Below are positions 1 to 64,000 of a stretch of 64,000 nucleotides of DNA, in pieces (position 1 is the stretch's first letter; the number at the start of each line of letters is the position of its first letter). The stretch spans positions 372,001 through 436,000 of the forward strand of contig CANLLF010000003.1 of assembly GCA_947491935.1 (NCBI GenBank), in the 5' to 3' direction. A program made the translations under genes and the position numbers. This DNA comes from an uncultured Roseicyclus sp. (lineage in GTDB: Bacteria; Pseudomonadota; Alphaproteobacteria; Rhodobacterales; Rhodobacteraceae). The notes under the pieces were generated by a model that saw nothing but the letters and a program-made list of their open reading frames with translations, did not search any database and had not been told where the DNA came from.

Positions 1-675
1 GGGCTGCGCATCCATGGTATGCGACAGATAGAAATGCGGGATGGTCTGTTTCGACCGCACCATGGCAGCCGCGATCGCCTGACGCATCGCATCCTTCTGG
101 TGCCGGAGAGGGTGTGCTGGAGTGACGTCCTCCAGCGCATGTTCAACATCTGCCCTGACGATCACTCCGCCCGGGCCGGTTCCCGATGTACCCGTCAGGT
201 CGATGCCCAGGTCCCGCGCCCGCATTCGCGCTGCAGGCGAGGCCTTCGGGCCTTCGGACGATCCCGGTATCGTTTCTAGTAGCGGATCACTAATGCCGGT
301 GTCGGGGATTTCGACCGGCGTGGGCTCGGGTGCCTGCGGCACGGAGGGACCGGGTGGATCTTGTGGCCGCGACGTAACGGGTTCAGGTGTCGGATCTGCC
401 GGAGGGGACGTGATCTCGGTCGGGTTGGGATCGGATGCTTAGGGTGCGCCGATCACTGCTAGCGGCGCCCCGACGGGAACGACGTCACCCTCCTGCGCAA
501 TCAAATCGCTGACGGGACCGGCCTCGAAACATTCGATCTCGATGGCGCCTTTTTGCGTTTCGACAACAGCGATGATATCTCCGCGCGATACGCTGTCGCC
601 CACGGCCACCATCCAGTCGGTTAGGGTGCCATCTTCCATGTCGGCCCCGAGCGATGGCATTACGAAAACCCCCAT
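1..675 (-). pseudogene. 2-oxoacid dehydrogenase E2 (dihydrolipoyl acyltransferase), interrupted by one in-frame TAA; runs off the left edge
   Basis: E2 transfers the acyl group made by the E1 next door to CoA. Translation from the ATG at 673-675 gives a 78-residue lipoyl domain with the lipoylation lysine in ETQKGAIE, ending in IGAP and a TAA at 439-441. The same frame then continues without another stop to base 1. It gives a Pro/Glu/Thr-rich linker, an E1/E3-binding domain (SPAARMRARDLGIDL, then GTGPGGVIVRADV) and the beginning of the catalytic domain (MRQAIAAAMVRSKQTIPHFY). There is no convincing restart codon in the linker. So this is one E2 gene split by a nonsense codon, not two genes. 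Alternatives are a sequencing error, or a stand-alone lipoyl protein. It starts 3 bases after the E1 stop and belongs to the same operon. Confidence 0.8.
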
Positions 676-678
676 CTT

Positions 679-2669
679 TCAGCGTCCGAACTGGGATTTT
701 TCGGCGGCGACGATCCGTTCGACATTGGGAATCGAGGCCTGTTCCAGATGCGCTGGATAGGGGATGGGCACCTCTTCCGAGCAGATACGGCCGACCGGCG
801 CATCGATGGACCAAAGGGCCTGTTCCATGATCCGGGCCGAGATTTCGGCGGCCAGGGATCCGCTGCGCCAGCCCTCATCCACGATCAGGGCGCGACGCGT
901 TTTCCGGACCGATGCCATAATGGTTGCGTCGTCGAGGGGGCGAAGGCAGCGCAGGTCGATAACCTCGGCGTCGATGCCCTGTTCGGCCAGGGCCGCCGCC
1001 GCTTCCAGCGTTTTGAACAGTGAGCCCCCATACGTGATGAGGCTCAGATCGCGGCCTTCGCGCCGAACTGCAGCACCTGCGATGTCCACCGGTCCGGCAG
1101 CTTCGTCGATCTGACCGGCGCGATTGTAGAGCATCACGTTTTCGAAGATCAGGACCGGGTCGGGATCTTCAAGGGCCGTCCACAACATTCCGCGGGCATC
1201 TTCCAGCGTTGCCGGGGCGAGAACCTTGAGGCCGGGGATATGCGCATACCAGCCTTCGAGGCTATGGGAATGCTGAGCGGCGAGCTGCTTGCCGGCGCCC
1301 GTTGCCATCCGGATCACCAGCGGAACGCCGAATTGCCCGCCGGACATGTGGCGCAACGTGGCGGCGGTATTCATGATCTGATCCAGCGCCAGAAGCGAGA
1401 AATTGACCGTCATTAGCTCCACGATCGGTCGCATGCCGGCAATGGCGGCTCCGATACCGGCGCCGGTGAATCCGGATTCCGACAGTGGGGTATCGCGAAC
1501 ACGATCTTCGCCGAATTCGTCCATCAATCCCTTCGACACGGCGTAACACCCGCCATAGGCCCCAACGTCTTCGCCCATCAGGAACACGCGGTCATCGCGT
1601 ATCATCGCGTCGCGGATCGCCTGTTTGATGCATTCGCGGTAGGTCGTTTCCACCGTGTGGCCCGATGGTGTGATCGGCGCGGGCGGTTCGGGCTGCGGGC
1701 CAAGAACGTGGTGGGTGAGATGCTCCACCTTTTCCCACGTGCCGGTCTCGGCGAACCGGACGGCATCCGCTATTTCGGCATCGGTGTCGTGCTCGATCTT
1801 TGCGATATCGGCGTCGTGGATGAGGTTGTTCTCCAAAAGCCAGGTTTGGAAACGCACGATCGGTCCGCGCCTGCGCCAGGCCGCAATCTCGGCCTTGTCG
1901 CGGTAGAGCTGCGCATCGAACATGGAATGCGCGCGAAACCGGTAGGTTTTGCATTCCAGCAGCAGCGGCGCGCCGGTCTCGCGGATGCGCGCTATGGCGC
2001 GACGTGCAGCGGCCTCGACGGCGACGACATCCATGCCATCAACCTGTTGCGCCTCCACGCCATAGCCGGCGGCCTTGGCCACAACATCGATCTGGGCCTC
2101 GGTCCGGTCGAGCGCCGACCCCATGGCGTAGCCGTTGTTCTCACAGACGAACAGGACCGGCAGCGACCAGAGCTGCGCGAGGTTCATCGCCTCGTGGAAC
2201 TCGCCTTCGGCAACCGCGCCTTCCCCGAAGAAACAGGCCGTGACGGCGTCGATGCCTTGCATCCGGTCTGACAAGGCCCGCCCGGCGGCCAGAGGCAGCC
2301 CACCGCCCACAATCGCGTTGCCGCCAAGAAAATTGGTCGATGCATCAAACAAATGCATCGATCCGCCGCGCCCCCCGGAACAGCCCTCGGACTTGCCGTA
2401 CATTTCGGCCATGATGGTCGTCATCGGCACCCCGCGCACCAGCGCGTGGCCGTGTTCGCGGTAGGTGGCGACGATGGCGTCTTTCGGTTCGAGCACCGGG
2501 ATGATCCCAGCGGCGATGGCTTCCTCGCCGTCGTAGAGGTGAAGGAAACCGCGGATCTTCTGCTTGGTATACAGCTCGGCGCATTTGTCTTCGAACCGGC
2601 GGATGCGGATCATGTCTCGCAGAAGGGCGGAGACATGCGCGCGGTCGAGCCGGGGTTTGAGTGTCGTTG

Positions 2670-2673
<4 letters not shown>
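679..2673 (-). CDS. Fused E1 alpha-beta subunit of a TPP-dependent 2-oxoacid/acetoin dehydrogenase
   Basis: The 664-residue protein joins both halves of an E1 decarboxylase that are usually separate chains. Residues about 1-320 match E1 alpha, with the TPP-Mg motif [13 protein letters not shown]...CENNGYAMG and the substrate-channel stretch [11 protein letters not shown]. Residues about 340-664 match E1 beta ([38 protein letters not shown]). It would decarboxylate pyruvate, acetoin or a branched 2-oxoacid and load the lipoyl domain of the E2 downstream. The start overlaps the end of the acyl-CoA synthetase frame by ATGA, so the two are translationally coupled. No E3 gene is visible here. Pairing with an acetate-type CoA ligase suggests acetoin or pyruvate breakdown, but the substrate is not shown by the sequence. 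Confidence 0.88.
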
Positions 2674-4346
<1,673 letters not shown>

Positions 4347-4389
4347 GGCGTCCTCCCCTCGGCGCCATGATGATGAAGCGCCGGAGGCG

Positions 4390-4411
4390 TGGATTGACCT
4401 CGCTCAATCCA
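4390..4411. promoter_or_regulatory. Palindrome with a Crp/Fnr-type core (TTGA-N6-TCAA)
   Basis: Eight-base arms TGGATTGA and TCAATCCA match perfectly around CCTCGC. The core TTGACCTCGCTCAA differs by one base per half from the Fnr consensus TTGAT-N4-ATCAA. It lies 43 bases before the acyl-CoA synthetase start in the divergent promoter region. Which Crp/Fnr relative binds is not known. Confidence 0.55.
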
Positions 4412-4483
4412 CAATCGCTTACCGCGACCAAGGCCGCACAGCCGCAGGTTTGCCTAGGCCCTTGGCCATAGAAGAACGCGCAG

Positions 4484-4497
4484 TTGATACGGATCAA
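4484..4497. promoter_or_regulatory. Perfect Fnr/FnrL-type box TTGATACGGATCAA
   Basis: The 14-mer matches TTGAT-N4-ATCAA exactly. It is centred about 70 bases upstream of the BmpA-like start at 4560 and about 145 bases upstream of the acyl-CoA synthetase start on the other strand. It could give oxygen-dependent control of either unit. No -10/-35 pair is clear enough to place the site relative to a transcription start. Confidence 0.6.
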
Positions 4498-4559
4498 TCG
4501 GCCCGTCGATCCGCGCCCCATACTCAATGTCAGCTTCGGGAATTGGGGGAGACGTCAGC

Positions 4560-5588
4560 ATGCTGGTTTTTCGAAAGTCGCCGAGTTTGGCCGTGCCAAT
4601 TATGGCGATCCTCGCCATGGCGCCGTCGGCAAACGCCTTCACGGCGTGTCAGATCACCGATACCGGTGGCATTGACGACAACAGCTTCAATCAGACGGCG
4701 TGGGAAGGGGTGCTTCAGGCGCAGGCCGATCTGGGTATCGATGCGCGGTTTCTGGAGAGCGAGGCCGAAACGGATTATGAGGCCAACATCACCTCGCTGC
4801 TGGGTGGGGCCTGCGACATCATGTTCACCATCGGGTTTTTGTTGGGCGATGCCACGCAAGAGGCTGCCGAGGCCAATCCGGACCAGCTCTTCTCCATCGT
4901 GGATTATTCCTACAACCCGTCTCTGGATAACGTTCTGGGGCAGGTCTATGCCACCGACGAAGCCGCCTTCCTGGGCGGTTATCTTGCTGCCGGGATGTCG
5001 GAAACGGGCATTGTCGGCACCTTCGGCGGCATCAACATCCCGCCTGTGACGATCTTCATGGATGGCTTCGCCTACGGCGTAGAGCACTACAACCAACGCC
5101 ATGGCACCGACGTCGTGGTTCTGGGGTGGTCGCCGGAGACGCGGCAGGGCTTATTCACCAACAATTTCGAGTCGCTCGATGACGGGCGTGCTTTTGCTCA
5201 GAACCTCTACGAGGAGGGTGCGGATATCATCCTGCCCGTGGCAGGCCCGGTGGGCCTCGGCTCCGCGGCCTTGGCCGACGAGCTTGGGCCCGATGAGTTG
5301 ATGATCATCGGCGTGGATGCCGACATGTACCAAACCGATCCCGAACGCGGCCACGTCTATCTGACCTCAATCGTGAAACGCATGGATGCCACCGTTTATC
5401 AGGTCATCGAAATGGTCCGGGCGGGCGAATTCGAAGGCGGGATCATCACTGGCACCCTTGGCAATGGCGGCGTGGATCTTGCGCCGCTCCACGATTTCGA
5501 AGGCGTCGTACCGGCAGATCTGGTGGCCGAACTGGCCGAGACCCGCGCCGGCATCACCGACGGCACCATTGTGGTCGGCACCGATTGA
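4560..5588 (+). CDS. BmpA/PnrA-type solute-binding protein of an ABC importer
   Basis: The 342-residue periplasmic protein starts with a signal peptide (VPIMAILAMAPSANA). It then has the basic membrane protein/PnrA fold pattern: ITDTGGIDDNSFNQTAWEG near the mature N-terminus, SLLGGACDIMFTIGF, ATDEAAFLGGYLAAGM and IIGVDADMYQTDPERG. This family binds nucleosides or related purines. I chose the ATG at 4560 because GGGGGAG lies 8 bases upstream; an upstream in-frame ATG at 4527 would spoil the signal peptide. No lipobox cysteine is evident. It is followed after 21 bases by the ATPase, so this is the first gene of a four-gene importer operon. A Fnr-type box lies upstream. Confidence 0.88.
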   Translation: MLVFRKSPSLAVPIMAILAMAPSANAFTACQITDTGGIDDNSFNQTAWEGVLQAQADLGIDARFLESEAETDYEANITSLLGGACDIMFTIGFLLGDATQEAAEANPDQLFSIVDYSYNPSLDNVLGQVYATDEAAFLGGYLAAGMSETGIVGTFGGINIPPVTIFMDGFAYGVEHYNQRHGTDVVVLGWSPETRQGLFTNNFESLDDGRAFAQNLYEEGADIILPVAGPVGLGSAALADELGPDELMIIGVDADMYQTDPERGHVYLTSIVKRMDATVYQVIEMVRAGEFEGGIITGTLGNGGVDLAPLHDFEGVVPADLVAELAETRAGITDGTIVVGTD

Positions 5589-5609
5589 GCTGCCCGCGGA
5601 GTTGAAGCC

Positions 5610-7121
5610 ATGGACGTCGAGTTGCGCGGCATCACCAAGCGGTTTGGACCGGTTGTTGCAAACGAGGATGTCTCGCTGAGCATTCGCGCGGGCGAAGTGT
5701 TGGGTTTGCTGGGAGAAAACGGCGCTGGGAAATCGACCCTGATGAACGTGCTCTGCGGCCTTTATCGCCCGAATGACGGAGAGATCCTTATCGATGGCAC
5801 TGCGTCATATTTCGACGGCCCGCGGGATGCCATCGAGGCGGGGATCGGCATGGTGCATCAGCATTTCATGCTGGTTCCCGTGTTTTCGGTGGCCGAGAAC
5901 GTCGTGCTGGGGGTGGAGCCGGTTGGCCGCCTCGATCATCTCGACCTTGCCAGCGCCAGCGAACAGGTCCGCCAGATCAGCGAGGAATACGGCCTTGCCG
6001 TTGATCCAGACGCGAAAGTGGAAACGTTGCCGGTTGGTGTTCAACAGCGGGTGGAGATCATCAAGGTCCTGTTCCGGTCGGCCGATGTCCTGATCCTGGA
6101 TGAACCCACCGCGGTTCTGACGCCGCAGGAGGTGCAGGATTTCTTTGAAATTGTCCGGTCGCTGAAAGAGGCGGGCAAGGCGATCGTGTTCATCACGCAC
6201 AAGTTGAACGAGATCCTCGACATTGCCGATCGCATCAGCGTGTTGCGTCTTGGGCGCATTATCGGTGAGGCCGACCCAGCGACGGCCACCAAGGCCGATC
6301 TGGCGGAGATGATGGTGGGCCGTCCGGTCCAGTTCGCGGTTGATCGCACACCCTACGTGCCCGGTGAGCCGATGCTGGAGATCGAAGGGCTGACCGTTGT
6401 GGCCGAAGACGACACCGTGGCCGTCGACAATGTCTCGCTGACCGTACGCAGCGGTGAGGTTGTGGGCATCGCTGGTGTGCAGGGCAACGGGCAATCCGCG
6501 CTGATCCAGGCGGTCACGGGGTTGAGCCCGATTGCGGGCGGGCATATTCGGTTCCTGGGGCAGGATATCACGGCTATGTCGGTGCGCGCCCGGCACCGGA
6601 TGGGGCTGGCGCACATCCCTGAGGATCGCCAGCGCCTCGGACTGATCCCCGATTTCACAGTGGCCGAAAACATGGTGCTCGACAGCTATTATGATAACCG
6701 GTTCTCGGGTGCGCTCCAGATCCGGTGGCCCGCTGTCAACGACTGGGCGGCCAGTGCGGCCGCTCAGTTTGACGTGCGCACGTCATCCGTCTTCTCGAAT
6801 GCGGGCACGCTCTCGGGCGGTAATCAGCAAAAGCTGATCGTGGCACGGGAGCTTTCGCGAGACACCCGCGCCGTTGTCGCCGCGCAGCCGACGCGGGGGC
6901 TTGATGTCGGCTCCATCGAATACATCCATGAGCGTCTGATGGCGGCCCGTGAGGAAGGCGACGGCGTTTTGCTGATGTCTTCGGAGCTGGATGAGATTCT
7001 TGCACTGTCGGATCGGATCGTCGTGATGTTCAAAGGCCGGATCGTGGCCGAGTTCGATGCAACCACGACCCGGCCGGAGAAATCCGAGATCGGATTGGCG
7101 ATGGCCGGGATCGCGGCATGA
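5610..7121 (+). CDS. Nucleoside/sugar-type ABC importer ATPase with two nucleotide-binding domains
   Basis: The 503-residue protein carries two ABC cassettes, as in NupO/YufO and the RbsA-like group. Domain 1 has Walker A LGENGAGKST (about 36-45), signature LPVGVQQRVEI and Walker B VLILDEPTAVLTPQE. Domain 2 has a degenerate Walker A (GVQGNGQSALIQA), signature LSGGNQQKLIVAREL and the Walker B region VVAAQPTRGLDVGS, where the usual Asp-Glu is replaced by Ala-Gln. A weaker second site is typical of this family. It powers the two permeases that follow. Its stop overlaps the next start by ATGA. Confidence 0.92.
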   Translation: MDVELRGITKRFGPVVANEDVSLSIRAGEVLGLLGENGAGKSTLMNVLCGLYRPNDGEILIDGTASYFDGPRDAIEAGIGMVHQHFMLVPVFSVAENVVLGVEPVGRLDHLDLASASEQVRQISEEYGLAVDPDAKVETLPVGVQQRVEIIKVLFRSADVLILDEPTAVLTPQEVQDFFEIVRSLKEAGKAIVFITHKLNEILDIADRISVLRLGRIIGEADPATATKADLAEMMVGRPVQFAVDRTPYVPGEPMLEIEGLTVVAEDDTVAVDNVSLTVRSGEVVGIAGVQGNGQSALIQAVTGLSPIAGGHIRFLGQDITAMSVRARHRMGLAHIPEDRQRLGLIPDFTVAENMVLDSYYDNRFSGALQIRWPAVNDWAASAAAQFDVRTSSVFSNAGTLSGGNQQKLIVARELSRDTRAVVAAQPTRGLDVGSIEYIHERLMAAREEGDGVLLMSSELDEILALSDRIVVMFKGRIVAEFDATTTRPEKSEIGLAMAGIAA

Positions 7122-8257
7122 GCGTGAACGACACCCTCGACTCCGCGAAAGAGCAGTTGCTGCGACGGGCGGCCCCCGGCAGGGCGCAATTCGAAGATCT
7201 GGTGATCGTACCGTTGTTCGCCGTGGCGGTGGCCCTGATGCTTGGTGCATTGATCATGTTGGCAACGGGGATTGATCTGCCGACCGTTGGACGGTCATTC
7301 ATTGCGCTGTTGGCCGGGTCGGTCGGTTCGCTTGGTGCCCTCTCCGAAACGCTGGTTGCGGCAGTGCCATTGGTTTTGGCGGCTCTTGGTCTCGCGCTTG
7401 GCTTTCGAACGGGTCTATTCAATATCGGAGCGGAAGGGCAGATCCTGATGGGCGGTCTGGCCGCGGTGATCTTCGGCTTCACGTTCGACGGCTTGCCATT
7501 CGCGATACTGATGCCGTTGTCGCTTCTGGCGGGCATGCTTGTCGGTGCCTTCTACGCCGGAATTGCCGGGTGGCTGCGCGCGGCGACGGGGGCGCATGAG
7601 GTGATCTCCACCATCATGCTGAACCTCATTTCCTATCGCTTGCTTGACTACATGCTTCGCCTGGATTGGGTGCAGCGCGAAGGGCGGTCCGACCCGATTT
7701 CGCGCTCCGTTCCAGAGGCGGCGGAACTGCCGAGACTTCTGGAATGGCTCGACCCGAACTTGCGTATGCATGCGGGCGTTTTCGTCATGATTGCAGCCGT
7801 CATTGTCGTCCACTGGCTGCTGTTTCGTGCGAAACTGGGCTTCGAGTTCCGTGCCAGCGGGGCCAGCCCCGACGCCGCCCGTTATGCAGGTATTCGTGCC
7901 GGCCTGATCATCGTTCTGGCTATGGCAACCGCGGGGGCCTTGGCGGGCCTGGCCGGTGCGAACCAGGTTCTGGGCGTTTTGGGCCGGGCCAGTCCGGGCT
8001 TTTCGGCAGGAATAGGGTTTGATGCAATTGCCGTCGCACTTCTGGGGCGGTCGCATCCGGTTGGCGTTCTGTTTGCAGGGCTCCTGTTCGGCGCGCTGGA
8101 AGCCGGGGGGCGCCAGATGCAAGTGGATGCGGGCGTCTCAATCGACCTCATCGGCATCATTCAGGCGCTGATCATCGTCTTTATCGCGGCCCCGCTTTTG
8201 GTGCGGGCCCTGTTCCCCTGGGGCTTCCGCGCCGCGTCGAAGGGGGATGCGGAATGA
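7118..8257 (+). CDS. ABC importer permease 1 (BmpA-linked, YufP/NupP-like)
   Basis: The 379-residue inner-membrane protein has about nine or ten hydrophobic segments and the BPD_transp_2 pattern GLFNIGAEGQILMGGLAA (about residues 95-115) and FSAGIGFDAIAVALLGRSHPVGV near the C-terminus. It forms half of the transmembrane channel with the next gene. Start and stop overlap both neighbours by 4 bases, so the three proteins are made as a unit. Confidence 0.92.
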   Translation: MSVNDTLDSAKEQLLRRAAPGRAQFEDLVIVPLFAVAVALMLGALIMLATGIDLPTVGRSFIALLAGSVGSLGALSETLVAAVPLVLAALGLALGFRTGLFNIGAEGQILMGGLAAVIFGFTFDGLPFAILMPLSLLAGMLVGAFYAGIAGWLRAATGAHEVISTIMLNLISYRLLDYMLRLDWVQREGRSDPISRSVPEAAELPRLLEWLDPNLRMHAGVFVMIAAVIVVHWLLFRAKLGFEFRASGASPDAARYAGIRAGLIIVLAMATAGALAGLAGANQVLGVLGRASPGFSAGIGFDAIAVALLGRSHPVGVLFAGLLFGALEAGGRQMQVDAGVSIDLIGIIQALIIVFIAAPLLVRALFPWGFRAASKGDAE

Positions 8258-9513
8258 GCGTCGCCGAACACGCACCCCGCGCCGTCATCGACCACGCGGC
8301 GCGGCGGCGTACGCGGATCGTGGGGGCCATCCTGATCCTGATAGCGGCCTTTATCGTCGTCGTTTTAGGTGATGCACCGAGTCAAGCGACGTTTCGGTTG
8401 TCCCGTCCGCGCGATGCTTGGGTGCTGCCGAACCTCGTCGTCCCTGCGCAGCCCTTCATCTACGTCGCAGCGGCGCTGACCGCGTTTCTGGGGGTGCGAC
8501 AGTTCCTGCGCGGCGGTGGGCGATGGACGACCCTGTCCCTCGGTCTTGGCCTGGGCCTTGCCGTTTTGGCCTTTCTTGTCTGGGCGACGGCGGAGAACGC
8601 CTTTTCGCTGACCGGGATGTTGCAAGCGACGATGGTGCGGGCCGTTCCCATCGCGCTTGGTGGGCTGGCCGCCCTCATGTGCGAACGCGTGGCCGTGGTG
8701 AACATCGCGGTCGAGGGCATGCTTTTGGCGGGAGCCTTTACCGGTGCTCTGATGGGGTCGGTGATTGGCGGGTGGGGTGGGCTTCTGTCCGCGGTGGTCA
8801 TTGGTGGCCTGTTCGGCTTTATCCTCGCAGCCCTCGTCGTGACCTACCGGATGGACCAGATCATCGCGGGCGTGGTCATCAATCTGTTCGTGCTGGGTTT
8901 GACGAGTTTCGTGTCGAGCCAGGTCTTCGCCGAGATGCGGCATCTCAACAACGCGCCGGTATTCCCTGCGCTGAAGATCCCGATCCTTGGCGATATCCCG
9001 GTGATCGGCCCCATGTTGTTTCAGCAAAACATCTTCGTCTATGGCGCGCTGATCATGGTCGGGGTCTCGACCTATTACCTGTTCCATACGCGAAACGGCT
9101 TGCGCGCCCGCGCCGTTGGAGAGCATCCGCGCGCCGCCGATACGCTGGGTATCGATGTTTACTGGACGCGCTACGTTCACGTGACCATCGGCGGCATGAT
9201 CGCCGGGTTCGGCGGGGCGTGGTTTACGCTCGGCTCCGTCGGTCGGTTCGACGAGAACATGACGGGCGGGCGTGGCTATATCGGCCTGGCGGCGATGATC
9301 TTCGGGCGCTGGCATCCGGTCGGCGCATTGATGGCGGCACTGGTCTTCGGTTTCACGGACTCGCTTCAACAGAAGTTGGCACTTCTGAACACACCGATCC
9401 CTTCGGAGTTTCTGGCGATGGCACCCTATATCGCGACAATCATCGTGGTTGCAGGTCTGATCGGCCGTGCCCGCGCGCCCGCCGCCGACGGAAAACCTTA
9501 CGTCAAGGAGTAA
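8254..9513 (+). CDS. ABC importer permease 2 (BmpA-linked, YufQ/NupQ-like)
   Basis: The 419-residue membrane protein is the second channel subunit. It shows VNIAVEGMLLAGAFTGAL and GRGYIGLAAMIFGRWHPVGA, the two family signatures, within about ten hydrophobic spans. Compared with permease 1 it has a longer N-terminus with an extra membrane pair. It closes the BmpA operon; 86 bases separate it from the flavodoxin-like gene, and that gap holds a palindromic site. Confidence 0.92.
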   Translation: MSVAEHAPRAVIDHAARRRTRIVGAILILIAAFIVVVLGDAPSQATFRLSRPRDAWVLPNLVVPAQPFIYVAAALTAFLGVRQFLRGGGRWTTLSLGLGLGLAVLAFLVWATAENAFSLTGMLQATMVRAVPIALGGLAALMCERVAVVNIAVEGMLLAGAFTGALMGSVIGGWGGLLSAVVIGGLFGFILAALVVTYRMDQIIAGVVINLFVLGLTSFVSSQVFAEMRHLNNAPVFPALKIPILGDIPVIGPMLFQQNIFVYGALIMVGVSTYYLFHTRNGLRARAVGEHPRAADTLGIDVYWTRYVHVTIGGMIAGFGGAWFTLGSVGRFDENMTGGRGYIGLAAMIFGRWHPVGALMAALVFGFTDSLQQKLALLNTPIPSEFLAMAPYIATIIVVAGLIGRARAPAADGKPYVKE

Positions 9514-9527
9514 CGAGGGATCCTTGC

Positions 9528-9547
9528 GCATTGATGCGGCTCAATGC
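9528..9547. promoter_or_regulatory. Palindrome GCATTGA-N6-TCAATGC, Crp/Fnr-type core
   Basis: Seven-base arms pair exactly around TGCGGC; the core TTGATGCGGCTCAA is one base away from the Fnr consensus. It has the same TTGA-N6-TCAA layout as the palindrome at 4390. It is centred about 62 bases before the flavodoxin-like start, a sensible position for an activator. Confidence 0.5.
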
Positions 9548-9599
9548 CGCCACGTTGAACAAGGCTTATCCTGGCGGGGATCGAACGGGACCCTTCGCC

Positions 9600-10109
9600 A
9601 TGACTGACACCCAAACCGGATTGATTTTGGTTTATTCTCGAACGGGCTACACGGCGCGCGCCGCCGAACGGCTTGCTGCCGCTACGGGAGCTGATGTTTT
9701 CGATTGGTCAGTCGAGGGCTATGGTTTGGGTGGTTTCGCCATATTATGGGGGATGATCGGCGTTCTGACGGGCGCCTGTCCCGCACCTTCTGCCGGTGTT
9801 CCGTCACTGGCGCATCGACCTTGGGTCGTCGTGTGCGGTCCGGTATGGGCAGGCCAGCCTGCTCCGCCCCTGCGCGGTATGCTGGTCGAGTGCAGCCAAC
9901 ACCCCGATCTTCCGGTCGGCCTGCTTTTGACGTGCGGCGATCCAAAGCCGCCAGTCGCCGCCAACCGATGTACTGCGATCCTCGGGCGCGCGTTCATTGC
10001 AACGGCCCACATTCCGAATGAGCTTGATGGTGGCGTCGAAATGGCTGCGCGTCTCGACGCGCTCGGCGCTGCCATGCAAGCTGCCGCGCCGGTGAGCAAA
10101 CCCGCATGA
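9600..10109 (+). CDS. Flavodoxin-like protein
   Basis: The 169-residue cytoplasmic protein opens with [20 protein letters not shown], which fits the FMN phosphate-binding loop of flavodoxin-fold proteins (T/S-x-T-G-x-T). A second loop fits [21 protein letters not shown], the pattern that follows strand 3 in this fold. It probably acts in electron transfer or quinone/flavin redox. The ATG at 9600 is the first after the palindrome at 9528; the longer open frame upstream is antisense-type noise over the permease. Its stop overlaps the ABC ATPase start (ATGA), linking it to the exporter. Why a flavodoxin is fused to an export operon is not known. Confidence 0.72.
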
Positions 10110-10825
10110 ACACCCCCGATCCCAACCCGGTTTTCCGAACCGAGGGCCTGACCAAGGTCTACGACACCGGCGAGGTGAAGGTCTTTGCGCTCGCGGGTGT
10201 GGATCTTGAGCTGTTTGCTGGCGAATTCGCGGTGTTGCTGGGGCCATCGGGCAGTGGCAAATCGACATTGCTCAACGTTCTTGGCGGGTTGGACAGCGCA
10301 ACGGAGGGCCGTGTCTGGTTCCGCGACCTTGAGCTTACGGCGCTGGCCGACCGCGGCCTGACGCGGTTTCGGCGCGACCATGTGGGCTTCGTCTTCCAGT
10401 TCTACAACCTCGTCCCCAGCCTGACCGCACGGGAAAACGTTCAGCTTGTAACCGATGTTTCAATCAACCCGATGACCCCGGAAGAGGCGCTGGATCGTGT
10501 CGGGCTTGCGCATCGCATGGATCATTTCCCGGCCGAGATGTCCGGTGGAGAACAACAACGCGTCGCCATTGCCCGCGCCGTCGCGAAACGACCCGAGGTC
10601 TTGCTATGCGACGAACCGACTGGCGCGCTCGACAGCACGACAGGTGTGCAGGTCCTGGAGGTGCTCCGCCATGTGAATGACGAAATGGGAACGTCGACCG
10701 TCGTCATCACGCATAACGCCGAAATCCGCAGGATGGCGCATCGGGTCATCTGGTTTCAGGACGGCAAGATCGTGAATGTCGACGTCAATACTGAGCGCGT
10801 CGCCCCGTCCGAGATTGCGTGGTAG
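10106..10825 (+). CDS. ABC exporter ATPase (LolD/MacB/DevA group)
   Basis: The 239-residue ATPase has Walker [10 protein letters not shown] (about 48-56), Q-loop [16 protein letters not shown], signature [14 protein letters not shown] and Walker [17 protein letters not shown]. The LxxRxxxxGFVFQ pattern is that of the MacB/LolD class that works with FtsX-type permeases. The permease follows after 4 bases and a membrane-fusion protein after that, so this is an exporter or periplasmic mechanotransmission complex, not an importer. Confidence 0.92.
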
Positions 10826-10829
10826 GCCC

Positions 10830-13193
10830 ATGGATGCCCTTGATCGCAAGCTGCTTCGGGATTTCGCCCGCCTTTGGGCCCAGTTTCTGGCGATTGCGCT
10901 GGTTCTGGCGGCGGGTGTGGCCATCATGCTGATGTCGCTTGGCATGTCCCGCTCGCTGGAAGACACGCGCGACACGTATTACGAGCGCAATCGGTTCGCG
11001 GATGTCTTTGCTGATGCCCGGTCGGCACCGCGGTCAATGCTTGGGGCGATCCGCGCCATAGAGGGCGTCGCGATTGCCGAGGCGCGTGTCACGACCCGAG
11101 CAACCCTTAGTATTGCGGACAAGACCGGAACCACCGTGGCCCATTTCGCCTCGCTGCCTGAAACCCGCGAGCCCATGCTGAACGTCCCGATCCTGCGCAG
11201 CGGACGGTGGCCTGATCCGCTCAGTACGTCAGAGGTGTTGTTGAATCAGCCCTTTGCCGAGGCCAATGGATTGCGGCCGGGCGATGGCTTCACCGCCAAT
11301 ATCAATGGGGCCGAACGGGAATTGACCGTTGCGGGCCTCGCCCTGTCGCCGGAGTTCATCTACACGATCGGGCCGGGAAGCCTCGTGCCCGACAACGAGG
11401 ATTTCGGCATAGTCTGGATGCCCGAACGCGCGCTGTCTGGCCTCTTGGGACGGACCGGTGCCTTCGACAATCTGGCGATCATGCTGCGTCCGGGGTTCCG
11501 GGCCGAACCCGTGATCGAAGAATTGGACCGATTGCTTGAACCCTATGGCAGCTGGGGCGCCCATGACCGCGACACCCAGACGTCACATTCCTTCGTCGAG
11601 GGCGAGATCACGCAGCTTCGGGTTCTGGCCTATGTCCTTCCGCCGATTTTTCTGGGGATCACGGTTTTCCTTGTGAACATGGTCATGGGCCGGATCGTGA
11701 AGCTGGAACGCACCGAGATCGGATTGCTGAAAGCCCTGGGCTACAGCAAGCTGACCATCGCGCTGCATTATGTGCTGCTTGCCGGACTGGTTGCGGCGGT
11801 GGGCGTCGGATTGGGCTGGATCGCGGGAAGCTGGCTGAGCTATGGGCTGGCCAGGCTTTATGCGCAGTTCTTCGATTTTCCCTATCTTGTCTACAACGTG
11901 TCGTGGTGGCCTTACATCGCGTCGGGCCTGATCGGGTTTGCCGCCGCGTCCGCGGGCGCGGTCAATGCGGCCATGAAGGCCGCTTCGCTTTCACCGGCAA
12001 TCGCGATGCAGCCGCCGGCGCCCCCCCGCTACGAGCGCAATTGGTTCGACCGGGCCATGGCGGCGCTCCGGTTGAGCCAGCCATCGATGATGATTGTCCG
12101 GTCCATCGTGCGGTGGCCTCTCCGGGCCGCGTTCAGCGTTCTGGGGATGGCACTGGCCGTGTCGATCCTTGTGGCGTCCAACTTCTTTCCCGATGCGCTG
12201 GACGAGATCATTGATACCGCGTTCTGGCAATCGAACCGGCAGCACGCGATGCTCTATTTCAATGATGCGGTGCCCGAAACGGCCCTTGAAGAGGCGCGTC
12301 GTTTGCCGGGTGTCGTCCAGGCGGAAGGGCAGCAGTATTTCTCGGCCATCTTGCGTCATGAACACAGGGAGAAGCAAACGCCGATCGAAGCGCGTCGCCC
12401 CGATGCGGACCTCAGCCGCGTGGTTGATGCGGATGGACAGATCATCAACGCACCGCCCGACGGCATCATGTTATCCGAACGGCTGGCCGAGCAATTGGGG
12501 CTCGGTGTTGGCGATCTGGTTGAGATCGAGTTCCTGGGCAGCCGGCAGGGCACTTACGAGATACCGGTCACACGTCTGGTGACGCAGTACTTCGGACTTG
12601 GCGCCTATATGGATCAGGAAACGCTCGATCGCATGTTCCAGCAGGCCCCGCAGGTGTCCGTCATCAACCTCACCTTGGACGCCTCCCAACGCGACGCGTT
12701 CGAGGCGGCGCTGTACGATATACCCATGCTTGCCGGATCCACGATGATGGATGAAAACCGGCAGAGTTTCGAAGACACGATCAGCCAGAACGTGCTGGTC
12801 ACGACAACGACCTATCTACTCCTTGGTGCGCTGATCACCTTTGGTGTCGCGTATAATGGCGCGCGTATCCAACTCTCGGAGCGCGCGCGCGAGTTGGCCA
12901 GCCTCCGCATTCTCGGGTTCACACGCGGAGAAGTCGCCTACATCCTGATGGGCGAAATCATGCTCCTGGCGGTTGTGGCGCAACCCCTTGGGTGGGCCCT
13001 TGGCTGGTTCTTCGCCAAATCCATGGTCGAAGGGTTTTCCAGCGACCTCTACGCCATTCCGCTGATTTTGAACCCCGACACGTTCGCCTCTGCCAGCCTC
13101 GTGGTTCTGGCCGCCGCGTTTGTGTCTGTCTTGTTGGTCGCGCGTCGCCTTGGGCAGTTGAACCTCGTCTCCGTCATGAAAACAAGGGAATGA
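10830..13193 (+). CDS. FtsX-type ABC permease with two FtsX repeats
   Basis: The 787-residue protein has an N-terminal anchor (residues about 15-40), a large periplasmic domain, three membrane spans around 270-400, a second periplasmic domain (about 460-640) and three C-terminal spans (about 670-780). This doubled arrangement is that of the YbjP/DevC-like permeases. Each half ends with the FtsX pattern (VKLERTEIGLLKALGYSK; ERARELASLRILGFTRGEV). I chose the ATG at 10830 because the upstream ATG at 10776 lies inside the ATPase gene. The ATPase and the HlyD partner flank it. Confidence 0.9.
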   Translation: MDALDRKLLRDFARLWAQFLAIALVLAAGVAIMLMSLGMSRSLEDTRDTYYERNRFADVFADARSAPRSMLGAIRAIEGVAIAEARVTTRATLSIADKTGTTVAHFASLPETREPMLNVPILRSGRWPDPLSTSEVLLNQPFAEANGLRPGDGFTANINGAERELTVAGLALSPEFIYTIGPGSLVPDNEDFGIVWMPERALSGLLGRTGAFDNLAIMLRPGFRAEPVIEELDRLLEPYGSWGAHDRDTQTSHSFVEGEITQLRVLAYVLPPIFLGITVFLVNMVMGRIVKLERTEIGLLKALGYSKLTIALHYVLLAGLVAAVGVGLGWIAGSWLSYGLARLYAQFFDFPYLVYNVSWWPYIASGLIGFAAASAGAVNAAMKAASLSPAIAMQPPAPPRYERNWFDRAMAALRLSQPSMMIVRSIVRWPLRAAFSVLGMALAVSILVASNFFPDALDEIIDTAFWQSNRQHAMLYFNDAVPETALEEARRLPGVVQAEGQQYFSAILRHEHREKQTPIEARRPDADLSRVVDADGQIINAPPDGIMLSERLAEQLGLGVGDLVEIEFLGSRQGTYEIPVTRLVTQYFGLGAYMDQETLDRMFQQAPQVSVINLTLDASQRDAFEAALYDIPMLAGSTMMDENRQSFEDTISQNVLVTTTTYLLLGALITFGVAYNGARIQLSERARELASLRILGFTRGEVAYILMGEIMLLAVVAQPLGWALGWFFAKSMVEGFSSDLYAIPLILNPDTFASASLVVLAAAFVSVLLVARRLGQLNLVSVMKTRE

Positions 13194-13197
13194 TCCC

Positions 13198-14403
13198 ATG
13201 CCGCATACACGTCGCAATATCGTTCTTGGCCTTCTGGGCGCCGCCGTCGTGGGCGGTTTGATTTACGTGAGCGTTCGCACCGAGCCGATCGCAGTGGATC
13301 TGTATGAGGTTGGCCGCGACCGGTTGGTCGCGACCGTGGATGTGGATGGCGTCACACAGGTGGCCAACCTGTTCGAAATCGCCGCGCCGATATCCGGTAT
13401 TGCCCAACGGTCGCCCGTAGCGGTTGGCGATGTGGTGATCGCGGGCGAGACAATCGTGGCGCTGGTCGAGCCGTCTTCACCCGGATTGCTGGACGCACGG
13501 ACCCGCCTTCAAAGCGAAGCCGCGGTGCGAGAGGCCGAAGCGGCACTGAACGTGGCGGAGACCGACCGCACCCGCGCCGTGGAGGCACACAACTTCGCTC
13601 AATCCCAATATCGCCGGACGCAAACCCTGGTGGAGCGTGGCTTCGCTTCGGTCACCCGCCTTGAGAATGATCATCAGGGGCTCCTCGTTGCCGAAGCAGC
13701 TCTTGCGACGGCGGAGGCCCGGATCCTGCAGGCCCAAAGTGCGCTTGATCGGGCGGAGGCGGGCCTTGTCGATGCGTCCGATCACGCCGGAGAGGGGATG
13801 TGCTGCACACAAATAAGCGCCCCCGCGGATGGCGTCGTGCTTGACATCGACACGGTCAGTGAACGTCCCGTCGCAGCCGGTACACGCCTTCTATCCGTCG
13901 GCGACCCGGCCGATCTGCAAATCGTGGCCGATCTGCTGTCCGCCGACGCAGTGAGGCTGCCTGAGAGGACGCCCGCGACGGTCGAACGCTGGGGCGGCCC
14001 GTCACTCGAAGCCCGGATGCTTCGGATCGAACCCACTGCGCGCACCGAGGTTTCGGCGTTGGGGATCGAAGAGCAGCGCGTGGACGTCGTGTTTGAATTC
14101 ACGTCTCCACTGGAGCACCACAGCCGCCTTGGGCACGGTTTCGCCGTGTTCCTGCGGATCGTTGAGCTGGAGGTCGAAAATGCCCTGTTGGTGCCCCTGA
14201 ACGCAACCTTTCGCTCGGGCGACGGGTGGGCCGTGTTCCGCGCGACAGGGGATAGGGTTGAGCACGTATTGGTGGAGCTGGGTGAGCGCAATTCGCGCTA
14301 TGTCGAGGTGTTGGACGGCTTGGCCGAGGGCGACAGGGTGGTTGAACACCCTAATGAGGCCCTCGAGGACGGTGCGCTGATCGTCGAACGCACAACCTTC
14401 TGA
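13198..14403 (+). CDS. HlyD-family membrane fusion protein
   Basis: The 401-residue protein has an N-terminal anchor (NIVLGLLGAAVVGGLIYVSV), a first lipoyl half around ISGIAQRSPVAVGDVVIAGE, an alanine-rich coiled coil (about residues 95-195) and the second lipoyl half (CTQISAPADGVVLDIDT). A beta-barrel region follows. It would span the periplasm and couple the FtsX-type permease to an outer-membrane factor; no TolC-like gene is nearby. It starts 4 bases after the permease stop. Confidence 0.88.
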   Translation: MPHTRRNIVLGLLGAAVVGGLIYVSVRTEPIAVDLYEVGRDRLVATVDVDGVTQVANLFEIAAPISGIAQRSPVAVGDVVIAGETIVALVEPSSPGLLDARTRLQSEAAVREAEAALNVAETDRTRAVEAHNFAQSQYRRTQTLVERGFASVTRLENDHQGLLVAEAALATAEARILQAQSALDRAEAGLVDASDHAGEGMCCTQISAPADGVVLDIDTVSERPVAAGTRLLSVGDPADLQIVADLLSADAVRLPERTPATVERWGGPSLEARMLRIEPTARTEVSALGIEEQRVDVVFEFTSPLEHHSRLGHGFAVFLRIVELEVENALLVPLNATFRSGDGWAVFRATGDRVEHVLVELGERNSRYVEVLDGLAEGDRVVEHPNEALEDGALIVERTTF

Positions 14404-14411
14404 AGCGCGGC

Positions 14412-14590
14412 CTAGATTCCGAGCTTATCGGCGGCGCCTGCTGTATCGAGCGTCCTTCGGCTCATCTCGATCAGCTTTCCGGTCTCGTCTCCGTATTGAT
14501 CAATCGCCTTTTGGATGAACTGACCCTCGATATGCTAAAGTTCGGCCGGGTCCGGTATCGGATTGCTAGCGAGAGGCGCCCTTGAGGTTC
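14412..14590 (-). pseudogene. Possible remnant of the Fis-type HTH end of a sigma-54 response regulator
   Basis: The 341-base gap before the P-type ATPase pseudogene holds no complete gene. Read on the minus strand it gives NPIPDPAEL, a TAG at 14535-14537, then IEGQFIQKAIDQYG and EMSRRTLDTAGAADKLGI before a stop at 14412-14414. The pattern (I-E-x-x-F-I-x-x-A-I, then a turn, S-R-R-T-L, ending LGI) resembles the DNA-binding tail of DctD/NtrC-like activators. It is short, has an internal stop and a poor middle helix, so it is at best a relic. Confidence 0.35.
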
Positions 14591-14744
14591 CGGTGGTCTT
14601 GGCTGGCATCGTGCCGCTCGGTGTTTTGGGGATGCCCCATATTATCATTGAAACAGCCCGTCGTATTGATTTTCCGCAATGCATGGATCGGCTGGTCGGT
14701 CATTAATCGGAGGCGATGTTAACGATCCACCGGGATTGCCGTAG

Positions 14745-16517
14745 ATGGATGACGCACTCCCCATCTCGTCCGGACTTACTTCAGATCAAGTGGTCGCCAA
14801 GCGGCGTGAGTTCGGGTGGAACGAGCTGCCAAGGGCGCAGATGGCGTCACCATTCGTGCTCTTTGCTCACCAATTCCGCGGGCCACTGATCGCGATGCTC
14901 GTCCTTGCCGCGGGGATCGCCTATTGGCTGGGGGAGAGGACCGATGCAATCGTCATTGGCTTGGTTCTGATCCTGAACGCGATCCTCGGATTCGTACAGG
15001 AATGGCGCGCGGAAGCGGCCTTGGACGCCCTGCGCGCCATGCTCAGCCCGACGGCCATCGTCGTTCGTAACGGGCGGGAAACCCGCATCCCCGCCCGAGA
15101 CCTCGTTCCCCGTGATCTGGTGATCGTTGAAACGGGAGATGCCGTTCCGGCCGATCTGCAGTTGCTTGATGGCGCCGAGATCACGGTTGATGAAAGTACG
15201 CTGTCAGGAGAGTCGGTGGCCGTGGCCAAGGTGCCCGGCAAACCGGATGACGCGGGCCAGGTCTTTGCCGGGACTACTATCGTCGCGGGCCGCGGTGAGG
15301 GCCTCGTGACGCAGACTGGTCAAACCACATGATTTGGCCGCATCGCGGACCTGACGGCTCAGGTCGGTGCGCGGCAAACCAACCTTCAGCGACGTCTCGC
15401 CCAGCTTGCCCGTCAGATCGGGATCGCCGCCATTGTCGTGGCGGGGCTCGTCGGTGCCTTGGGCGTTTGGATGGGCCGTGAGCCACTGGACATGTTCATG
15501 ACGGGATTGTCGCTTGCGGTCGCCATGGTGCCCGAAGGTCTGCCGGTGGTTGTGACGATCACGTTGGCGCTTGGTGCCGCGGCGATGGCACGCACGAAAG
15601 CATTGGCGCGGCGCCTGCAGGTGATCGAAAGTCTTGGTGCGGCGTCGGTGATCTGCTAGGACAAGACCGGAACGCTGACCGAAAACCAGATGACCCTTGC
15701 CGATGTCTGGCCCGCGATGATGCGATCCTTGCGGCCATCTTGCAGACCGCGACCGTTTGCAACCATGCCAGCCTGCACCGAGAAGGCGACGGGTGGCCGA
15801 TGATCGGCGCTCCAACCGAAGGGGCGTTGATCACCTTGGCCCACAAGGGTTGGAGCCCCGACAATTCGCGTGACGACCGGTTGGCTGAAGTGCCCTTCAC
15901 CAGTGCCCGCAAGCGGATGAGCGTTTTGGCGAAAAACGGCGATACTGCCCGACTGCACGTGAAAGGTGCGCCGGAGGCCGTGCTGGAATGCACCACGACA
16001 ATCCTGACAGGTGGATGAACCTTGTCACAGACGGGGCCATAGCCGTTGCGCTAAGTCTGGAGAAATCCGAACAAGACCAGATGGAACACGCTCCGCGCAG
16101 TCCCGAAGCGCCGGTTCTGGGGTTCAGCGGCCGTCTGCTGATCGCGGCGTTCGGGGTGTATATCGGCGGGGCGAGCCTCTGGATCTTCTTCACGTTTCTG
16201 CCCGACGGGGTGGATGTCGCCCGGACCGCGGCCTTTACAGGTATGGTTGTGTTCGAGAAATTCAGCGTCTTCGCATTCAGATCCCTGCGCCAGCCATGCA
16301 CGCGGATCGGTGGCTGTCGAACCGGTTCCTGATCTTGGCTTTCACACTGAGCCTGATGATTCAACTGGCAGCGGTTTATTGGCCTCCATTACAGTCGCTT
16401 CTTATGACCGCGCCCATCGGACGGGACCATTGGTTCATGATCCTTGGCGCGACGATCCCCCTTGTTGCCGTGCCGGAGGTCATCAAGGCGGCGCTCTATC
16501 GTCGACCCTCCACGTAG
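14745..16517 (+). pseudogene. Cation-transporting P-type ATPase, heavily disrupted
   Basis: The pieces follow the order of a Ca2+-type P-type ATPase of about 900 residues. 14745-15329 gives the N-terminus and actuator domain (TVDESTLSGESVAVAKV). A TGA at 15330 interrupts TGQTT-FGRIADL. Then comes MVPEGLPVVVTITLALGA, and a TAG at 15657 falls in the phosphorylation motif, which reads C-stop-DKTGTLTENQM where CSDKTGTLT is expected. After TLADVW the frame shifts and some residues are lost before AAILQTATVCN. The nucleotide domain stops after APEAVLECTTTILTGG. The next piece, WMNLVTDGAIAVALS, belongs about 200 residues further on. One more frameshift lies near 16290 before RWLSNRFLILAFTLSLMIQ. It cannot make a working pump. 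Confidence 0.9.
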
Positions 16518-16533
16518 TGCTGGTGGCCGTTAC

Positions 16534-18279
16534 TCAGGCAGCTTGCCGGTTGCCGCCGGATGTCAGCGTGCTGACAGCGTCGTGGGTGCTGAGGAAGACC
16601 TGCCCACCCCTGAGTTTGTCCAGGAACCCGACACGCTGAAGGCGATCCATAACCGGGCCTTTGATCTCGGCCAGGTGCAGCGCCACCCCAGCGTCGTGCA
16701 GGCGTTCCGTTAGGCTCTCGAGCGTTTCAAGCGCGCTTGTATCAATGAAATTCACCGCACTCATGATCAAGACGAGATGCTCGATTTCCCCGTGATCTGC
16801 CACGCGAGCGAGAAGTTCATCTTCGAGATATGCGGTGTTGGCGAAGTAAAGGCTTTCATCCACGCGGATCGCCAGAAGGGCAGGGTGTGTTTCAACCTCA
16901 TGGCGCAGAACATTGCGAAAATGCTCGGTTTCGCCCACGCGGCCAACCTCCGCCATATGTGGGCGACTGGTGCGCCAGAGATAGAGCGCGATGGATAGGC
17001 CCACACCGGCGACGATGCCCCATTCGATGCCAAGCGCAAGAACGGCGATGAACGTTGCGATAAGCGATGCGGCGTCCGCTTTGTTGTACGTCCATGCCTC
17101 ACGCAGACTCTTCACGTCGATCAGGTTCGACACGGCAACCACGATGATCACGGCCAAGGTTGCCTTGGGCAGGAAATAGAGCAGGGGGGTGAGGACCAGG
17201 ACCGTGATGGCAATCAGGACGGCGGTGATGATCGAGGCCAGCGGTGTAACCGCCCCCGACGTGAAGTTCACCAGCGACCGGCTGAATCCCCCGGTAACAG
17301 GATAGCCGCCGGTGAACGACGCGCCGATATTGGCCGCGCCGAGGGCGATCATCTCCTGATTGGCATCGATCTTCTGGCGCCGTTTGCTGGCCAGCGATTT
17401 GGCAACGGACACACTCTCCAGAAAGCCCACCAGTGAGATCAGCAGGGCAGAGGGAAGCAGCGTCTGTACCAGGGTCAGATCGAACGTGGGGACGGTCAGC
17501 GGTGGCAGGCCCGCCGGGATCTGGGAGACGATGCTGACATTCGCCCTCATATCCAGTCCAAGCGCCCAGACGGCCACAGTGGTGATCAGTACGGCAACCA
17601 GAGGCCCGGTTTTCCCAACCGCGTCGGCCAGGCCATCCCCTAAACGAACGGCCTTCGACCAGCCGGTCAAACGGTTGCGAAAGACAAGGAGGATGGCGAA
17701 TGCCGATGCCGCCACGGCCAGGGTCGCGACGTTGGTCTGGCCGATATGGCCGATGGCGTGCGCGATTGTCTCGGTGATCAGGTGGCTACGGGGGATGTCG
17801 AAGCCCAGAAGATGTTTGAGCTGCGAGAACCCAATGACCAATGCCGCCGCGCTCGAGAACCCCGAGATGACAGGATGGCTGAGGAAATTGATCAGAAAGC
17901 CAAGCCGCGCGAGACCCATGCCAAGCAAGATCGCGCCGCTCAAAAATGCCAGCAGAACCGCGCCGCCAAGGTAGCCAGCGGTGCCGCTTTCGGCAATCTC
18001 CCCCAAGGTGGCCGCGACCATGAGTGAGACGATCGCCACAGGGCCAACCGCCAGGGCGCGGCTACTGCCCAGAAGCCCATAGAAGACGAGTGGAACGATG
18101 CTGGCATAAAGACCCACCTCGGGCGGCAAACCGGCCAGAAGGGCATAGGCCATGCCCTGCGGCACCAGCATGATCGCAACGATCAGGCCAGCTATCCCGT
18201 CGCTGGTCAACGCCTGTCGGGAATAACCCGGAAGCCAATCCAGTATGGGCAGTCGGGGCAAGATCTGGCGCCACGGCAT
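16534..18279 (-). CDS. SulP-family anion/sulfate permease with STAS domain
   Basis: The 581-residue protein has the SLC26/SulP layout: a membrane part of 10-14 spans (residues about 1-430, with LVPQGMAYALLAGLPPEVGLYAS at the front) and a C-terminal STAS domain (about 460-560, VLIMSAVNFIDTSALETLESL). SulP proteins move sulfate, bicarbonate or other anions. It lies 15 bases downstream of the rhodanese-like gene and ends the ArsR-rhodanese-SulP operon, so export or uptake of an oxidised sulfur product is likely. Unlike its pseudogene neighbour it is full length. Confidence 0.9.
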   Translation of the reverse strand: MPWRQILPRLPILDWLPGYSRQALTSDGIAGLIVAIMLVPQGMAYALLAGLPPEVGLYASIVPLVFYGLLGSSRALAVGPVAIVSLMVAATLGEIAESGTAGYLGGAVLLAFLSGAILLGMGLARLGFLINFLSHPVISGFSSAAALVIGFSQLKHLLGFDIPRSHLITETIAHAIGHIGQTNVATLAVAASAFAILLVFRNRLTGWSKAVRLGDGLADAVGKTGPLVAVLITTVAVWALGLDMRANVSIVSQIPAGLPPLTVPTFDLTLVQTLLPSALLISLVGFLESVSVAKSLASKRRQKIDANQEMIALGAANIGASFTGGYPVTGGFSRSLVNFTSGAVTPLASIITAVLIAITVLVLTPLLYFLPKATLAVIIVVAVSNLIDVKSLREAWTYNKADAASLIATFIAVLALGIEWGIVAGVGLSIALYLWRTSRPHMAEVGRVGETEHFRNVLRHEVETHPALLAIRVDESLYFANTAYLEDELLARVADHGEIEHLVLIMSAVNFIDTSALETLESLTERLHDAGVALHLAEIKGPVMDRLQRVGFLDKLRGGQVFLSTHDAVSTLTSGGNRQAA

Positions 18280-18294
18280 GGCCTGCTCCTCTGG

Positions 18295-18846
18295 TTACGC
18301 AGTCGCGGCGATGCGCTGATGGCCGGAAATCACCCGGTTCCAAGGCATATGTTTCAGGATCAACGCCATCATGCAGGTGCCGGTGATCTCGGCCTGCGCC
18401 GCGCCGACGCCGGCGACGGCACTCAGCACGATGAACCAGGGGTTCACTGCCACCAAAAGAACCACGCCCAGAAGGATCAGAAGACCAGCGGTGATCTCGA
18501 CCTGACCCATGATGCTGATGGGTGCTTTCGCATTTTCATTCACGGGAAGGCCCGCCCGCTGCCATGCCTCGATCCCGCCGTCCAGTTGATGGACGTCGCG
18601 ATATCCGGTTTGCAAGATGCGTGGGGCCGATGCCCCGGTGCGTCCGCCGCTCATGCCGTGAATGACCGCGATTTTTTCGTGTTCCTTGCGAAAGTCTTCG
18701 GTGTTGAACCCCGACAACGGCACGAGATGTGCCTCGGGGGTGAGTTCCTTGATGTCTTCATCGGGCTCTCTCCCGTCGATCAGAACGGGCTTGCCATCGT
18801 GGATCCCGTCGTGGGCTGTTTTCGGGTCGATTTTTCGCAAGGTCAT
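18295..18846 (-). CDS. Rhodanese-like domain protein with a DUF2892-type membrane tail; catalytic Cys replaced by Gly
   Basis: Residues 1-105 have a rhodanese fold pattern (VLIDGREPDED, LVPLSGFN, GGIEAWQRAGLPV). Residues about 110-160 form two membrane segments (GLLILLGVVLLVAVNPWFIV). The active-site loop reads VIHGMSGGRTG; family members have Cys at the first G (H-C-x-S-G-x-R). The codon is GGC at residue 64, so sulfur transfer through a persulfide should not work. It may bind or scaffold persulfide, or be decaying. Its start overlaps the ArsR stop by ATGA, so the regulator and this gene are co-translated. Confidence 0.82.
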   Translation of the reverse strand: MTLRKIDPKTAHDGIHDGKPVLIDGREPDEDIKELTPEAHLVPLSGFNTEDFRKEHEKIAVIHGMSGGRTGASAPRILQTGYRDVHQLDGGIEAWQRAGLPVNENAKAPISIMGQVEITAGLLILLGVVLLVAVNPWFIVLSAVAGVGAAQAEITGTCMMALILKHMPWNRVISGHQRIAATA

Positions 18847-19166
18847 CCATCTGCGTCCTTCTGATCTGCGCCGTCGGCGCAATAGGTCGCGTAGAGAAAC
18901 TCCAGCAGCGCCCCGACATCGGCCCGTACGATACGGTAGATCATCGTCTGCCCTTCGCGACGGGCCTTCACGATCCGCTCGCGACGCAAAACGGCAAGCT
19001 GTTGTGACACGGCCGTTTCCCGCGCGCCTATGGATTGCGCCAGTTGTCCGACCGATCTTTCGCCTTCGGTCAACTGGCACAGGATCATCAATCGGCTTTT
19101 GTTCGACAGAAGCGTCATGAGTTCGCAGACATCGTCTGCAGCTGAGGTCATGTCATTTATATTCAT
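18843..19166 (-). CDS. bigR: ArsR-family regulator of the BigR/SqrR persulfide-sensing type
   Basis: The 107-residue winged-helix repressor contains SVGQLAQSIGARETAVSQQLAVL as recognition helix region. Cysteines at 30 (RLMILCQL) and 96 (LYATYCAD) sit 66 residues apart, the same spacing as the two sensing cysteines of BigR and SqrR, which link through a tetrasulfide when persulfide rises. A third Cys14 is present. The ATG at 19164-19166 is the first in frame after the operator candidate. It heads the operon with the rhodanese-like protein and SulP permease, and a persulfide-dioxygenase-like gene is divergent, which supports the assignment. Symbol by similarity only. Confidence 0.82.
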   Translation of the reverse strand: MNINDMTSAADDVCELMTLLSNKSRLMILCQLTEGERSVGQLAQSIGARETAVSQQLAVLRRERIVKARREGQTMIYRIVRADVGALLEFLYATYCADGADQKDADG

Positions 19167-19182
19167 ACTTGCGCAGATAAGA

Positions 19183-19196
19183 AGATATACATATCT
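19183..19196. promoter_or_regulatory. AT-rich palindrome AGATAT-AC-ATATCT, probable operator of the ArsR regulator
   Basis: Perfect six-base arms lie 17 bases upstream of the ArsR start and 120 bases upstream of the divergent MBL gene. AT-rich palindromes in this place are typical of BigR/ArsR autoregulation. Binding is inferred from position and symmetry only. Confidence 0.6.
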
Positions 19197-19315
19197 CGTC
19201 AAGTGTTGGCTCGCGTCAAACGACCTATCAGCCGGGTGGCGCGCGCAGCTGAGAACGATCAATGCCGTCACCCGGCGCTGCGCGACTGTGAGATGAAAGA
19301 AGAGAGGAACCCATC

Positions 19316-20179
19316 ATGACCCCCGAAGTGAAAGCCTTCTTCGACGAAGGGACCTACACGGTGTCCTACATCGTGAAGGACCCCGGCAGCCCAAGCTGCG
19401 CCATCATCGATTCCGTCCTCGATTTCGATCCAAAGTCTGGGCGCACAGACACCACCTCCGCCGACGCGATCATCGCGCATGTGCGCGAAAACGATTTGAA
19501 GGTGGAGTGGCTGCTGGAAACCCACGCCCATGCCGACCACTTGAGCGCGGCGCCCTACATCAAGGACCAGCTTGGCGGAACAACAGCGATCGGAAGCCAT
19601 ATCACCGAAGTGCAGGACGTGTTCGCAAATGTCTTCAACGTCGAGAAGGGCTTCCAGACCGATGGCAGCCAGTTCGAACATCTGTTCGATGATGGTGAGG
19701 TGTTTCGGGTCGGTGGGCTGGAGGTGACGGCGATGCATACGCCGGGTCACACGCCCGCCTGCATGACCTTTGTTGCCGGTGAAGCCGCCTTTGTCGGCGA
19801 CACCTTGTTCATGCCGGATTACGGCACCGCGCGCGCGGATTTTCCGGGCGGTGATGCACGCAAGATGTATCGCTCGATCCAGAAGATCCTCGCGCTCCCC
19901 GACGAAACGACGCTCTATATGTGTCACGATTACAAGGCCCCTGGCCGGGACCAATATGCGTGGGAGACGACGGTGGCCGAAGAAAAGGCCAACAACGTGC
20001 ATATAGGGGGCGGCGTGAGCGAGGATGAATTCGTCGCCGTACGCGAAGCCCGCGATGCCACGCTTTCGATGCCGACGCTTATCCTGCCGTCCGTTCAGGT
20101 GAACATCCGCGCAGGTGAGATGCCGCCCGCCGAAAACAATGGCGTGTCGTACCTGAAAATCCCCATCAACCAACTCTGA
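19316..20179 (+). CDS. blh: Persulfide-dioxygenase-like MBL-fold hydrolase (Blh/ETHE1 group)
   Basis: The 287-residue protein has the metallo-beta-lactamase motif THAHADH (residues 69-75), HTPGHTPACM, GDTLFMPDYGTARADFPGG and CHDYKAPG. The combination DYGTARADFPGG is characteristic of the ETHE1/Blh persulfide dioxygenases rather than beta-lactamases or glyoxalases. It would oxidise glutathione persulfide to sulfite. It has no fused rhodanese domain; a separate rhodanese-like gene lies in the divergent operon. It shares the control region with the BigR-like gene. A GAAGAGAGGA ribosome site precedes the ATG. Confidence 0.88.
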   Translation: MTPEVKAFFDEGTYTVSYIVKDPGSPSCAIIDSVLDFDPKSGRTDTTSADAIIAHVRENDLKVEWLLETHAHADHLSAAPYIKDQLGGTTAIGSHITEVQDVFANVFNVEKGFQTDGSQFEHLFDDGEVFRVGGLEVTAMHTPGHTPACMTFVAGEAAFVGDTLFMPDYGTARADFPGGDARKMYRSIQKILALPDETTLYMCHDYKAPGRDQYAWETTVAEEKANNVHIGGGVSEDEFVAVREARDATLSMPTLILPSVQVNIRAGEMPPAENNGVSYLKIPINQL

Positions 20180-20188
20180 TACGCCTTG

Positions 20189-20212
20189 GGAGCCGCGCTC
20201 CTGTGCGGCTCC
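20189..20212 (+). terminator. Hairpin after the MBL gene, possible terminator
   Basis: GGAGCCGC and GCGGCTCC pair perfectly over an 8-base loop, starting 10 bases after the blh stop. No T-run follows, so termination may be partial or factor-dependent. Confidence 0.5.
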
Positions 20213-20265
20213 GGCAACCTCAGGAACCGACAGCGTCCCGCCCGATATCGTCCAGTACTTCAAAT

Positions 20266-20697
20266 CACACGGCTGAAGCCCTGGTGGCGATCTGCATGGA
20301 CTTCCGCCTTGTTGGGCCCGCTGCGAGCTACCTTCGGGGCCTGGGCCTGGAGGGCATTATGATCAATCGCATTGGCCGGTGCCGCGCTTGGCGTGATGCA
20401 GGATCCAAGCTCTGCCTGGGCTAGGACACTCTGGGACCATCTGAAACTCGCACGCGAATTGCATGGAATAAAACGCGTCATCGTGATCGACCATCGGGAT
20501 TGCGGGGCTTGCAAGGCATTGATCGGACTGAGCTGTGCCGATGACCCGACCCGCGCCTTGCTCGGTACGCATCTTGTCATCGTCGATCAGCTTCTGCAGG
20601 TCGATGTGGCCAGCCGTTCCTTGCCGAGATCGCTCTTGAGCGTTGCGGCCTTGCTGCGCCGGGGCGGTTTCCCTACCTCGCAAGTATCGGCTATATG
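20266..20697 (+). pseudogene. Carbonic-anhydrase-like gene, frameshifted
   Basis: One frame gives HTAEALVAICMDFR followed by SYLRGLGLEG. Near 20360 the coding sense moves to another frame: IALAGAALGVMQDPSSAWA, then TLWDHLKLARELHGI, KRVIVIDHRDCGACKALIG and a shortened tail. The CxDxR loop plus HxDCGA pattern resembles the zinc site of beta-carbonic anhydrases, with Arg inserted in DHRDCG. At least one frameshift and the loss of a proper C-terminus make it a relic. Function of the intact parent is uncertain. Confidence 0.6.
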
Positions 20698-21011
20698 ACG
20701 GTCGATGTGGTGGCCGAAGGTCTGGAGGTGGGAAACGGACGACGTGTTCGGCGCCAACCCCTGATCCACCCGGGTCTCCGCCTAACGGGCCTAGCGATGG
20801 GCGTCCTCGCGGTGGAGGAACGTCTCGCTCGCGTAGCGGCCCTTTCGTCTGATTTGGACCGAGCTCAGGTACCGGATGGGAGCTTAGAGATGGAGGCCAT
20901 TTTCGTGTGCGCTGTGTGTGCAATGAGTCGTCGTAGAGGGGCAAATTCGGGGATGTCGGGGCGTATTCCAGCGTAGCAGCCGTCGCCGCCAACAGTTTGA
21001 AGATACAAGAA
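20698..21011. other. Gap with no recognisable gene
   Basis: Only short open frames with no family resemblance are present, for example a 93-codon frame ending at 20976. The base composition is less even than in the neighbouring genes. It may be more of the decayed carbonic-anhydrase-like region. A weak promoter for dusA is expected here but I cannot place it. Confidence 0.4.
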
Positions 21012-22001
21012 ATGCAAATAAATCAACACGCTAGACTGTCTATTGCCCCGATGATGGATTGGACCGACCGGCATTGTCGCCATCTGCATCGGCTGATGTC
21101 GCGCCGCGCCTTGCTCTACACCGAAATGGTGACGTCCGCAGCTGTGTTGCACGGGGATCGGGATCGCTTGTTGGGATTTGGCAAGGCAGAGCAACCGGTT
21201 GCTCTGCAATTGGGTGGGTCTGATCCGTCCGAATTGGCCCAAGCCGTGAAGGTCGCGGGTGGCTACGGATATGATGAGATCAATCTTAATGTCGGCTGCC
21301 CCTCGGATCGGGTGCAATCGGGGTGTTTCGGTGCCGTTCTGATGCGCCAGCCGCAGCTTGTGGCCGATTGCGTGGCCGCAATGATTGCCGAAAGCCCGGT
21401 TGAGGTGACGGTAAAATGCCGTATTGGTGTGGACGATCAAGAGCCGCGTGAGGCATTGCCCGCGTTTCTTGAAGCTGTTTTGGACGCGGGTATCAGGCGT
21501 GTTACGATCCATGCGCGCAAGGCGTGGCTCGACGGTTTGAGCCCCAAGGAGAACAGGGATATTCCGCCGCTCGACTACGACCTGGTCCACGAGATGAAGC
21601 GGGCCTATCCGGCCCTTCACCTATCGATCAATGGCGGGATTGCGACGCTGGATGAGGTGATCACGCATCTGGATGCGGGGCTAGACGGCGTGATGATCGG
21701 GCGGGCCGCCTATCACACGCCGGCAGACATCCTGCTGGACGCGGATCGCCGCGTGTTCGGCGGCCAAAATCCGTACCGATCGGCCGAGGAGGTTGTGTTA
21801 GCCATGTTGCCTTACATCGAAGCTCATCTGGCCGCGGACGGGCGTTTGCATCAGATTACGCGCCACATGCTTGGCCTCTTTGCTCATCGTCCAGGCGCGC
21901 GGGGCTGGAAGCGGGTTTTGTCGGAAGGCGCCCATCGCGATGGGGCAGGGACCGCGTTGGTGGAACACGCGCTTTCGGAGGTCACCGCGCGAGCGGCCTG
22001 A
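21012..22001 (+). CDS. dusA: tRNA-dihydrouridine synthase A
   Basis: The 329-residue FMN enzyme reduces uridines in the D-loop of tRNAs. It begins with the Dus signature SIAPMMDWTDRHCRHLHRL and has LQLGGSDP, YDEINLNVGCPSDRVQSGCFGA (catalytic Cys in GCPSDRVQSGCFG), VTVKCRIGVDD, VTIHARKAWL and LSINGGI...GVMIGRAAY. RLMSRRALLYTEMVTS is typical of the DusA subgroup. I start it at the ATG at 21012; a TTG at 20997 in the same frame is possible. A tRNA-Arg gene lies 245 bases downstream. Confidence 0.93.
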   Translation: MQINQHARLSIAPMMDWTDRHCRHLHRLMSRRALLYTEMVTSAAVLHGDRDRLLGFGKAEQPVALQLGGSDPSELAQAVKVAGGYGYDEINLNVGCPSDRVQSGCFGAVLMRQPQLVADCVAAMIAESPVEVTVKCRIGVDDQEPREALPAFLEAVLDAGIRRVTIHARKAWLDGLSPKENRDIPPLDYDLVHEMKRAYPALHLSINGGIATLDEVITHLDAGLDGVMIGRAAYHTPADILLDADRRVFGGQNPYRSAEEVVLAMLPYIEAHLAADGRLHQITRHMLGLFAHRPGARGWKRVLSEGAHRDGAGTALVEHALSEVTARAA

Positions 22002-22080
22002 GCGAAGGCCCCCCCGGTGGCTCCATGCCCCGCATGTCGAACTGCGATCGGGCAGGTGGGCGGCCATGCTACGTGGGCTG

Positions 22081-22150
22081 GCGCGTTTGTTGCGCAGCTG
22101 GACAGAGCACCGCCTGCGACGGCTGCGGCCGATCGGTATTGCAGCCAGAG
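22081..22150 (+). other. Degenerate tRNA-like fragment
   Basis: TTGCGCAGCTGGACAGAGC looks like a tRNA D-arm and is followed by ACCGCC-TGCGACGG, like an anticodon arm. No T-arm or matching acceptor end follows. It lies about 150 bases before the intact tRNA-Arg and may be a decayed tRNA copy. Confidence 0.35.
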
Positions 22151-22246
22151 GTTTCTGAAATTTGTTATTTGGAACAGCAACTTGCGTCCGCGTCGTTCTC
22201 CACTTTTAACTCCCGAGAATATGGGGTAAGTACAGCGTCAGCAGAG

Positions 22247-22323
22247 GCACCCATAGCTCAGCTGGATAGAGTGTCGCCCTCCGAAGGCGAAGGTCGTAGG
22301 TTCGAATCCTACTGGGTGCGCCA
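22247..22323 (+). tRNA. tRNA-Arg, anticodon CCG
   Basis: The 77-base cloverleaf is complete. Acceptor GCACCCA pairs with TGGGTGC, and the discriminator base G is followed by an encoded CCA. The D-arm is GCTC-AGCTGGATA-GAGT. Anticodon stem TCGCC/GGCGA holds loop CTCCGAA, so the anticodon is CCG and reads CGG. The T-arm is GTAGG-TTCGAAT-CCTAC. The next 1.2 kb is poor in genes, which fits a former integration site but no duplicated tRNA end was found. Confidence 0.95.
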
Positions 22324-22681
22324 CTGCGGTTTCCAAAAACGGTTCAGCGTGTTGTCCAAGCGGTCCTGTCGTTACCGGTCGCGGCTCCTCTGATGTGAGA
22401 GGCGTTTAGGGGTCCTTGAAGGGTTTGAGGCTGGTGAAGGGGCCTCCGGCACGCGTGATCGAGCTTACCCCATGATACCAAAACAATCATTCGCTCCCGG
22501 GCAGTCAGAAGTGGTCATGCCCAGTGCAACACAGGCATCTCGCCAAGTCATCGCAGCTTCGCCCGATTGATGGGCCAACCGGTGCGCCGCTGCGGATGGG
22601 GCCAATTAGATGGGTCACTCGATCAGCCAAGAGTCGGCGGGCCGTGTCGTCCGGCCGCAGGTTGCAAACCGACGCGTCAGA
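22324..22681. other. Gap after tRNA-Arg with a coding-like scrap on the minus strand
   Basis: No whole gene is visible. On the minus strand 22465 to about 22600 reads LAHQSGEAAMTWRDACVALG and continues with cysteines to GIMG and a TAA at 22465-22467. The stretch looks protein-like but has no clear start and I do not recognise it. The rest shows no structure. Confidence 0.3.
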
Positions 22682-23086
22682 CTAGCCGTTGAAATCGGAC
22701 GAAACCAATTTTTTGCTGTCTGCATGAACATGGGGCTTGCCCAGGATACCGGCCAGTTTGGCGAAACCAAAACCCAGGTAATTGCAGGTGCAGAGGTGAA
22801 CACTGGTCTGGTCGTTAACCAAGACCAGCCGGTTCTCGTCGAACCTGAGATGAAGTCCCTTTTCTTGAAGGCGACCGATCAATTCATCCCAGCTTTTTGC
22901 GTTGGTGAAATCCTCAGCCAAGTAATACCGCAAGTTCACCGCGGTTTCAGTGTCCATCTGACTTTCGCAAGATTGGCGGCCGGATTCAGTCCAAACCAAA
23001 TCAGCGGGTCTGTGCTGCTGTTCACTCATGACAAACTCATACGCCTCGCCCCTACAGCGGACGTTGCACACCAAATCGGGCTTCAC
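22682..23086 (-). CDS. Hypothetical protein, 134 residues
   Basis: I do not recognise the family with certainty. The C-terminal 90 residues look like a genuine small domain: FTNAKSWDELIGRLQEKGLHL, FDENRLVLVNDQTSVHLC, then NYLGFGFAKLAGILGKP. The WDEL-x-x-R-L-x-x-KG-x-x-L pattern resembles small domains attached to relaxases and conserved proteins in related bacteria, but this is only an impression. The start is uncertain: ATG at 23086, or the internal Met before SEQQH or DTETA. It is isolated, with gene-poor DNA on both sides next to a tRNA, so it may be part of a lost mobile element. Confidence 0.45.
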   Translation of the reverse strand: MKPDLVCNVRCRGEAYEFVMSEQQHRPADLVWTESGRQSCESQMDTETAVNLRYYLAEDFTNAKSWDELIGRLQEKGLHLRFDENRLVLVNDQTSVHLCTCNYLGFGFAKLAGILGKPHVHADSKKLVSSDFNG

Positions 23087-23509
23087 TGGGAAGACGCGGG
23101 GGTCAATTCACGGCAATTTATGGGAAGGATGGCTTTGAGTTGCATCCTGCTGGCTCCAAAGCCGGCGTCGATGTGTACCAGAGTCAATCCAGATCCAAGG
23201 CCGATCCGCCGTTCGCTCCGGGCACAAACACCAGTCGCTTTGAAACGGCTCCTGGCCGCCGCTCTGCGCCGTGTCCTCACACGGATCGATGGTATCGGGA
23301 ATTCAGAACTGACGCTGAGCGGGGGACGCAAACTGTCGTGGCTGTGGCCCACGATGTCATCCGTGTTCATCTGCAAACGTGATGTAAAAATCCCGCGCAT
23401 CGTTCCCGTCATCATGATGCATACGAATGCAAAAATGCTTTGAGGAACACGCATCGGCGGGTAGGGTGATCTGGAAATCGGAAGAATCGCGCAACTGGGA
23501 GGTACAGCG
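23087..23509. other. Gap upstream of the catabolic operon
   Basis: A 124-codon minus-strand frame fills part of it but has no recognisable features. The promoter for the ABC operon must lie here; I see no clear -35/-10 or palindrome. GGGAGG lies 9 bases before the ATG at 23510. Confidence 0.4.
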
Positions 23510-24832
23510 ATGCAAAGACGGACATTCCTTACGACAGTGTCAGCGGTGGCAATGGTGGCGGGTTTGCCAAGGCTCGCCGCGGCCCAGGAGATCCCCTACG
23601 GCCTGACCCCCGGCCGCCCCTATGAAGGCACAACGATCAACGTCTTGTCGGTTGTCACCCCACAGTTCGACGGCCTGCGTCTGCGCGATCAGGAGTTCAC
23701 GGATCTGACCGGTATCGAGGTGGAATGGACCTTCATTCCGTTCGGCTCGCTTCAGGAGCGTGTGAACGCCGAAGGCATCGCCGCCAATGGCGCGTTCGAC
23801 GTGATAAACTACCTGGATTCCTGGGGCCCGCCCAATGCCCATTGGCTGGCGCGCATAGATGCGTTGATGGAACGCGATGGCATCTCGATGGATCGCTATC
23901 CGCCCGCCTTTGCCCGATCGGCCCAGTTCGAGGGCGAGACGCTCGGCTTCCCGCTGCGCGCCCATGCGCAGCTGATGTTCTACCGCAAGGACCTGATTGA
24001 GACGCCGCCCGAGACGTGGGACGACGTGATCGCCATCGGCAACCAGCTGAAGGAAACCAATCCGGATGTCGCGCCGCTTGCGCTCTACTACAATAACGAT
24101 GGCAACCGGCAAAACCTGTTCATCTGGATCAACTTCCTCTGGGCCGCCGGGGGTGCGATCTTCAACGATGATTTCACCGCCGCATGGACCAGCGAAGAGG
24201 CGCTGGCCGCAACCGAGGCCTATATCGGCCTGCATACCGAGCACCAGATCACCAACCCCAGCTCTCTCGCGTTTGTCGAACAGGATGCGCGGCAATCGTT
24301 CATGCAGGGCAATTCGGCGATGATCCCCGTTTGGTGGTGGGCGTATTCGGGCTTCATCAACCCCGAAAGCTCGACGCTGACCGCCGATCAGGTGGGATTT
24401 GTCGGCATGCCGTCCTACCAAGGCACCACAGCAACCTACGCGATCTCCATGCCGTTCTCGATCTCGACCTATTCGCAGAACCAGGAAGCGGCCTGGGAAT
24501 TCCTGAAGTGGCTCTCGAACCCGGACATGGATCGCGCCAATGCGATCGAGCGGGACGTGGGCGGAGAGAGCATCGTGAACAACGTGGTGACCCATATCAG
24601 CTCGCTGACCGATCCCGATGTGAACGCAGCCAATGCCGACATTCAGGCGGCGGCCTATGACAGCCTCCGGAACTCCGACATCATGCCGCAGATCCCGGAA
24701 TGGCCCGAGGTCGGTGACATCCTGTCGGCTGCCATTGCCGAAGCAGCGGCGGGCGGTAACGTGCGCGAGCTGATGATGGCGGCTGCCGAACAATCCGACC
24801 GTGTGCTGCGGCGCGCGGGACGTATCCAGTAA
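23510..24832 (+). CDS. Extracellular solute-binding protein, family 1 (sugar/polyol type ABC importer)
   Basis: The 440-residue protein starts with a signal peptide (MQRRTFLTTVSAVAMVAGLP, cleaved near AAAQ; the RR is Tat-like). The mature part has the SBP_bac_1 pattern: INVLSVVTPQFDGLRLRDQEF, GIEVEWTFIPFGSLQERV, GETLGFPLRAHAQLMFYRKDL and AWEFLKWLSNPDMD. Members bind sugars, polyols or glycerol phosphate derivatives. It is the first gene of the plus-strand operon up to 32776. A strong hairpin follows it before the first permease. Confidence 0.9.
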   Translation: MQRRTFLTTVSAVAMVAGLPRLAAAQEIPYGLTPGRPYEGTTINVLSVVTPQFDGLRLRDQEFTDLTGIEVEWTFIPFGSLQERVNAEGIAANGAFDVINYLDSWGPPNAHWLARIDALMERDGISMDRYPPAFARSAQFEGETLGFPLRAHAQLMFYRKDLIETPPETWDDVIAIGNQLKETNPDVAPLALYYNNDGNRQNLFIWINFLWAAGGAIFNDDFTAAWTSEEALAATEAYIGLHTEHQITNPSSLAFVEQDARQSFMQGNSAMIPVWWWAYSGFINPESSTLTADQVGFVGMPSYQGTTATYAISMPFSISTYSQNQEAAWEFLKWLSNPDMDRANAIERDVGGESIVNNVVTHISSLTDPDVNAANADIQAAAYDSLRNSDIMPQIPEWPEVGDILSAAIAEAAAGGNVRELMMAAAEQSDRVLRRAGRIQ

Positions 24833-24846
24833 CCTCATTGGAGCAA

Positions 24847-24870
24847 GGGTGGCCCCGCACGGGGCCACCC
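24847..24870 (+). promoter_or_regulatory. Intercistronic hairpin between binding protein and permease
   Basis: GGGTGGCCCC and GGGGCCACCC form a perfect 10-bp stem with a 4-base loop. No T-run follows, so it more likely protects the upstream message from 3' decay than ends transcription. This would keep the binding protein in excess, as known for malE-malF. Confidence 0.7.
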
Positions 24871-24883
24871 GAGCCTGAGCCAC

Positions 24884-25756
24884 ATGCGTGATCAAACCCT
24901 GAAATACCTGCTGGTTGCTCCAGCGGTGTTGGTGGTCTTTGCAACTGCCGTCTGGCCCTTGATCGAGAGCCTGCGCTTTTCCTTCTATCAGGGGCGGACG
25001 GACCGGGGCGATTTTCCGCAGAACTGGCTGGGGGTCGAGAACTACGAGTGGGCCTTCCTTTACGAGCCCGCGTTCTGGAATTCGGTCTGGGTCACCGGCC
25101 TTTACACCGTGATCACCGTTGCGCTGACGACGCTCTTCGCGCTTGGCCTCGCCATGCTGCTGGCCCCCGGTGGCAAATTGCGCTCGGGCGTGCAGACGTT
25201 ATTGATCCTGCCTTTCGCCATGAGCCCGGCGCTGATCGGCGTGTCCTTCCGGTTCATGTTCAATCCGGAATTTGGCCTGTTTGACGCATTTTTCGGCGTG
25301 GTGTTCCCCCCGCTTGCCGATGTGTCCTGGCTGGCCGACCCGGACCTCGCCTTCGCGGTGATCGTGATGGCGGATGTGTGGGGCTGGATCCCCTTCCTGA
25401 CGCTCGTTCTGATCGGCGGGTTGGCCAGCGTGCCGCAGGATACGATCGAGGCCGCACAGGTCGATGGCGCGTCGGGCTGGCGGGTGTTCAAGGATGTGAC
25501 CTTGCCGCAGCTTATGCCGGTTCTGGCCGTGGTGATCATCCTGAAAGCAATTTTCAGCCTCAAGACCTTCGATCAGGTCTTCATGCTGACCAATGGCGGG
25601 CCGGGCACGGCGACCCAGACGCTCAGCCATTACATCTACATCACGTCCACCCGCTATGGGCAGGTGGGCTACGCCGCCTCCGTCGCGTGGCTGATGGTGA
25701 TCCCGATGATGGTGCTCACGTATTTCTACGCCAAATTCGTGTTCAAGAAGGATTGA
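24884..25756 (+). CDS. ABC importer permease, MalF/UgpA type
   Basis: The 290-residue membrane protein has six spans and the EAA loop DTIEAAQVDGASGWRVFKDVTLPQL near residues 185-210, which contacts the ATPase. QVFMLTNGGPGTATQTLSHYIY is typical of the MalF/UgpA subunit. It works with the MalG-type permease 4 bases downstream. Confidence 0.92.
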   Translation: MRDQTLKYLLVAPAVLVVFATAVWPLIESLRFSFYQGRTDRGDFPQNWLGVENYEWAFLYEPAFWNSVWVTGLYTVITVALTTLFALGLAMLLAPGGKLRSGVQTLLILPFAMSPALIGVSFRFMFNPEFGLFDAFFGVVFPPLADVSWLADPDLAFAVIVMADVWGWIPFLTLVLIGGLASVPQDTIEAAQVDGASGWRVFKDVTLPQLMPVLAVVIILKAIFSLKTFDQVFMLTNGGPGTATQTLSHYIYITSTRYGQVGYAASVAWLMVIPMMVLTYFYAKFVFKKD

Positions 25757-25760
25757 CGCG

Positions 25761-26645
25761 ATGACAGAGCAAAGCACGCCCGAGATCGAACTGTCCGCCG
25801 CGCAATCCGCCGAATTCTGGACCGGAAAGCGCAAGCAGCGGTTCTGGCGCGCGATCCAGGCCATCCTGATCCTGATCGCGGCCTTCATCATGCTGATCCC
25901 GATCATCTGGATCTTCCTGGCGGCCTTCAAATCCCATGTGGAGGTCTACCAGCTTCGCCTCTTCTTCACGCCGACGTTCGAGAATTTCGGAACCGTCTTC
26001 GAAGACCCCTATGATCTGGGATCGAAGCTGTTCAACTCCACTATCGTGGCCTTTGTGACGGTGATCATCGCGATCCCGATAGCGACGATGGCGGCCTATT
26101 CGTTCAGTCGGTTCACGTTGAAATTTGAAACAACGATCCTTGTGGTGATCCTCGCCACGCAATTCGTGCCGGCGGTGGTCATCATCCTGCCCTTCTTCAT
26201 CATGTTCCGCGATCTGGGGCTGTTGGACACACGCATCGGCCTGATCATGGTCAACCTCGCCATCGTCATGCCGTTTGCGATCTGGATGATCAAAGGCTTC
26301 ATCGACGGCATCCCGATGGACACGGAAGAGGCCGCGATGGTCGACGGCTCCTCCCGCCTGCAGGTGATCAAAAACATCGTCCTACCAATGGCCGCCCCCG
26401 GTTTGGTCACGGCCTCGATCTTCTGCTTCATCCTTGCGTGGAACGAATTCCTCTTCGCACTGTTCCTTACGAACCGAGAGGCCACGACGCTTCCCATCGG
26501 CCTGGCACTTTTCCGCGGGGAAGAGGGCGATCTGTGGAACCTGCTATCGGCGGCCGGGATCATCATCATGCTGCCGATGTTCGTCCTGGCCCTCGCGATC
26601 CGGAAGTATTTCGTTCAGGGCATGACGATGGGGGCGGTGCGATGA
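25761..26645 (+). CDS. ABC importer permease, MalG/UgpE type
   Basis: The 294-residue membrane protein has six spans, the first at about 30-55 after a polar N-terminal tail. Its EAA loop is MDTEEAAMVDGSSRLQVIKN, and it ends in the C-terminal GMTMGAVR pattern of this group. AWNEFLFALFLTNREATTLP is also typical. Its stop codon lies inside the first of two perfect palindromes. Confidence 0.92.
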   Translation: MTEQSTPEIELSAAQSAEFWTGKRKQRFWRAIQAILILIAAFIMLIPIIWIFLAAFKSHVEVYQLRLFFTPTFENFGTVFEDPYDLGSKLFNSTIVAFVTVIIAIPIATMAAYSFSRFTLKFETTILVVILATQFVPAVVIILPFFIMFRDLGLLDTRIGLIMVNLAIVMPFAIWMIKGFIDGIPMDTEEAAMVDGSSRLQVIKNIVLPMAAPGLVTASIFCFILAWNEFLFALFLTNREATTLPIGLALFRGEEGDLWNLLSAAGIIIMLPMFVLALAIRKYFVQGMTMGAVR

Positions 26646-26669
26646 CACGCGATTTCGAAATCGCGTGTC
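26644..26669. repeat. Perfect 26-bp palindrome over the permease stop
   Basis: The sequence GACACGCGATTTC followed by its exact reverse complement spans 26644-26669 and includes the last two bases of the TGA stop. In RNA it folds to a strong hairpin. It abuts a second palindrome. Confidence 0.8.
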
Positions 26670-26692
26670 CACGGCGTTTCGAAACGCCGTGG
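26669..26692. repeat. Second perfect palindrome, 24 bp, directly after the first
   Basis: CCACGGCGTTTC followed by its exact reverse complement spans 26669-26692. Both palindromes share the centre GTTTC/GAAAC or ATTTC/GAAAT and look like a REP-type pair. They separate the permease genes from the ATPase gene by 165 bases. Confidence 0.8.
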
Positions 26693-26810
26693 CGCGCCCA
26701 TGGCCTGTGTTGCACCGGAAAATTCGGGGCCGGTCGGCGCACCCAAGGGGTGGGAGCGGAAAGACGACAGAGAGACGACAGGTTCACGACACGCAAAAAG
26801 GGCTGCACCC

Positions 26811-27878
26811 ATGGCTGAAATCCGGCTCAACAACCTCACCAAACGCTGGGGTGATTTCGTGGGTGTCGACGACCAGTCGCTGCACATCCAAGACGAGGAA
26901 TTCCTTGTCCTGCTCGGCCCCTCGGGCTGCGGCAAGACCACCACCATGCGCATGATTGCGGGACTGGAGGATCCAACGGCGGGCGAGATCTGGATCGGCG
27001 ACCGGATGGTCAACGACGACCTGCCCAAGGATCGCGACGTCGCCATGGTGTTCCAGAACTACGGCCTCTACCCGCATATGACGATCTTCGACAACATCGC
27101 CTATCCCTTGAAGGTGCGCGGGACCCCCAAGGCCGACATCAAGCCCCGGGTCGAAAAGGCGGCGGAGCAGGTGGAACTGACGGAATTCCTCCACCGCAAA
27201 CCAAAGGCGCTGTCGGGCGGGCAGCGGCAGCGCGTGGCATTGGCGCGCGCTATCGTGCGCACCCCCAAGGTCTTCTTGATGGATGAGCCGCTCAGCAACC
27301 TCGACGCCAAGTTGCGGGTAACGATGCGGGCAGAGCTGAAACACCTCAGTCGGCAGCTTCAGATCACAACCGTCTACGTCACCCACGACCAGATCGAAGC
27401 GATGACGCTCGCCGACCGCGTGGCCGTCATGCGCCACGGCGTGATTCAGCAACTGGGTACACCCGACAATATCTACAACGACCCCGCGAACATGTTCGTG
27501 GCCGGTTTCATCGGAAGCCCGGCGATGAACCTGATCAATGGATCGGTCCAGTCGGGCATGTTCGTGACCACCGGTGGCACAAGGCTGGTGGGGATCGGCG
27601 GACAGGATCGCGCCAAGGCGGTTCTGGGCGTGCGGGCCGACGACATGGAAGTTCACGGCGCGGGCCAAGGCGACATCGATGTGAGCATCTACGCTTTCGA
27701 AAACACGGGCGAGAGCACGCTTCTGACGGTGCAATGGGGGAAACAACGGGTGATCGCCCGGGGCGATCGACACCTGCGCAAGGAGCAGGGCGAAACCGTG
27801 GGTATCAAGCTGAACCCCGACCACCTCTACCTCTTCGATCCCGATAACGGGGATCGCATCCGGCTGGGGGACAAGTGA
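26811..27878 (+). CDS. ABC importer ATPase, MalK/UgpC type
   Basis: The 355-residue ATPase has Walker A GPSGCGKTT (about 37-45), the Q-loop VFQNYGLYPHMTIFDNI, signature LSGGQRQRVALARAI, Walker B VFLMDEPLSNLDAKLR and H-loop VYVTHDQIEAMT. A C-terminal TOBE/MalK regulatory domain (about 240-355) follows. I start it at the ATG at 26811 because the upstream ATG near 26700 would add an unrelated tail. Its stop overlaps the SnoaL-like start (ATGA). Confidence 0.92.
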   Translation: MAEIRLNNLTKRWGDFVGVDDQSLHIQDEEFLVLLGPSGCGKTTTMRMIAGLEDPTAGEIWIGDRMVNDDLPKDRDVAMVFQNYGLYPHMTIFDNIAYPLKVRGTPKADIKPRVEKAAEQVELTEFLHRKPKALSGGQRQRVALARAIVRTPKVFLMDEPLSNLDAKLRVTMRAELKHLSRQLQITTVYVTHDQIEAMTLADRVAVMRHGVIQQLGTPDNIYNDPANMFVAGFIGSPAMNLINGSVQSGMFVTTGGTRLVGIGGQDRAKAVLGVRADDMEVHGAGQGDIDVSIYAFENTGESTLLTVQWGKQRVIARGDRHLRKEQGETVGIKLNPDHLYLFDPDNGDRIRLGDK

Positions 27879-29029
27879 TGGCACAAACGGCGAAAGTTCC
27901 GGCAGTGACGGAGGAAAGGAACGGCCTTCTGGCTGTTCCGCGCGAACTTATGCCGAAGGATCTGACGGTGTCCCTGCACGAGTACACGCGCGGCGGAACG
28001 GATCGGTTCCTTGCAGGCGGGCAGGGCGTGAGCCAAGAGATGACGGGGTTCGAGGATCAGTATGTCAACATCATCGACTACATCGTCCGCATCACCCACC
28101 GCATCTGGGAAGAGAAGGATATCGGCTACATCTACGACACCTATGCCCATAATTGCCGGGTTTGGGATGACGTGGGCCTGCAATACGGGCGCGACAAGAT
28201 CGTGGCCGACACCACGCACACGATCAACGCGTTCCCGGATGTGAAGCTTTACGCCGATGAGATCATCTGGGCCGGCGATGCGGATCATGGCTTTCACACG
28301 TCCCACCGCACCGTGATCAAGGGTACCAACACAGGCTACAGCCGCTGGGGCCCACCCACCATGCGGCCTGTGAATGTCTGGTGCATTGCCAATTGCGTTG
28401 CCCGCGACAACGAGATTTTCGAGGAACATGTCCAATACAACCTCGGTGCGACGCTGCAACAATTGGGCTTTGATCTGAGGGCCTTAGCCGCCACGGCGCG
28501 CGCGACGGGTATTGAGACGGATCCGCTGTTCGCCGCCTCGGGCCGGACGCGCGTGCCAGGGCAGGGCAAGCCGGCCCATGGTGCGCCGCGTGGCGACGGG
28601 CCATTTGACGTGGCGGATTTCCTGTGTTCGATGACGCAGGACGTGTGGAACCGCCGGATGCTGTCGCGGCTGGAGCGCGCCTATGCGCCCGCGCTGAACT
28701 ACCAGGGGCCGACGAACCGCAGCTATCGCAGCCTTGCGCAATATCAATCCGCCCTCCTATCGCTGCTGGCGATGTTCCCTGATCTCAGTTTTGAGCCCGA
28801 AGCCCTCTACTTCATGGAAGACGGGCAGGGCACGACGTGGTCCTCCCTCCGCTGGAGCGCCACCGGCACTCATGGTGGGCATGGTCCCTATGGCCCACCA
28901 ACCGGGCGCGAAGTGCGCCTGTGGGGGATCACCCAACACAAGATCGAGGGTGAGACGATCACCGAAGAATGGATGCAGTTCAACGAATTCGACCTGCTGC
29001 GCCAATTGGCGCCCGACCCGACGATATAG
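27875..29029 (+). CDS. Tandem SnoaL/NTF2-like domain protein
   Basis: The 384-residue protein has two cone-shaped NTF2-like folds. Domain 1 (about 65-200) contains FEDQYVNIIDYIVRITHRIW and WEEKDIGYIYDTYAHNCRVW. Domain 2 (about 240-380) contains LSRLERAYAPALNYQGPTNR, YRSLAQYQSALLSLLAMFPD and EGETITEEWMQFNEFDLLRQL. SnoaL-like proteins act as aldol cyclases, isomerases or small-substrate lyases, or just bind ligands; no catalytic set can be assigned. It is co-translated with the importer ATPase, so it probably handles the imported compound. Confidence 0.75.
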   Translation: MMAQTAKVPAVTEERNGLLAVPRELMPKDLTVSLHEYTRGGTDRFLAGGQGVSQEMTGFEDQYVNIIDYIVRITHRIWEEKDIGYIYDTYAHNCRVWDDVGLQYGRDKIVADTTHTINAFPDVKLYADEIIWAGDADHGFHTSHRTVIKGTNTGYSRWGPPTMRPVNVWCIANCVARDNEIFEEHVQYNLGATLQQLGFDLRALAATARATGIETDPLFAASGRTRVPGQGKPAHGAPRGDGPFDVADFLCSMTQDVWNRRMLSRLERAYAPALNYQGPTNRSYRSLAQYQSALLSLLAMFPDLSFEPEALYFMEDGQGTTWSSLRWSATGTHGGHGPYGPPTGREVRLWGITQHKIEGETITEEWMQFNEFDLLRQLAPDPTI

Positions 29030-29083
29030 CCAAGGGCCGCGTGCCCCCAAGCCAGACCGAAACCCACGGATGTGGAGGACGAC

Positions 29084-30076
29084 ATGAAAGACATGAACGC
29101 CGCGCAAATGGACGCCAACATCGTCCGCTATGGGGAGTTGCGCCCCTGCAAGACCGCCTTCATCGACGCCCATACGCCGGGCAGCGACCAGAAGGAGAAC
29201 TTCACGATCATCGGCGGCGGGGTGTCTGAATCCGCCGATCAGCACGTCCATATCACCGACAAGATCGGCTTTAACATTGGCGCGGCGGGTCAGCCGCCGA
29301 AATGCCGCAACTCGCTGCATTCCCATCGCACGGCGGAGGTGTTCTTCGTTCTCAAGGGCCGCTGGCGGTTCTTCTGGGGCCGTTGGGGCGATGCGGGCGA
29401 AGTGACGTTGGAAGAGGGCGACATTTTCAACATTCCCACCGGCATCTTCCGCGGGTTCGAAAACATTGGCGATGATTATGGGATGATCATGGCCATCCTT
29501 GGTGGGGACGACGCGGGTGGCGGGGTGATCTGGGCGCCGCAGGTGATCGAAGATGCGGCCGACCACGGGCTTGTCCTGTCAGAAGCAGGCAAACTCTACG
29601 ACACCAAGAAGGGTGAGGCCTTGCCAGATGGCGTGACCCCGATGCCGGTTTTGTCGGCGGAAGAATTGAAGCGCTTTCCCGAACCCACCACCGCCGACGT
29701 CGTGCCGCACTACGTGGCGCGTTACTGGGACATGGTCGCGCTGGCGGACCGGACGCCCGCCAGGGTCATCGGTGCCGATGCGATGCTGCGTGATAAACCG
29801 GGCTTTGAAGTCGTTTTCTTGACCCGGGGCTCGGCCACGACCGAGATGCATCGCCATGATCGCGCGTCTGTCCTGATGCCGGTCAAGGGGCATTGGCGTG
29901 TGGAATGGGCCGCGAACGCCGAATATGAGGCAGGACAGACGACGCTGGCGCCGGGCGACACGATGAATGTGCCCGCCAACCTGGACCACACGGCCTATCC
30001 GTCGATGACGGGTGAGGCGGCCATGTATCATGTCGTGGCCACCGACGATCCCGCCGGGGCGACGTGGAATGGCTGA
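29084..30076 (+). CDS. Bicupin protein
   Basis: The 330-residue protein contains two cupin barrels. In cupin 1 CRNSLHSHRTAEVFFVLKGR and EEGDIFNIPTGIFRGFEN give the usual H-x-H-x(4)-E and later Pro-Gly type motifs. In cupin 2 TEMHRHDRASVLMPVKGHW and LAPGDTMNVPANLDHTAY give a second His set. This doubled form is seen in gentisate-dioxygenase-like and isomerase proteins, but the exact reaction is unknown. I use the ATG at 29084 because GGAGG lies 7 bases before it; GTG at 29072 is less likely. The end overlaps the RraA-like gene by 8 bases. Confidence 0.8.
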   Translation: MKDMNAAQMDANIVRYGELRPCKTAFIDAHTPGSDQKENFTIIGGGVSESADQHVHITDKIGFNIGAAGQPPKCRNSLHSHRTAEVFFVLKGRWRFFWGRWGDAGEVTLEEGDIFNIPTGIFRGFENIGDDYGMIMAILGGDDAGGGVIWAPQVIEDAADHGLVLSEAGKLYDTKKGEALPDGVTPMPVLSAEELKRFPEPTTADVVPHYVARYWDMVALADRTPARVIGADAMLRDKPGFEVVFLTRGSATTEMHRHDRASVLMPVKGHWRVEWAANAEYEAGQTTLAPGDTMNVPANLDHTAYPSMTGEAAMYHVVATDDPAGATWNG

Positions 30077-30773
30077 TATCCCGGAGGATTTGCTGACCCT
30101 GCTGCGTCAGGTCGATACGCCGACCGTGTGTAACGCCATCGAAGTCGCGCAAGGCGCACGCGGTTTCAACCGCTTCACGCGGGGTACGATGCAGCATTCC
30201 AAACCGGGCGACCCGCCGATCGTGGGCCGTGCCCGGACGGCAAAAATCGCAGGTCTTGCCCCACCGCAGGAGGACGCGGCCACCATCCGCGCCCGGCGGA
30301 TGGATTACTTTCGCTCCATGGCCGGGGGGCAAGGGCCAACCTGCGCGGTGGTGGAAGACCTCGACTATCCGAATTGTATCGCGGGCTGGTGGGGTGAGGT
30401 GCATGTGGCCGTGCACAAGGGCCTTGGACTGGCGGGCGCTGTGACGAACGGCGTGATGCGCGACCTTGATGTGATCGATGAGGGATTTCCGGTGCTCGCA
30501 GGCTCCATCGGTGTCAGCCACGGTTTTGTACATGTGCGGGAGATCGGCACTCCGGTTTCAATCCTCGGCCTTCACGTGGCGCAAGGAGAGCTGATCCACG
30601 CCGACCGGCACGGCGCGTTGGTCATCCCCGAAGACGTCATCCCCGCGCTGAAGGCCGCCATCGAGACAGTGGTGGCCAGCGAAGCCATCGTGCTGGTCCC
30701 GGCGCGGCAATCGGGTTTCGGCATCGAAAGACTGGAAGAGGCGTGGGCGGCCTTCGAGGCCGCTCGGACCTAG
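30069..30773 (+). CDS. RraA/HMG-aldolase-like protein
   Basis: The 234-residue protein has the RraA fold motifs DTPTVCNAIE (about 15-24), GRARTAKIAG and GAVTNGVMRDLDVIDEGFPVLA. Enzymes of this group are class II pyruvate aldolases (4-hydroxy-4-methyl-2-oxoglutarate type) or oxaloacetate decarboxylases. The usual G-x-V-x-D-G-x-x-R-D loop reads GAVTNGVMRDL here, with Asn in place of the first Asp; the metal-ligand region downstream is kept. A lyase that releases pyruvate or a similar unit fits this operon. Confidence 0.8.
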   Translation: MADIPEDLLTLLRQVDTPTVCNAIEVAQGARGFNRFTRGTMQHSKPGDPPIVGRARTAKIAGLAPPQEDAATIRARRMDYFRSMAGGQGPTCAVVEDLDYPNCIAGWWGEVHVAVHKGLGLAGAVTNGVMRDLDVIDEGFPVLAGSIGVSHGFVHVREIGTPVSILGLHVAQGELIHADRHGALVIPEDVIPALKAAIETVVASEAIVLVPARQSGFGIERLEEAWAAFEAART

Positions 30774-30848
30774 AAAGGTCAATACGCCTTGTAAATCCCG
30801 CATGCTTGCGCTTCGCTCGACATCTCTGTTTCAGCGTTGAGGCCATCC

Positions 30849-31832
30849 ATGCACGTTTCTGTCAGCGATATTCGCACCGCGTCCGAGGCGGCGCTTCTGG
30901 CCCATGGCGCAGGCGCGTTTCCGGCGGCAGAGGTGGCGCGGGCCGTAGCGCGCGCCGAGGAGACGGGAAACATCATTTGCGGGCTTTACTACCTCGAAAG
31001 CTACTGCACGCAGCTTACATCGGGGCGCGTCAACGGAACGGTCGAGCCCGAGGTCGCAAGGCCGAAACCGGGTGTTGTCCGGGCGGATGCGCGGTTTGGC
31101 TTTGCGCAACCGGCATTCACGCGGGCCCTGCCGACGGTCGTGGAGGCGGCCCGGGATGTGGGCGTGGCGACCCTTACGGTCGCCCATGCCCATACCTGCA
31201 CCTCGCTTGGCTTCTTCACGGAGCAGATTGCCACCCATGGCCTGATCGGCCTTGGGTTCACCAATGCATCGGCCATCGTTGCGGCGCCGGGTGGGCGCGC
31301 GCCGGTTCTCGGCACCAACCCCGTCGCAATGAGCATTCCGGGGCCGGACGCGCCCCTGATGCACGCCGATTTCTCAACCTCGGCGGTCGCCTTGGGCAAG
31401 ATCACGATGGCCAAGGCGGCGGGCGAGGCGATCCCGCCGGGATGGGCCGTTGATGCGGAAGGGGAGCCGACGACGGATCCGGAGGCCGCCTTGAAAGGCG
31501 CATTGGTCAGCGCCGGGCCCAAGGGATGGGCGTTCGGCCTGCTGGTCGAGGTGATGGCAGCAGGTTTAACAGGCTCCGTTAACTCATTGGATGTAAAAGG
31601 TTTGAAGCTGCCGGACGGGAAGCCCCATGATCTGGGACAGACCTATCTGTTGATCGATCCCGGCGCCCATGCCGGGAGGGATGTGATGGCCGCGCGCTTG
31701 GCGCGGGTGGCCGATGCGATCGCGGAAGATGGTGGCACCGGGCGCATCCCAGGCGCGTCCCGCCGCCACCTGGATCCTGTCGATGTTCCTGACGCGTTGT
31801 GGGCGCAGGTGCAGGCCCTGGCCGACGCTTGA
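30849..31832 (+). CDS. Malate/L-lactate/ureidoglycolate dehydrogenase family (Ldh2)
   Basis: The 327-residue NAD(P)-dependent oxidoreductase has the Ldh2 pattern ALPTVVEAARDVGVATLTVAHAHTCTSLGFF. It also has GLGFTNASAIVAAPGGRAPVLGTNPVAMSIPG and the STSAVALGKI region. Known substrates include malate, sulfolactate, ureidoglycolate and delta-1-pyrroline-2-carboxylate; none can be singled out. I chose the ATG at 30849; a TTG at 30837 is possible. It is 75 bases from the RraA-like gene, the largest gap in this part of the operon. Confidence 0.85.
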   Translation: MHVSVSDIRTASEAALLAHGAGAFPAAEVARAVARAEETGNIICGLYYLESYCTQLTSGRVNGTVEPEVARPKPGVVRADARFGFAQPAFTRALPTVVEAARDVGVATLTVAHAHTCTSLGFFTEQIATHGLIGLGFTNASAIVAAPGGRAPVLGTNPVAMSIPGPDAPLMHADFSTSAVALGKITMAKAAGEAIPPGWAVDAEGEPTTDPEAALKGALVSAGPKGWAFGLLVEVMAAGLTGSVNSLDVKGLKLPDGKPHDLGQTYLLIDPGAHAGRDVMAARLARVADAIAEDGGTGRIPGASRRHLDPVDVPDALWAQVQALADA

Positions 31833-31834
31833 TC

Positions 31835-32776
31835 ATGGCGATCCTGACCGTCACGCTGAACCCGGCGCTGGATCTGGAAACCTCGGTTGTCGAACTACGC
31901 CCTCGCGACAAGCTGCGCTGCACATCGCCGCGTGTTGATCCGGGCGGCGGCGGGATCAACGTGGCGCATGCGATCCATGCTTTAGGCGGGCGAGCCCTGG
32001 CGGTGGTCGCCGTGCAAGGATCGTCCGGTGCCGAATTGACCAATGGGTTGTCGGCCGCCGGGATCCCCTTTCTTGCGTTAGCCGCACCGGGCCCGACGCG
32101 GCACAACCTGTCCGTGATCGAAGAGGCCACCGGGGAACAGTATCGCTTCATCTTTCCCGGTCCGGTCTGGACACCGGCAGACCTGAACCAAGCGCAGGCC
32201 CTGCTGCTGGAGGCGGTGACGGCGACGGATTTGGTGGTGTTGTCAGGCTCGTTGCCGCCCGGCGTGACGGGAGACGACCTTGTGGGGCTGGCCAAGGCGG
32301 TGCAGGCCAGAGGCGCGAAGGTCATCGTGGATACATCCGGGCCGGGTCTGGCAGCGATGGCCGACCATGCCCGGGACCTGTGCGTGTTGCGTATGGACGA
32401 CGTGGAAGCGGCAGATCTGATGGGCTACCCGCTCGTCGCTCTGGCGGAGACGAAGGCTGTGGCCGCGCGGCTTGTTTTGCAAGGGGTTGCGGAGGCGGTA
32501 ATCATCGCGCGCGGCACCGAGGGATCGGTGCTTGCAACGCGAGAGGGGGCCTGGTCCGCCCCCGCCGTTGACGTGCCGGTCCAATCCCTGACCGGGGCGG
32601 GAGACAGCTTTGTCGGCGCGGTCGCCATGGCCTTGGAGGGTGGCGCGGATTGGCCCGAGGTGCTCTGTTGCGGCTGTGCGGCGGCCAGTTCCGCGGTCAT
32701 GACGCCGGCCACCGCGTTGTGTGACGCGGTGACCTATGCGGATCTGCTCAGGCGGACCCGACCAGAGCGGATCTAG
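31835..32776 (+). CDS. PfkB-family sugar kinase (1-phosphofructokinase-like)
   Basis: The 313-residue kinase has the N-terminal [19 protein letters not shown], the [16 protein letters not shown] sugar-binding motif and the catalytic [19 protein letters not shown] near 245-262 with the base Asp in GAGDSF. The N-terminus is closest to 1-phosphofructokinases and 6-phosphofructokinase 2. It starts 2 bases after the dehydrogenase stop and ends the operon. Its TAG and the msrA TAG on the other strand share the bases CTAG. Confidence 0.85.
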
Positions 32777-33294
32777 GCCGCGCCCTGTTCGGCGTCGCGG
32801 CGTGGCAGAACCCAGTTGGGTCGGACAAAATGGCAGGTATAGCCATTCGGGATCCGCTCCAGGTAATCCTGATGTTCGGGTTCGGCCTCCCAGAAATCGC
32901 CCACGGGCTCAAGCTCAGTTACCACCTTGCCCGGCCAGAGGCCCGACGCATCCACGTCCTTGATGGTCTCTTCGGCCACGGCCTTCTGATCGTCATCGAC
33001 AAAATAGATCGCCGACCGATAGCTCATCCCGCGATCATTGCCTTGCCGGTTGGGCGTGGTGGGATCGTGGATCTGGAAGAAGAATTCCAGCAACTGCCGA
33101 TAGGAAATGCGCGCGGGATCAAGGATGATCTCGATCCCCTCCGCATGGGTGCCGTGATTGCGGTAGGTCGCGTTCGGGACATCGCCGCCGGTATATCCCA
33201 CGCGCGTGCTCTCGACGCCGGGCATCTTGCGGATCAGATCCTGCATTCCCCAGAAACAGCCGCCCGCCAGAACGGCGCGTTGCAGATCGCTCAT
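32773..33294 (-). CDS. msrA: Peptide methionine-S-sulfoxide reductase A
   Basis: The 173-residue enzyme repairs the S-epimer of methionine sulfoxide. The active motif GGCFWGMQD (Cys13) and [25 protein letters not shown] are diagnostic, with [18 protein letters not shown] downstream. I chose the ATG at 33294, which overlaps the msrB stop (ATGA); the longer frame covers msrB. It forms an operon with msrB. Confidence 0.95.
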
Positions 33295-33740
33295 GCCACA
33301 TCCTCCACTTGGTCTATATATGCTCCGTAACCCTCGGCCTCCATCTCGTCGCGATGGACAAAGCGGAGCGAGGCGGAATTGATGCAATAGCGCAGGCCAC
33401 CCCGGTCGCGCGGGCCGTCGGGGAAGACGTGGCCCAGATGGCTGTCACCATGGGCCGAGCGCACCTCCGTGCGGATCATGCCGAGGCTTGCATCGCGCAA
33501 CTCATTCACATGGGCCGGTTCGATGGGCTTGGTGAAGGACGGCCAGCCGCAGCCGGATTCGTATTTGTCCGAGGAGGCAAAGAGCGGCTCGCCGGAGACG
33601 ACATCAACGTAGATGCCGGGCTCCTTGTTATGGAGCAGCTCGCCGGTGCCCGGACGCTCGGTGCCGTCTTGCTGGGTGACGCGATACTGCTCGGGCGTGA
33701 GCGTGGCGATCACGTCGGGGTTCTTGGTGTAGGTGGTCAT
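33291..33740 (-). CDS. msrB: Peptide methionine-R-sulfoxide reductase B (zinc-free form)
   Basis: The 149-residue enzyme repairs the R-epimer. It shows [30 protein letters not shown]-like [20 protein letters not shown] and the active Cys in [11 protein letters not shown]. The two CxxC zinc pairs of other MsrB proteins are absent (the site reads [10 protein letters not shown]). I start it at MTTYTKN (33740); a ribosome site GGGAGCGTCC precedes it. First gene of the msrBA pair. Confidence 0.95.
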
Positions 33741-33814
33741 GGACGCTCCCCTCATTCGGTATGGGTCAGGATATGGGGGCGGGGCAGGGGATGTCCAACA
33801 GAACGGGCATCACG

Positions 33815-33843
33815 AAAAAACGCCCCCGCGTGAGCGTGGGGCG
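33815..33843 (-). terminator. Intrinsic terminator for the DUF882/YcbK-like gene
   Basis: On the minus strand CGCCCCACGC and GCGGGGGCG form a GC-rich stem around TCAC, followed directly by TTTTTT. It lies about 117 bases after the stop at 33960 and before msrB. Confidence 0.85.
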
Positions 33844-33959
33844 TCTTGAATACGGGGACAATCGGACAAAGTGGACCGATGGGAACCAACACGCGTGTCG
33901 CACGTTGGCAGGTTATGAATGGTTCAGGTGCATTTGCGAAACTGGATGGTCGCGCGTGT

Positions 33960-34520
33960 TCAGCCGCCCCAGCTGCGGACCGGGCCGCAATCCATGTGCA
34001 CAAAGTTGGACCGCGAATAACGCCCGACGCCACCAGCGTTGCACGACCGGGCCGCGCTGAAGATCTGCCCGACCGAGCGCGATTGCAATTGCAGGTCGGC
34101 CGCTTCGCCACGCATGTGCCGTGAATTCCGCGCAACGCCCGACGAGCGCCGGCGCAGCATCGCATTCGTTTCCGGCGAGCGGTAGCCCGACAGGAGCGTG
34201 TAAGGCTCATGGGTTTCCAGCAGGTTGTGCGCCGCCGCCATGATGTCGATGTTGCGGATGTTGATGTCGATCACCTGATCATTGCGCCAGTCGCGCATGA
34301 AGTAGTTGATCTCGTCGAGGGCCGGGGCAATGTACTCGCCCTCAATCCAGTAAATCATGTTGAGGCTTTCACCGGCGCGGCCATTGTACATGTTGATGCG
34401 GCGGATATCCCCTGCTCCCCGGAGGAAGCCTGTTGCGTTGGCCATCACAGGTGCGGCCGCAACAGTGGTAGCAGCGAACGCGCGCAAAAGCGCACGGCGC
34501 GAAAAAGTCGTGTCCTTCAT
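33960..34520 (-). CDS. DUF882/YcbK-like M15 family peptidase, secreted
   Basis: The 186-residue protein has a Tat-type leader (TFSRRALLRAFAATTVAAA) and a murein peptidase domain with SGYRSPETNAMLR, the zinc-site HMRGEAADL and VHMDCGPVRSW near the C-terminus. It is likely to cut peptidoglycan cross-links or tails. It is divergent from a YcbB-like L,D-transpeptidase; in E. coli ycbB and ycbK are neighbours too. The ATG at 34520 starts the Tat leader; the longer frame has no ribosome site. Confidence 0.86.
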   Translation of the reverse strand: MKDTTFSRRALLRAFAATTVAAAPVMANATGFLRGAGDIRRINMYNGRAGESLNMIYWIEGEYIAPALDEINYFMRDWRNDQVIDINIRNIDIMAAAHNLLETHEPYTLLSGYRSPETNAMLRRRSSGVARNSRHMRGEAADLQLQSRSVGQIFSAARSCNAGGVGRYSRSNFVHMDCGPVRSWGG

Positions 34521-34910
34521 GGGTGTCTTGCCCCTTTTATCTGCCCGTTTCACCAACACACGACCGCTTGTCCATGCGATCCTCACCAAAATGTGTGCCA
34601 TCCCCACCGGCTAGTGTGGGGGATTTGACACAATCGACACTTTTTTGAAAGTGCCGTTGCCCAAAATCTGACCTATGCCCCCGGTTTTCGGCGACTTTTT
34701 GCCGGTTTGGCTGGTTTTTGCCGATCCCGGACCGTCGCGGAACCCGATCACGCTGCCAGCGTTGTGGCCGCAAAAGGGCGGGAATACCTCCGTTGCAACA
34801 AAGAAACTAAGATGGAAAACTTGCGAATTCGTGAATGGACTTAACGATGTGTTCACGCGAGGGTGACCCATTGACGGCTGCACACGCATTTCTTCTACGG
34901 GGATGATAAT
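34521..34910. promoter_or_regulatory. Divergent promoter region of the YcbK-like and L,D-transpeptidase genes
   Basis: The 390-base gap has no gene. It is locally AT-rich. TTGACA at 34623 and TTGACG at 34872 are -35-like, but their -10 partners are poor. ACTTTTTTGAAAGT at 34639 is a small inverted repeat. Confidence 0.4.
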
Positions 34911-36506
34911 ATGTTGAAAATCGCGAAGCTTTCGCTTCTCTCGCTCGCATTGGCGGGCACGCCCATGGTGGTGACGCTCGTCGCGCCCACGCAGGCCGAG
35001 GCACAGGCCTTCTCGGCCTTGCGTCAGGCCATTGCCGAGGCGTCGTCAACAGAAGAGCAACTGGCGGCGTTCTACCGCGAGCGGGATTTTCAACCGATCT
35101 GGACCACGGTCGAGGCCGCCGACCGCCGCAATGCGCTGTTTTCCGCTTTGTCGGAGGCCAGCAATCACGGCCTTCCCACGCAGCGGTACGATGCCGACGC
35201 GCTCCGCGCTGCATTTGAGGGGGCCACCAACCCCTATATGATGGGGCAGGCCGATGTGCAGGCGTCGCTCCTCTTCTTGCAATATGCGCAGGACGTGCAT
35301 TCCGGCTTCCTCGAGCCCGGTGAGATCGTTGGTGATATCGTCCACACCTTGCCGCGCCGCGACCCACTGGAATTGTTCACCGAGTTCGTGAGCGCGAATC
35401 CCTACGATTACATCGGAACGCTTCCCCCGCAGCACCCCGAATACACCAGACTGATGCGCGCAAAGCTGCATCTGGAAAACCTGATCGACGAAGGCGGCTA
35501 CGGCCCCACGGTTCAGGCGGGCTCGCTGGCACCGGGCGCAACGGGCAATGCCGTGGTGCAGCTGCGCAATCGCCTGATGGCGATGGGCTATCTTGAGCGT
35601 TCGGCGACGGCCACTTACGGCGCGCGCCTGCAGCAGGCTGTAGTCGAGTTCCAGATCGACAACGGTATCACGCCCGACGGCGTGGCCGGCGGCGAAACGA
35701 TCCGGGCCGTGAACCGCTCCGCCTCCGAGCATCTTTCCGAAGTGATCCTTGCGATGGAACGCCAGCGCTGGCTCAACTTCGACCGGGGTGAGCGGCACAT
35801 CTTCGTGAACCTGCCCGATTTCCACACCCGTGTGATCGATGACGGTGAAGTCACCTTCATCACCCGCTCGGTCATCGGCTCCACCGCATCGGACCGGCGC
35901 ACGCCGGAATTCTCCGACACGATGGAGCATATGGTCATCAACCCGTCGTGGTACGTGCCCCGCTCCATCGCGCGCGGCTATATCCCGTCGATCCTGGCCG
36001 GTGGCGCGAACCACCTGCAGCTGATGGCCAATGGCCGCCCGGTGAACCGTGCCAATGTGGATTGGAGCCGCGTTTCGGCCGGCAACTTCCCGTTCGATCT
36101 GCGCCAGCCCCCCGGCCCGCGCAATGCGCTGGGTCTGGTCAAGTTCATGTTCCCCAACCAGTGGAACATCTACTTGCATGACAGTCCCGACCAGCATCTG
36201 ATGACTCACGAAGTCCGCGCCTATTCCGCAGGCTGTGTGCGTCTGGATGACCCGTTCGAGCTGGCCTATCACCTGTTGGCCGCGCAGGAAGCCGACCCGG
36301 TCAACTTCTTCCACACCGTTCTGGATTCGCGTCGCGAGACGCAGGTCAACCTGCAAACGCCGATCCCGGTTCACCTGGTCTACTGGACGTCCTGGGTCGA
36401 CACAGAAGGCCGGCTGAACTTCCGCAACGACATCTACGGGCGCAACGCGGAGCTTCGGCGCGCGATCCAGAACCTGGGGGTGGAGATTCGCGGGGTGAAC
36501 AGCTAA
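34911..36506 (+). CDS. YcbB-like L,D-transpeptidase
   Basis: The 531-residue periplasmic protein has a signal peptide (LSLLSLALAGTPMVVTLV...AEA). Then come a substrate-entry domain typical of YcbB (AAFYRERDFQPIW, GLPTQRYDADALRAA), a peptidoglycan-binding domain (NAVVQLRNRLMAMGYL...FQIDNGITPDG, about 205-265) and the catalytic YkuD domain. The nucleophile Cys is in AYSAGCVRLDDPFEL near residue 440 and the partner His in NIYLHDSP. It makes 3-3 cross-links. Normal length for the family. Confidence 0.92.
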   Translation: MLKIAKLSLLSLALAGTPMVVTLVAPTQAEAQAFSALRQAIAEASSTEEQLAAFYRERDFQPIWTTVEAADRRNALFSALSEASNHGLPTQRYDADALRAAFEGATNPYMMGQADVQASLLFLQYAQDVHSGFLEPGEIVGDIVHTLPRRDPLELFTEFVSANPYDYIGTLPPQHPEYTRLMRAKLHLENLIDEGGYGPTVQAGSLAPGATGNAVVQLRNRLMAMGYLERSATATYGARLQQAVVEFQIDNGITPDGVAGGETIRAVNRSASEHLSEVILAMERQRWLNFDRGERHIFVNLPDFHTRVIDDGEVTFITRSVIGSTASDRRTPEFSDTMEHMVINPSWYVPRSIARGYIPSILAGGANHLQLMANGRPVNRANVDWSRVSAGNFPFDLRQPPGPRNALGLVKFMFPNQWNIYLHDSPDQHLMTHEVRAYSAGCVRLDDPFELAYHLLAAQEADPVNFFHTVLDSRRETQVNLQTPIPVHLVYWTSWVDTEGRLNFRNDIYGRNAELRRAIQNLGVEIRGVNS

Positions 36507-36537
36507 ATCCCAACCCGCAGGATCAAGCGGGGGCGGC

Positions 36538-37635
36538 ATGGCTGCTTACAGCATCAAGGACATCGCGGCGGCGCTTGGGGCAGAGGCCCTGGGCGCCGCC
36601 GATCTTTTGGTGAGCGGGGTTGCGGAGCCGTCTGCGGCCGGGCCGAACGATCTCGCGCTGGCGATGAAGGCGGAATACGCCGAAGGGCTGGCCCGGGGAC
36701 GGGCGCGCGCTGCCGTGATCGGGGCGGGCATGGACTGGCAGGCTCTGGGGCTGGAAGCTGCGATAATCGCGCCACGGCCGCGCTACGCGATGGCCGGTGT
36801 GACGGCAGCGATGGATGCGGGCCCCGCAATTGCGCCAGGCGTGCATGCCTCTGCCGTCATCGATCCCAGCGCGGCGATTGGGGAGGATGCCGCCATTGGC
36901 CCCTTCGTCGTGGTTGGCCCAGGGGCGCGTATTGGCGCGCGGGCCCGGATCGCCTCCCATGTCAGCATCGGCGCGGGGGCGGAGATCGGCGATGACGCTC
37001 TCATCCACGAAGGGGTGCGCATCTGCCATTACGTTGGGATCGGCGACCGCTTCATTGCGCAACCCGGTGCGATTCTCGGCGGGGACGGGTTCAGTTTCGT
37101 GACGCCCGAAAAGAGCATGGTGGAGGCCGCCCGTGAAAGCCTCGGAACAGTCGAGAATGCGGCGACGGATCAGAGCTGGACGCGAATCCACTCGCTCGGG
37201 TCGCTGGTGATCGGCGATGATGTGGAGGTCGGCTCCAACGCCGCGATTGACCGGGGAACCATCGCCAACACGGAAATCGGCGACGGCACCAAGATCGATA
37301 ACCTCGTTCATATCGGGCATAATTGCCGGATCGGGCGTGATTGCCTGATCTGCGGACAAACCGGCTTTGCCGGGTCCGTCGAGATGGGCGACAGGGTGGT
37401 TCTGGGCGGAAAATGTGGTGTGAACGATAATATCAAGATCGGCTCGGACGTGGTGGCGGCCGGGTCGTCCAAGTTATTCACCAACGTGCCATCCGGCCGC
37501 ATGGTCATGGGGCATCCGGCGGTCAAGATGGACCTGCACGTGGAGATGTATAAAGCGCTCCGGCGGCTGCCACGGCTGGCCCGCACCGTCGCGGATATGC
37601 AGAAAGCCGTTTTCAAGTCCGACAAGACACCCTAG
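36538..37635 (+). CDS. lpxD: UDP-3-O-(3-hydroxyacyl)glucosamine N-acyltransferase
   Basis: The 365-residue enzyme adds the N-linked acyl chain in lipid A synthesis. It has an N-terminal uridine-binding domain and a left-handed beta-helix of hexapeptide repeats (about 100-330), seen as repeated I/V-G-x-x-x-x. The acceptor-site stretch is NLVHIGHNCRIGRDC (catalytic His). It is the first gene of a lpxD-acp-KAS group and its stop is directly before the acp frame. Confidence 0.92.
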   Translation: MAAYSIKDIAAALGAEALGAADLLVSGVAEPSAAGPNDLALAMKAEYAEGLARGRARAAVIGAGMDWQALGLEAAIIAPRPRYAMAGVTAAMDAGPAIAPGVHASAVIDPSAAIGEDAAIGPFVVVGPGARIGARARIASHVSIGAGAEIGDDALIHEGVRICHYVGIGDRFIAQPGAILGGDGFSFVTPEKSMVEAARESLGTVENAATDQSWTRIHSLGSLVIGDDVEVGSNAAIDRGTIANTEIGDGTKIDNLVHIGHNCRIGRDCLICGQTGFAGSVEMGDRVVLGGKCGVNDNIKIGSDVVAAGSSKLFTNVPSGRMVMGHPAVKMDLHVEMYKALRRLPRLARTVADMQKAVFKSDKTP

Positions 37636-37665
37636 ATGACCCTTCAAGACCGGAGGGAAGAGGCG

Positions 37666-37935
37666 ATGGGCGAGAACGTTCAGGACAAGATCATCAGGAT
37701 CATTGCCGAACAGGCCGTGTTGGAGCCGGAAGACGTGACGATGACGTCGACGTTGGAGGATCTCGGTATCGACAGCCTGGGCCTTGTTGAATCGATCTTC
37801 GCGATCGAGGAAGCCTTCGACATCTCGGTGCCATTCAACGCCAATCAGCCCGACGAGTCCGATTTCGACATCTCGTCCGTGGCCGCCATTGTGAAGGCCG
37901 TCGAAGGCCTTGTGGCCGAGCAACACGGCACCTGA
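37666..37935 (+). CDS. Acyl carrier protein, specialised paralogue
   Basis: The 89-residue acidic protein has the 4'-phosphopantetheine site in EDLGIDSLGLVESIFAIEE (Ser in GIDSL). The C-terminal part (NQPDESDFDISSVAAIV) has an insert relative to housekeeping AcpP. GGAGG lies 9 bases before the ATG at 37666. Lying between lpxD and a ketoacyl synthase, it probably carries a hydroxy- or long-chain acyl group for lipid A, as AcpXL does in rhizobia. Confidence 0.85.
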   Translation: MGENVQDKIIRIIAEQAVLEPEDVTMTSTLEDLGIDSLGLVESIFAIEEAFDISVPFNANQPDESDFDISSVAAIVKAVEGLVAEQHGT

Positions 37936-37941
37936 TCCGCC

Positions 37942-39153
37942 ATGCGCCGCGTCGTCATTACCGGGCAGGGCACGATCAACGCACTGGGCCGCGATGTGCC
38001 GACGACGCTGGACGCGTTCCGCGAGGGGCGCTGCGGCATCGGCCCGCTGGACCTGCGCGATGTGGACCGGCTGAGCGTGAAGATCGGCGGTCAGGTCAAG
38101 GATTACGACCCCGAGGCCCTGTTCAACCGCCAGCAGATCGCGCTCTATGACCGGTTCACGCAATTCACCCTGATCGCGGCCCATCAGGCGCTGGACGGGG
38201 CTGGCCTGAACTTCTCCGGTGATCTGGCGGCGCGCACGGGGGTGGTTCTGGGCACCGCCGGGGGCGGCGTGAACACCTGGGATGAGAATTACCGCTCCGT
38301 CTATGAGGAGGGAAAGAACCGCGTTCACCCCTTCGTGGTGCCGAAGCTGATGAACAATGCCGCCGCGAGCCATGTGAGCATGGAATGGAACCTGCGCGGC
38401 CCGTCATTCTCCGTGGCGACGGCCTGCGCCTCTTCGAACCACGCCATGGGGCTGGCGTTTCAGCTGATCCGGGGCGGCGGGGCCGATGTGATGGTCACCG
38501 GCGGGTCCGAGGCGATGTTGTCCTTTGGCGGTGTGAAGGCCTGGGAAGGCTTGCGCGTGATGTCCAAGGATGCCTGCCGCCCGTTCTCCGCCAATCGCAA
38601 TGGCATGGTGCAGGGAGAAGGTGCGGCTGTCTTCCTGTTCGAGGAATATGAACATGCCCGCGCCCGTGGAGCCGACATTCTCGCCGAAATTGTGGGCTTT
38701 GCCATGACGTCGGACGCCGCCGACATCGTGATGCCGTCCCAGCAGGGCGCCGCCCGTGCGATCATCGGGGCGCTCAGGGATGCCAAGCTGAACCCCGACG
38801 AGGTGGGTTACATCAACGCCCACGGCACCGGTACGGCAGCCAATGACAAGGTCGAATGCGCCGCAGTGGCGCACGCCTTCGGCGCCCATGCCGATGACCT
38901 TATGATCTCGTCCACCAAATCGATGCATGGCCACCTGATCGGCGGCACCGGCGCGGTGGAGCTTCTGGCCTGCATCATGGCGCTGCGGGACGGCGTGATC
39001 TCGCCGACCATCGGCTACGAAGAACCCGACCCGGAATGCGCGCTGGATGTGGTGCCGAACGAGGCGCGTGAGGCGGAGGTCAGCGCGGTTCTGTCCAACG
39101 CCTTTGCGTTTGGCGGCATGAATGCCGTGCTGGCTCTGCGCGCCGCGCCCTGA
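37942..39153 (+). CDS. Beta-ketoacyl-ACP synthase (KAS I/II, FabF-like)
   Basis: The 403-residue condensing enzyme has the active Cys in SVATACASSNHAMG, His in NAHGTGTAANDKVE and His in KSMHGHLIGGTGAVEL, the complete Cys-His-His triad. It starts 6 bases after the acp stop, so it works with that carrier. Two KAS genes are common in the rhizobial version of the group; only one is here. The gene ends inside the left arm of a bidirectional terminator. Confidence 0.9.
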   Translation: MRRVVITGQGTINALGRDVPTTLDAFREGRCGIGPLDLRDVDRLSVKIGGQVKDYDPEALFNRQQIALYDRFTQFTLIAAHQALDGAGLNFSGDLAARTGVVLGTAGGGVNTWDENYRSVYEEGKNRVHPFVVPKLMNNAAASHVSMEWNLRGPSFSVATACASSNHAMGLAFQLIRGGGADVMVTGGSEAMLSFGGVKAWEGLRVMSKDACRPFSANRNGMVQGEGAAVFLFEEYEHARARGADILAEIVGFAMTSDAADIVMPSQQGAARAIIGALRDAKLNPDEVGYINAHGTGTAANDKVECAAVAHAFGAHADDLMISSTKSMHGHLIGGTGAVELLACIMALRDGVISPTIGYEEPDPECALDVVPNEAREAEVSAVLSNAFAFGGMNAVLALRAAP

Positions 39154-39184
39154 CGGCCCGGCCAAAAAGGCCCGCAGCAGGGCG
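39146..39184. terminator. Bidirectional hairpin between the convergent KAS and IalB genes
   Basis: CGCCCTG and CAGGGCG pair as an outer stem, and GGCC-AAAAA-GGCC forms the inner part. It overlaps the end of the KAS gene and is 29 bases past the IalB stop on the other strand. T-runs are weak on both sides. Confidence 0.6.
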
Positions 39185-39212
39185 GACCTTCTCATGAAAC
39201 CTGTAATATAGT

Positions 39213-39908
39213 TTATTCGGTTGCTTCTTCGGCGGTGCCGTCCCCGTCTTCAGCAGCCCCTTCGTCGGCTTCGGCGGTACCCTCGGCCTCCTGGGCCGCG
39301 ATGAAGTCCCGGATCTCGACCATACGCGCCTCAAGCGCCTCGTAGGCCGCCGTGAAGCCGCGCAGCGACGCGGAGGTCGGTACCGGCGCGCCGCCCATCT
39401 GACCATTCTCATCGCGCAGGAGCGCGAACAGCCGCACGGCGGTGTCGGCCCCGTTCTGGAATTCGGCGATATCGGCTTCGCTCAGCGCCAATTGCACGAA
39501 GCAACCGATCGGGCGGCAGAAGGCATAGGGCACGGTTGCGGGCGGGTTATCGTCGATCTGCAGCTGCAGGCCCGGGCTCAGCAACGTGTCGAGCGGCGTC
39601 AGGATCGTGGCGCTCGCCACGGTGTCGTCTTGCTCGAACAGCGCCACCGAGATGCGGAATTCCGCGACGGGGTTGCCGTTTTCCTCTTCCAGCAACTGGA
39701 ACATCTCGCAGCGGTCGGGGATGTCATCGCTCTCGCTGCGGATGCAGCGGACCTGCCAGTCGCGGAATGTGTCGGCAACGTAGGGCTCGCCCGCCTCAAC
39801 TTCCGAGCGGTCGGGCAGGGCTACGGGCTCGGTCTGGCCGATGGCGAGGCCCGGAAGGGCCAAGGCGGCAAGAAAACTCAGGGCTGCAAGCGATTTGGTC
39901 AGTCTCAT
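39213..39908 (-). CDS. Invasion-associated locus B (IalB) family protein
   Basis: The 231-residue secreted protein has a signal peptide (LAALSFLAALALPGLAIG). The IalB pattern is WQVRCIRSESDDIPDRCEMFQLLEEENGNPVAEF and later FCRPIGCFVQLALSEADIAEF with conserved cysteine pairs. The last about 35 residues are Glu/Ala/Gly-rich (EAEGTAEADEGAAEDGDGTA), an unusual acidic tail of low complexity. In Bartonella the family aids host-cell entry; in free-living relatives its role is unknown. Confidence 0.88.
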   Translation of the reverse strand: MRLTKSLAALSFLAALALPGLAIGQTEPVALPDRSEVEAGEPYVADTFRDWQVRCIRSESDDIPDRCEMFQLLEEENGNPVAEFRISVALFEQDDTVASATILTPLDTLLSPGLQLQIDDNPPATVPYAFCRPIGCFVQLALSEADIAEFQNGADTAVRLFALLRDENGQMGGAPVPTSASLRGFTAAYEALEARMVEIRDFIAAQEAEGTAEADEGAAEDGDGTAEEATE

Positions 39909-40101
39909 TCGAAGCGCGTCCTTTTCGGGATCGTATGTGTTGGGGGGCTATCGCGCGCCCCGCGTCGGCGCTGGCTATCACGGCGGGGCGGGGTCTGTCA
40001 GGGCCAAAAATGCGGCTGGGGGCCGGATCGGCCTCGCTTTGCCCAACGCGGCATTCGGGACAGGCGGATGCGCCATCGCGCTGGCCGGTGCCCCAATTGC
40101 G
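39909..40101 (+). ncRNA. Possible small RNA ending at the orphan terminator
   Basis: No plus-strand gene lies between the IalB gene and the terminator at 40102-40140. The GC-rich stretch has several possible hairpins (for example GGCG-GATG-CGCC). A short independent transcript would explain the terminator. I cannot match it to a known RNA family and no promoter is clear. Confidence 0.3.
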
Positions 40102-40140
40102 AAAGGGTCCGCGAAACGGACCCTTTGCGTTCTTTTTTTC
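40102..40140 (+). terminator. Strong intrinsic terminator with no obvious plus-strand gene upstream
   Basis: AAAGGGTCCG and CGGACCCTTT form a perfect 10-bp stem with a 5-base loop, followed by GCGTTC and seven T. It is oriented for plus-strand transcripts, but the only upstream gene within 900 bases is on the minus strand. It also shields the HerA-like gene from read-through. Confidence 0.8.
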
Positions 40141-40412
40141 TCTCCCTGTCGGACTGGCCGACTTTGTGAAGCGGACGCTATGCCAAGCCGAACGAGGCGT
40201 CAACAGGGCATTTGCCGGGTTTTCCAAATGTGATCGAACCCCAGCGTTTCTTGACCAAATGGCCAAAAAAACCGCGCCCAAGAAGGACGCGGCCAGTTGA
40301 CAGGGAGGAAGTCAACACCGGCCACAAGGGCTGGTGCACCGACAAGACTGGCATCAAAAGGTTAAAAATGTATTTGTATGCGCGAGAAAAAGCGCAGGTC
40401 GGGGGCAGTGAC
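40141..40412. other. Region upstream of the HerA-like gene
   Basis: No gene is clear. A 13-codon frame at 40260 (MAKKTAPKKDAAS) is basic but lacks a ribosome site. GTTGAC and GTCAAC at 40296-40316 form an inverted repeat with a 9-base spacer and may be an operator or part of the promoter. Confidence 0.35.
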
Positions 40413-41984
40413 ATGGCAGATCAGGATCAACAGGGCATTTTCGTTGGTGGCGGGGGCCCGGACTACGGGGAAAAGCAGTGGCTTTTACCGGGTTACGCCA
40501 ACCGTCATGGCCTGATTGCCGGTGCCACAGGAACCGGCAAGACCGTGACGTTGCAGATCCTGGCGGAAAATTTCTCCTCCATGGGCGTGCCGGTGGTGTT
40601 GTCGGATGTGAAGGGGGACCTGTCGGGCCTCGCGCAATCGGGCAGCGAGAGGTTCAAGCTGCACGGGCCCTTTACCGAGCGGGCCGCCAAGATCGGGTTC
40701 ACGGACTATGCCTACGGCGCGTTTCCGGTGACGTTCTGGGACCTGTTCGGCGAACAGGGCCATCCGGTGCGCACCACCGTGGCCGAGATGGGTCCGCTTC
40801 TTCTGTCGCGTCTGCTGGAACTGAGCGAGGCGCAGGAGGGCGTGATGAACATCGCCTTCCGGGTCGCCGATGAGGAAGGATGGGCGCTTCTCGATCTCAA
40901 GGATCTGCAGGCGCTTCTGGTTTGGGTGGGGGAGAACCGCAAGACGCTGAGCCTGCGCTACGGCAACGTCTCCACCGCGTCGATTGGCGCGATCCAGCGG
41001 CGGCTTCTGGTGCTGGACGGGCAGGGCGCCACCGCGTTTTTCGGCGAACCGGCGATGGACCTCGACGATCTGTTCCTGAAAGATGCAAACGGGCTTGGTC
41101 GCGTCAATATCCTCGCCGCCGACAAGCTGATGCAATCGCCTCGGCTCTACGCGACCTTCCTGCTGTGGCTTCTGTCCGAGCTCTTCGAGACGCTGCCTGA
41201 GGTCGGCGACCCCGACAAACCCAAGCTCGTCTTCTTCTTCGATGAAGCGCATCTGCTGTTCGATGACGCCCCCAAGGCGCTGGTCGACAAAGTCGAGCAG
41301 GTGGCCCGCCTGATCCGCTCCAAGGGCGTCGGCGTCTATTTCATCACCCAGAACCCGGCCGATGTGCCTGAGGACATCCTCGGTCAGCTCGGCAATCGCA
41401 TCCAGCATGCGCTCCGCGCTTTCACTGCCAAGGACCGCCGCGATCTGCGCCAGGCCGCGGAGAATTACCGCGAGAACCCGGATTTTGACATCGAAGACGC
41501 GATCCGTGAAGTGGGTGTGGGCGAAGCCGTGACGTCGCTTCTGGAGCGCAAGGGCATTCCCGGTATCGCTCAGCGAACGCTCATTCGCCCGCCCTCGTCG
41601 CAGCTTGGGCCGATTGAGCCCGCGACCCGCGCCGCGCTGATGGGCATGTCTCCGGTCGCCGGGAAGTACGAAGAGGTGCAGGACCGCGAAAGCGCCTTCG
41701 AGATCTTGCAAAAGCGCGCCGCCGAGGCGGCGAAAGAGGCCGAAGAGGCCGAGACCCGCGAGGAAGAGGCCGAGGCCGCCGAACGCGAATACCGCGCCGG
41801 GCGGCGATACAGCGGCAAATCGGTGAGCCGATCCTCCTCGCGGCCGGCAAGAACCCGATCCCGCTCTTCGCGCTCCGACAGTATCGGAACGACCTTTGCC
41901 AAAAGCTTCGCGCGCCAACTTGGCACCCGCACGGGCCGCGCCGTGGTGCGCGGCGTTCTGGGCGGGCTGTTCCGGGGCCGGTAA
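40413..41984 (+). CDS. HerA-like ATPase (DUF853 family)
   Basis: The 523-residue cytoplasmic protein has Walker A GATGTGKT (residues 37-44), VVLSDVKGDLSGLAQSG, Walker B KLVFFFDEAHLLF and sensor-like YFITQNPADVPEDILGQLGNRIQHALRAF. These match the DUF853 branch of the HerA-FtsK ATPases, whose role is not settled; DNA or protein translocation is suspected. The C-terminus has a Glu/Ala coiled-coil stretch (about 430-460), then a Ser/Arg-rich tail (SVSRSSSRPARTRSRSSRS) that could bind nucleic acid. The start at 40413 follows GGGGGCAG; an upstream ATG would add an odd tail. Confidence 0.88.
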   Translation: MADQDQQGIFVGGGGPDYGEKQWLLPGYANRHGLIAGATGTGKTVTLQILAENFSSMGVPVVLSDVKGDLSGLAQSGSERFKLHGPFTERAAKIGFTDYAYGAFPVTFWDLFGEQGHPVRTTVAEMGPLLLSRLLELSEAQEGVMNIAFRVADEEGWALLDLKDLQALLVWVGENRKTLSLRYGNVSTASIGAIQRRLLVLDGQGATAFFGEPAMDLDDLFLKDANGLGRVNILAADKLMQSPRLYATFLLWLLSELFETLPEVGDPDKPKLVFFFDEAHLLFDDAPKALVDKVEQVARLIRSKGVGVYFITQNPADVPEDILGQLGNRIQHALRAFTAKDRRDLRQAAENYRENPDFDIEDAIREVGVGEAVTSLLERKGIPGIAQRTLIRPPSSQLGPIEPATRAALMGMSPVAGKYEEVQDRESAFEILQKRAAEAAKEAEEAETREEEAEAAEREYRAGRRYSGKSVSRSSSRPARTRSRSSRSDSIGTTFAKSFARQLGTRTGRAVVRGVLGGLFRGR

Positions 41985-42122
41985 GCGCCCCAACCGACCC
42001 GACCGCATTCAAAACCGCCCACTGGCCCGCTCGTTGACAACTTCGTCATCCGGCAGCCATAGCGTCGCATCCTATCGTGCGATCTATGGAAACCTGCGGT
42101 CGGGCGGCCTACAGTCCCACCC

Positions 42123-44111
42123 ATGATCGTAGAGCTTGGACATTTCGCCCTCATTCTTGCCTTCGCCGTGGCCATCTTCCAGATGGTTGTGCCCATGCTG
42201 GGGGCGGCGCGCGGCAATGCGGCCTGGATGGCCACTGCGGATCCCGCGGCCTCGGCCCAGTTCATCCTGACGGCGTTCAGCTTCGCGGCGCTGACCTACG
42301 CCTTCGTGACCTCCGATTTCTCGCTGAACCTCGTGGTGGCCAATTCCCACACCGACAAGCCGCTGCTCTACAAGATCACCGGCGTCTGGGGGAATCACGA
42401 AGGCTCGCTATTGCTCTGGGTGCTGATCCTCACGCTTTTCGGCGCCTGTGCGGCGTGGTTCGGCAACGGCCTGCCGCCAACGTTGCGCGCCCGCGTCCTG
42501 GCGGTGCAATCCTCCGTCGCCGTGGCGTTCTTCGCCTTCATCCTCTTCACGTCGAACCCGTTCCTGCGCCTCGCCTCGCCGCCGTTCAACGGGCAGGACC
42601 TGAACCCCCTCCTGCAGGACCCCGGCTTGGCCTTCCATCCGCCCTTCCTCTACCTGGGCTATGTGGGCCTCTCCATGGCATTTTCCTTCGCGGTTGCCGC
42701 CCTGATCGAGGGCCGCGTGGATGCCGCCTGGGGCCGCTGGGTCCGGCCGTGGACGCTGGCCGCGTGGATCTTCCTGACCATCGGCATCGGCCTTGGCTCG
42801 TGGTGGGCGTATTACGAGCTCGGCTGGGGTGGTTTCTGGTTCTGGGACCCGGTGGAAAATGCGTCGTTCATGCCCTGGCTGATCTCGGCAGCGCTTTTGC
42901 ATTCCGCCATCGTCGTGGAGAAGCGCGAGAGCCTCAAAAGCTGGACCATCCTTCTGGCGATCCTAGCCTTTGGTTTCTCCCTCATCGGCACCTTCATCGT
43001 GCGCTCCGGCGTGCTGACCTCGGTTCACGCCTTCGCCAACGACCCCGAGCGCGGCGTGTTCATCCTGATAATCCTCGGGATTTTCATGGGTGGCGCGCTG
43101 CTTCTCTTCGCGCTCCGCGCGGGCGCAATGGAGGCCAAGGGCGTCTTCGGTGTCGTCAGCCGGGAAAGCGGGCTGATCTTCAACAACCTGATCCTCGCCG
43201 TCTCGACCTTCGTCGTCTTCATCGGCACGATCTGGCCCCTGATCGCTGACTTGTTCTTCGACCGAACGCTATCGGTGGGCCCGCCATTCTTCGACGCGGC
43301 CTTCACGCCGTTTGTCTTCGCGCTGGCGGTTGTTCTCCCCATCGCGGCCATGATGCCGTGGAAACGCGCCAAGCTGGACCGCCCGCTGAAGGCCTTGATC
43401 CCCGCCGCGACCCTTGCGGTGGCCGTTGGCCTGCTCACCTGGGCGATCTACACGGAACGCTCGGCCATCGCGCCCATCGGTGTGGGCCTTGCGGTTTGGC
43501 TGGTGGGGGGCGCCGTCACTGATCTTTGGTCTCGCACCGGACGTGGCAGTATCGGCGGGCGTCTGCGGCGCCTGACCCGATTGCCGCGCGCCGATTGGGG
43601 GAAATGCGTGGCCCATGCGGGCTTTGGCCTGACCATGTTCGGGGTGGTCACCCTGACGGGCTACCAGATTGAGGACATCCGCGTGGCCCGGGACGGCGAG
43701 CCCTATCAGGTCGGCGCCTACGAGATCGAACTGGTGAGCGTGGAGGAAAACGTTCAGGGCCCAAATTACATCGCGACGCGCGCCCATGTGCTGGTGCGTG
43801 ATCCCGAGAGTGGCGCGCAGATTGCGCTCTTGCATCCCGAGCGGCGGATCTACCCGGTCGCGGGTATGCCGACGACCGAGGCCGGCATCAACAACGGCGT
43901 CACGCGGGATGTCTATGTGACGCTCGGCGACCCGCAGGAGGGCGGCGGGTGGGCGCTGCGCGTCTGGATCAAACCCTTCGCCAACTGGGTTTGGGGCGGC
44001 ACGATCGTGATGGCCCTGGGCGGCTTCCTGAGCCTGAGTGACCGGCGCTACCGGGTTGCGGCGGGTGCCTCCAAGGCCCGGCCTGTTGCTGCGGGGGTGC
44101 CGGCGGAATGA
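42123..44111 (+). CDS. ccmF: Cytochrome c-type biogenesis protein CcmF
   Basis: The 662-residue membrane protein is the core of the haem ligation complex that attaches haem to apocytochrome c in the periplasm. It has about 15 membrane spans, KITGVWGNHEGSLLLWV and the tryptophan-rich WWD haem-binding segment WWAYYELGWGGFWFWDPVEN. The late periplasmic loop and a last membrane span (WVWGGTIVMALGGFLSL) are present. Its stop overlaps the ccmH start. Confidence 0.95.
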   Translation: MIVELGHFALILAFAVAIFQMVVPMLGAARGNAAWMATADPAASAQFILTAFSFAALTYAFVTSDFSLNLVVANSHTDKPLLYKITGVWGNHEGSLLLWVLILTLFGACAAWFGNGLPPTLRARVLAVQSSVAVAFFAFILFTSNPFLRLASPPFNGQDLNPLLQDPGLAFHPPFLYLGYVGLSMAFSFAVAALIEGRVDAAWGRWVRPWTLAAWIFLTIGIGLGSWWAYYELGWGGFWFWDPVENASFMPWLISAALLHSAIVVEKRESLKSWTILLAILAFGFSLIGTFIVRSGVLTSVHAFANDPERGVFILIILGIFMGGALLLFALRAGAMEAKGVFGVVSRESGLIFNNLILAVSTFVVFIGTIWPLIADLFFDRTLSVGPPFFDAAFTPFVFALAVVLPIAAMMPWKRAKLDRPLKALIPAATLAVAVGLLTWAIYTERSAIAPIGVGLAVWLVGGAVTDLWSRTGRGSIGGRLRRLTRLPRADWGKCVAHAGFGLTMFGVVTLTGYQIEDIRVARDGEPYQVGAYEIELVSVEENVQGPNYIATRAHVLVRDPESGAQIALLHPERRIYPVAGMPTTEAGINNGVTRDVYVTLGDPQEGGGWALRVWIKPFANWVWGGTIVMALGGFLSLSDRRYRVAAGASKARPVAAGVPAE

Positions 44112-44578
44112 AGCGCCTGGCGCTGATCCTGTGCCTGATCCTGGTGGGCCCGGCCGTCGCGGTGCAGCCAGACGAAGTTCTCGACGATGCGGCGCTGGAA
44201 GACCGCGCGCGCGAGATTTCCGCGGGCCTGCGATGCCCGGTCTGTCAGAATGAGAGCATCGACGAATCCAGCGCCGAGATCGCGCGCGACCTGCGCCTTT
44301 TGGTCCGCGAGCGGCTGGTGGAGGGCGACAATGATGAAGAGGTCGTTGACTACATCGTGGCGCGCTATGGGGAATTCGTGCTGCTACAGCCGAATTTCGA
44401 CGGGGCCAACCGGGTGCTCTGGATTCTGCCCCTTGTGCTGTTGATCAGCGGCCTGGGGCTGAGCGCCTATTACATTCGTGGCCGCGGCCAGGCGCCCGCA
44501 CCGACGGAGGCGGGGTTGGACGCGGAGGAGCAGGCGCGGCTCGATGAAATCCTGTCCGAGGATCAGCGCAAGCCGTGA
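44108..44578 (+). CDS. ccmH: Cytochrome c-type biogenesis protein CcmH (CycL)
   Basis: The 156-residue protein has a signal anchor (LALILCLILVGPAVA), the redox motif LRCPVCQNESI (Cys43, Cys46) and a C-terminal span (VLWILPLVLLISGLGLSAYYI). It reduces or holds the CxxCH cysteines of apocytochrome c for CcmF. It is the short CcmH form, without the TPR part (CcmI), which is not here. ATGA overlap with ccmF. Confidence 0.94.
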   Translation: MKRLALILCLILVGPAVAVQPDEVLDDAALEDRAREISAGLRCPVCQNESIDESSAEIARDLRLLVRERLVEGDNDEEVVDYIVARYGEFVLLQPNFDGANRVLWILPLVLLISGLGLSAYYIRGRGQAPAPTEAGLDAEEQARLDEILSEDQRKP

Positions 44579-44668
44579 TCTGACGACGGCATGTGACGCT
44601 GCGTTTGTGCTTTTCTGAACCGAACGGTTTGCCTATGGTCACCCCGACCCAAGGGAGGCCCGGACGCC

Positions 44669-45445
44669 ATGGATTATCAGACCATCACCCGCGAAGATCG
44701 CGACGGCATCGCGATTGTCACGTTGAACCGTGCGGAGGTGATGAACGCCCTCAACACGCAGATGCGGGCCGAGATCACCCACGCCATCGGCGCGGCGGGC
44801 CGCGAGACGCGGGTGGTCGTGTTGACGGGGACGGGCCGGGCGTTTTGCTCCGGCCAGGATCTGGGGGATCGGGCGACGGCCTCCAACGTGAACCTGGAGC
44901 GCACCTTGCGCGATGAGTATATCCCGATGCTGATGGCCGTCGTGGACTGCCCGGTGCCGGTGATCGCGGCGGTCAATGGCACGGCGGCGGGGGCGGGCGC
45001 GAACCTTGCGCTGGTCTGCGACGTGGTGATCGCGACGGAAAGCGCCTCGTTCATCCAGGCCTTCAGCCGGATCGGCCTGATCCCCGATGCGGGCGGCACC
45101 TGGGTGCTGCCGCGCACGATCGGATTGCAACGGGCCATGGGGGCGGCCTTGTTTGCCGACAAGATCCCGGCGCGGCAGGCAGCGGAATGGGGCATGATCT
45201 GGGAAGTGGCCGAGGATGACGCCTTTGAGGAGGTCTGGATGGAGCGTGCGCGGCATCTGGCGACGGGCCCGACCGAAGCATTCAAACGCATCAAGCAGAT
45301 CATGCGCGCCAGTTCCGGCCACGGGCTGGAGGAGCAGTTGCACCTTGAGGGGCAGTTGCAGGGCCAGTGCGGGAAAACGCGGGATTTCAAGGAAGGCGTG
45401 ATGGCCTTCATGGAAAAACGCCCGGCCGTGTTCGAGGGGCGGTAA
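44669..45445 (+). CDS. Enoyl-CoA hydratase/isomerase family protein (PaaG-like)
   Basis: The 258-residue crotonase-fold enzyme shows VVLTGTGRAFCSGQDLGD (first oxyanion-hole loop) and AAVNGTAAGAGANLALVCDVV (second), then FSRIGLIPDAGGTWVLPRTIG. The SGQDL and PDAGG forms are like PaaG, the ring-1,2-epoxyphenylacetyl-CoA isomerase, but no other phenylacetate gene is near. A GGAGG ribosome site lies upstream. Substrate unproven. Confidence 0.88.
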   Translation: MDYQTITREDRDGIAIVTLNRAEVMNALNTQMRAEITHAIGAAGRETRVVVLTGTGRAFCSGQDLGDRATASNVNLERTLRDEYIPMLMAVVDCPVPVIAAVNGTAAGAGANLALVCDVVIATESASFIQAFSRIGLIPDAGGTWVLPRTIGLQRAMGAALFADKIPARQAAEWGMIWEVAEDDAFEEVWMERARHLATGPTEAFKRIKQIMRASSGHGLEEQLHLEGQLQGQCGKTRDFKEGVMAFMEKRPAVFEGR

Positions 45446-45852
45446 GGGGGGGGTATCAAGGTTGATAACCCAAGTTAAACCCCTGCCGTAAAACAACAAT
45501 CGCGTTCTCGTTAACCTTCGGGTAACCATGATACGCGGAAGCGGGAGCGTGGTTCCGGTTGTGAATGGCGGTGCCGCCGCACGAAATGTCCGGCTATGGC
45601 CACTCTGACGCCTCGTGTCCGCGCGATGGCCTGCGGCACCGCCCCGTTACACAACCCGCGGCACGTGGCGTCTGGCCGGGTCGGGCAGGGCTTGATCCGC
45701 TGACGGGCGAAAATCAGGTTTGGGTCTGCCGCACCCGACCGCGTCGCCGGGCTCCGTAAAATCCGCCGCATAATTTGCGGCCTCAACAATACATACTTAA
45801 GCCCTTTGGCGGTTTGTCTGTCGCACGCAACGGCGAGGGACGAGGCCGAGAC
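45446..45852. promoter_or_regulatory. Promoter region of the GGDEF-EAL gene, with hairpins and a CtrA-like box
   Basis: GGGTATCAA and TTGATAACCC (45456-45475) form a hairpin just after the hydratase stop, so a terminator is likely. TTAA-N7-GTAAC at 45511-45526 differs by one base from the CtrA box TTAA-N7-TTAAC and also makes a small UUCG-loop hairpin. The rest holds no gene. Confidence 0.4.
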
Positions 45853-47469
45853 ATGACGCATCTTTTGCCTGGAAAACGACAGTGGATGTCGAAGCTGCTG
45901 TCGGGGCGGGCGATTTTCTTCATCTCCGCAATCATCACATGGCCGTTCCTGAGTGAATTCGAATTGTTCGAAAAATTCTATGAGTTCAGTCGCGCCCATG
46001 AAGACTGGGATCTTGATGAATTCGCGCTGTTGCTCATCAACCTCTCGATTGCCTTGACGGTGTCGAGCTGGCACCAGTCTCACCGGCTCAAGAGACTTGT
46101 CGCGGAACGGGAATTCGAGCGCCAACGGGCCGAAAAGAATGCCCTGTACGATCCCCTGACCGGCCTGATCAACCGCAGGGCGTTCTCGGCCATTCTTGAT
46201 GAGACCGGCCCGAACCTACCGGGTCAAAATCAGCGCTACATCGCCATGATGGACCTGGACAAGTTTAAGCCGATCAATGACCTCCACGGCCACGCGATGG
46301 GGGACAAGACCCTTGTGGGTGTTGCCCAACGGCTGGAAGCGGAGATCGGGTCGGACGGAGTTGTGGCGCGGCTTGGCGGGGACGAGTTCGCGGTGATGTT
46401 CGCCCCGACGGTCAGTTCGGAACAGGCGGAACGGATCGCGCGGCGTGTGGTGCACAGCATTGGACAGGCCTTCGACTTTGACGGTGTCCAAATGCGTATC
46501 GGATGTAGCATCGGATTGGCGCAGTGGACGCCCGAGGGGACCAGTTCGGACGCCTTGGGGCATGCGGACCGCGCGCTGTATTCGGCCAAGAGCCAGGGCA
46601 GGAATCAGTTTGCGTGGTACGATGCGGATCTGGACCGCGAATCCATTGCGCGGGCCGAGATCGAATCCGACCTCAGAGCGGCCATCGAGAATCAGGAAAT
46701 CCAGCCGTTCTTTCAACCCATCGTTGATATCGAGACGAATATGTTGACGGGGTTTGAGGTACTGGCGCGGTGGACCCACGCCCGCCATGGACAAATCCCG
46801 CCAGCGGTGTTCATCGAAATCGCGGAAGACAGCGGACAGATCGGAACCCTGGGCCTGAGCCTTTTGAGGCAGGCCTGCACGGCGGCGCGCGGGTGGGACA
46901 GCCGCCTTTCGATTTCCTTCAACGTTTCAGCGCACCAGTTTCACGATCCGAATCTGGTCGACAACATTCGTGAAATCCTGGCGACAAGCGGCCTCAATCC
47001 AAAGCGGATCACGCTGGAAATCACCGAAAGCACCGTCATCGGCGATTTTGACGTTGCCCGCAAAAAGCTGGAGCAACTCAAAGGGATCGGGATTTCCGTA
47101 GCACTTGATGACTTCGGAACCGGTTATTCGAGCCTGGCAAGCCTTCGGCAACTCCCGTTCGACCGGATAAAGATCGACCGCAGCTTTGTGACGAACATCT
47201 CGGCCTTACCGCAAAACCAGAAGATTGTGGCCGGCATAATGTCCCTTGCGACCGGGCTGGAACTGGACGTGACGGCGGAGGGGATCGAGACGACCGAGGA
47301 CCTTGAATTCGTGAAGATGCTGAATTGCACGCTGGGGCAGGGGTTCCTTTTCGAGCAGGCCATTTCGGCCGACGCGGTGTCATGGCTATTGGAAACCGAG
47401 TGGGGTGAACTCCGGCTCAACCCGACCGAGCGGGGCGCCGTGGAGGCGCAGCTCAGCAAGGCCGGTTGA
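45853..47469 (+). CDS. Membrane-bound diguanylate cyclase/phosphodiesterase (GGDEF-EAL)
   Basis: The 538-residue protein has two N-terminal membrane segments (about 15-35 and 58-78), a short coiled linker (LVAEREFERQRAEKNALYDPLTGL), a GGDEF domain with intact RLGGDEFAVMF and no obvious RxxD inhibition site, and an EAL domain with EVLARW in place of EAL. It also has ISFNVSAHQF, LEITES, LDDFGTGYSSL and TAEGIET. Both catalytic cores look mostly complete, though E-V-L is a variation. It would make or break c-di-GMP. I use the ATG at 45853; a TTG at 45775 would extend it. Confidence 0.88.
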   Translation: MTHLLPGKRQWMSKLLSGRAIFFISAIITWPFLSEFELFEKFYEFSRAHEDWDLDEFALLLINLSIALTVSSWHQSHRLKRLVAEREFERQRAEKNALYDPLTGLINRRAFSAILDETGPNLPGQNQRYIAMMDLDKFKPINDLHGHAMGDKTLVGVAQRLEAEIGSDGVVARLGGDEFAVMFAPTVSSEQAERIARRVVHSIGQAFDFDGVQMRIGCSIGLAQWTPEGTSSDALGHADRALYSAKSQGRNQFAWYDADLDRESIARAEIESDLRAAIENQEIQPFFQPIVDIETNMLTGFEVLARWTHARHGQIPPAVFIEIAEDSGQIGTLGLSLLRQACTAARGWDSRLSISFNVSAHQFHDPNLVDNIREILATSGLNPKRITLEITESTVIGDFDVARKKLEQLKGIGISVALDDFGTGYSSLASLRQLPFDRIKIDRSFVTNISALPQNQKIVAGIMSLATGLELDVTAEGIETTEDLEFVKMLNCTLGQGFLFEQAISADAVSWLLETEWGELRLNPTERGAVEAQLSKAG

Positions 47470-47500
47470 TCGGTCCTGTTCCCGTCACTCCCGCGCCCGC

Positions 47501-47528
47501 GCCGGTCTCCCGTGGCGTGGCGACCGGC
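47501..47528. terminator. Hairpin between the convergent GGDEF-EAL and livM genes
   Basis: GCCGGTC and GACCGGC pair perfectly over a 14-base loop, about 30 bases after the GGDEF-EAL stop and 20 bases past the livM stop on the other strand. No T-run, so strength is uncertain. Confidence 0.45.
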
Positions 47529-47548
47529 AGGCTTGCGGATCGGGGCGC

Positions 47549-48859
47549 CTAGCGTTCGGGGATCAGGCCCCTCGGGCTGAAGCGCAGGACCAGCAGCAGG
47601 ATCATGCCCATCGTCAGCAGGCGCATATGGGCCGCGCTGTCGAGCAGGTGTTCGCGGAGCCAGTTGCCGTCGGCCATACCCGCGGTGAGGCCCTGCATCA
47701 GCAGGAGGCCCAGCGGTTCGACCTGCACCCAGAGCCACCAGATCAGGAAGCCGCCCAGAACCGCACCCCAATTGTTGCCGGAGCCGCCGACGATCACCAT
47801 CACCCAGATCAGGAAGGTGAAGCGGAGCGGTTGATAGGTGCCGGGCACCAGCTGACTGTCGAGGGTTGTCATCATCGCGCCCGCCACGCCGCAGACGGCG
47901 GAACCGAGGATGAAGATCTGCAAGTGCCGCGATTTGACGTCCTTGCCCATGGCGGCGGCGGAGACCTCGTTATCGCGGATCGCGCGCATCATGCGGCCCC
48001 AGGGCGAGTTCCACGCCTTTTCGCTGAGCCAGATCAGGAGGCCGAGGACGAGGATGAAGAGCGCGGCGTAGAGGAGTTTGACGGTGATCGTGGAGGCCGT
48101 CACGGGGTCGGCGCCGATATTGCTGACGAGGCCCAGGAAGCGTTCGCTTTCCTGCAGGTCGACCTCGTAGGGGACGGGGCGGTCGATGCCGGTGACGTTC
48201 TTGACGCCGCGGGCGAGCCAATCCTCGTTCTTCAGGACTGCGATGATGATCTCGGCGATGCCGAGGGTCGCGATGGCGAGGTAATCGGAGCGCAGGCCCA
48301 GGGCCGTCTTGCCGATGATCCAGGCGGCCCCGGCGGCCAGGAGGCCCCCAACGGGCCAGGCCAGAAGGATCGGCAGGCCCAGGCCGCCGAGGAACCCGGT
48401 GGAGGCGGGGTTGATCGCCTCCACGGCCTCGGCGCCGGTATCGAAGACCCGGCGGAAGAGGGTGAAGCCGATCAGCAGCACGACAAGCATGACGAGGCCC
48501 CTGAGGCGGCCTTTGGGCATGGCGTTCCACAACAAGATGGCGCCGACGATGGTGAGCGCGCCGAGGACGAGGCCGAGGATCACCTGCAGGCCACCCGCGC
48601 TCCACGCCTCGGGCACCGGCTCGACCGAGACCAGCACGGTGGCGAGGCCGCCGAGGGCCACAAACCCCATGACGCCCACATTGAAGAGGCCGGCGTACCC
48701 CCATTGCATGTTCACGCCGAGCGCCATGATCGCGGAGACCAGCCCCATGTTGAAGATGGTGAGCGCCGTGTTCCACGATTGCACAAAGCCGGTGCCGACA
48801 AAGAGGATCGCGACGAGGCCGAAAAGCATCAGGATCTTGGGATCGAAGCCGCGAGTCAT
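47549..48859 (-). CDS. livM: Branched-chain amino acid-type ABC permease LivM
   Basis: The 436-residue membrane protein has about ten spans and the LivM signatures MQWGYAGLFNVGVMGFVALGG, ALGLRSDYLAIATLGIAEII and AIRDNEVSAAAMGKDVKSRHLQIFILGSAVCGVAGAMM. It is longer than E. coli LivM by an N-terminal insert. It is the last gene of the Liv operon and overlaps livH by 4 bases. Confidence 0.93.
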   Translation of the reverse strand: MTRGFDPKILMLFGLVAILFVGTGFVQSWNTALTIFNMGLVSAIMALGVNMQWGYAGLFNVGVMGFVALGGLATVLVSVEPVPEAWSAGGLQVILGLVLGALTIVGAILLWNAMPKGRLRGLVMLVVLLIGFTLFRRVFDTGAEAVEAINPASTGFLGGLGLPILLAWPVGGLLAAGAAWIIGKTALGLRSDYLAIATLGIAEIIIAVLKNEDWLARGVKNVTGIDRPVPYEVDLQESERFLGLVSNIGADPVTASTITVKLLYAALFILVLGLLIWLSEKAWNSPWGRMMRAIRDNEVSAAAMGKDVKSRHLQIFILGSAVCGVAGAMMTTLDSQLVPGTYQPLRFTFLIWVMVIVGGSGNNWGAVLGGFLIWWLWVQVEPLGLLLMQGLTAGMADGNWLREHLLDSAAHMRLLTMGMILLLVLRFSPRGLIPER

Positions 48860-49866
48860 ACCGATTTCCCCTTCATGATGCCGGTGGGTTTGAAGAGCAG
48901 CACGATCAGCAGGATGCCGAAGGAGACGGCGAATTTGTAATCGGTGCTAAGGAGTTGCAGGAGCCCATCGGGTTGCCACTCCGTCGGCCCCAGATAGCCC
49001 ACAACCTTGCGGAAGGCGTAGGTGACGCCAACCTCGGAAAACGCGATGAGGAAGCCGCCGAGGATCGCGCCGAGCGGGTTGCCCAGGCCGCCCACGATGG
49101 CCGAGGCGAAGATTGGCAGGAGGAGCTGGAAGTAAGTGAAGGGCTTGAAGCTCTTGTCGAGGCCGTAGAGGACGCCTGCCGTGGTGGCCAGCGCCGCCAC
49201 GATGATCCAGGTGATCAGGACAACCCGTTCGGGGTTGATGCCCGAGAGCAGGGCCAGATCCTCGTTGTCGGAAAAGGCGCGCATCGATTTGCCGGTGCGG
49301 GTGCGGTTGAGGAACCAGAAGAGCAGGATCACGGCGATCATCGCCACCACGATGGTGATGCCCTGGGTGGTGCGGAAGGCGAGCCCCTCGTCGAGGCCCG
49401 TCATGTCGCGGAAGGTGCGCGCGCTGATGATGAACCGTTCGCCATCGGCAAAGCGCTGATCATCGACGCCGATGAAGAACCGCACGATGCCGTTCATGAT
49501 GAACATCACGCCGAGCGACGCGATCACGAAGATCACCGGCTTGGCCTTTTGCTGGCGGTAGAAGCGGTAGATCGTGCGGTCCGTGCCGATCACCAGAAGC
49601 GCGGTGGCGGCGATCCCCAGCGGCAGGGCCAGAAGCGCCGTGGGCAGGATCCCGAAGGTGATGCCCGCCGCCTGCAGGCCCCAGGTGGCGAAGATGGTGA
49701 CCATGGTGCCAAACGCCATCGTGTCGCCATGGGCGAAGTTGGAAAACCGCAAGATGCCGTAGATCAGCGTGACCCCCAGCGCGCCGAGCGCCAGTTGCGC
49801 CCCATAGGCAGTGGCCGGAATGATGACGAAATTCGCCAGCGTAACGAAGGCGTTCAGGACGTCCAC
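48856..49866 (-). CDS. livH: Branched-chain amino acid-type ABC permease LivH
   Basis: The 336-residue protein has about eight spans with GALGVTLIYGILRFSNFAHGD near the front and RAFSDNEDLALLSGINPERVV in the EAA region, then GGLGNPLGAILGGFLIAFSE. The start is the GTG at 49866 (MDVLNAFVTLANF), because GGGGAGAG lies 6 bases upstream; the longer frame from 50052 has no such site. It lies 100 bases after the last small secreted gene. Confidence 0.92.
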   Translation of the reverse strand: MDVLNAFVTLANFVIIPATAYGAQLALGALGVTLIYGILRFSNFAHGDTMAFGTMVTIFATWGLQAAGITFGILPTALLALPLGIAATALLVIGTDRTIYRFYRQQKAKPVIFVIASLGVMFIMNGIVRFFIGVDDQRFADGERFIISARTFRDMTGLDEGLAFRTTQGITIVVAMIAVILLFWFLNRTRTGKSMRAFSDNEDLALLSGINPERVVLITWIIVAALATTAGVLYGLDKSFKPFTYFQLLLPIFASAIVGGLGNPLGAILGGFLIAFSEVGVTYAFRKVVGYLGPTEWQPDGLLQLLSTDYKFAVSFGILLIVLLFKPTGIMKGKSV

Positions 49867-49966
49867 GCAATCTCTCCCCTGTGGTGCTGCGCCTTTTGGC
49901 GGCGCTTGCCGGATTTGTCTAATGATACATCGGTGTAATGACCAGATGCGGATTGGATTTGGGGCC

Positions 49967-50323
49967 TCATAGCGGTGCACATGTGCCGAAAAGGGTGGTG
50001 GTGCGCGCCGGGCCGTCATGGCCGTGGACCGACAGCAGCGCGCGGCCGTCATCGAGGATCGTCAGAAGCTCCCCGATGGCGGCTTCACTGGCCCCGGCAT
50101 AGGCGGCGGGCAGGTGGCCCTGCGGGCTGAGCCTTTGCACGGGGCGGTCGCCTGCGGGGGTGGTGAGGAACAATTGCCCCTCATGGTCGGCGGCGATGAT
50201 ACCGTAGGTATGATCGATGGCGTCACAATCGACATTCTGGCAGCGCACGGTCATCTGGCAGGTCCAGGGCTCGGCGGCGGCGGGCGGGCCGATGACGGCA
50301 AGGGCAAGGGCGATGCGGATCAT
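49967..50323 (-). CDS. Small secreted Cys-pattern protein 5 of the liv operon
   Basis: Not a family I can name. The 118-residue protein has a signal peptide (IALALAVIGPPAAAEP). The mature form begins WTCQMTVRCQNVDC, i.e. C-x5-C-x4-C, and ends LFGTCAPL with the fourth Cys 4 residues before the end. In between are short strand-like pieces (QLFLTTPAGDRPV, ALLSVHGHDG). Four cysteines suggest two disulfides in the periplasm. It overlaps the gene before it by ATGA. The same cysteine plan occurs in four upstream neighbours. Confidence 0.72.
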   Translation of the reverse strand: MIRIALALAVIGPPAAAEPWTCQMTVRCQNVDCDAIDHTYGIIAADHEGQLFLTTPAGDRPVQRLSPQGHLPAAYAGASEAAIGELLTILDDGRALLSVHGHDGPARTTTLFGTCAPL

Positions 50324-50733
50324 GACGCAGCCGCCGCCCGGCAATGATTGCGCATCCACTGGTTCGACAGGGCGGGTTCGGGCGGCCGACCAAGGCGGAT
50401 GGCATCCAGCGTGACGGCACCGTCCGCGGCCTCCGCCGCGGCGGGGATGAGAGCCAGGCCGAGAGACGGGTCGGCCAGATGACGGGCCAGGGCCGCGCCC
50501 TCCTCCCGGGCCAGAAGGACCGGGAAACCGCCCCAATCCGCCGCCGGGTCCCACAGCCAATCCTGCCCGTCGAACATCAGGGTAAAGTCGGGGCCGGAGG
50601 GAAACGGGCGGCAGGTGTCATCGTCGACGCAGATCTCCACCAGGGTGCAGGTCATCCGCGTTGGCAGCGCGTCCTGTGCCGATGCGGCCATGGCGGGCCC
50701 GGCCATCAGGGCGATGGCAAGAAGCGCCCTCAT
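50320..50733 (-). CDS. Small secreted Cys-pattern protein 4 of the liv operon
   Basis: The 137-residue protein has a signal peptide (ALLAIALMAGPAMAASA). The mature N-terminus has MTCTLVEICVDDDTCRPF, i.e. C-x5-C-x5-C, and the last Cys is in NQWMRNHCRAAAAS. DFTLMFDGQDWLWDPAADW is tryptophan-rich. Overlaps both neighbours by 4 bases. It is the most diverged of the set, with a longer C-terminal part. Function unknown. Confidence 0.72.
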   Translation of the reverse strand: MRALLAIALMAGPAMAASAQDALPTRMTCTLVEICVDDDTCRPFPSGPDFTLMFDGQDWLWDPAADWGGFPVLLAREEGAALARHLADPSLGLALIPAAAEAADGAVTLDAIRLGRPPEPALSNQWMRNHCRAAAAS

Positions 50734-51134
50734 TCCGCCACCTCGCACCTGCCGAGGCCCGAGACGACGCGCGTGCCCGCCTGCGGCTGATGGCCCGTCA
50801 CCACGACATCGCCGGTGCTGTCGAAGGTGATCATCTGGCTTGCCTGCGTTTGCGCGTTGCGGAACAGGAGGCTGCGCACGCGGACCTGTTCGACGGCATC
50901 GGCGGGAGGCCGATAATCGGCGATCAACTCATAGTCCGAGGGCAGATCCGCGTTCCACGTCACGCGCCAGCCCTCCGCGCCCTCCACGATATTGATCTGC
51001 TGATTCCAATCGCGGCAGGCGCCGACATCTGGGCAGAGGATGTTGAGCTGGCAGGTCCAGTTGATCTGGGCTTCCTGGGCCGAGGCGAGAAGCGGCGTTG
51101 CAATGGCGAGGGCGGCGAGCAGGGCAGCGCGCAT
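50730..51134 (-). CDS. Small secreted Cys-pattern protein 3 of the liv operon
   Basis: The 134-residue protein has a signal peptide (ALLAALAIATPLLASAQ). The mature form opens INWTCQLNILCPDVGACRDW, C-x5-C-x5-C, and ends GLGRCEVAE. The pieces between are hydrophobic-polar alternating (INIVEGAEGWRVTW, QMITFDSTGDVVVTG), as in a small beta-sheet protein. GGAGG precedes the start. It overlaps the next gene by ATGA. Confidence 0.74.
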   Translation of the reverse strand: MRAALLAALAIATPLLASAQEAQINWTCQLNILCPDVGACRDWNQQINIVEGAEGWRVTWNADLPSDYELIADYRPPADAVEQVRVRSLLFRNAQTQASQMITFDSTGDVVVTGHQPQAGTRVVSGLGRCEVAE

Positions 51135-51143
51135 GGGAACCTC

Positions 51144-51362
51144 CTAGGGTCGGGACAAGCCGGAGTGGCGACCGCTGGAATTGATCGCGGCGGGGTGGCC
51201 CTCCAGCGTGAAATGGCGCGGGTGATGGGCAACGAAGGTGTTGAAAAGTATGATGATTGCCCGGTTCCCGTGGCCAAGCGGCACGACGCTCGGCGCGGAC
51301 ACGGTTTCATCCGCGATCGCGGTGACGGCCCGGAGCAGACGGACGGGCGGCAACGTCTTCAT
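51144..51362 (-). CDS. Small unknown frame between Cys-pattern genes 2 and 3
   Basis: The 72-residue frame starts with ATG overlapping the stop of gene 2 (ATGA) and ends 9 bases before gene 3, so its placement is that of a coupled gene. It has no signal peptide and no cysteine; NRAIIILFNTFVAHHPRHF is the only hydrophobic part. It has no recognisable relatives. Without it there would be a 224-base gap in an operon that is otherwise tightly packed. It could equally be a chance frame or a remnant of a sixth paralogue. Confidence 0.4.
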   Translation of the reverse strand: MKTLPPVRLLRAVTAIADETVSAPSVVPLGHGNRAIIILFNTFVAHHPRHFTLEGHPAAINSSGRHSGLSRP

Positions 51363-51724
51363 GTGCGAGGCTCACAGGTGCCGAAATAGGAGATCGACTG
51401 GATCCGGTCTCCCGGCGCGATGTCGTGCTGCGTCATCACGGCCTCGCCGGCAGGTGTGACGCTCAGAAGGATGGTACTGTCCTGCGCCGTGTCGAACAGG
51501 ACCGAGAGGGCCGGCGGGGTGGTGTTCGACAACGGGGTCCCGAGGATCAGGCCCTCGCCGGTCATGAAACTGAAGCCGCCGCCCGTCACGTCGAAGACAA
51601 AGGGCACGCCGTCATTCGTCTGGCACCCGGTCAGGGGTGAGCAGATGGTGGTGAAGGTGCAATCAAGGCCCGCGCCCAGGGCCGCGCCGGGCAACAGCAG
51701 GGCGAGGCAGAGGGCGCGCATCAT
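51359..51724 (-). CDS. Small secreted Cys-pattern protein 2 of the liv operon
   Basis: The 121-residue protein has a short signal peptide (ALCLALLLPGAALGA). The mature form begins GLDCTFTTICSPLTGCQTND, C-x5-C-x5-C, and ends SYFGTCEPRT, very like protein 5 (LFGTCAPL). ILLSVTPAGEAVMTQHDI is also alike to ALLSVHGHDG of protein 5. Overlap with gene 1 by ATGA. No known function. Confidence 0.74.
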   Translation of the reverse strand: MMRALCLALLLPGAALGAGLDCTFTTICSPLTGCQTNDGVPFVFDVTGGGFSFMTGEGLILGTPLSNTTPPALSVLFDTAQDSTILLSVTPAGEAVMTQHDIAPGDRIQSISYFGTCEPRT

Positions 51725-52161
51725 TGCGGGGTGTCCCAACAGCTCATCACGAAATAGCGGCGCTGCAAGATCGGGTCTGCGTTGTCGGGCGTCGCGGGCT
51801 GCACGAAAAGGGCAAATCGGCGCGCGGGGCCTTCGGGCGGCAGATCTACAAGAAGCGAGCGGCGCGTGTCGACGGGGGCGAGGGGATGGACGGCTTCGAT
51901 ATTGGGGTATCGGTCGATCGGCTCCAGATCCGCTTCGCTTTGCCCCAGGAACGTGTCCGTGCCGTCGAAGCGCAGGAGCAACTCACCTGGGGCGGGAAGA
52001 TCGGCGCAGCCGCCATCGATGCGGCAGGTATCAACGATGATGCATTCTGCCTCGAAAGGCCTTGGGCCGTCGCCCTCATCTCCAATGGCGGCGAAGGCCG
52101 CGCTTCCCAGGACTGCGCAAAGCGCGATGGGCGGAGATCTGGAGAGGACGGCCCGCATCAT
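51721..52161 (-). CDS. Small secreted Cys-pattern protein 1 of the liv operon
   Basis: The 146-residue protein begins with a signal peptide (IALCAVLGSAAFAA). The mature form has FEAECIIVDTCRIDGGCADL, C-x5-C-x5-C, then LLLRFDGTDTFLG, and ends RYFVMSCWDTPQ. It is the first of the set after livF (4-base gap). A role in binding or delivery of the substrate, or in stabilising the LivK-permease contact, is a guess from position only. Confidence 0.74.
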   Translation of the reverse strand: MMRAVLSRSPPIALCAVLGSAAFAAIGDEGDGPRPFEAECIIVDTCRIDGGCADLPAPGELLLRFDGTDTFLGQSEADLEPIDRYPNIEAVHPLAPVDTRRSLLVDLPPEGPARRFALFVQPATPDNADPILQRRYFVMSCWDTPQ

Positions 52162-52165
52162 CCCG

Positions 52166-52999
52166 TTACCCGCCGAGGAAGGATTTGCGCACCTCCGGAT
52201 CGGCCAGAAGCTCCTTGCCGGTGCCGGAATAGGCGTTGCGCCCCTGGACAAGGACGTAGCCCTTATCGGCGATCTCAAGGGCCTGCCGTGCGTTTTGTTC
52301 AACCATTAAAATGGGAATACCGGTTCGTGAGACTTCGATAATCCGGTCGAAGAGTTCGTCCATCACGATGGGGGAGACGCCCGCCGTGGGCTCATCCAGC
52401 ATCAGGACCTTGGGCTGGGTCATCAGCGCGCGGCCCACGGCGACCTGCTGACGCTGCCCGCCCGACAGCTCGCCTGCCGCCTGTTTGCGCTTGTCCCGCA
52501 GGATCGGGAACAGGTCATAGATCTGCTCCATCGTTGCGCGGATATCGTCGCGGCGGATGAACGCGCCCATCTCGAGGTTTTCTTCCACGGTCATGGAGGT
52601 GAAGATATTCGAGGTCTGCGGCACGAAGCCCATGCCCTTGCCGACGCGGGCCTGCGGGGTGAGGGCGGAGATATCCTCGCCATCCAGCACCACGCGGCCT
52701 TCGCGCAGGTTCAGCATCCCGAAGACGGCCTTCATCGCCGTTGATTTGCCCGCGCCGTTCGGGCCTACGATCACCGCGATCTCACCGGGATTCACCGCGA
52801 TGGTGCAGGTGTGCAGGATATCCGCGCCCGAGCCGTAGCCGCCTGTCATCGCCTCACCGATCAGGAAGGCGTCCGCCGCATCGGCGATCTTGGCCTGGCC
52901 ACCGGGCGGCACCGGATAGGCGGTGCTGCCGGGGCGGGGATTGGTGATCGACATGTCCTTGTTGCCGCGGTCGTTCTGGTAGGGGTTTGTGTCGGTCAT
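52166..52999 (-). CDS. livF: Branched-chain amino acid-type ABC ATPase LivF
   Basis: The 277-residue ATPase has Walker A VGPNGAGKSTAM (about 78-90), Q-loop FVPQTSNIFTSMTVEENLEMGAF, signature ELSGGQRQQVAVGRAL and Walker B VLMLDEPTAGVSPIVMDELF. It has an N-terminal extension of about 45 residues (PRPGSTAYPVPPGGQAKIAD) beyond normal LivF. It overlaps the secreted gene before it by ATGA. Confidence 0.93.
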   Translation of the reverse strand: MTDTNPYQNDRGNKDMSITNPRPGSTAYPVPPGGQAKIADAADAFLIGEAMTGGYGSGADILHTCTIAVNPGEIAVIVGPNGAGKSTAMKAVFGMLNLREGRVVLDGEDISALTPQARVGKGMGFVPQTSNIFTSMTVEENLEMGAFIRRDDIRATMEQIYDLFPILRDKRKQAAGELSGGQRQQVAVGRALMTQPKVLMLDEPTAGVSPIVMDELFDRIIEVSRTGIPILMVEQNARQALEIADKGYVLVQGRNAYSGTGKELLADPEVRKSFLGG

Positions 53000-53574
53000 A
53001 AGCTCACCTGAACATTGGACACGAAGCGGTCGTGCAGCGCGCGGTGGCGCGAGGTATAGGTTGTGGCCCCGATATCGAGGGTGACGAATTGCGCGACGGC
53101 GCCGTCGAGCAGCACGATGGAGTTGGAATAGACGATGCCGACCCCGTCGACATTGCCGAAATAAACGAAATTCGGATGGACCTGCCCGTCGATGGTGACG
53201 GAGACGCGGTCCAGGACCAGGATGTCAGGGGCCGGGATGCCTGCGGAATCCGACAGGATTTCAAGTGCTTCGGCCTGTAGCGCGTCGATGGTGAGCCCAT
53301 CGGCCCGGCCTGCGGCTTCGATGATTGCGACGGCCTGAATGGCCTCGGGGGTGACGTAATAGGCCGTCACCTCCGCGTTGTCGGCCTGCGGGGCCAGGGT
53401 GAATTGGGGGGAGGTGCCGCAGAACCGGAACGGGCCCTCCACAAGGGCGCAATCGCGCGGCCCGGCAGGGGCGGGCGTGGCGGCGGTGATGTCCTCGGGT
53501 TTCGGTTGGTCGGGCGCGGTTTGCGCGATGGCGGGCGCGGCCAGTGTCAGGGCCAGCAGCGCGGCGCGGATCAC
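52996..53574 (-). CDS. Secreted protein between livG and livF
   Basis: I do not recognise the family. The 192-residue protein has a signal peptide (ALLALTLAAPAIAQT), a Pro/Ala/Thr linker (PKPEDITAATPAPAG), a cysteine pair DCALVEGPFRFCG and a well-formed domain (QFTLAPQADNAEVTAYYVTP, then ALEILSDSAGI, VSVTIDGQVHPNFVYFGNVD). It overlaps livG and livF by ATGA on each side, so it must be made with the two ATPases although it goes to the periplasm. Its cysteines differ from those of the five small proteins. Confidence 0.78.
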   Translation of the reverse strand: MIRAALLALTLAAPAIAQTAPDQPKPEDITAATPAPAGPRDCALVEGPFRFCGTSPQFTLAPQADNAEVTAYYVTPEAIQAVAIIEAAGRADGLTIDALQAEALEILSDSAGIPAPDILVLDRVSVTIDGQVHPNFVYFGNVDGVGIVYSNSIVLLDGAVAQFVTLDIGATTYTSRHRALHDRFVSNVQVSL

Positions 53575-54359
53575 GCCGGCTCCTCCAGCTTGTCCTTGTT
53601 CTTCAGGCCGGTGCCCAGATAGGCCTCGATCACGGCGTCATTGGCCTTGATCTCATCCAATGAGCCTTCGGCCAGCACCTTGCCCTCGGCCATACAAATG
53701 ACGGGGTCGCAGAGGCGGCCGATGAAATCCATGTCATGCTCGATCACGCAGAACGTATAGGCCCGTTCCTTGTTCAGGCGGATGATCGCGTCGCCGATCG
53801 TGTTGAGCAGCGTGCGGTTCACGCCGGCGCCGACCTCATCAAGGAAGACGATCTTGGCGTCGACCATCATGGTGCGGCCCAGCTCCAGGAGCTTCTTCTG
53901 CCCGCCGGAAATCTGGCCCGCCGGTTGGTCGGCCAGATGCTCGACCGTCAGGAATTCCAGCACCTCATCGGCCTTGGCGCGGAGCGCGCGTTCCTCATCA
54001 GCGATGCGTTTGCGCCCGAACCAGGTGTTCCACAGGCCTTCGCCTGTCTGCCCGCCCGGCACCATCATCAGGTTTTCGCGGCATGTCATGGAGGAGAATT
54101 CATGCGCGATCTGGAAGGTGCGCAAAAGGCCCTTGTCGAAAAGCTCGTGGGGCTTGAGGCCGGTGATATCCTCACCATCCATCACTACTTTGCCGCCGGT
54201 CGGCGGCAGGACACCGGCGATCACATTGAAGAGCGTTGTCTTGCCCGCCCCGTTGGGGCCGATCAGCCCGGTGATCGAGCCGGTTTCGATCGTCAGGGTG
54301 GCGCCATCCACGGCGTGAAAGCCGCCGAAATGCTTGTGGATGTCATGGACGGCGATCAT
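53571..54359 (-). CDS. livG: Branched-chain amino acid-type ABC ATPase LivG
   Basis: The 262-residue ATPase has Walker A GPNGAGKTTLFNVIAG (about 33-48), Q-loop LRTFQIAHEFSSMTCRENLMM, signature QISGGQKKLLELGR and Walker B IVFLDEVGAGVNRTLL (Glu kept; usual DEP replaced by DEV). FCVIEHDMDFIGRLCDPVICM is LivG-like. An attenuating hairpin lies between it and livK. Confidence 0.93.
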   Translation of the reverse strand: MIAVHDIHKHFGGFHAVDGATLTIETGSITGLIGPNGAGKTTLFNVIAGVLPPTGGKVVMDGEDITGLKPHELFDKGLLRTFQIAHEFSSMTCRENLMMVPGGQTGEGLWNTWFGRKRIADEERALRAKADEVLEFLTVEHLADQPAGQISGGQKKLLELGRTMMVDAKIVFLDEVGAGVNRTLLNTIGDAIIRLNKERAYTFCVIEHDMDFIGRLCDPVICMAEGKVLAEGSLDEIKANDAVIEAYLGTGLKNKDKLEEPA

Positions 54360-54375
54360 GGCAGGGTCCCTTTCG

Positions 54376-54408
54376 AAAAAGGCAGCCCGGGGATGTCCCG
54401 GACTGCCT
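54376..54408 (-). terminator. Terminator/attenuator between livK and livG
   Basis: On the minus strand AGGCAGTCCGGG and CCCGGGCTGCCT form a 12-bp stem (one G-U) with a 5-base loop, followed by TTTTTCG. Its place suggests most livK messages end here and a part continues into the ATPase and permease genes. Confidence 0.85.
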
Positions 54409-54430
54409 GATATTGCGTGTGCCGTGGGGC

Positions 54431-55627
54431 TTAGCGGTAGCCTGCGACCACCAGTTCACCACCTTCGATCTGGATCTCACGGTAATTGCCGGCGCTTTCG
54501 CCGCCACCGATGAGTTCTACCGCGGACGCGCCGACATAATCGATGTCTTCGCCATTGGCGATCATCTCAAGCGCCATGCCAAGCTGACCCGGCAGGATCT
54601 CGGTGCCCGGGGCGTTGGCCACGTTCATGACCTCACCCATGTAATCGGCCGGGTTCCGGGAGCCCGACGCCGCCATGGCCAGCATGATCAGCGCCGCCGC
54701 ATCGTAGGATTCCGCGGAGAAGGGCGAGGTGCCGTCAAATCCAGCCTCTTCCGCCATGCCCTGATAGATGCCCGCGCCTTCGCTGTCGGTTCCAGGGTTC
54801 TGGCCGAACGAGCCGTCAATGTCGGATCCGAAATTATCCACGAGCGCCTGGGAGACCATGCCATCGGGGAAGACGAAAGTGTCAAACGCACCAGTGTCGA
54901 GCGAGGCCTGGATCACGCCGGATCCGCCCTGGTCCACATAACCCGCAACCACAAGCGCATCACCGCCGGCCGAGGCCAGTGCGCCGACTTCAGCGGAATA
55001 ATCCGCGCGGCCATCTTCATGGGCTGCGGAGAGCGTCACGGTGCCACCGGCTTCCTCAAACGCGGCGGAGAACGCATCGGCCAGGCCCTGACCGTAATCG
55101 TTGTTGGTGTAGGTCAGCGCGACGGTGTCGATACCGCGTTCCATGATGATCTCGGCCATCACAACACCCTGACGGGCATCGGACGGTGCGGTGCGGAAGA
55201 ACAACCCGTTGTCTTCAGCGGTCGACAGGCCGGGCGAGGTGGCCGAGGGCGAGATCATGACCATGCCGTTGGGCACAGCGACGTTGGCAAGGATCGAGCC
55301 GGTCACGCCGGAGCAATCCGCGCCCACGATGCCGTGCACACCATCCGACGTGATCAGACGTTCGGCCGCGGCCTGGGCGGCGGACGAGTCAACGCAGGTG
55401 GAGTCCGCGCGGACGGAGGTGACAGAGGCGCCGCCGAAGAGCAAACCACTCTCGGTGACTTCGGCCATCGCCAGTTCCGCGCCGTCCCCCATAGCGGGTG
55501 TGATCGATTCAATCGGGCCCGTGAAGCCGAGGATCACGCCAAGCGTGACGTCGCCCTGGTGGCCATCCGCTGCGGCAACACCTGTCAAGGCAAGAGTTGC
55601 GGCCGAAGCCAGCAAAAACTTTTTCAT
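54431..55627 (-). CDS. livK: Branched-chain amino acid/amide-type substrate-binding protein LivK
   Basis: The 398-residue protein has a signal peptide (FLLASAATLALTGVAAADG). The family-6 binding pattern follows: LGVILGFTGPIESITPAMGDG, AERLITSDGVHGIVGADCSG, SPSATSPGLSTAEDNGLFFRT and SYDAAALIMLAMA. Its own cysteines (STCVDS and GADCSG) likely form one disulfide. It is the first gene of the operon. The ligand could be branched amino acids, amides or something else. Confidence 0.92.
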   Translation of the reverse strand: MKKFLLASAATLALTGVAAADGHQGDVTLGVILGFTGPIESITPAMGDGAELAMAEVTESGLLFGGASVTSVRADSTCVDSSAAQAAAERLITSDGVHGIVGADCSGVTGSILANVAVPNGMVMISPSATSPGLSTAEDNGLFFRTAPSDARQGVVMAEIIMERGIDTVALTYTNNDYGQGLADAFSAAFEEAGGTVTLSAAHEDGRADYSAEVGALASAGGDALVVAGYVDQGGSGVIQASLDTGAFDTFVFPDGMVSQALVDNFGSDIDGSFGQNPGTDSEGAGIYQGMAEEAGFDGTSPFSAESYDAAALIMLAMAASGSRNPADYMGEVMNVANAPGTEILPGQLGMALEMIANGEDIDYVGASAVELIGGGESAGNYREIQIEGGELVVAGYR

Positions 55628-55718
55628 TCTTTATCTCCCTGGTTTGGACGTGTGTGTCCTTGGTGGCGCGGAGATTAGCCGCCGCAATTGCAAAGGGGAA
55701 GGGGCCGATGACGCAACG

Positions 55719-55742
55719 TCAGATGCGGGGTCAGATGCGGGG
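55719..55742. repeat. Two tandem copies of a 12-mer beside the dctM stop
   Basis: TCAGATGCGGGG occurs at 55719-55730 and 55731-55742, followed by TCAGA, the dctM stop. On the minus strand each unit gives another TGA in the dctM frame, so the gene has three stops in a row. Probably a slippage duplication. Confidence 0.7.
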
Positions 55743-57179
55743 TCAGACCAGGGAGGGCAGCCACAGGACAATACCCGGAAAGGCGATGAGCACCGCGATC
55801 GTGGCGACGTCCGCGGCAAAGAACGGCGTGGCCCCTTTGAAGACATCCTGCACGCCGATGGGCAGACCGGTATCCTTGGCGACGCCGGCCACCACGAAGC
55901 AGTTGAGGCCGATGGGCGGCGTGATCAGGCACAGCTCCGCCATCTTCACCACGATGATCCCGAACCAGATCGCGCATTCTTCGGCCGTCATGCCAAAGGC
56001 GCTGGCCTCCCGCGTGATGTCGGGGCCCCCGTTCAAGGCGATCACCGCCGGGAAGGCCACTGGCAGGGTCAGGATCAGCATCCCGATCGCATCCATGAAC
56101 ATGCCAAGGATCACATAGACCAGCAGGATGCAGAGCAGGATCACGTAAGGCGAATATTCCAGGCCCCCGATGAAGGTGGCGAAGGTGTCCGGCAGATCCG
56201 CATAACCCAGGAACCGCACAAAGATCAGCACACCCCAGATCATCGCGAAGATCATTGCGGTGAGTTTTGCCGCCTCCATGAGCGCGGTCTTGAGCTGGTC
56301 CCATTTCATGCCCCGGAAGATCGCCATGGCGAAGACGACGAAAGCACCTAGCGCCCCGGCTTCGGTGGGCGTGGCCCAGGCGCCGTCATCCCCGCGGTAG
56401 TAGATCGAGAAGATGATGATGAAGATCACGAAGAGGATCGGGAAGGTGCCGGGCAGTGAGGCAAAGCGCTCCCCCCAGGTGAAGCCGCGCACCGGTGGCC
56501 CGAGCGCGGGCTTTGCGGCGGCCATGCCGGTGACCAGCCCCGCATAGATCAGCGCGGAGACAAAGCCCGGCAGGAAGCCGGCAAGAAGCAGCTTGCCGAC
56601 GGATTCCTCGACGATGATGGCATAGATCACCAGAATGGCCGAGGGCGGAATGAGCGAGGCCAGCGTACCGCCCGCCGCGACCACGCCTGCGGCGAACGCC
56701 TTGTCGTAGCCCACCTTCAGCATTTCGGGGATGGCGATCCGCGCGAAGACGGCCGAGGTTGCGACCGACGCGCCGGAGACCGCCGCAAAACCCGCGGTCG
56801 CAAAGACCGTCGAGACGGCCAGCCCGCCCGGCAACCAGCCGACCCAGCGCTTTGCCGCCTCGAAGAGCGCCTTTGTCAGGCCCGCGTAATAGGCGAGGTA
56901 ACCGATCAGGATGAAGGTCGGGATCAGGCTCAGCGCATAACCGGAGCTTTTGGAATGCGGCACCTGACCGGCGGTCAGAAGCGCTGTTGCGAGGCCCCGG
57001 TCAAAGCCCTGCCGCGCCATGAAGAAAATGCACAGGCCCAGGATCCCCACAAAGGCCGCCGCGAAGGCCACGCGCACGCCGATCAGCACCAGAACCAGCA
57101 ATAACCCGCAGAGCCACAGCGAGACGTTGAAGATATCCACCCCCTCCAAAAGGGCGCGCATGTCGATGATGCTATCCAC
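55743..57179 (-). CDS. dctM: TRAP transporter large permease, DctM type
   Basis: The 478-residue membrane protein has about 12 spans and the DctM signatures FAAVSGASVATSAVFARIAIPEM, DKAFAAGVVAAGGTLASLIPPSAILVIYAI and MDAIGMLILTLPVAFPAV. It drives sodium-coupled uptake of an organic acid with DctQ and DctP. Length is slightly more than usual (about 430). A gap of 168 bases with an inverted repeat separates it from dctQ. Confidence 0.92.
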   Translation of the reverse strand: MDSIIDMRALLEGVDIFNVSLWLCGLLLVLVLIGVRVAFAAAFVGILGLCIFFMARQGFDRGLATALLTAGQVPHSKSSGYALSLIPTFILIGYLAYYAGLTKALFEAAKRWVGWLPGGLAVSTVFATAGFAAVSGASVATSAVFARIAIPEMLKVGYDKAFAAGVVAAGGTLASLIPPSAILVIYAIIVEESVGKLLLAGFLPGFVSALIYAGLVTGMAAAKPALGPPVRGFTWGERFASLPGTFPILFVIFIIIFSIYYRGDDGAWATPTEAGALGAFVVFAMAIFRGMKWDQLKTALMEAAKLTAMIFAMIWGVLIFVRFLGYADLPDTFATFIGGLEYSPYVILLCILLVYVILGMFMDAIGMLILTLPVAFPAVIALNGGPDITREASAFGMTAEECAIWFGIIVVKMAELCLITPPIGLNCFVVAGVAKDTGLPIGVQDVFKGATPFFAADVATIAVLIAFPGIVLWLPSLV

Positions 57180-57229
57180 GGGGCCGGCCCAATCTGTGAC
57201 CGTTCGCGCGGATGGCGGCGTCGGAATGC

Positions 57230-57337
57230 ATATTTATAGAACAAAGATGGGACAATTTGATTAAAATTGCGCCCTTTTCGTCCGGGCGCGCCGGGTTCCT
57301 GGGCGCGCATCCTTGCCCATCTTTGTTCCTCAAATAT
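57230..57337. repeat. 22-bp inverted repeat around a GC-rich core, between dctQ and dctM
   Basis: Left arm 57230-57251 and right arm 57316-57337 are reverse complements at 19 of 22 bases, with 13 exact inner bases (GAACAAAGATGGG). The core has direct repeats of GGGCGCGC and a small CAATTT/AAATTG hairpin. It looks like an intergenic repeat unit placed inside the TRAP operon. Confidence 0.65.
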
Positions 57338-57347
57338 GAAAATCCCA

Positions 57348-57986
57348 TCATTGGTCACTCTCCCGACCGCTGACGGTTTCCGCCTCCCGTGCGGCAATGG
57401 CCATGGGATCTTCGGGCAGCGGCACGCCGACGGGGCGGTCCTCGCCGGAGATCAGCGCACGGGTATAGATCACCAATTGGATCATCAGGCGCGCCGCAAG
57501 GATCGCAAAGGCCACCGGCACGATGAGTTTCGCGGGCCAGAGCGGCAGGGCGATGTCGATGGAGCTGTCGCGGGAGAAGAACGGTCGGGTCAGGTCGAAG
57601 CTGCGGTCAAAATGCTGCCAGGCGCCGTAGATCAGCGCGATGGTCAGGATCAGCATGAAGAGCGTCGAGAGCCATTCCGCGAACCACAGCGCGCGGCCTT
57701 TTAGGCGCATCACGATGATATCCATGCGGATATGTCCGCCTTCCCGCTGGCAATAGCTGAGCCCGAAAAACGCGAAGACCACCATGAATTGTTCGATCCA
57801 GTCCACATAGCCATAGACCGGCGCGTTGAAGAGTTTGCGGCCCACGACGTGCCACACCGCCATCAGGACAAGCGCGATGATGGTGATGCCGCCCAAAAGG
57901 TTCAGGCGGGCTTCGAACCAGAGCAGAAAGCGATCCGTGCGGGAGACGGCGCTGTCATCGGTCAGGACGTTTGAGGATATGGCCAT
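57348..57986 (-). CDS. dctQ: TRAP transporter small permease, DctQ type
   Basis: The 212-residue membrane protein has four spans, with ITIIALVLMAVWHVVGRKLF, VFAFFGLSYCQREGGHIRMDIIV (the conserved HIRMD) and FMLILTIALIYGAW. It links DctP docking to the large permease. The start follows a hairpin after dctP. Confidence 0.9.
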   Translation of the reverse strand: MAISSNVLTDDSAVSRTDRFLLWFEARLNLLGGITIIALVLMAVWHVVGRKLFNAPVYGYVDWIEQFMVVFAFFGLSYCQREGGHIRMDIIVMRLKGRALWFAEWLSTLFMLILTIALIYGAWQHFDRSFDLTRPFFSRDSSIDIALPLWPAKLIVPVAFAILAARLMIQLVIYTRALISGEDRPVGVPLPEDPMAIAAREAETVSGRESDQ

Positions 57987-57998
57987 GATAAGGTCGAA

Positions 57999-58021
57999 GC
58001 CTCCGCCCGGAGCGCGGAGGC
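57999..58021 (-). promoter_or_regulatory. Intercistronic hairpin between dctP and dctQ
   Basis: GCCTCCGC and GCGGAGGC form a perfect 8-bp stem with a 7-base loop, 13 bases after the dctP stop. Weak T-run only (TTCGACCTT), so partial termination or message protection. Confidence 0.65.
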
Positions 58022-58034
58022 CTCGCGTTTCAGA

Positions 58035-59045
58035 TCATTCGCCGCGATGCTCGGCCAGGGTCGACTGGACCAGATCGTAGAGCTCCTGCGCCGGTAGGCC
58101 CTGGGAGGCCATGTCGTCGATCCACGCCTGATGGATCGGGGCGGCGTTTTCGGCGAGTGTCGCGAGGGTTTCCTCGGGCACCGTCACCCGCTCCACCCCG
58201 CGCTCTTCCAACACTGCATCCCAGCGCTCGATCAACTCGGCGTAGTTCGCAAGATAATGCGCAATCGAATCCTCAACCGCGCCGTCCAGCGCCGCGCGCT
58301 CGTCATCGCTCAGCGCCTCATAGGCATCGATGTTCACCACCACCGGGCAGTTCACGGTGCCGGGATTCAGGTTCTCGGTCCACCAATCGGCGATGTCGAT
58401 GGTGCGGAAGCTGAGATGGGCGTGCTGCGCAAAGGCCACGGTGTCAACGGTGCCGCCTTCTAGCGCCTGGTAGGCCTCCGACGAGGTCACGGAGGTCGGC
58501 ACACCGCCGACGGAGGCAAAAAGCTCGCCCAAGCCACCGGTAGCGCGGACCCGCATGCCGTCCATCTCCGCAATCGTGTCACGCGGATCGCCTGTGCCCA
58601 CGAGGTTGTATTGCGGCATGGGCGACGTCATCAGCATCCGTGCGTTCCACTGCGCCATCTCTTCGGCCACGGCGGGGTGATCGTAGATCGCGTGGGAGAC
58701 GGCGACCTCTTCTTCGAGGTTCGCAACGCCCAGGAACGGCAGTTCCAGCACGGTGATCGCGCGGTTCTTGTCGCGGTGATAGCCGGCGCAGAACTGCGCC
58801 ATCTCGAACGCGCCGATGGAGATGCCATCGAGGTTCTCGCGGTTGTTGGACAGGCCGCCATAGGAAATGTTCAGGGTAAACTCGCCATCCGTGCGTTCGG
58901 CCAGCGCTTCGGCCAGGAACTCCACATGCTCGGTGAAGGCGCGCCGCTGCCCCCAGAGCGAGACATTCCATTCGGTGGCCAGAGCTTCGCCGACGAACGA
59001 CAGCGACAGCACCGCGCCGATGGCGGTGGTGGTCAAATGTTTCAT
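58035..59045 (-). CDS. dctP: TRAP transporter substrate-binding protein, DctP type
   Basis: The 336-residue protein has a signal peptide (TAIGAVLSLSFVGEALA). The DctP pattern follows: FLAEALAERTDGEFTLNISYGG, the carboxylate-binding Arg region MDGMRVRATGGLGELFASVGG, and AYQALEGGTVDTVAFAQHA. First gene of the dctPQM operon. The ligand is an organic acid of unknown kind; puuD and an aldolase are divergent. Confidence 0.9.
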   Translation of the reverse strand: MKHLTTTAIGAVLSLSFVGEALATEWNVSLWGQRRAFTEHVEFLAEALAERTDGEFTLNISYGGLSNNRENLDGISIGAFEMAQFCAGYHRDKNRAITVLELPFLGVANLEEEVAVSHAIYDHPAVAEEMAQWNARMLMTSPMPQYNLVGTGDPRDTIAEMDGMRVRATGGLGELFASVGGVPTSVTSSEAYQALEGGTVDTVAFAQHAHLSFRTIDIADWWTENLNPGTVNCPVVVNIDAYEALSDDERAALDGAVEDSIAHYLANYAELIERWDAVLEERGVERVTVPEETLATLAENAAPIHQAWIDDMASQGLPAQELYDLVQSTLAEHRGE

Positions 59046-59103
59046 GATGTCCTCCCAGACTTATGGGCCGCCTCTTGGACATGGCGGCTTCTTGTGGGCT
59101 TTT

Positions 59104-59126
59104 GGTATGGAGTGTCACACCGTACC
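59104..59126. promoter_or_regulatory. Imperfect 23-bp palindrome upstream of dctP
   Basis: GGTATGGAGTG and CACACCGTACC are reverse complements at 9 of 11 positions around one T. It is about 60 bases before the dctP start in the 325-base divergent region with puuD, which otherwise has a GCCGCC/GGCGGC hairpin at 59068 and no gene. It may bind a GntR- or LacI-type regulator, none of which is encoded nearby. Confidence 0.45.
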
Positions 59127-59370
59127 GCAAACCGAAAGTGCCCGCACTGGCGGCTTTGCGCAACACTTGCCCGAAATTTCGCGCGCTTGGGTGGGGTTTG
59201 ACCCGATTTCTGCGCCTGCAAAGGCGGGATGGGGCCCGGTCAACGTATCCAACGGGGCGGCCCCGCCGCCGGGACCGGCGCCTTTTCAAACGGAAACGGG
59301 GCGGCGTGGCTTGCGGAGCGGGGGCGTTTCGGTCGAAATGACCGGACGAGGTTTGGACGGGACAGGGCCC

Positions 59371-60582
59371 ATGGACGCCACCATATTGCTGCATTGGGCC
59401 GAATTTGCCGCGCGGTGGCTCCATGTGATCACGGCAATCGCGTGGATTGGATCGAGCTTCTATTTCATTGCGCTGGATCTGGGCCTCAACCGCAATATCG
59501 ACGGCCCCGCCGATGGCGAGGAATGGCAGGTCCATGGCGGTGGGTTTTACCACATACAGAAGTACCTCGTGGCCCCGGCGGAGATGCCGGAGCATCTGAC
59601 CTGGTTCAAATGGGAGAGCTACGCGACCTGGCTGTCGGGTGTGGCGCTGCTGGCACTGCTCTATTGGGTGAGCGCCGAGCTGTACCTGATCGATCCCAAC
59701 GTCGCCGATCTGCCGATCTGGGCGGCGATTGCGATCTCGTTCGCATCGCTGCTGTTGGGATGGGTGCTCTACGATCAGCTGTGCAAATCGCCCTTGGGCG
59801 ACCGCCCGCAGGTGATGATGCTGGTGTTGTTCGCGATCATCGTGGCCTTCGCGTGGGGTTATGCGCAAGTGTTCACGGGGCGTGCGGCGCTGCTGCATCT
59901 GGGGGCATTCACGGCCACGATTATGACGGCCAACGTGGCCCATATCATCATCCCCAACCAGCGTATCGTGGTGGCTGACCTCAAGGCGGGCCGGGTGCCG
60001 GATGCGAAATACGGCAAGATCGCCAAGCTGCGCTCCACCCACAACAATTACCTGACGCTGCCGGTGATTTTCCTCATGTTGTCAAATCACTATCCGCTGG
60101 CCTTCGCGTCGGAGTTCAACTGGGTCATCGCCTCGCTTGTGTTCCTGATGGGCGTCACGATCCGGCATTTCTTCAACACGATGCATGCGCGCGGCGGCTA
60201 CAAATGGTGGACCTGGGGGGCGACCGCGCTGATCTTTGCGGTGATCGTCTGGCTCTCCGTCCTGCCCCTGATGCGGGAGGACCCGGTTGAGGAGGCCGCC
60301 CTGAGCGCCGGGCAAGAGGCATTGATGGCGCATGGGGATTTCGAAGATGTCTTCTGGCTGGTGCAGGGCAATTGCAGCTATTGCCATGCGGCGGAGGTCA
60401 GCTATCCGGGCCTGGCCGCCGCGCCGGGTGGTGTGATCCTTGAGACGGAGGCGCAGGTCGCCCGGCATGCCCCACAGATCTATGTTCAGGCGGGCGTCAG
60501 CCATGCCATGCCGCCGCCGTCCCAGGCCTTTTTGCTCGACGAAGACCGCGCCATGATCCGGCGGTGGTATGGGGGGCAATGA
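59371..60582 (+). CDS. puuD: Membrane urate oxidase PuuD with C-terminal cytochrome c domain
   Basis: The 403-residue protein has about eight membrane spans (WLHVITAIAWIGSSFYFIALD at the front, then FTATIMTANVAHIIIPNQ and LTLPVIFLMLSNHYPLAF) and a cytochrome c domain at about 300-403. The haem motif is CSYCH in VQGNCSYCHAAEVSYPG and the Met ligand probably lies in GVSHAMPPPSQ. PuuD oxidises urate to 5-hydroxyisourate and passes electrons to the cytochrome chain. I chose the ATG at 59371 because the membrane domain begins there. Confidence 0.9.
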   Translation: MDATILLHWAEFAARWLHVITAIAWIGSSFYFIALDLGLNRNIDGPADGEEWQVHGGGFYHIQKYLVAPAEMPEHLTWFKWESYATWLSGVALLALLYWVSAELYLIDPNVADLPIWAAIAISFASLLLGWVLYDQLCKSPLGDRPQVMMLVLFAIIVAFAWGYAQVFTGRAALLHLGAFTATIMTANVAHIIIPNQRIVVADLKAGRVPDAKYGKIAKLRSTHNNYLTLPVIFLMLSNHYPLAFASEFNWVIASLVFLMGVTIRHFFNTMHARGGYKWWTWGATALIFAVIVWLSVLPLMREDPVEEAALSAGQEALMAHGDFEDVFWLVQGNCSYCHAAEVSYPGLAAAPGGVILETEAQVARHAPQIYVQAGVSHAMPPPSQAFLLDEDRAMIRRWYGGQ

Positions 60583-60636
60583 TGCAGGGCCCGCGCCTTG
60601 GCACGACAACCTTTGGCGCCTGAGGGAGGAGCCCCC

Positions 60637-61389
60637 ATGAAAACGAAAATCAACCGGTTGAAAGAGGCGATCCTGGCGGGGCGGGTGCAGAAGGGCATGT
60701 TCCTGACGCTCGGCTCCGACACCGTGACCGAGATCGCGGGCCATGCGGGCTTTGATTTCTGCCTGATCGACGGTGAGCATGCGCCCTATGATCCGGTTCT
60801 GATGCGGCGGCAGCTGAGCGTGCTTGACGCGTGCGGCACTCCGTCCGCAGTGCGGGTGCCGATGGGAGAGGATTGGGTGCTGAAACAGGTGCTCGATATC
60901 GGCGCGCAGACGATCATGGTGCCGATGGTGGAAAGTGGTGCGCAGGCAGAAGCCATTGTGGCGGCCTGCCGCTATCCGCCGGAGGGCCATCGCGGCGTAG
61001 GCGGTGCCACGATGCGCGCCGGTGGCTATGGCGCCAACCCGACCTATCCGGCCGAGGCCAACGCCCAGATCAGCCCGATTTTGCAGGTGGAAAGCGCCGC
61101 CGGGCTGGCAGCGATCGACGAGATTGCGGGCATGGACGGGATCGACTGCGTTTTCATCGGCCCCGCCGATCTGGGCGCCGATCTGGGGTTTCGTGATGCG
61201 CTGGACGATCAGGCGCTGTGGGATCAGATCACCGATGCGATGGGCCGGATCCGCGCCGCAGGGTGTGCCGCAGGCGTCTTTGTGCCGCCACACCGGCAGG
61301 TGGCGATGATCGAGGCGGGCGCGACGGTGCTGTCTGTGGGCTCGGACGCCGCGATCATCACCCGGGCCATGGCGGATGCCGCACCATGA
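60637..61389 (+). CDS. HpcH/HpaI family class II aldolase
   Basis: The 250-residue enzyme has GFDFCLIDGEHAPYDPVLMRRQL, AVRVPMGEDWVLKQVLDIGAQTIMVPMVES and GIDCVFIGPADLGADLG. Together these give the Glu and Asp metal ligands and the Arg-Val-Pro motif of pyruvate aldolases such as HpaI, GarL and RhmA. A GAGGGAGGAG ribosome site lies before the ATG. It would release pyruvate from a 2-oxoacid; the substrate is not known. It overlaps the next gene by ATGA. Confidence 0.9.
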   Translation: MKTKINRLKEAILAGRVQKGMFLTLGSDTVTEIAGHAGFDFCLIDGEHAPYDPVLMRRQLSVLDACGTPSAVRVPMGEDWVLKQVLDIGAQTIMVPMVESGAQAEAIVAACRYPPEGHRGVGGATMRAGGYGANPTYPAEANAQISPILQVESAAGLAAIDEIAGMDGIDCVFIGPADLGADLGFRDALDDQALWDQITDAMGRIRAAGCAAGVFVPPHRQVAMIEAGATVLSVGSDAAIITRAMADAAP

Positions 61390-62423
61390 TCCGGTTGGCC
61401 CATGGGGAGGCGGAGGCGCTGATCGATCCGGGGGCGGGCAACATCCCCCATTGGCAGGTGTCCGGCCGCGCACCGCTCCACAACGCGCCGTGGCGGGACG
61501 AGGCGGAGATCCAGGATGACCCTGACGTCGCCATGGTCGACAAGCGGCTGGCGGGGGACTTCCTTTGCATGCCGTTCGGGCGGGATGATGTGCATGGCCT
61601 GCCGATCCACGGGCCTACGGCGAATGCGCCCTGGGAGGTGGTGGATCAGGACGTCGCCGTCGCCCGGTTCGCTCTCACAACCGATGTTCTGGGTGCCCAT
61701 GTGACCAAGGAGGTGCGCCTCGTGGGGCCGTGCCTGCTCCAGACCCATGTGATCGATGGCGGTGTGGGGGAGGTGACGTTTGCCCATCACCCGATGACCC
61801 GGATGGCGGAGGGCGGGCGGTTGTCCTTTTCCCGAAAACGCGCCGTGATGACCGATCCCGTACCGCAGCATAAGGGGTATAATCTGTGGTCTCTCAACCA
61901 GTTGCGCGGCGATCTTAAACTTGATTGCGACGATGGCGGGCAATGGGATCTGCGGACCTATCCGGCCGGGCACCGGGTGGAGGATTTCTGTACCCTGGCC
62001 GAGGCCCATGGCGCACGACTTGGCTGGACCTGCGTGATGCGCAATGCCGAAGATGACATGCTGGTCGTGCTGAAAGACGCCGTGATGATGCCGATCACGA
62101 TGCTCTGGGTCTCCAACGGGGCCCGCGATTTTCCACCGTGGAACAGCCGCCATGTGGGGGTTCTGGGGATCGAGGACGGATGCGCGGCGGGCGGGGAGGG
62201 GCTGGCCCGCGCGATGGAGGACAACCGGCTGACCGCGATGGGCCTGCCCACGGTGATCGAATTGGGCCGACGCCACGTGATCCGCCACGCCATGGTGTCC
62301 CTGCCACGCCCGCCGGGATGGTCGGAATTGGCGGAAATCACACTGCATGGCGGAGAATTGCAGCTGCGTGAAGTGGGCGCTGGCACGTTGATCGTGCCGT
62401 TTCCGGAGGGGCATTTTGACTGA
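61386..62423 (+). CDS. Galactose-mutarotase-like fold protein, function unknown
   Basis: The 345-residue protein looks like a beta-sandwich of the aldose-1-epimerase type: GDFLCMPFGRDDVHGLPIHGPTANAPWEV resembles the family's G-D-H-G/H-G loop, and YNLWSLNQLRGDLKLDCDD and GWTCVMRNAEDDMLVVLKD are similar to the later strands. It is weakly matched, so the assignment is tentative. It lies in an operon with the aldolase, which would fit sugar-acid use. Confidence 0.6.
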   Translation: MIRLAHGEAEALIDPGAGNIPHWQVSGRAPLHNAPWRDEAEIQDDPDVAMVDKRLAGDFLCMPFGRDDVHGLPIHGPTANAPWEVVDQDVAVARFALTTDVLGAHVTKEVRLVGPCLLQTHVIDGGVGEVTFAHHPMTRMAEGGRLSFSRKRAVMTDPVPQHKGYNLWSLNQLRGDLKLDCDDGGQWDLRTYPAGHRVEDFCTLAEAHGARLGWTCVMRNAEDDMLVVLKDAVMMPITMLWVSNGARDFPPWNSRHVGVLGIEDGCAAGGEGLARAMEDNRLTAMGLPTVIELGRRHVIRHAMVSLPRPPGWSELAEITLHGGELQLREVGAGTLIVPFPEGHFD

Positions 62424-62886
62424 TCCCGCCGCAGACGGCCCGGTGATCCTGATCGACGGCGATGCCTGTCCGGTCAAGGAAGAGATCTATACGGCCGCCT
62501 ATCGCCACAAGATCCCGGTGCGGCTGGTGGCGGCCAGCTACCTGCGCCACCCGGATCATCCGCTGATCACGATGGAGATGGCGGGCGACGCGTTCGACGC
62601 CGCCGACGACGTGATCGCCGCGGCGGCGCGGCCCGGCGCACTGGTGATCACCGCCGATATCCTGCTGGCCGAACGGTGCTTGGAGCACGGTGCCGCGGTT
62701 CTGAACCACAAGGGGCAGCCCTTCACCGCGAATTCCATCGGCAGCCAGGTGGCGACCCGCGCCATCATGGCCGATCTGCGCGCGGGCCTGGACGGGCAGG
62801 GGATCGGCGGGCAGAAACCGTTCTTCAAGGCCGACCGCTCCGCCTTCTCCAACGCGCTAGAGACTGCATTGAGGCGCTTGAAATAA
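62416..62886 (+). CDS. UPF0178/YaiI family protein
   Basis: The 156-residue cytoplasmic protein has DGDACPVKEEIYTAAYRHKIPVRLVA at the front, ADDVIAAAARPGALVITADILLAE in the centre and KGQPFTANSIGSQVATRAIM later. The D-x-D and D-x-x-L-A-E pattern is shared with PIN-like nucleases. It starts with TTG, overlapping the gene before it by 8 bases, after GGAGGGG. Biochemical role unknown. Confidence 0.88.
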   Translation: MTDPAADGPVILIDGDACPVKEEIYTAAYRHKIPVRLVAASYLRHPDHPLITMEMAGDAFDAADDVIAAAARPGALVITADILLAERCLEHGAAVLNHKGQPFTANSIGSQVATRAIMADLRAGLDGQGIGGQKPFFKADRSAFSNALETALRRLK

Positions 62887-62931
62887 GCGGCGAAGGGGCG
62901 TAGAGCCGCGCTCTTATCCAAAGGTGCATCC

Positions 62932-64000
62932 ATGTCCTTCACCCTCGCCATCGTTGGCCGCCCCAATGTCGGCAAATCGACGCTGTTCAACCGATTGGTC
63001 GGTCGCAAGATCGCGCTGGTCGACAATCAGCCCGGCGTGACCCGTGACCTGCGCGAAGGGGCTGCGCGGTTGGGCGATCTGCGCTTCACCGTGGTGGACA
63101 CGGCGGGCCTTGAGGATGCCACGGATGACAGCCTGCAGGGCCGTATGCGTCGCCTGACCGAACGCGCGGTCGACATGGCCGATGCGGCGCTTTTCATCAT
63201 CGATGCGCGCGCCGGTGTGACGGCCAATGACGAATACTTCGCCGAGATTCTGCGCCGGTCGGGCCGCCCCGTCCTGCTGGCCGCCAACAAGGCCGAGGGC
63301 AATGCGGGGCAGGCGGGTATGATCGACGCCTACGGGTTGGGCCTTGGGGAGCCGATTGGTTTAAGCGCTGAACATGGTGAGGGGATGTCCGACCTTCTAG
63401 TGGCGCTGCAACCGCTGGTCGATGCCAAGGGCCCGGACGAAGAGGCCGAGGCGGATGTGGATATCGAAGATGAAGAACGCCTCATAACCCGCGCAAAACC
63501 TTTGCAGATTGCCGTGGTGGGGCGACCGAATGCGGGCAAATCCACGCTGATCAACCAGATCATCGGCGATGATCGCCTGCTGACCGGCCCGGAGGCCGGG
63601 ATCACGCGGGATGCCATCGGCCTGTCGTTCGATTGGCACGGCACGCCCGTGCGCATGTTCGACACGGCGGGGATGCGCAAACGCGCCAAGGTGCAGGAGA
63701 AGCTGGAGAAACTCAGCGTCTCCGACGGCTTGCGCGCGGTGAAATTCGCGGAAGTGGTGGTCGTTCTGCTCGACGCCGCGATTCCGTTCGAAACCCAGGA
63801 CCTGCGCATTGCCGATCTGGCCGAGCGCGAGGGGCGCGCGGCTGTCGTGGCGGTCAACAAGTGGGATCTAGAGCCGGAAAAGCAGCAAAAGCTGAAGGAT
63901 CTGCGGCAGGGCTTCGAGAAATTGCTGCCGCAGCTTCGCGGCGCGCCTCTGATCACGGTGTCGGCCAAGACCGGCAAGGGGCTCGACAAGCTGCATGATG
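62932..64000 (+). CDS. der: Ribosome-associated GTPase Der, cut by the window end
   Basis: Der has two GTPase domains in tandem and works in 50S ribosome assembly. Domain 1 shows [16 protein letters not shown] and NKAEG (NKxD-like). Domain 2 shows [30 protein letters not shown] and NKWDL. A Glu/Asp-rich linker ([18 protein letters not shown]) joins them. The first 356 codons are here; the KH-like end lies past the edge. Confidence 0.95.

Follow-up and report, generated by a model that had tools for sequence, protein, structure and literature searches.

Which role could small secreted proteins have when their genes lie in the middle of a putative amino acid transporter operon? Liv operons, which encode branched-chain amino acid ABC transporters of the LivKHMGF (HAAT) type, count among the most familiar uptake systems of bacteria and are regarded as complete when five genes are present, and we know of none with small secreted genes between livF and livH. 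Five such genes, here called A to E, were noticed in the window, by which we mean the whole analysed stretch of 64,000 nucleotides from an uncultured Roseicyclus sp. A secreted set of this kind, unnamed and variable, is found in many members of one bacterial family, always offered by a fixed slot of such an operon as its place. Some genomes have the set and no transporter, and many have the transporter and no set; they provide natural experiments by which the role of the set can be tested.

Gene content and layout of the operon

The operon lies on the minus strand in the order livK-livG-Y-livF-A-B-(X)-C-D-E-livH-livM (Table 1). All five gene types of LivKHMGF are found jointly on one strand, and the operon differs from the known system by the small secreted genes between livF and livH. 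LivK, LivM and LivF of the window, the three proteins that were scanned, do not reach the cut-offs of the Liv models in NCBIfam. The five genes of the initial annotation are real: as described there, they encode proteins of 118 to 146 residues between livF and livH, spanning positions 49967-52161 of the minus strand. Its statement that most stops and starts overlap by 4 bases is correct for A/B, C/D and D/E, but livF and A are separated by 4 bases and B and C lie 224 bases apart. Between B and C lies X, a decayed sixth copy, which had been overlooked when the five genes were called consecutive.

Table 1. Features of the liv operon in the window, in the order of transcription.
Feature	Coordinates	Strand	Description	Basis or conservation
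livK	54431..55627	-	livK-type substrate-binding protein	Peripla_BP_6 domain
livG	53571..54359	-	livG-type ATPase	named by position and by eye; conserved in compared loci
Y	52996..53574	-	192 aa, secreted, two Cys, outside the Cys-plan family	
livF	52166..52999	-	livF-type ATPase	NCBIfam scan
A	51721..52161	-	146 aa, secreted, Cys spacing 5,5	matched in 12/12 congener loci
B	51359..51724	-	121 aa, secreted; start 51724 or 51721	matched in 12/12 congener loci
X	51144..51362	-	decayed sixth copy, 72 aa reading frame without Cys plan	
C	50730..51134	-	134 aa, secreted; modelled all-beta, eight strands	
D	50320..50733	-	137 aa, secreted	matched in 5/12 congener loci, in one only partly
E	49967..50323	-	118 aa, secreted, Cys spacing 5,4	matched in 12/12 congener loci
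livH	48856..49866	-	livH-type permease, GTG start	conserved in congener loci
livM	47549..48859	-	livM-type permease	NCBIfam scan

X starts with a 4-base overlap with B and has intact counterparts of 118 residues in two congener loci (L031 4949-5305 and L032 4890-5246). By eye, the decay of the sixth copy seems to have taken one course in the window and another in L034 (7614-8073), the latter being the same stretch as congener locus L022. Gene Y overlaps livG and livF by 4 bases each. In other genera the livG-livF slot holds secreted proteins unlike Y, several of them with a DGTW-like motif (by eye). Searches for promoters and terminators gave chance level only, and a search for RNA families found none.

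A shared cysteine plan

All five proteins have a hydrophobic N-terminus followed by C-x5-C-x(4-5)-C and one late Cys, in agreement with the signal peptide and cysteine pattern initially reported. The spacing is 5,5 in B, C and D as well. The last Cys is followed by 5 residues in A, 4 in B, 4 in C, 6 in D and 3 in E, so that the 4 to 8 residues given before have to be corrected slightly to 3 to 6.

The plan is far more common in the livF-livH and other liv gaps than expected. Out of 116 open reading frames (ORFs) in these slots of 72 loci that passed as having a signal peptide, judged by a crude hydropathy score, 91 carry a loose version of the plan, compared with 0.55 expected from residue shuffles and with 3 out of 776 signal-passing ORFs outside the slots. 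For a strict version, the numbers are 81 slot ORFs, 0.09 expected from shuffles and 0 outside. The start-codon rule of the ORF script missed the congener A gene of L024 and shortened an E-like gene of L043. Congeners contribute 60 of the 91 loose-plan ORFs, and the gap between livF and livH contains 90 of the 91. Their spacing is 5,5 in 69 cases and 5,4 in 13, and 64 have a Gly two residues before the last Cys. An alignment of 34 rows, chosen for the Cys plan, has one Gly as the sole invariant residue besides the cysteines, and no catalytic set is visible for this reason.

Distribution and linkage to the liv operon

We built a profile (A1) from the mature parts of 34 proteins selected by their Cys plan. 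It matches 48 out of 149 genomes of the window's bacterial family as grouped by the genome tool, which we take to be Rhodobacteraceae in the broad sense (NCBI places Roseicyclus in Roseobacteraceae, Rhodobacterales), and 76 out of 244 genomes of the order, a set that overlaps with the first; all matches listed for the order are in the window's bacterial family. These genome counts are lower bounds, because A1 misses A and D in the window's own genome. Of 289 genomes drawn from across the class, which include at least four of the window's bacterial family, three were matched. Two of these are the window's genome and another member of the family; the third lies outside the family and has a weakly matching two-Cys relative. 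Members of the small-protein family were found nearly exclusively in this bacterial family, where an orthologue of LivK is present in 136 of the 149 genomes.

The matches cluster at liv operons. In the first set, 55 out of 61 A1 matches lie in or beside a liv operon, 53 within 5 kb of a LivK orthologue and two on contigs with liv genes; the other six are found in G120 (two), G159, G181 and, as weak matches, G169 and G140. A second set comprised 60 further genomes apart from congeners and genomes already counted, with G181 in both sets. Here livH lies no more than 2.5 kb away from 81 out of 85 matches, of which 79 are upstream on the strand of livH and 2 are just downstream, and the four others belong to G259, G181, G262 and a second gene of G350. 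The distance from the end of the profile to the livH match is at most 10 bases in 34 of the 79 upstream matches. A search with such a profile had been proposed as a check, and the result that would have refuted the idea, with most matches away from Liv, was not obtained. The earlier description of an old tandem family of secreted proteins in the operon of the transporter is supported.

The gap between livF and livH was measured in the 59 other genera that have both genes on the stretch, out of 60 genera whose loci are mostly the best LivK matches, with a few skipped, and are a non-random sample of the 136 LivK genomes. It is shorter than 100 bases in 32 genera, 231 bases in one and at least 300 bases in 26. 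A four-Cys member fills 23 of these 26 long gaps, and the other 3 contain a small protein whose mature part has only a first and a last Cys, whose kinship was judged by eye and one of which is without a clear signal by hydropathy score. The claim that known liv operons have no such genes does not hold, given a four-Cys gene in 23 of the 59 other genera. The 12 liv loci L120-L126 and L128-L132, fetched for having matches, were excluded from these frequencies. Members also occur in the livG-livF slot (L058, L121, L170 and L172), and the copy number ranges from 0 to 9, with the highest number in L032. Among nine livH-type plasmid records, the two inspected, from Paracoccus ferrooxidans and Rhizobium etli, have no insert.

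Conservation and selection within the genus

The order livF-small genes-livH is kept in all 12 congener loci, each of which has matches to A, B, C and E. A search with the single sequence of C was positive for 13 out of 13 genomes of the genus and negative for 48 other genomes. Across the 12 loci the transporter proteins are 82-99% identical to those of the window, and the small proteins, the closest pair aside, mostly 30-77%.

We calculated dN/dS by the Nei-Gojobori method, which gives a gene-wide average in which a few fast sites would be missed. Between the window and L022, dN/dS is 0.14 for A, 0.24 for B, 0.19 for C and 0.06 for E; the value of 0.90 for D is uninformative because dS is only 0.019. 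The pair L023 and L026 gave 0.10-0.27 for A, B, C and E, and the pair L031 and L032 gave 0.07-0.26 for six genes, the latter values being less reliable because dS is near or above 1. In the same pairs dN/dS of the liv genes is 0.016-0.07. The small proteins are under purifying selection, several times weaker than that on the transporter. Where the initial annotation suspected divergent selection, the overall range of 0.06-0.27 for the small genes at informative dS means relaxed purifying selection, and no positive selection was seen in these averages.

Kinship and age of the small genes

Under liberal blastp settings (E < 1e-4, composition correction off), single-linkage clustering placed B, C and E in one cluster of 60 out of the 91 ORFs, and A and D separately. 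Comparisons of A and D with the rest by hhalign gave E-values of 0.0027, 0.0005 and 0.00073 at weak probabilities of 11-32%. A and D may be joined to the family by their Cys plan and their place, and weakly by their profiles.

We made a tree of 74 rows from the 91, leaving out 22 beforehand (groups A and D and three less frequent ones) and adding five; the alignment has few columns and the bootstrap had not settled. In this tree proteins of G120 and G194 fall into one group with all 12 C proteins of the genus (support 92/94), and X groups with a protein of G194 (support 97/98). E splits into a group of 9 rows and one of 3, support for the B group is absent and most of the deep forks are open. 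Since C and X group with other genera, at least the C-type and X-type genes are older than the genus, and recent tandem duplication does not explain the whole set. The tree leaves the E and B groups undecided or splits them. A mobile cassette was also considered and dropped: the order is conserved in the genus, and the class-wide search gave one weak two-Cys match outside the family.

Predicted fold and database searches

We modelled C and E with AlphaFold2, using sequences of the window and L034 only. The model of C (ten sequences) is all-beta with eight strands, at pLDDT 79.8 and pTM 0.73, and that of E (six sequences) is poor, with seven strands at pLDDT 60.8 and pTM 0.53. Foldseek found nothing below E 0.001 in the PDB for either model, nor did a fold search of C in viral models. 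The best PDB fold matches have E 0.021 and rmsd 11.2 for C, and E 0.094 and rmsd 6.7 for E; lipocalin-like, LolA-like and factor H-binding-protein-type beta barrels resemble the models weakly, none of them below E 0.001. From the strand count and these weak matches, C is probably a small beta barrel. A common fold of all five proteins is likely, although C alone gave a fair model.

Pfam has no family for A to E, Y or X, and the 34 relatives gave scattered single matches only, the best with E 0.03. In NCBIfam, D and Y match below the cut-off in a signal-peptide-like stretch, and a further scan gave one match with E 0.096. A sequence search of the PDB with the A1 profile had 0 matches. Among the papers listed by literature searches, none appeared to describe these genes. 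By these sequence searches, the proteins form a small-protein family that is described by no Pfam, NCBIfam or PDB family.

The MliC/PliC lysozyme inhibitors are small secreted barrels with a first-to-last disulphide. A to E may resemble them in size, secretion, barrel and first-last disulphide. No MliC/PliC match was found in Pfam for the five proteins (E up to 1) or for the 34 members, and MliC/PliC is not among the 50 PDB fold matches listed for either model.

Small genes without the transporter

The liv operon has a usual neighbourhood, in which a DAHP-synthase-like gene is followed by a GlxA-type regulator gene (AraC and DJ-1 domains) and then livK within about 2 kb. The first two genes were found in 16 out of 20 upstream 6-kb stretches, and additionally in L127 and a Paracoccus record. 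After livM, a penicillin-acylase-like gene is present within the stretch in 6 of 60 loci, and in L045 the row is livM, MmsB-like, acylase-like and HflX-like, these last three names resting on sequence reading by eye.

Three genomes of two genera have two or three small genes at the usual liv locus. L166 (G259) and L118 (G181) both read DAHP synthase, GlxA, two Cys-plan genes, MmsB, acylase and HflX, without any liv gene, and one Cys-plan gene of these rows has the spacing 6,3. The row of L114 (G159) begins and ends alike and contains two Cys-plan genes found by script, a further one found by eye, and no MmsB match. A livH orthologue is absent from G159, G181 and G259 at E 1e-80, and a LivK orthologue from G159 and G181 at E 1e-100 (G259 is outside that set). 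Because LivK is so widespread, the simplest reading is that liv was lost and the small genes were kept. In G262 one small gene lies beside GlxA and livH is on a different contig. G120 has a C-like and an E-like gene behind a TRAP operon resembling that of the window, and its liv operon is without insert.

A transporter subunit is kept and lost with its transporter. This does not apply to A to E, with 32 of the 59 genera having the operon without insert, and with family genes in L114, L118 and L166, whose genomes are without a livH orthologue. Since some genomes keep the genes without liv, or where liv lies elsewhere, A to E are operon companions of Liv and not obligate parts of the transporter.

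In the window, a TRAP transporter operon (dctP, dctQ and dctM types, 55743-59045) lies directly upstream of livK, and the same neighbour is found in L034 and, as dctM, in L029, at the place where 16 of the 20 other stretches have the GlxA-type regulator. Seven other congener stretches, with 0.8-1.7 kb available upstream, showed no dctM. At the other end, a GGDEF-EAL protein gene (45775-47469) converges on the end of the liv operon.

Possible roles of the small proteins

The likeliest role, which we consider quite possible if somewhat short of probable, is that A to E are a diversified repertoire of periplasmic binding proteins which is co-expressed with the uptake system. Each protein would fold in the periplasm as a small beta barrel held by two disulphides, first to last and second to third Cys, a pairing that we infer because relatives exist with only the first and last Cys. 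The proteins would act by binding and not by catalysis, each member holding a different solute or partner. The set would be made together with the uptake system and would serve the nutritional programme of that system, but would not be a constant component of LivKHMGF. Such a repertoire would fit the secretion, the cysteine scaffold without a catalytic set, the fast surfaces, the old paralogues and the occurrence without liv.

Rather unlikely, in our view, are accessory subunits that bind to LivK, or to LivHM from the periplasm, and adjust the choice of ligand, docking or gating. The 79 out of 85 matches upstream of livH, on its strand and within 2.5 kb, the 4-base overlaps and the order kept in 12 of 12 congener loci are in line with them, and the 34 profile ends within 10 bases of livH make a direct role on the permease possible. 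However, the same operon occurs without insert in 32 of 59 other genera, G120 has two of the genes behind a TRAP operon and none in its liv operon, and the three genomes that keep the genes without a livH orthologue weaken the accessory role in ligand choice that was proposed initially. Moreover, LivK is 93-99% identical to that of the window in the 10 of 12 congener loci that cover it, whereas A to E drop to 30-60% in many of these loci, which does not favour a shared conserved interface. The results speak neither for nor against the redox sensors or periplasmic chaperones that were also proposed initially.

An unlikely role is that of protective inhibitors or shields, small disulphide proteins that would act in the periplasm against lysozyme-like enzymes, proteases or toxins of competitors. 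Fast change and a varying number of genes would follow from it, and the fast divergence, the change in copy number, the decay of copies and the little that is kept beyond the Cys plan agree with this. Against it, the gene-wide average of dN/dS is well below 1, the C-type and X-type genes persist across genera, unlike in a fast arms race, and no Pfam match to inhibitor families was found.

The steadily transcribed operon might also offer an expression slot which collects secreted proteins of unrelated minor roles as passengers. Other secreted proteins do lie in the livG-livF slot (Y and the ones unlike it), many genera are without the genes and X is a relic, but a single Cys plan prevails in the slot (91 of 116 ORFs), the genes are under purifying selection and their order is conserved across 12 congener loci, so that we regard mere passengers as improbable.

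GltJK is an ABC permease. A further role, which we regard as very improbable, is that of a diversifying shield whose proteins cap or decoy exposed periplasmic surfaces, e.g. those of the adjoining permease, that competitors exploit to get toxins through the inner membrane; the liv operon would then carry its own variable protection kit, able to outlive the transporter. As background to this role only, a contact-dependent toxin is reported to need GltJK for entry (PMC9291907).

Relatives away from the liv operon

In G350 a lone four-Cys member (L168 6238-6660) lies near a gene named rpsD-like by eye, and another one lies beside livH. Three further lone relatives were noticed away from liv (L117 262-636, L119 6551-7054 and L141 65-487). 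They lack the two middle Cys, second and third, and possibly point to a wider family. L141 and L117 have a common late stretch like AVHSRH.
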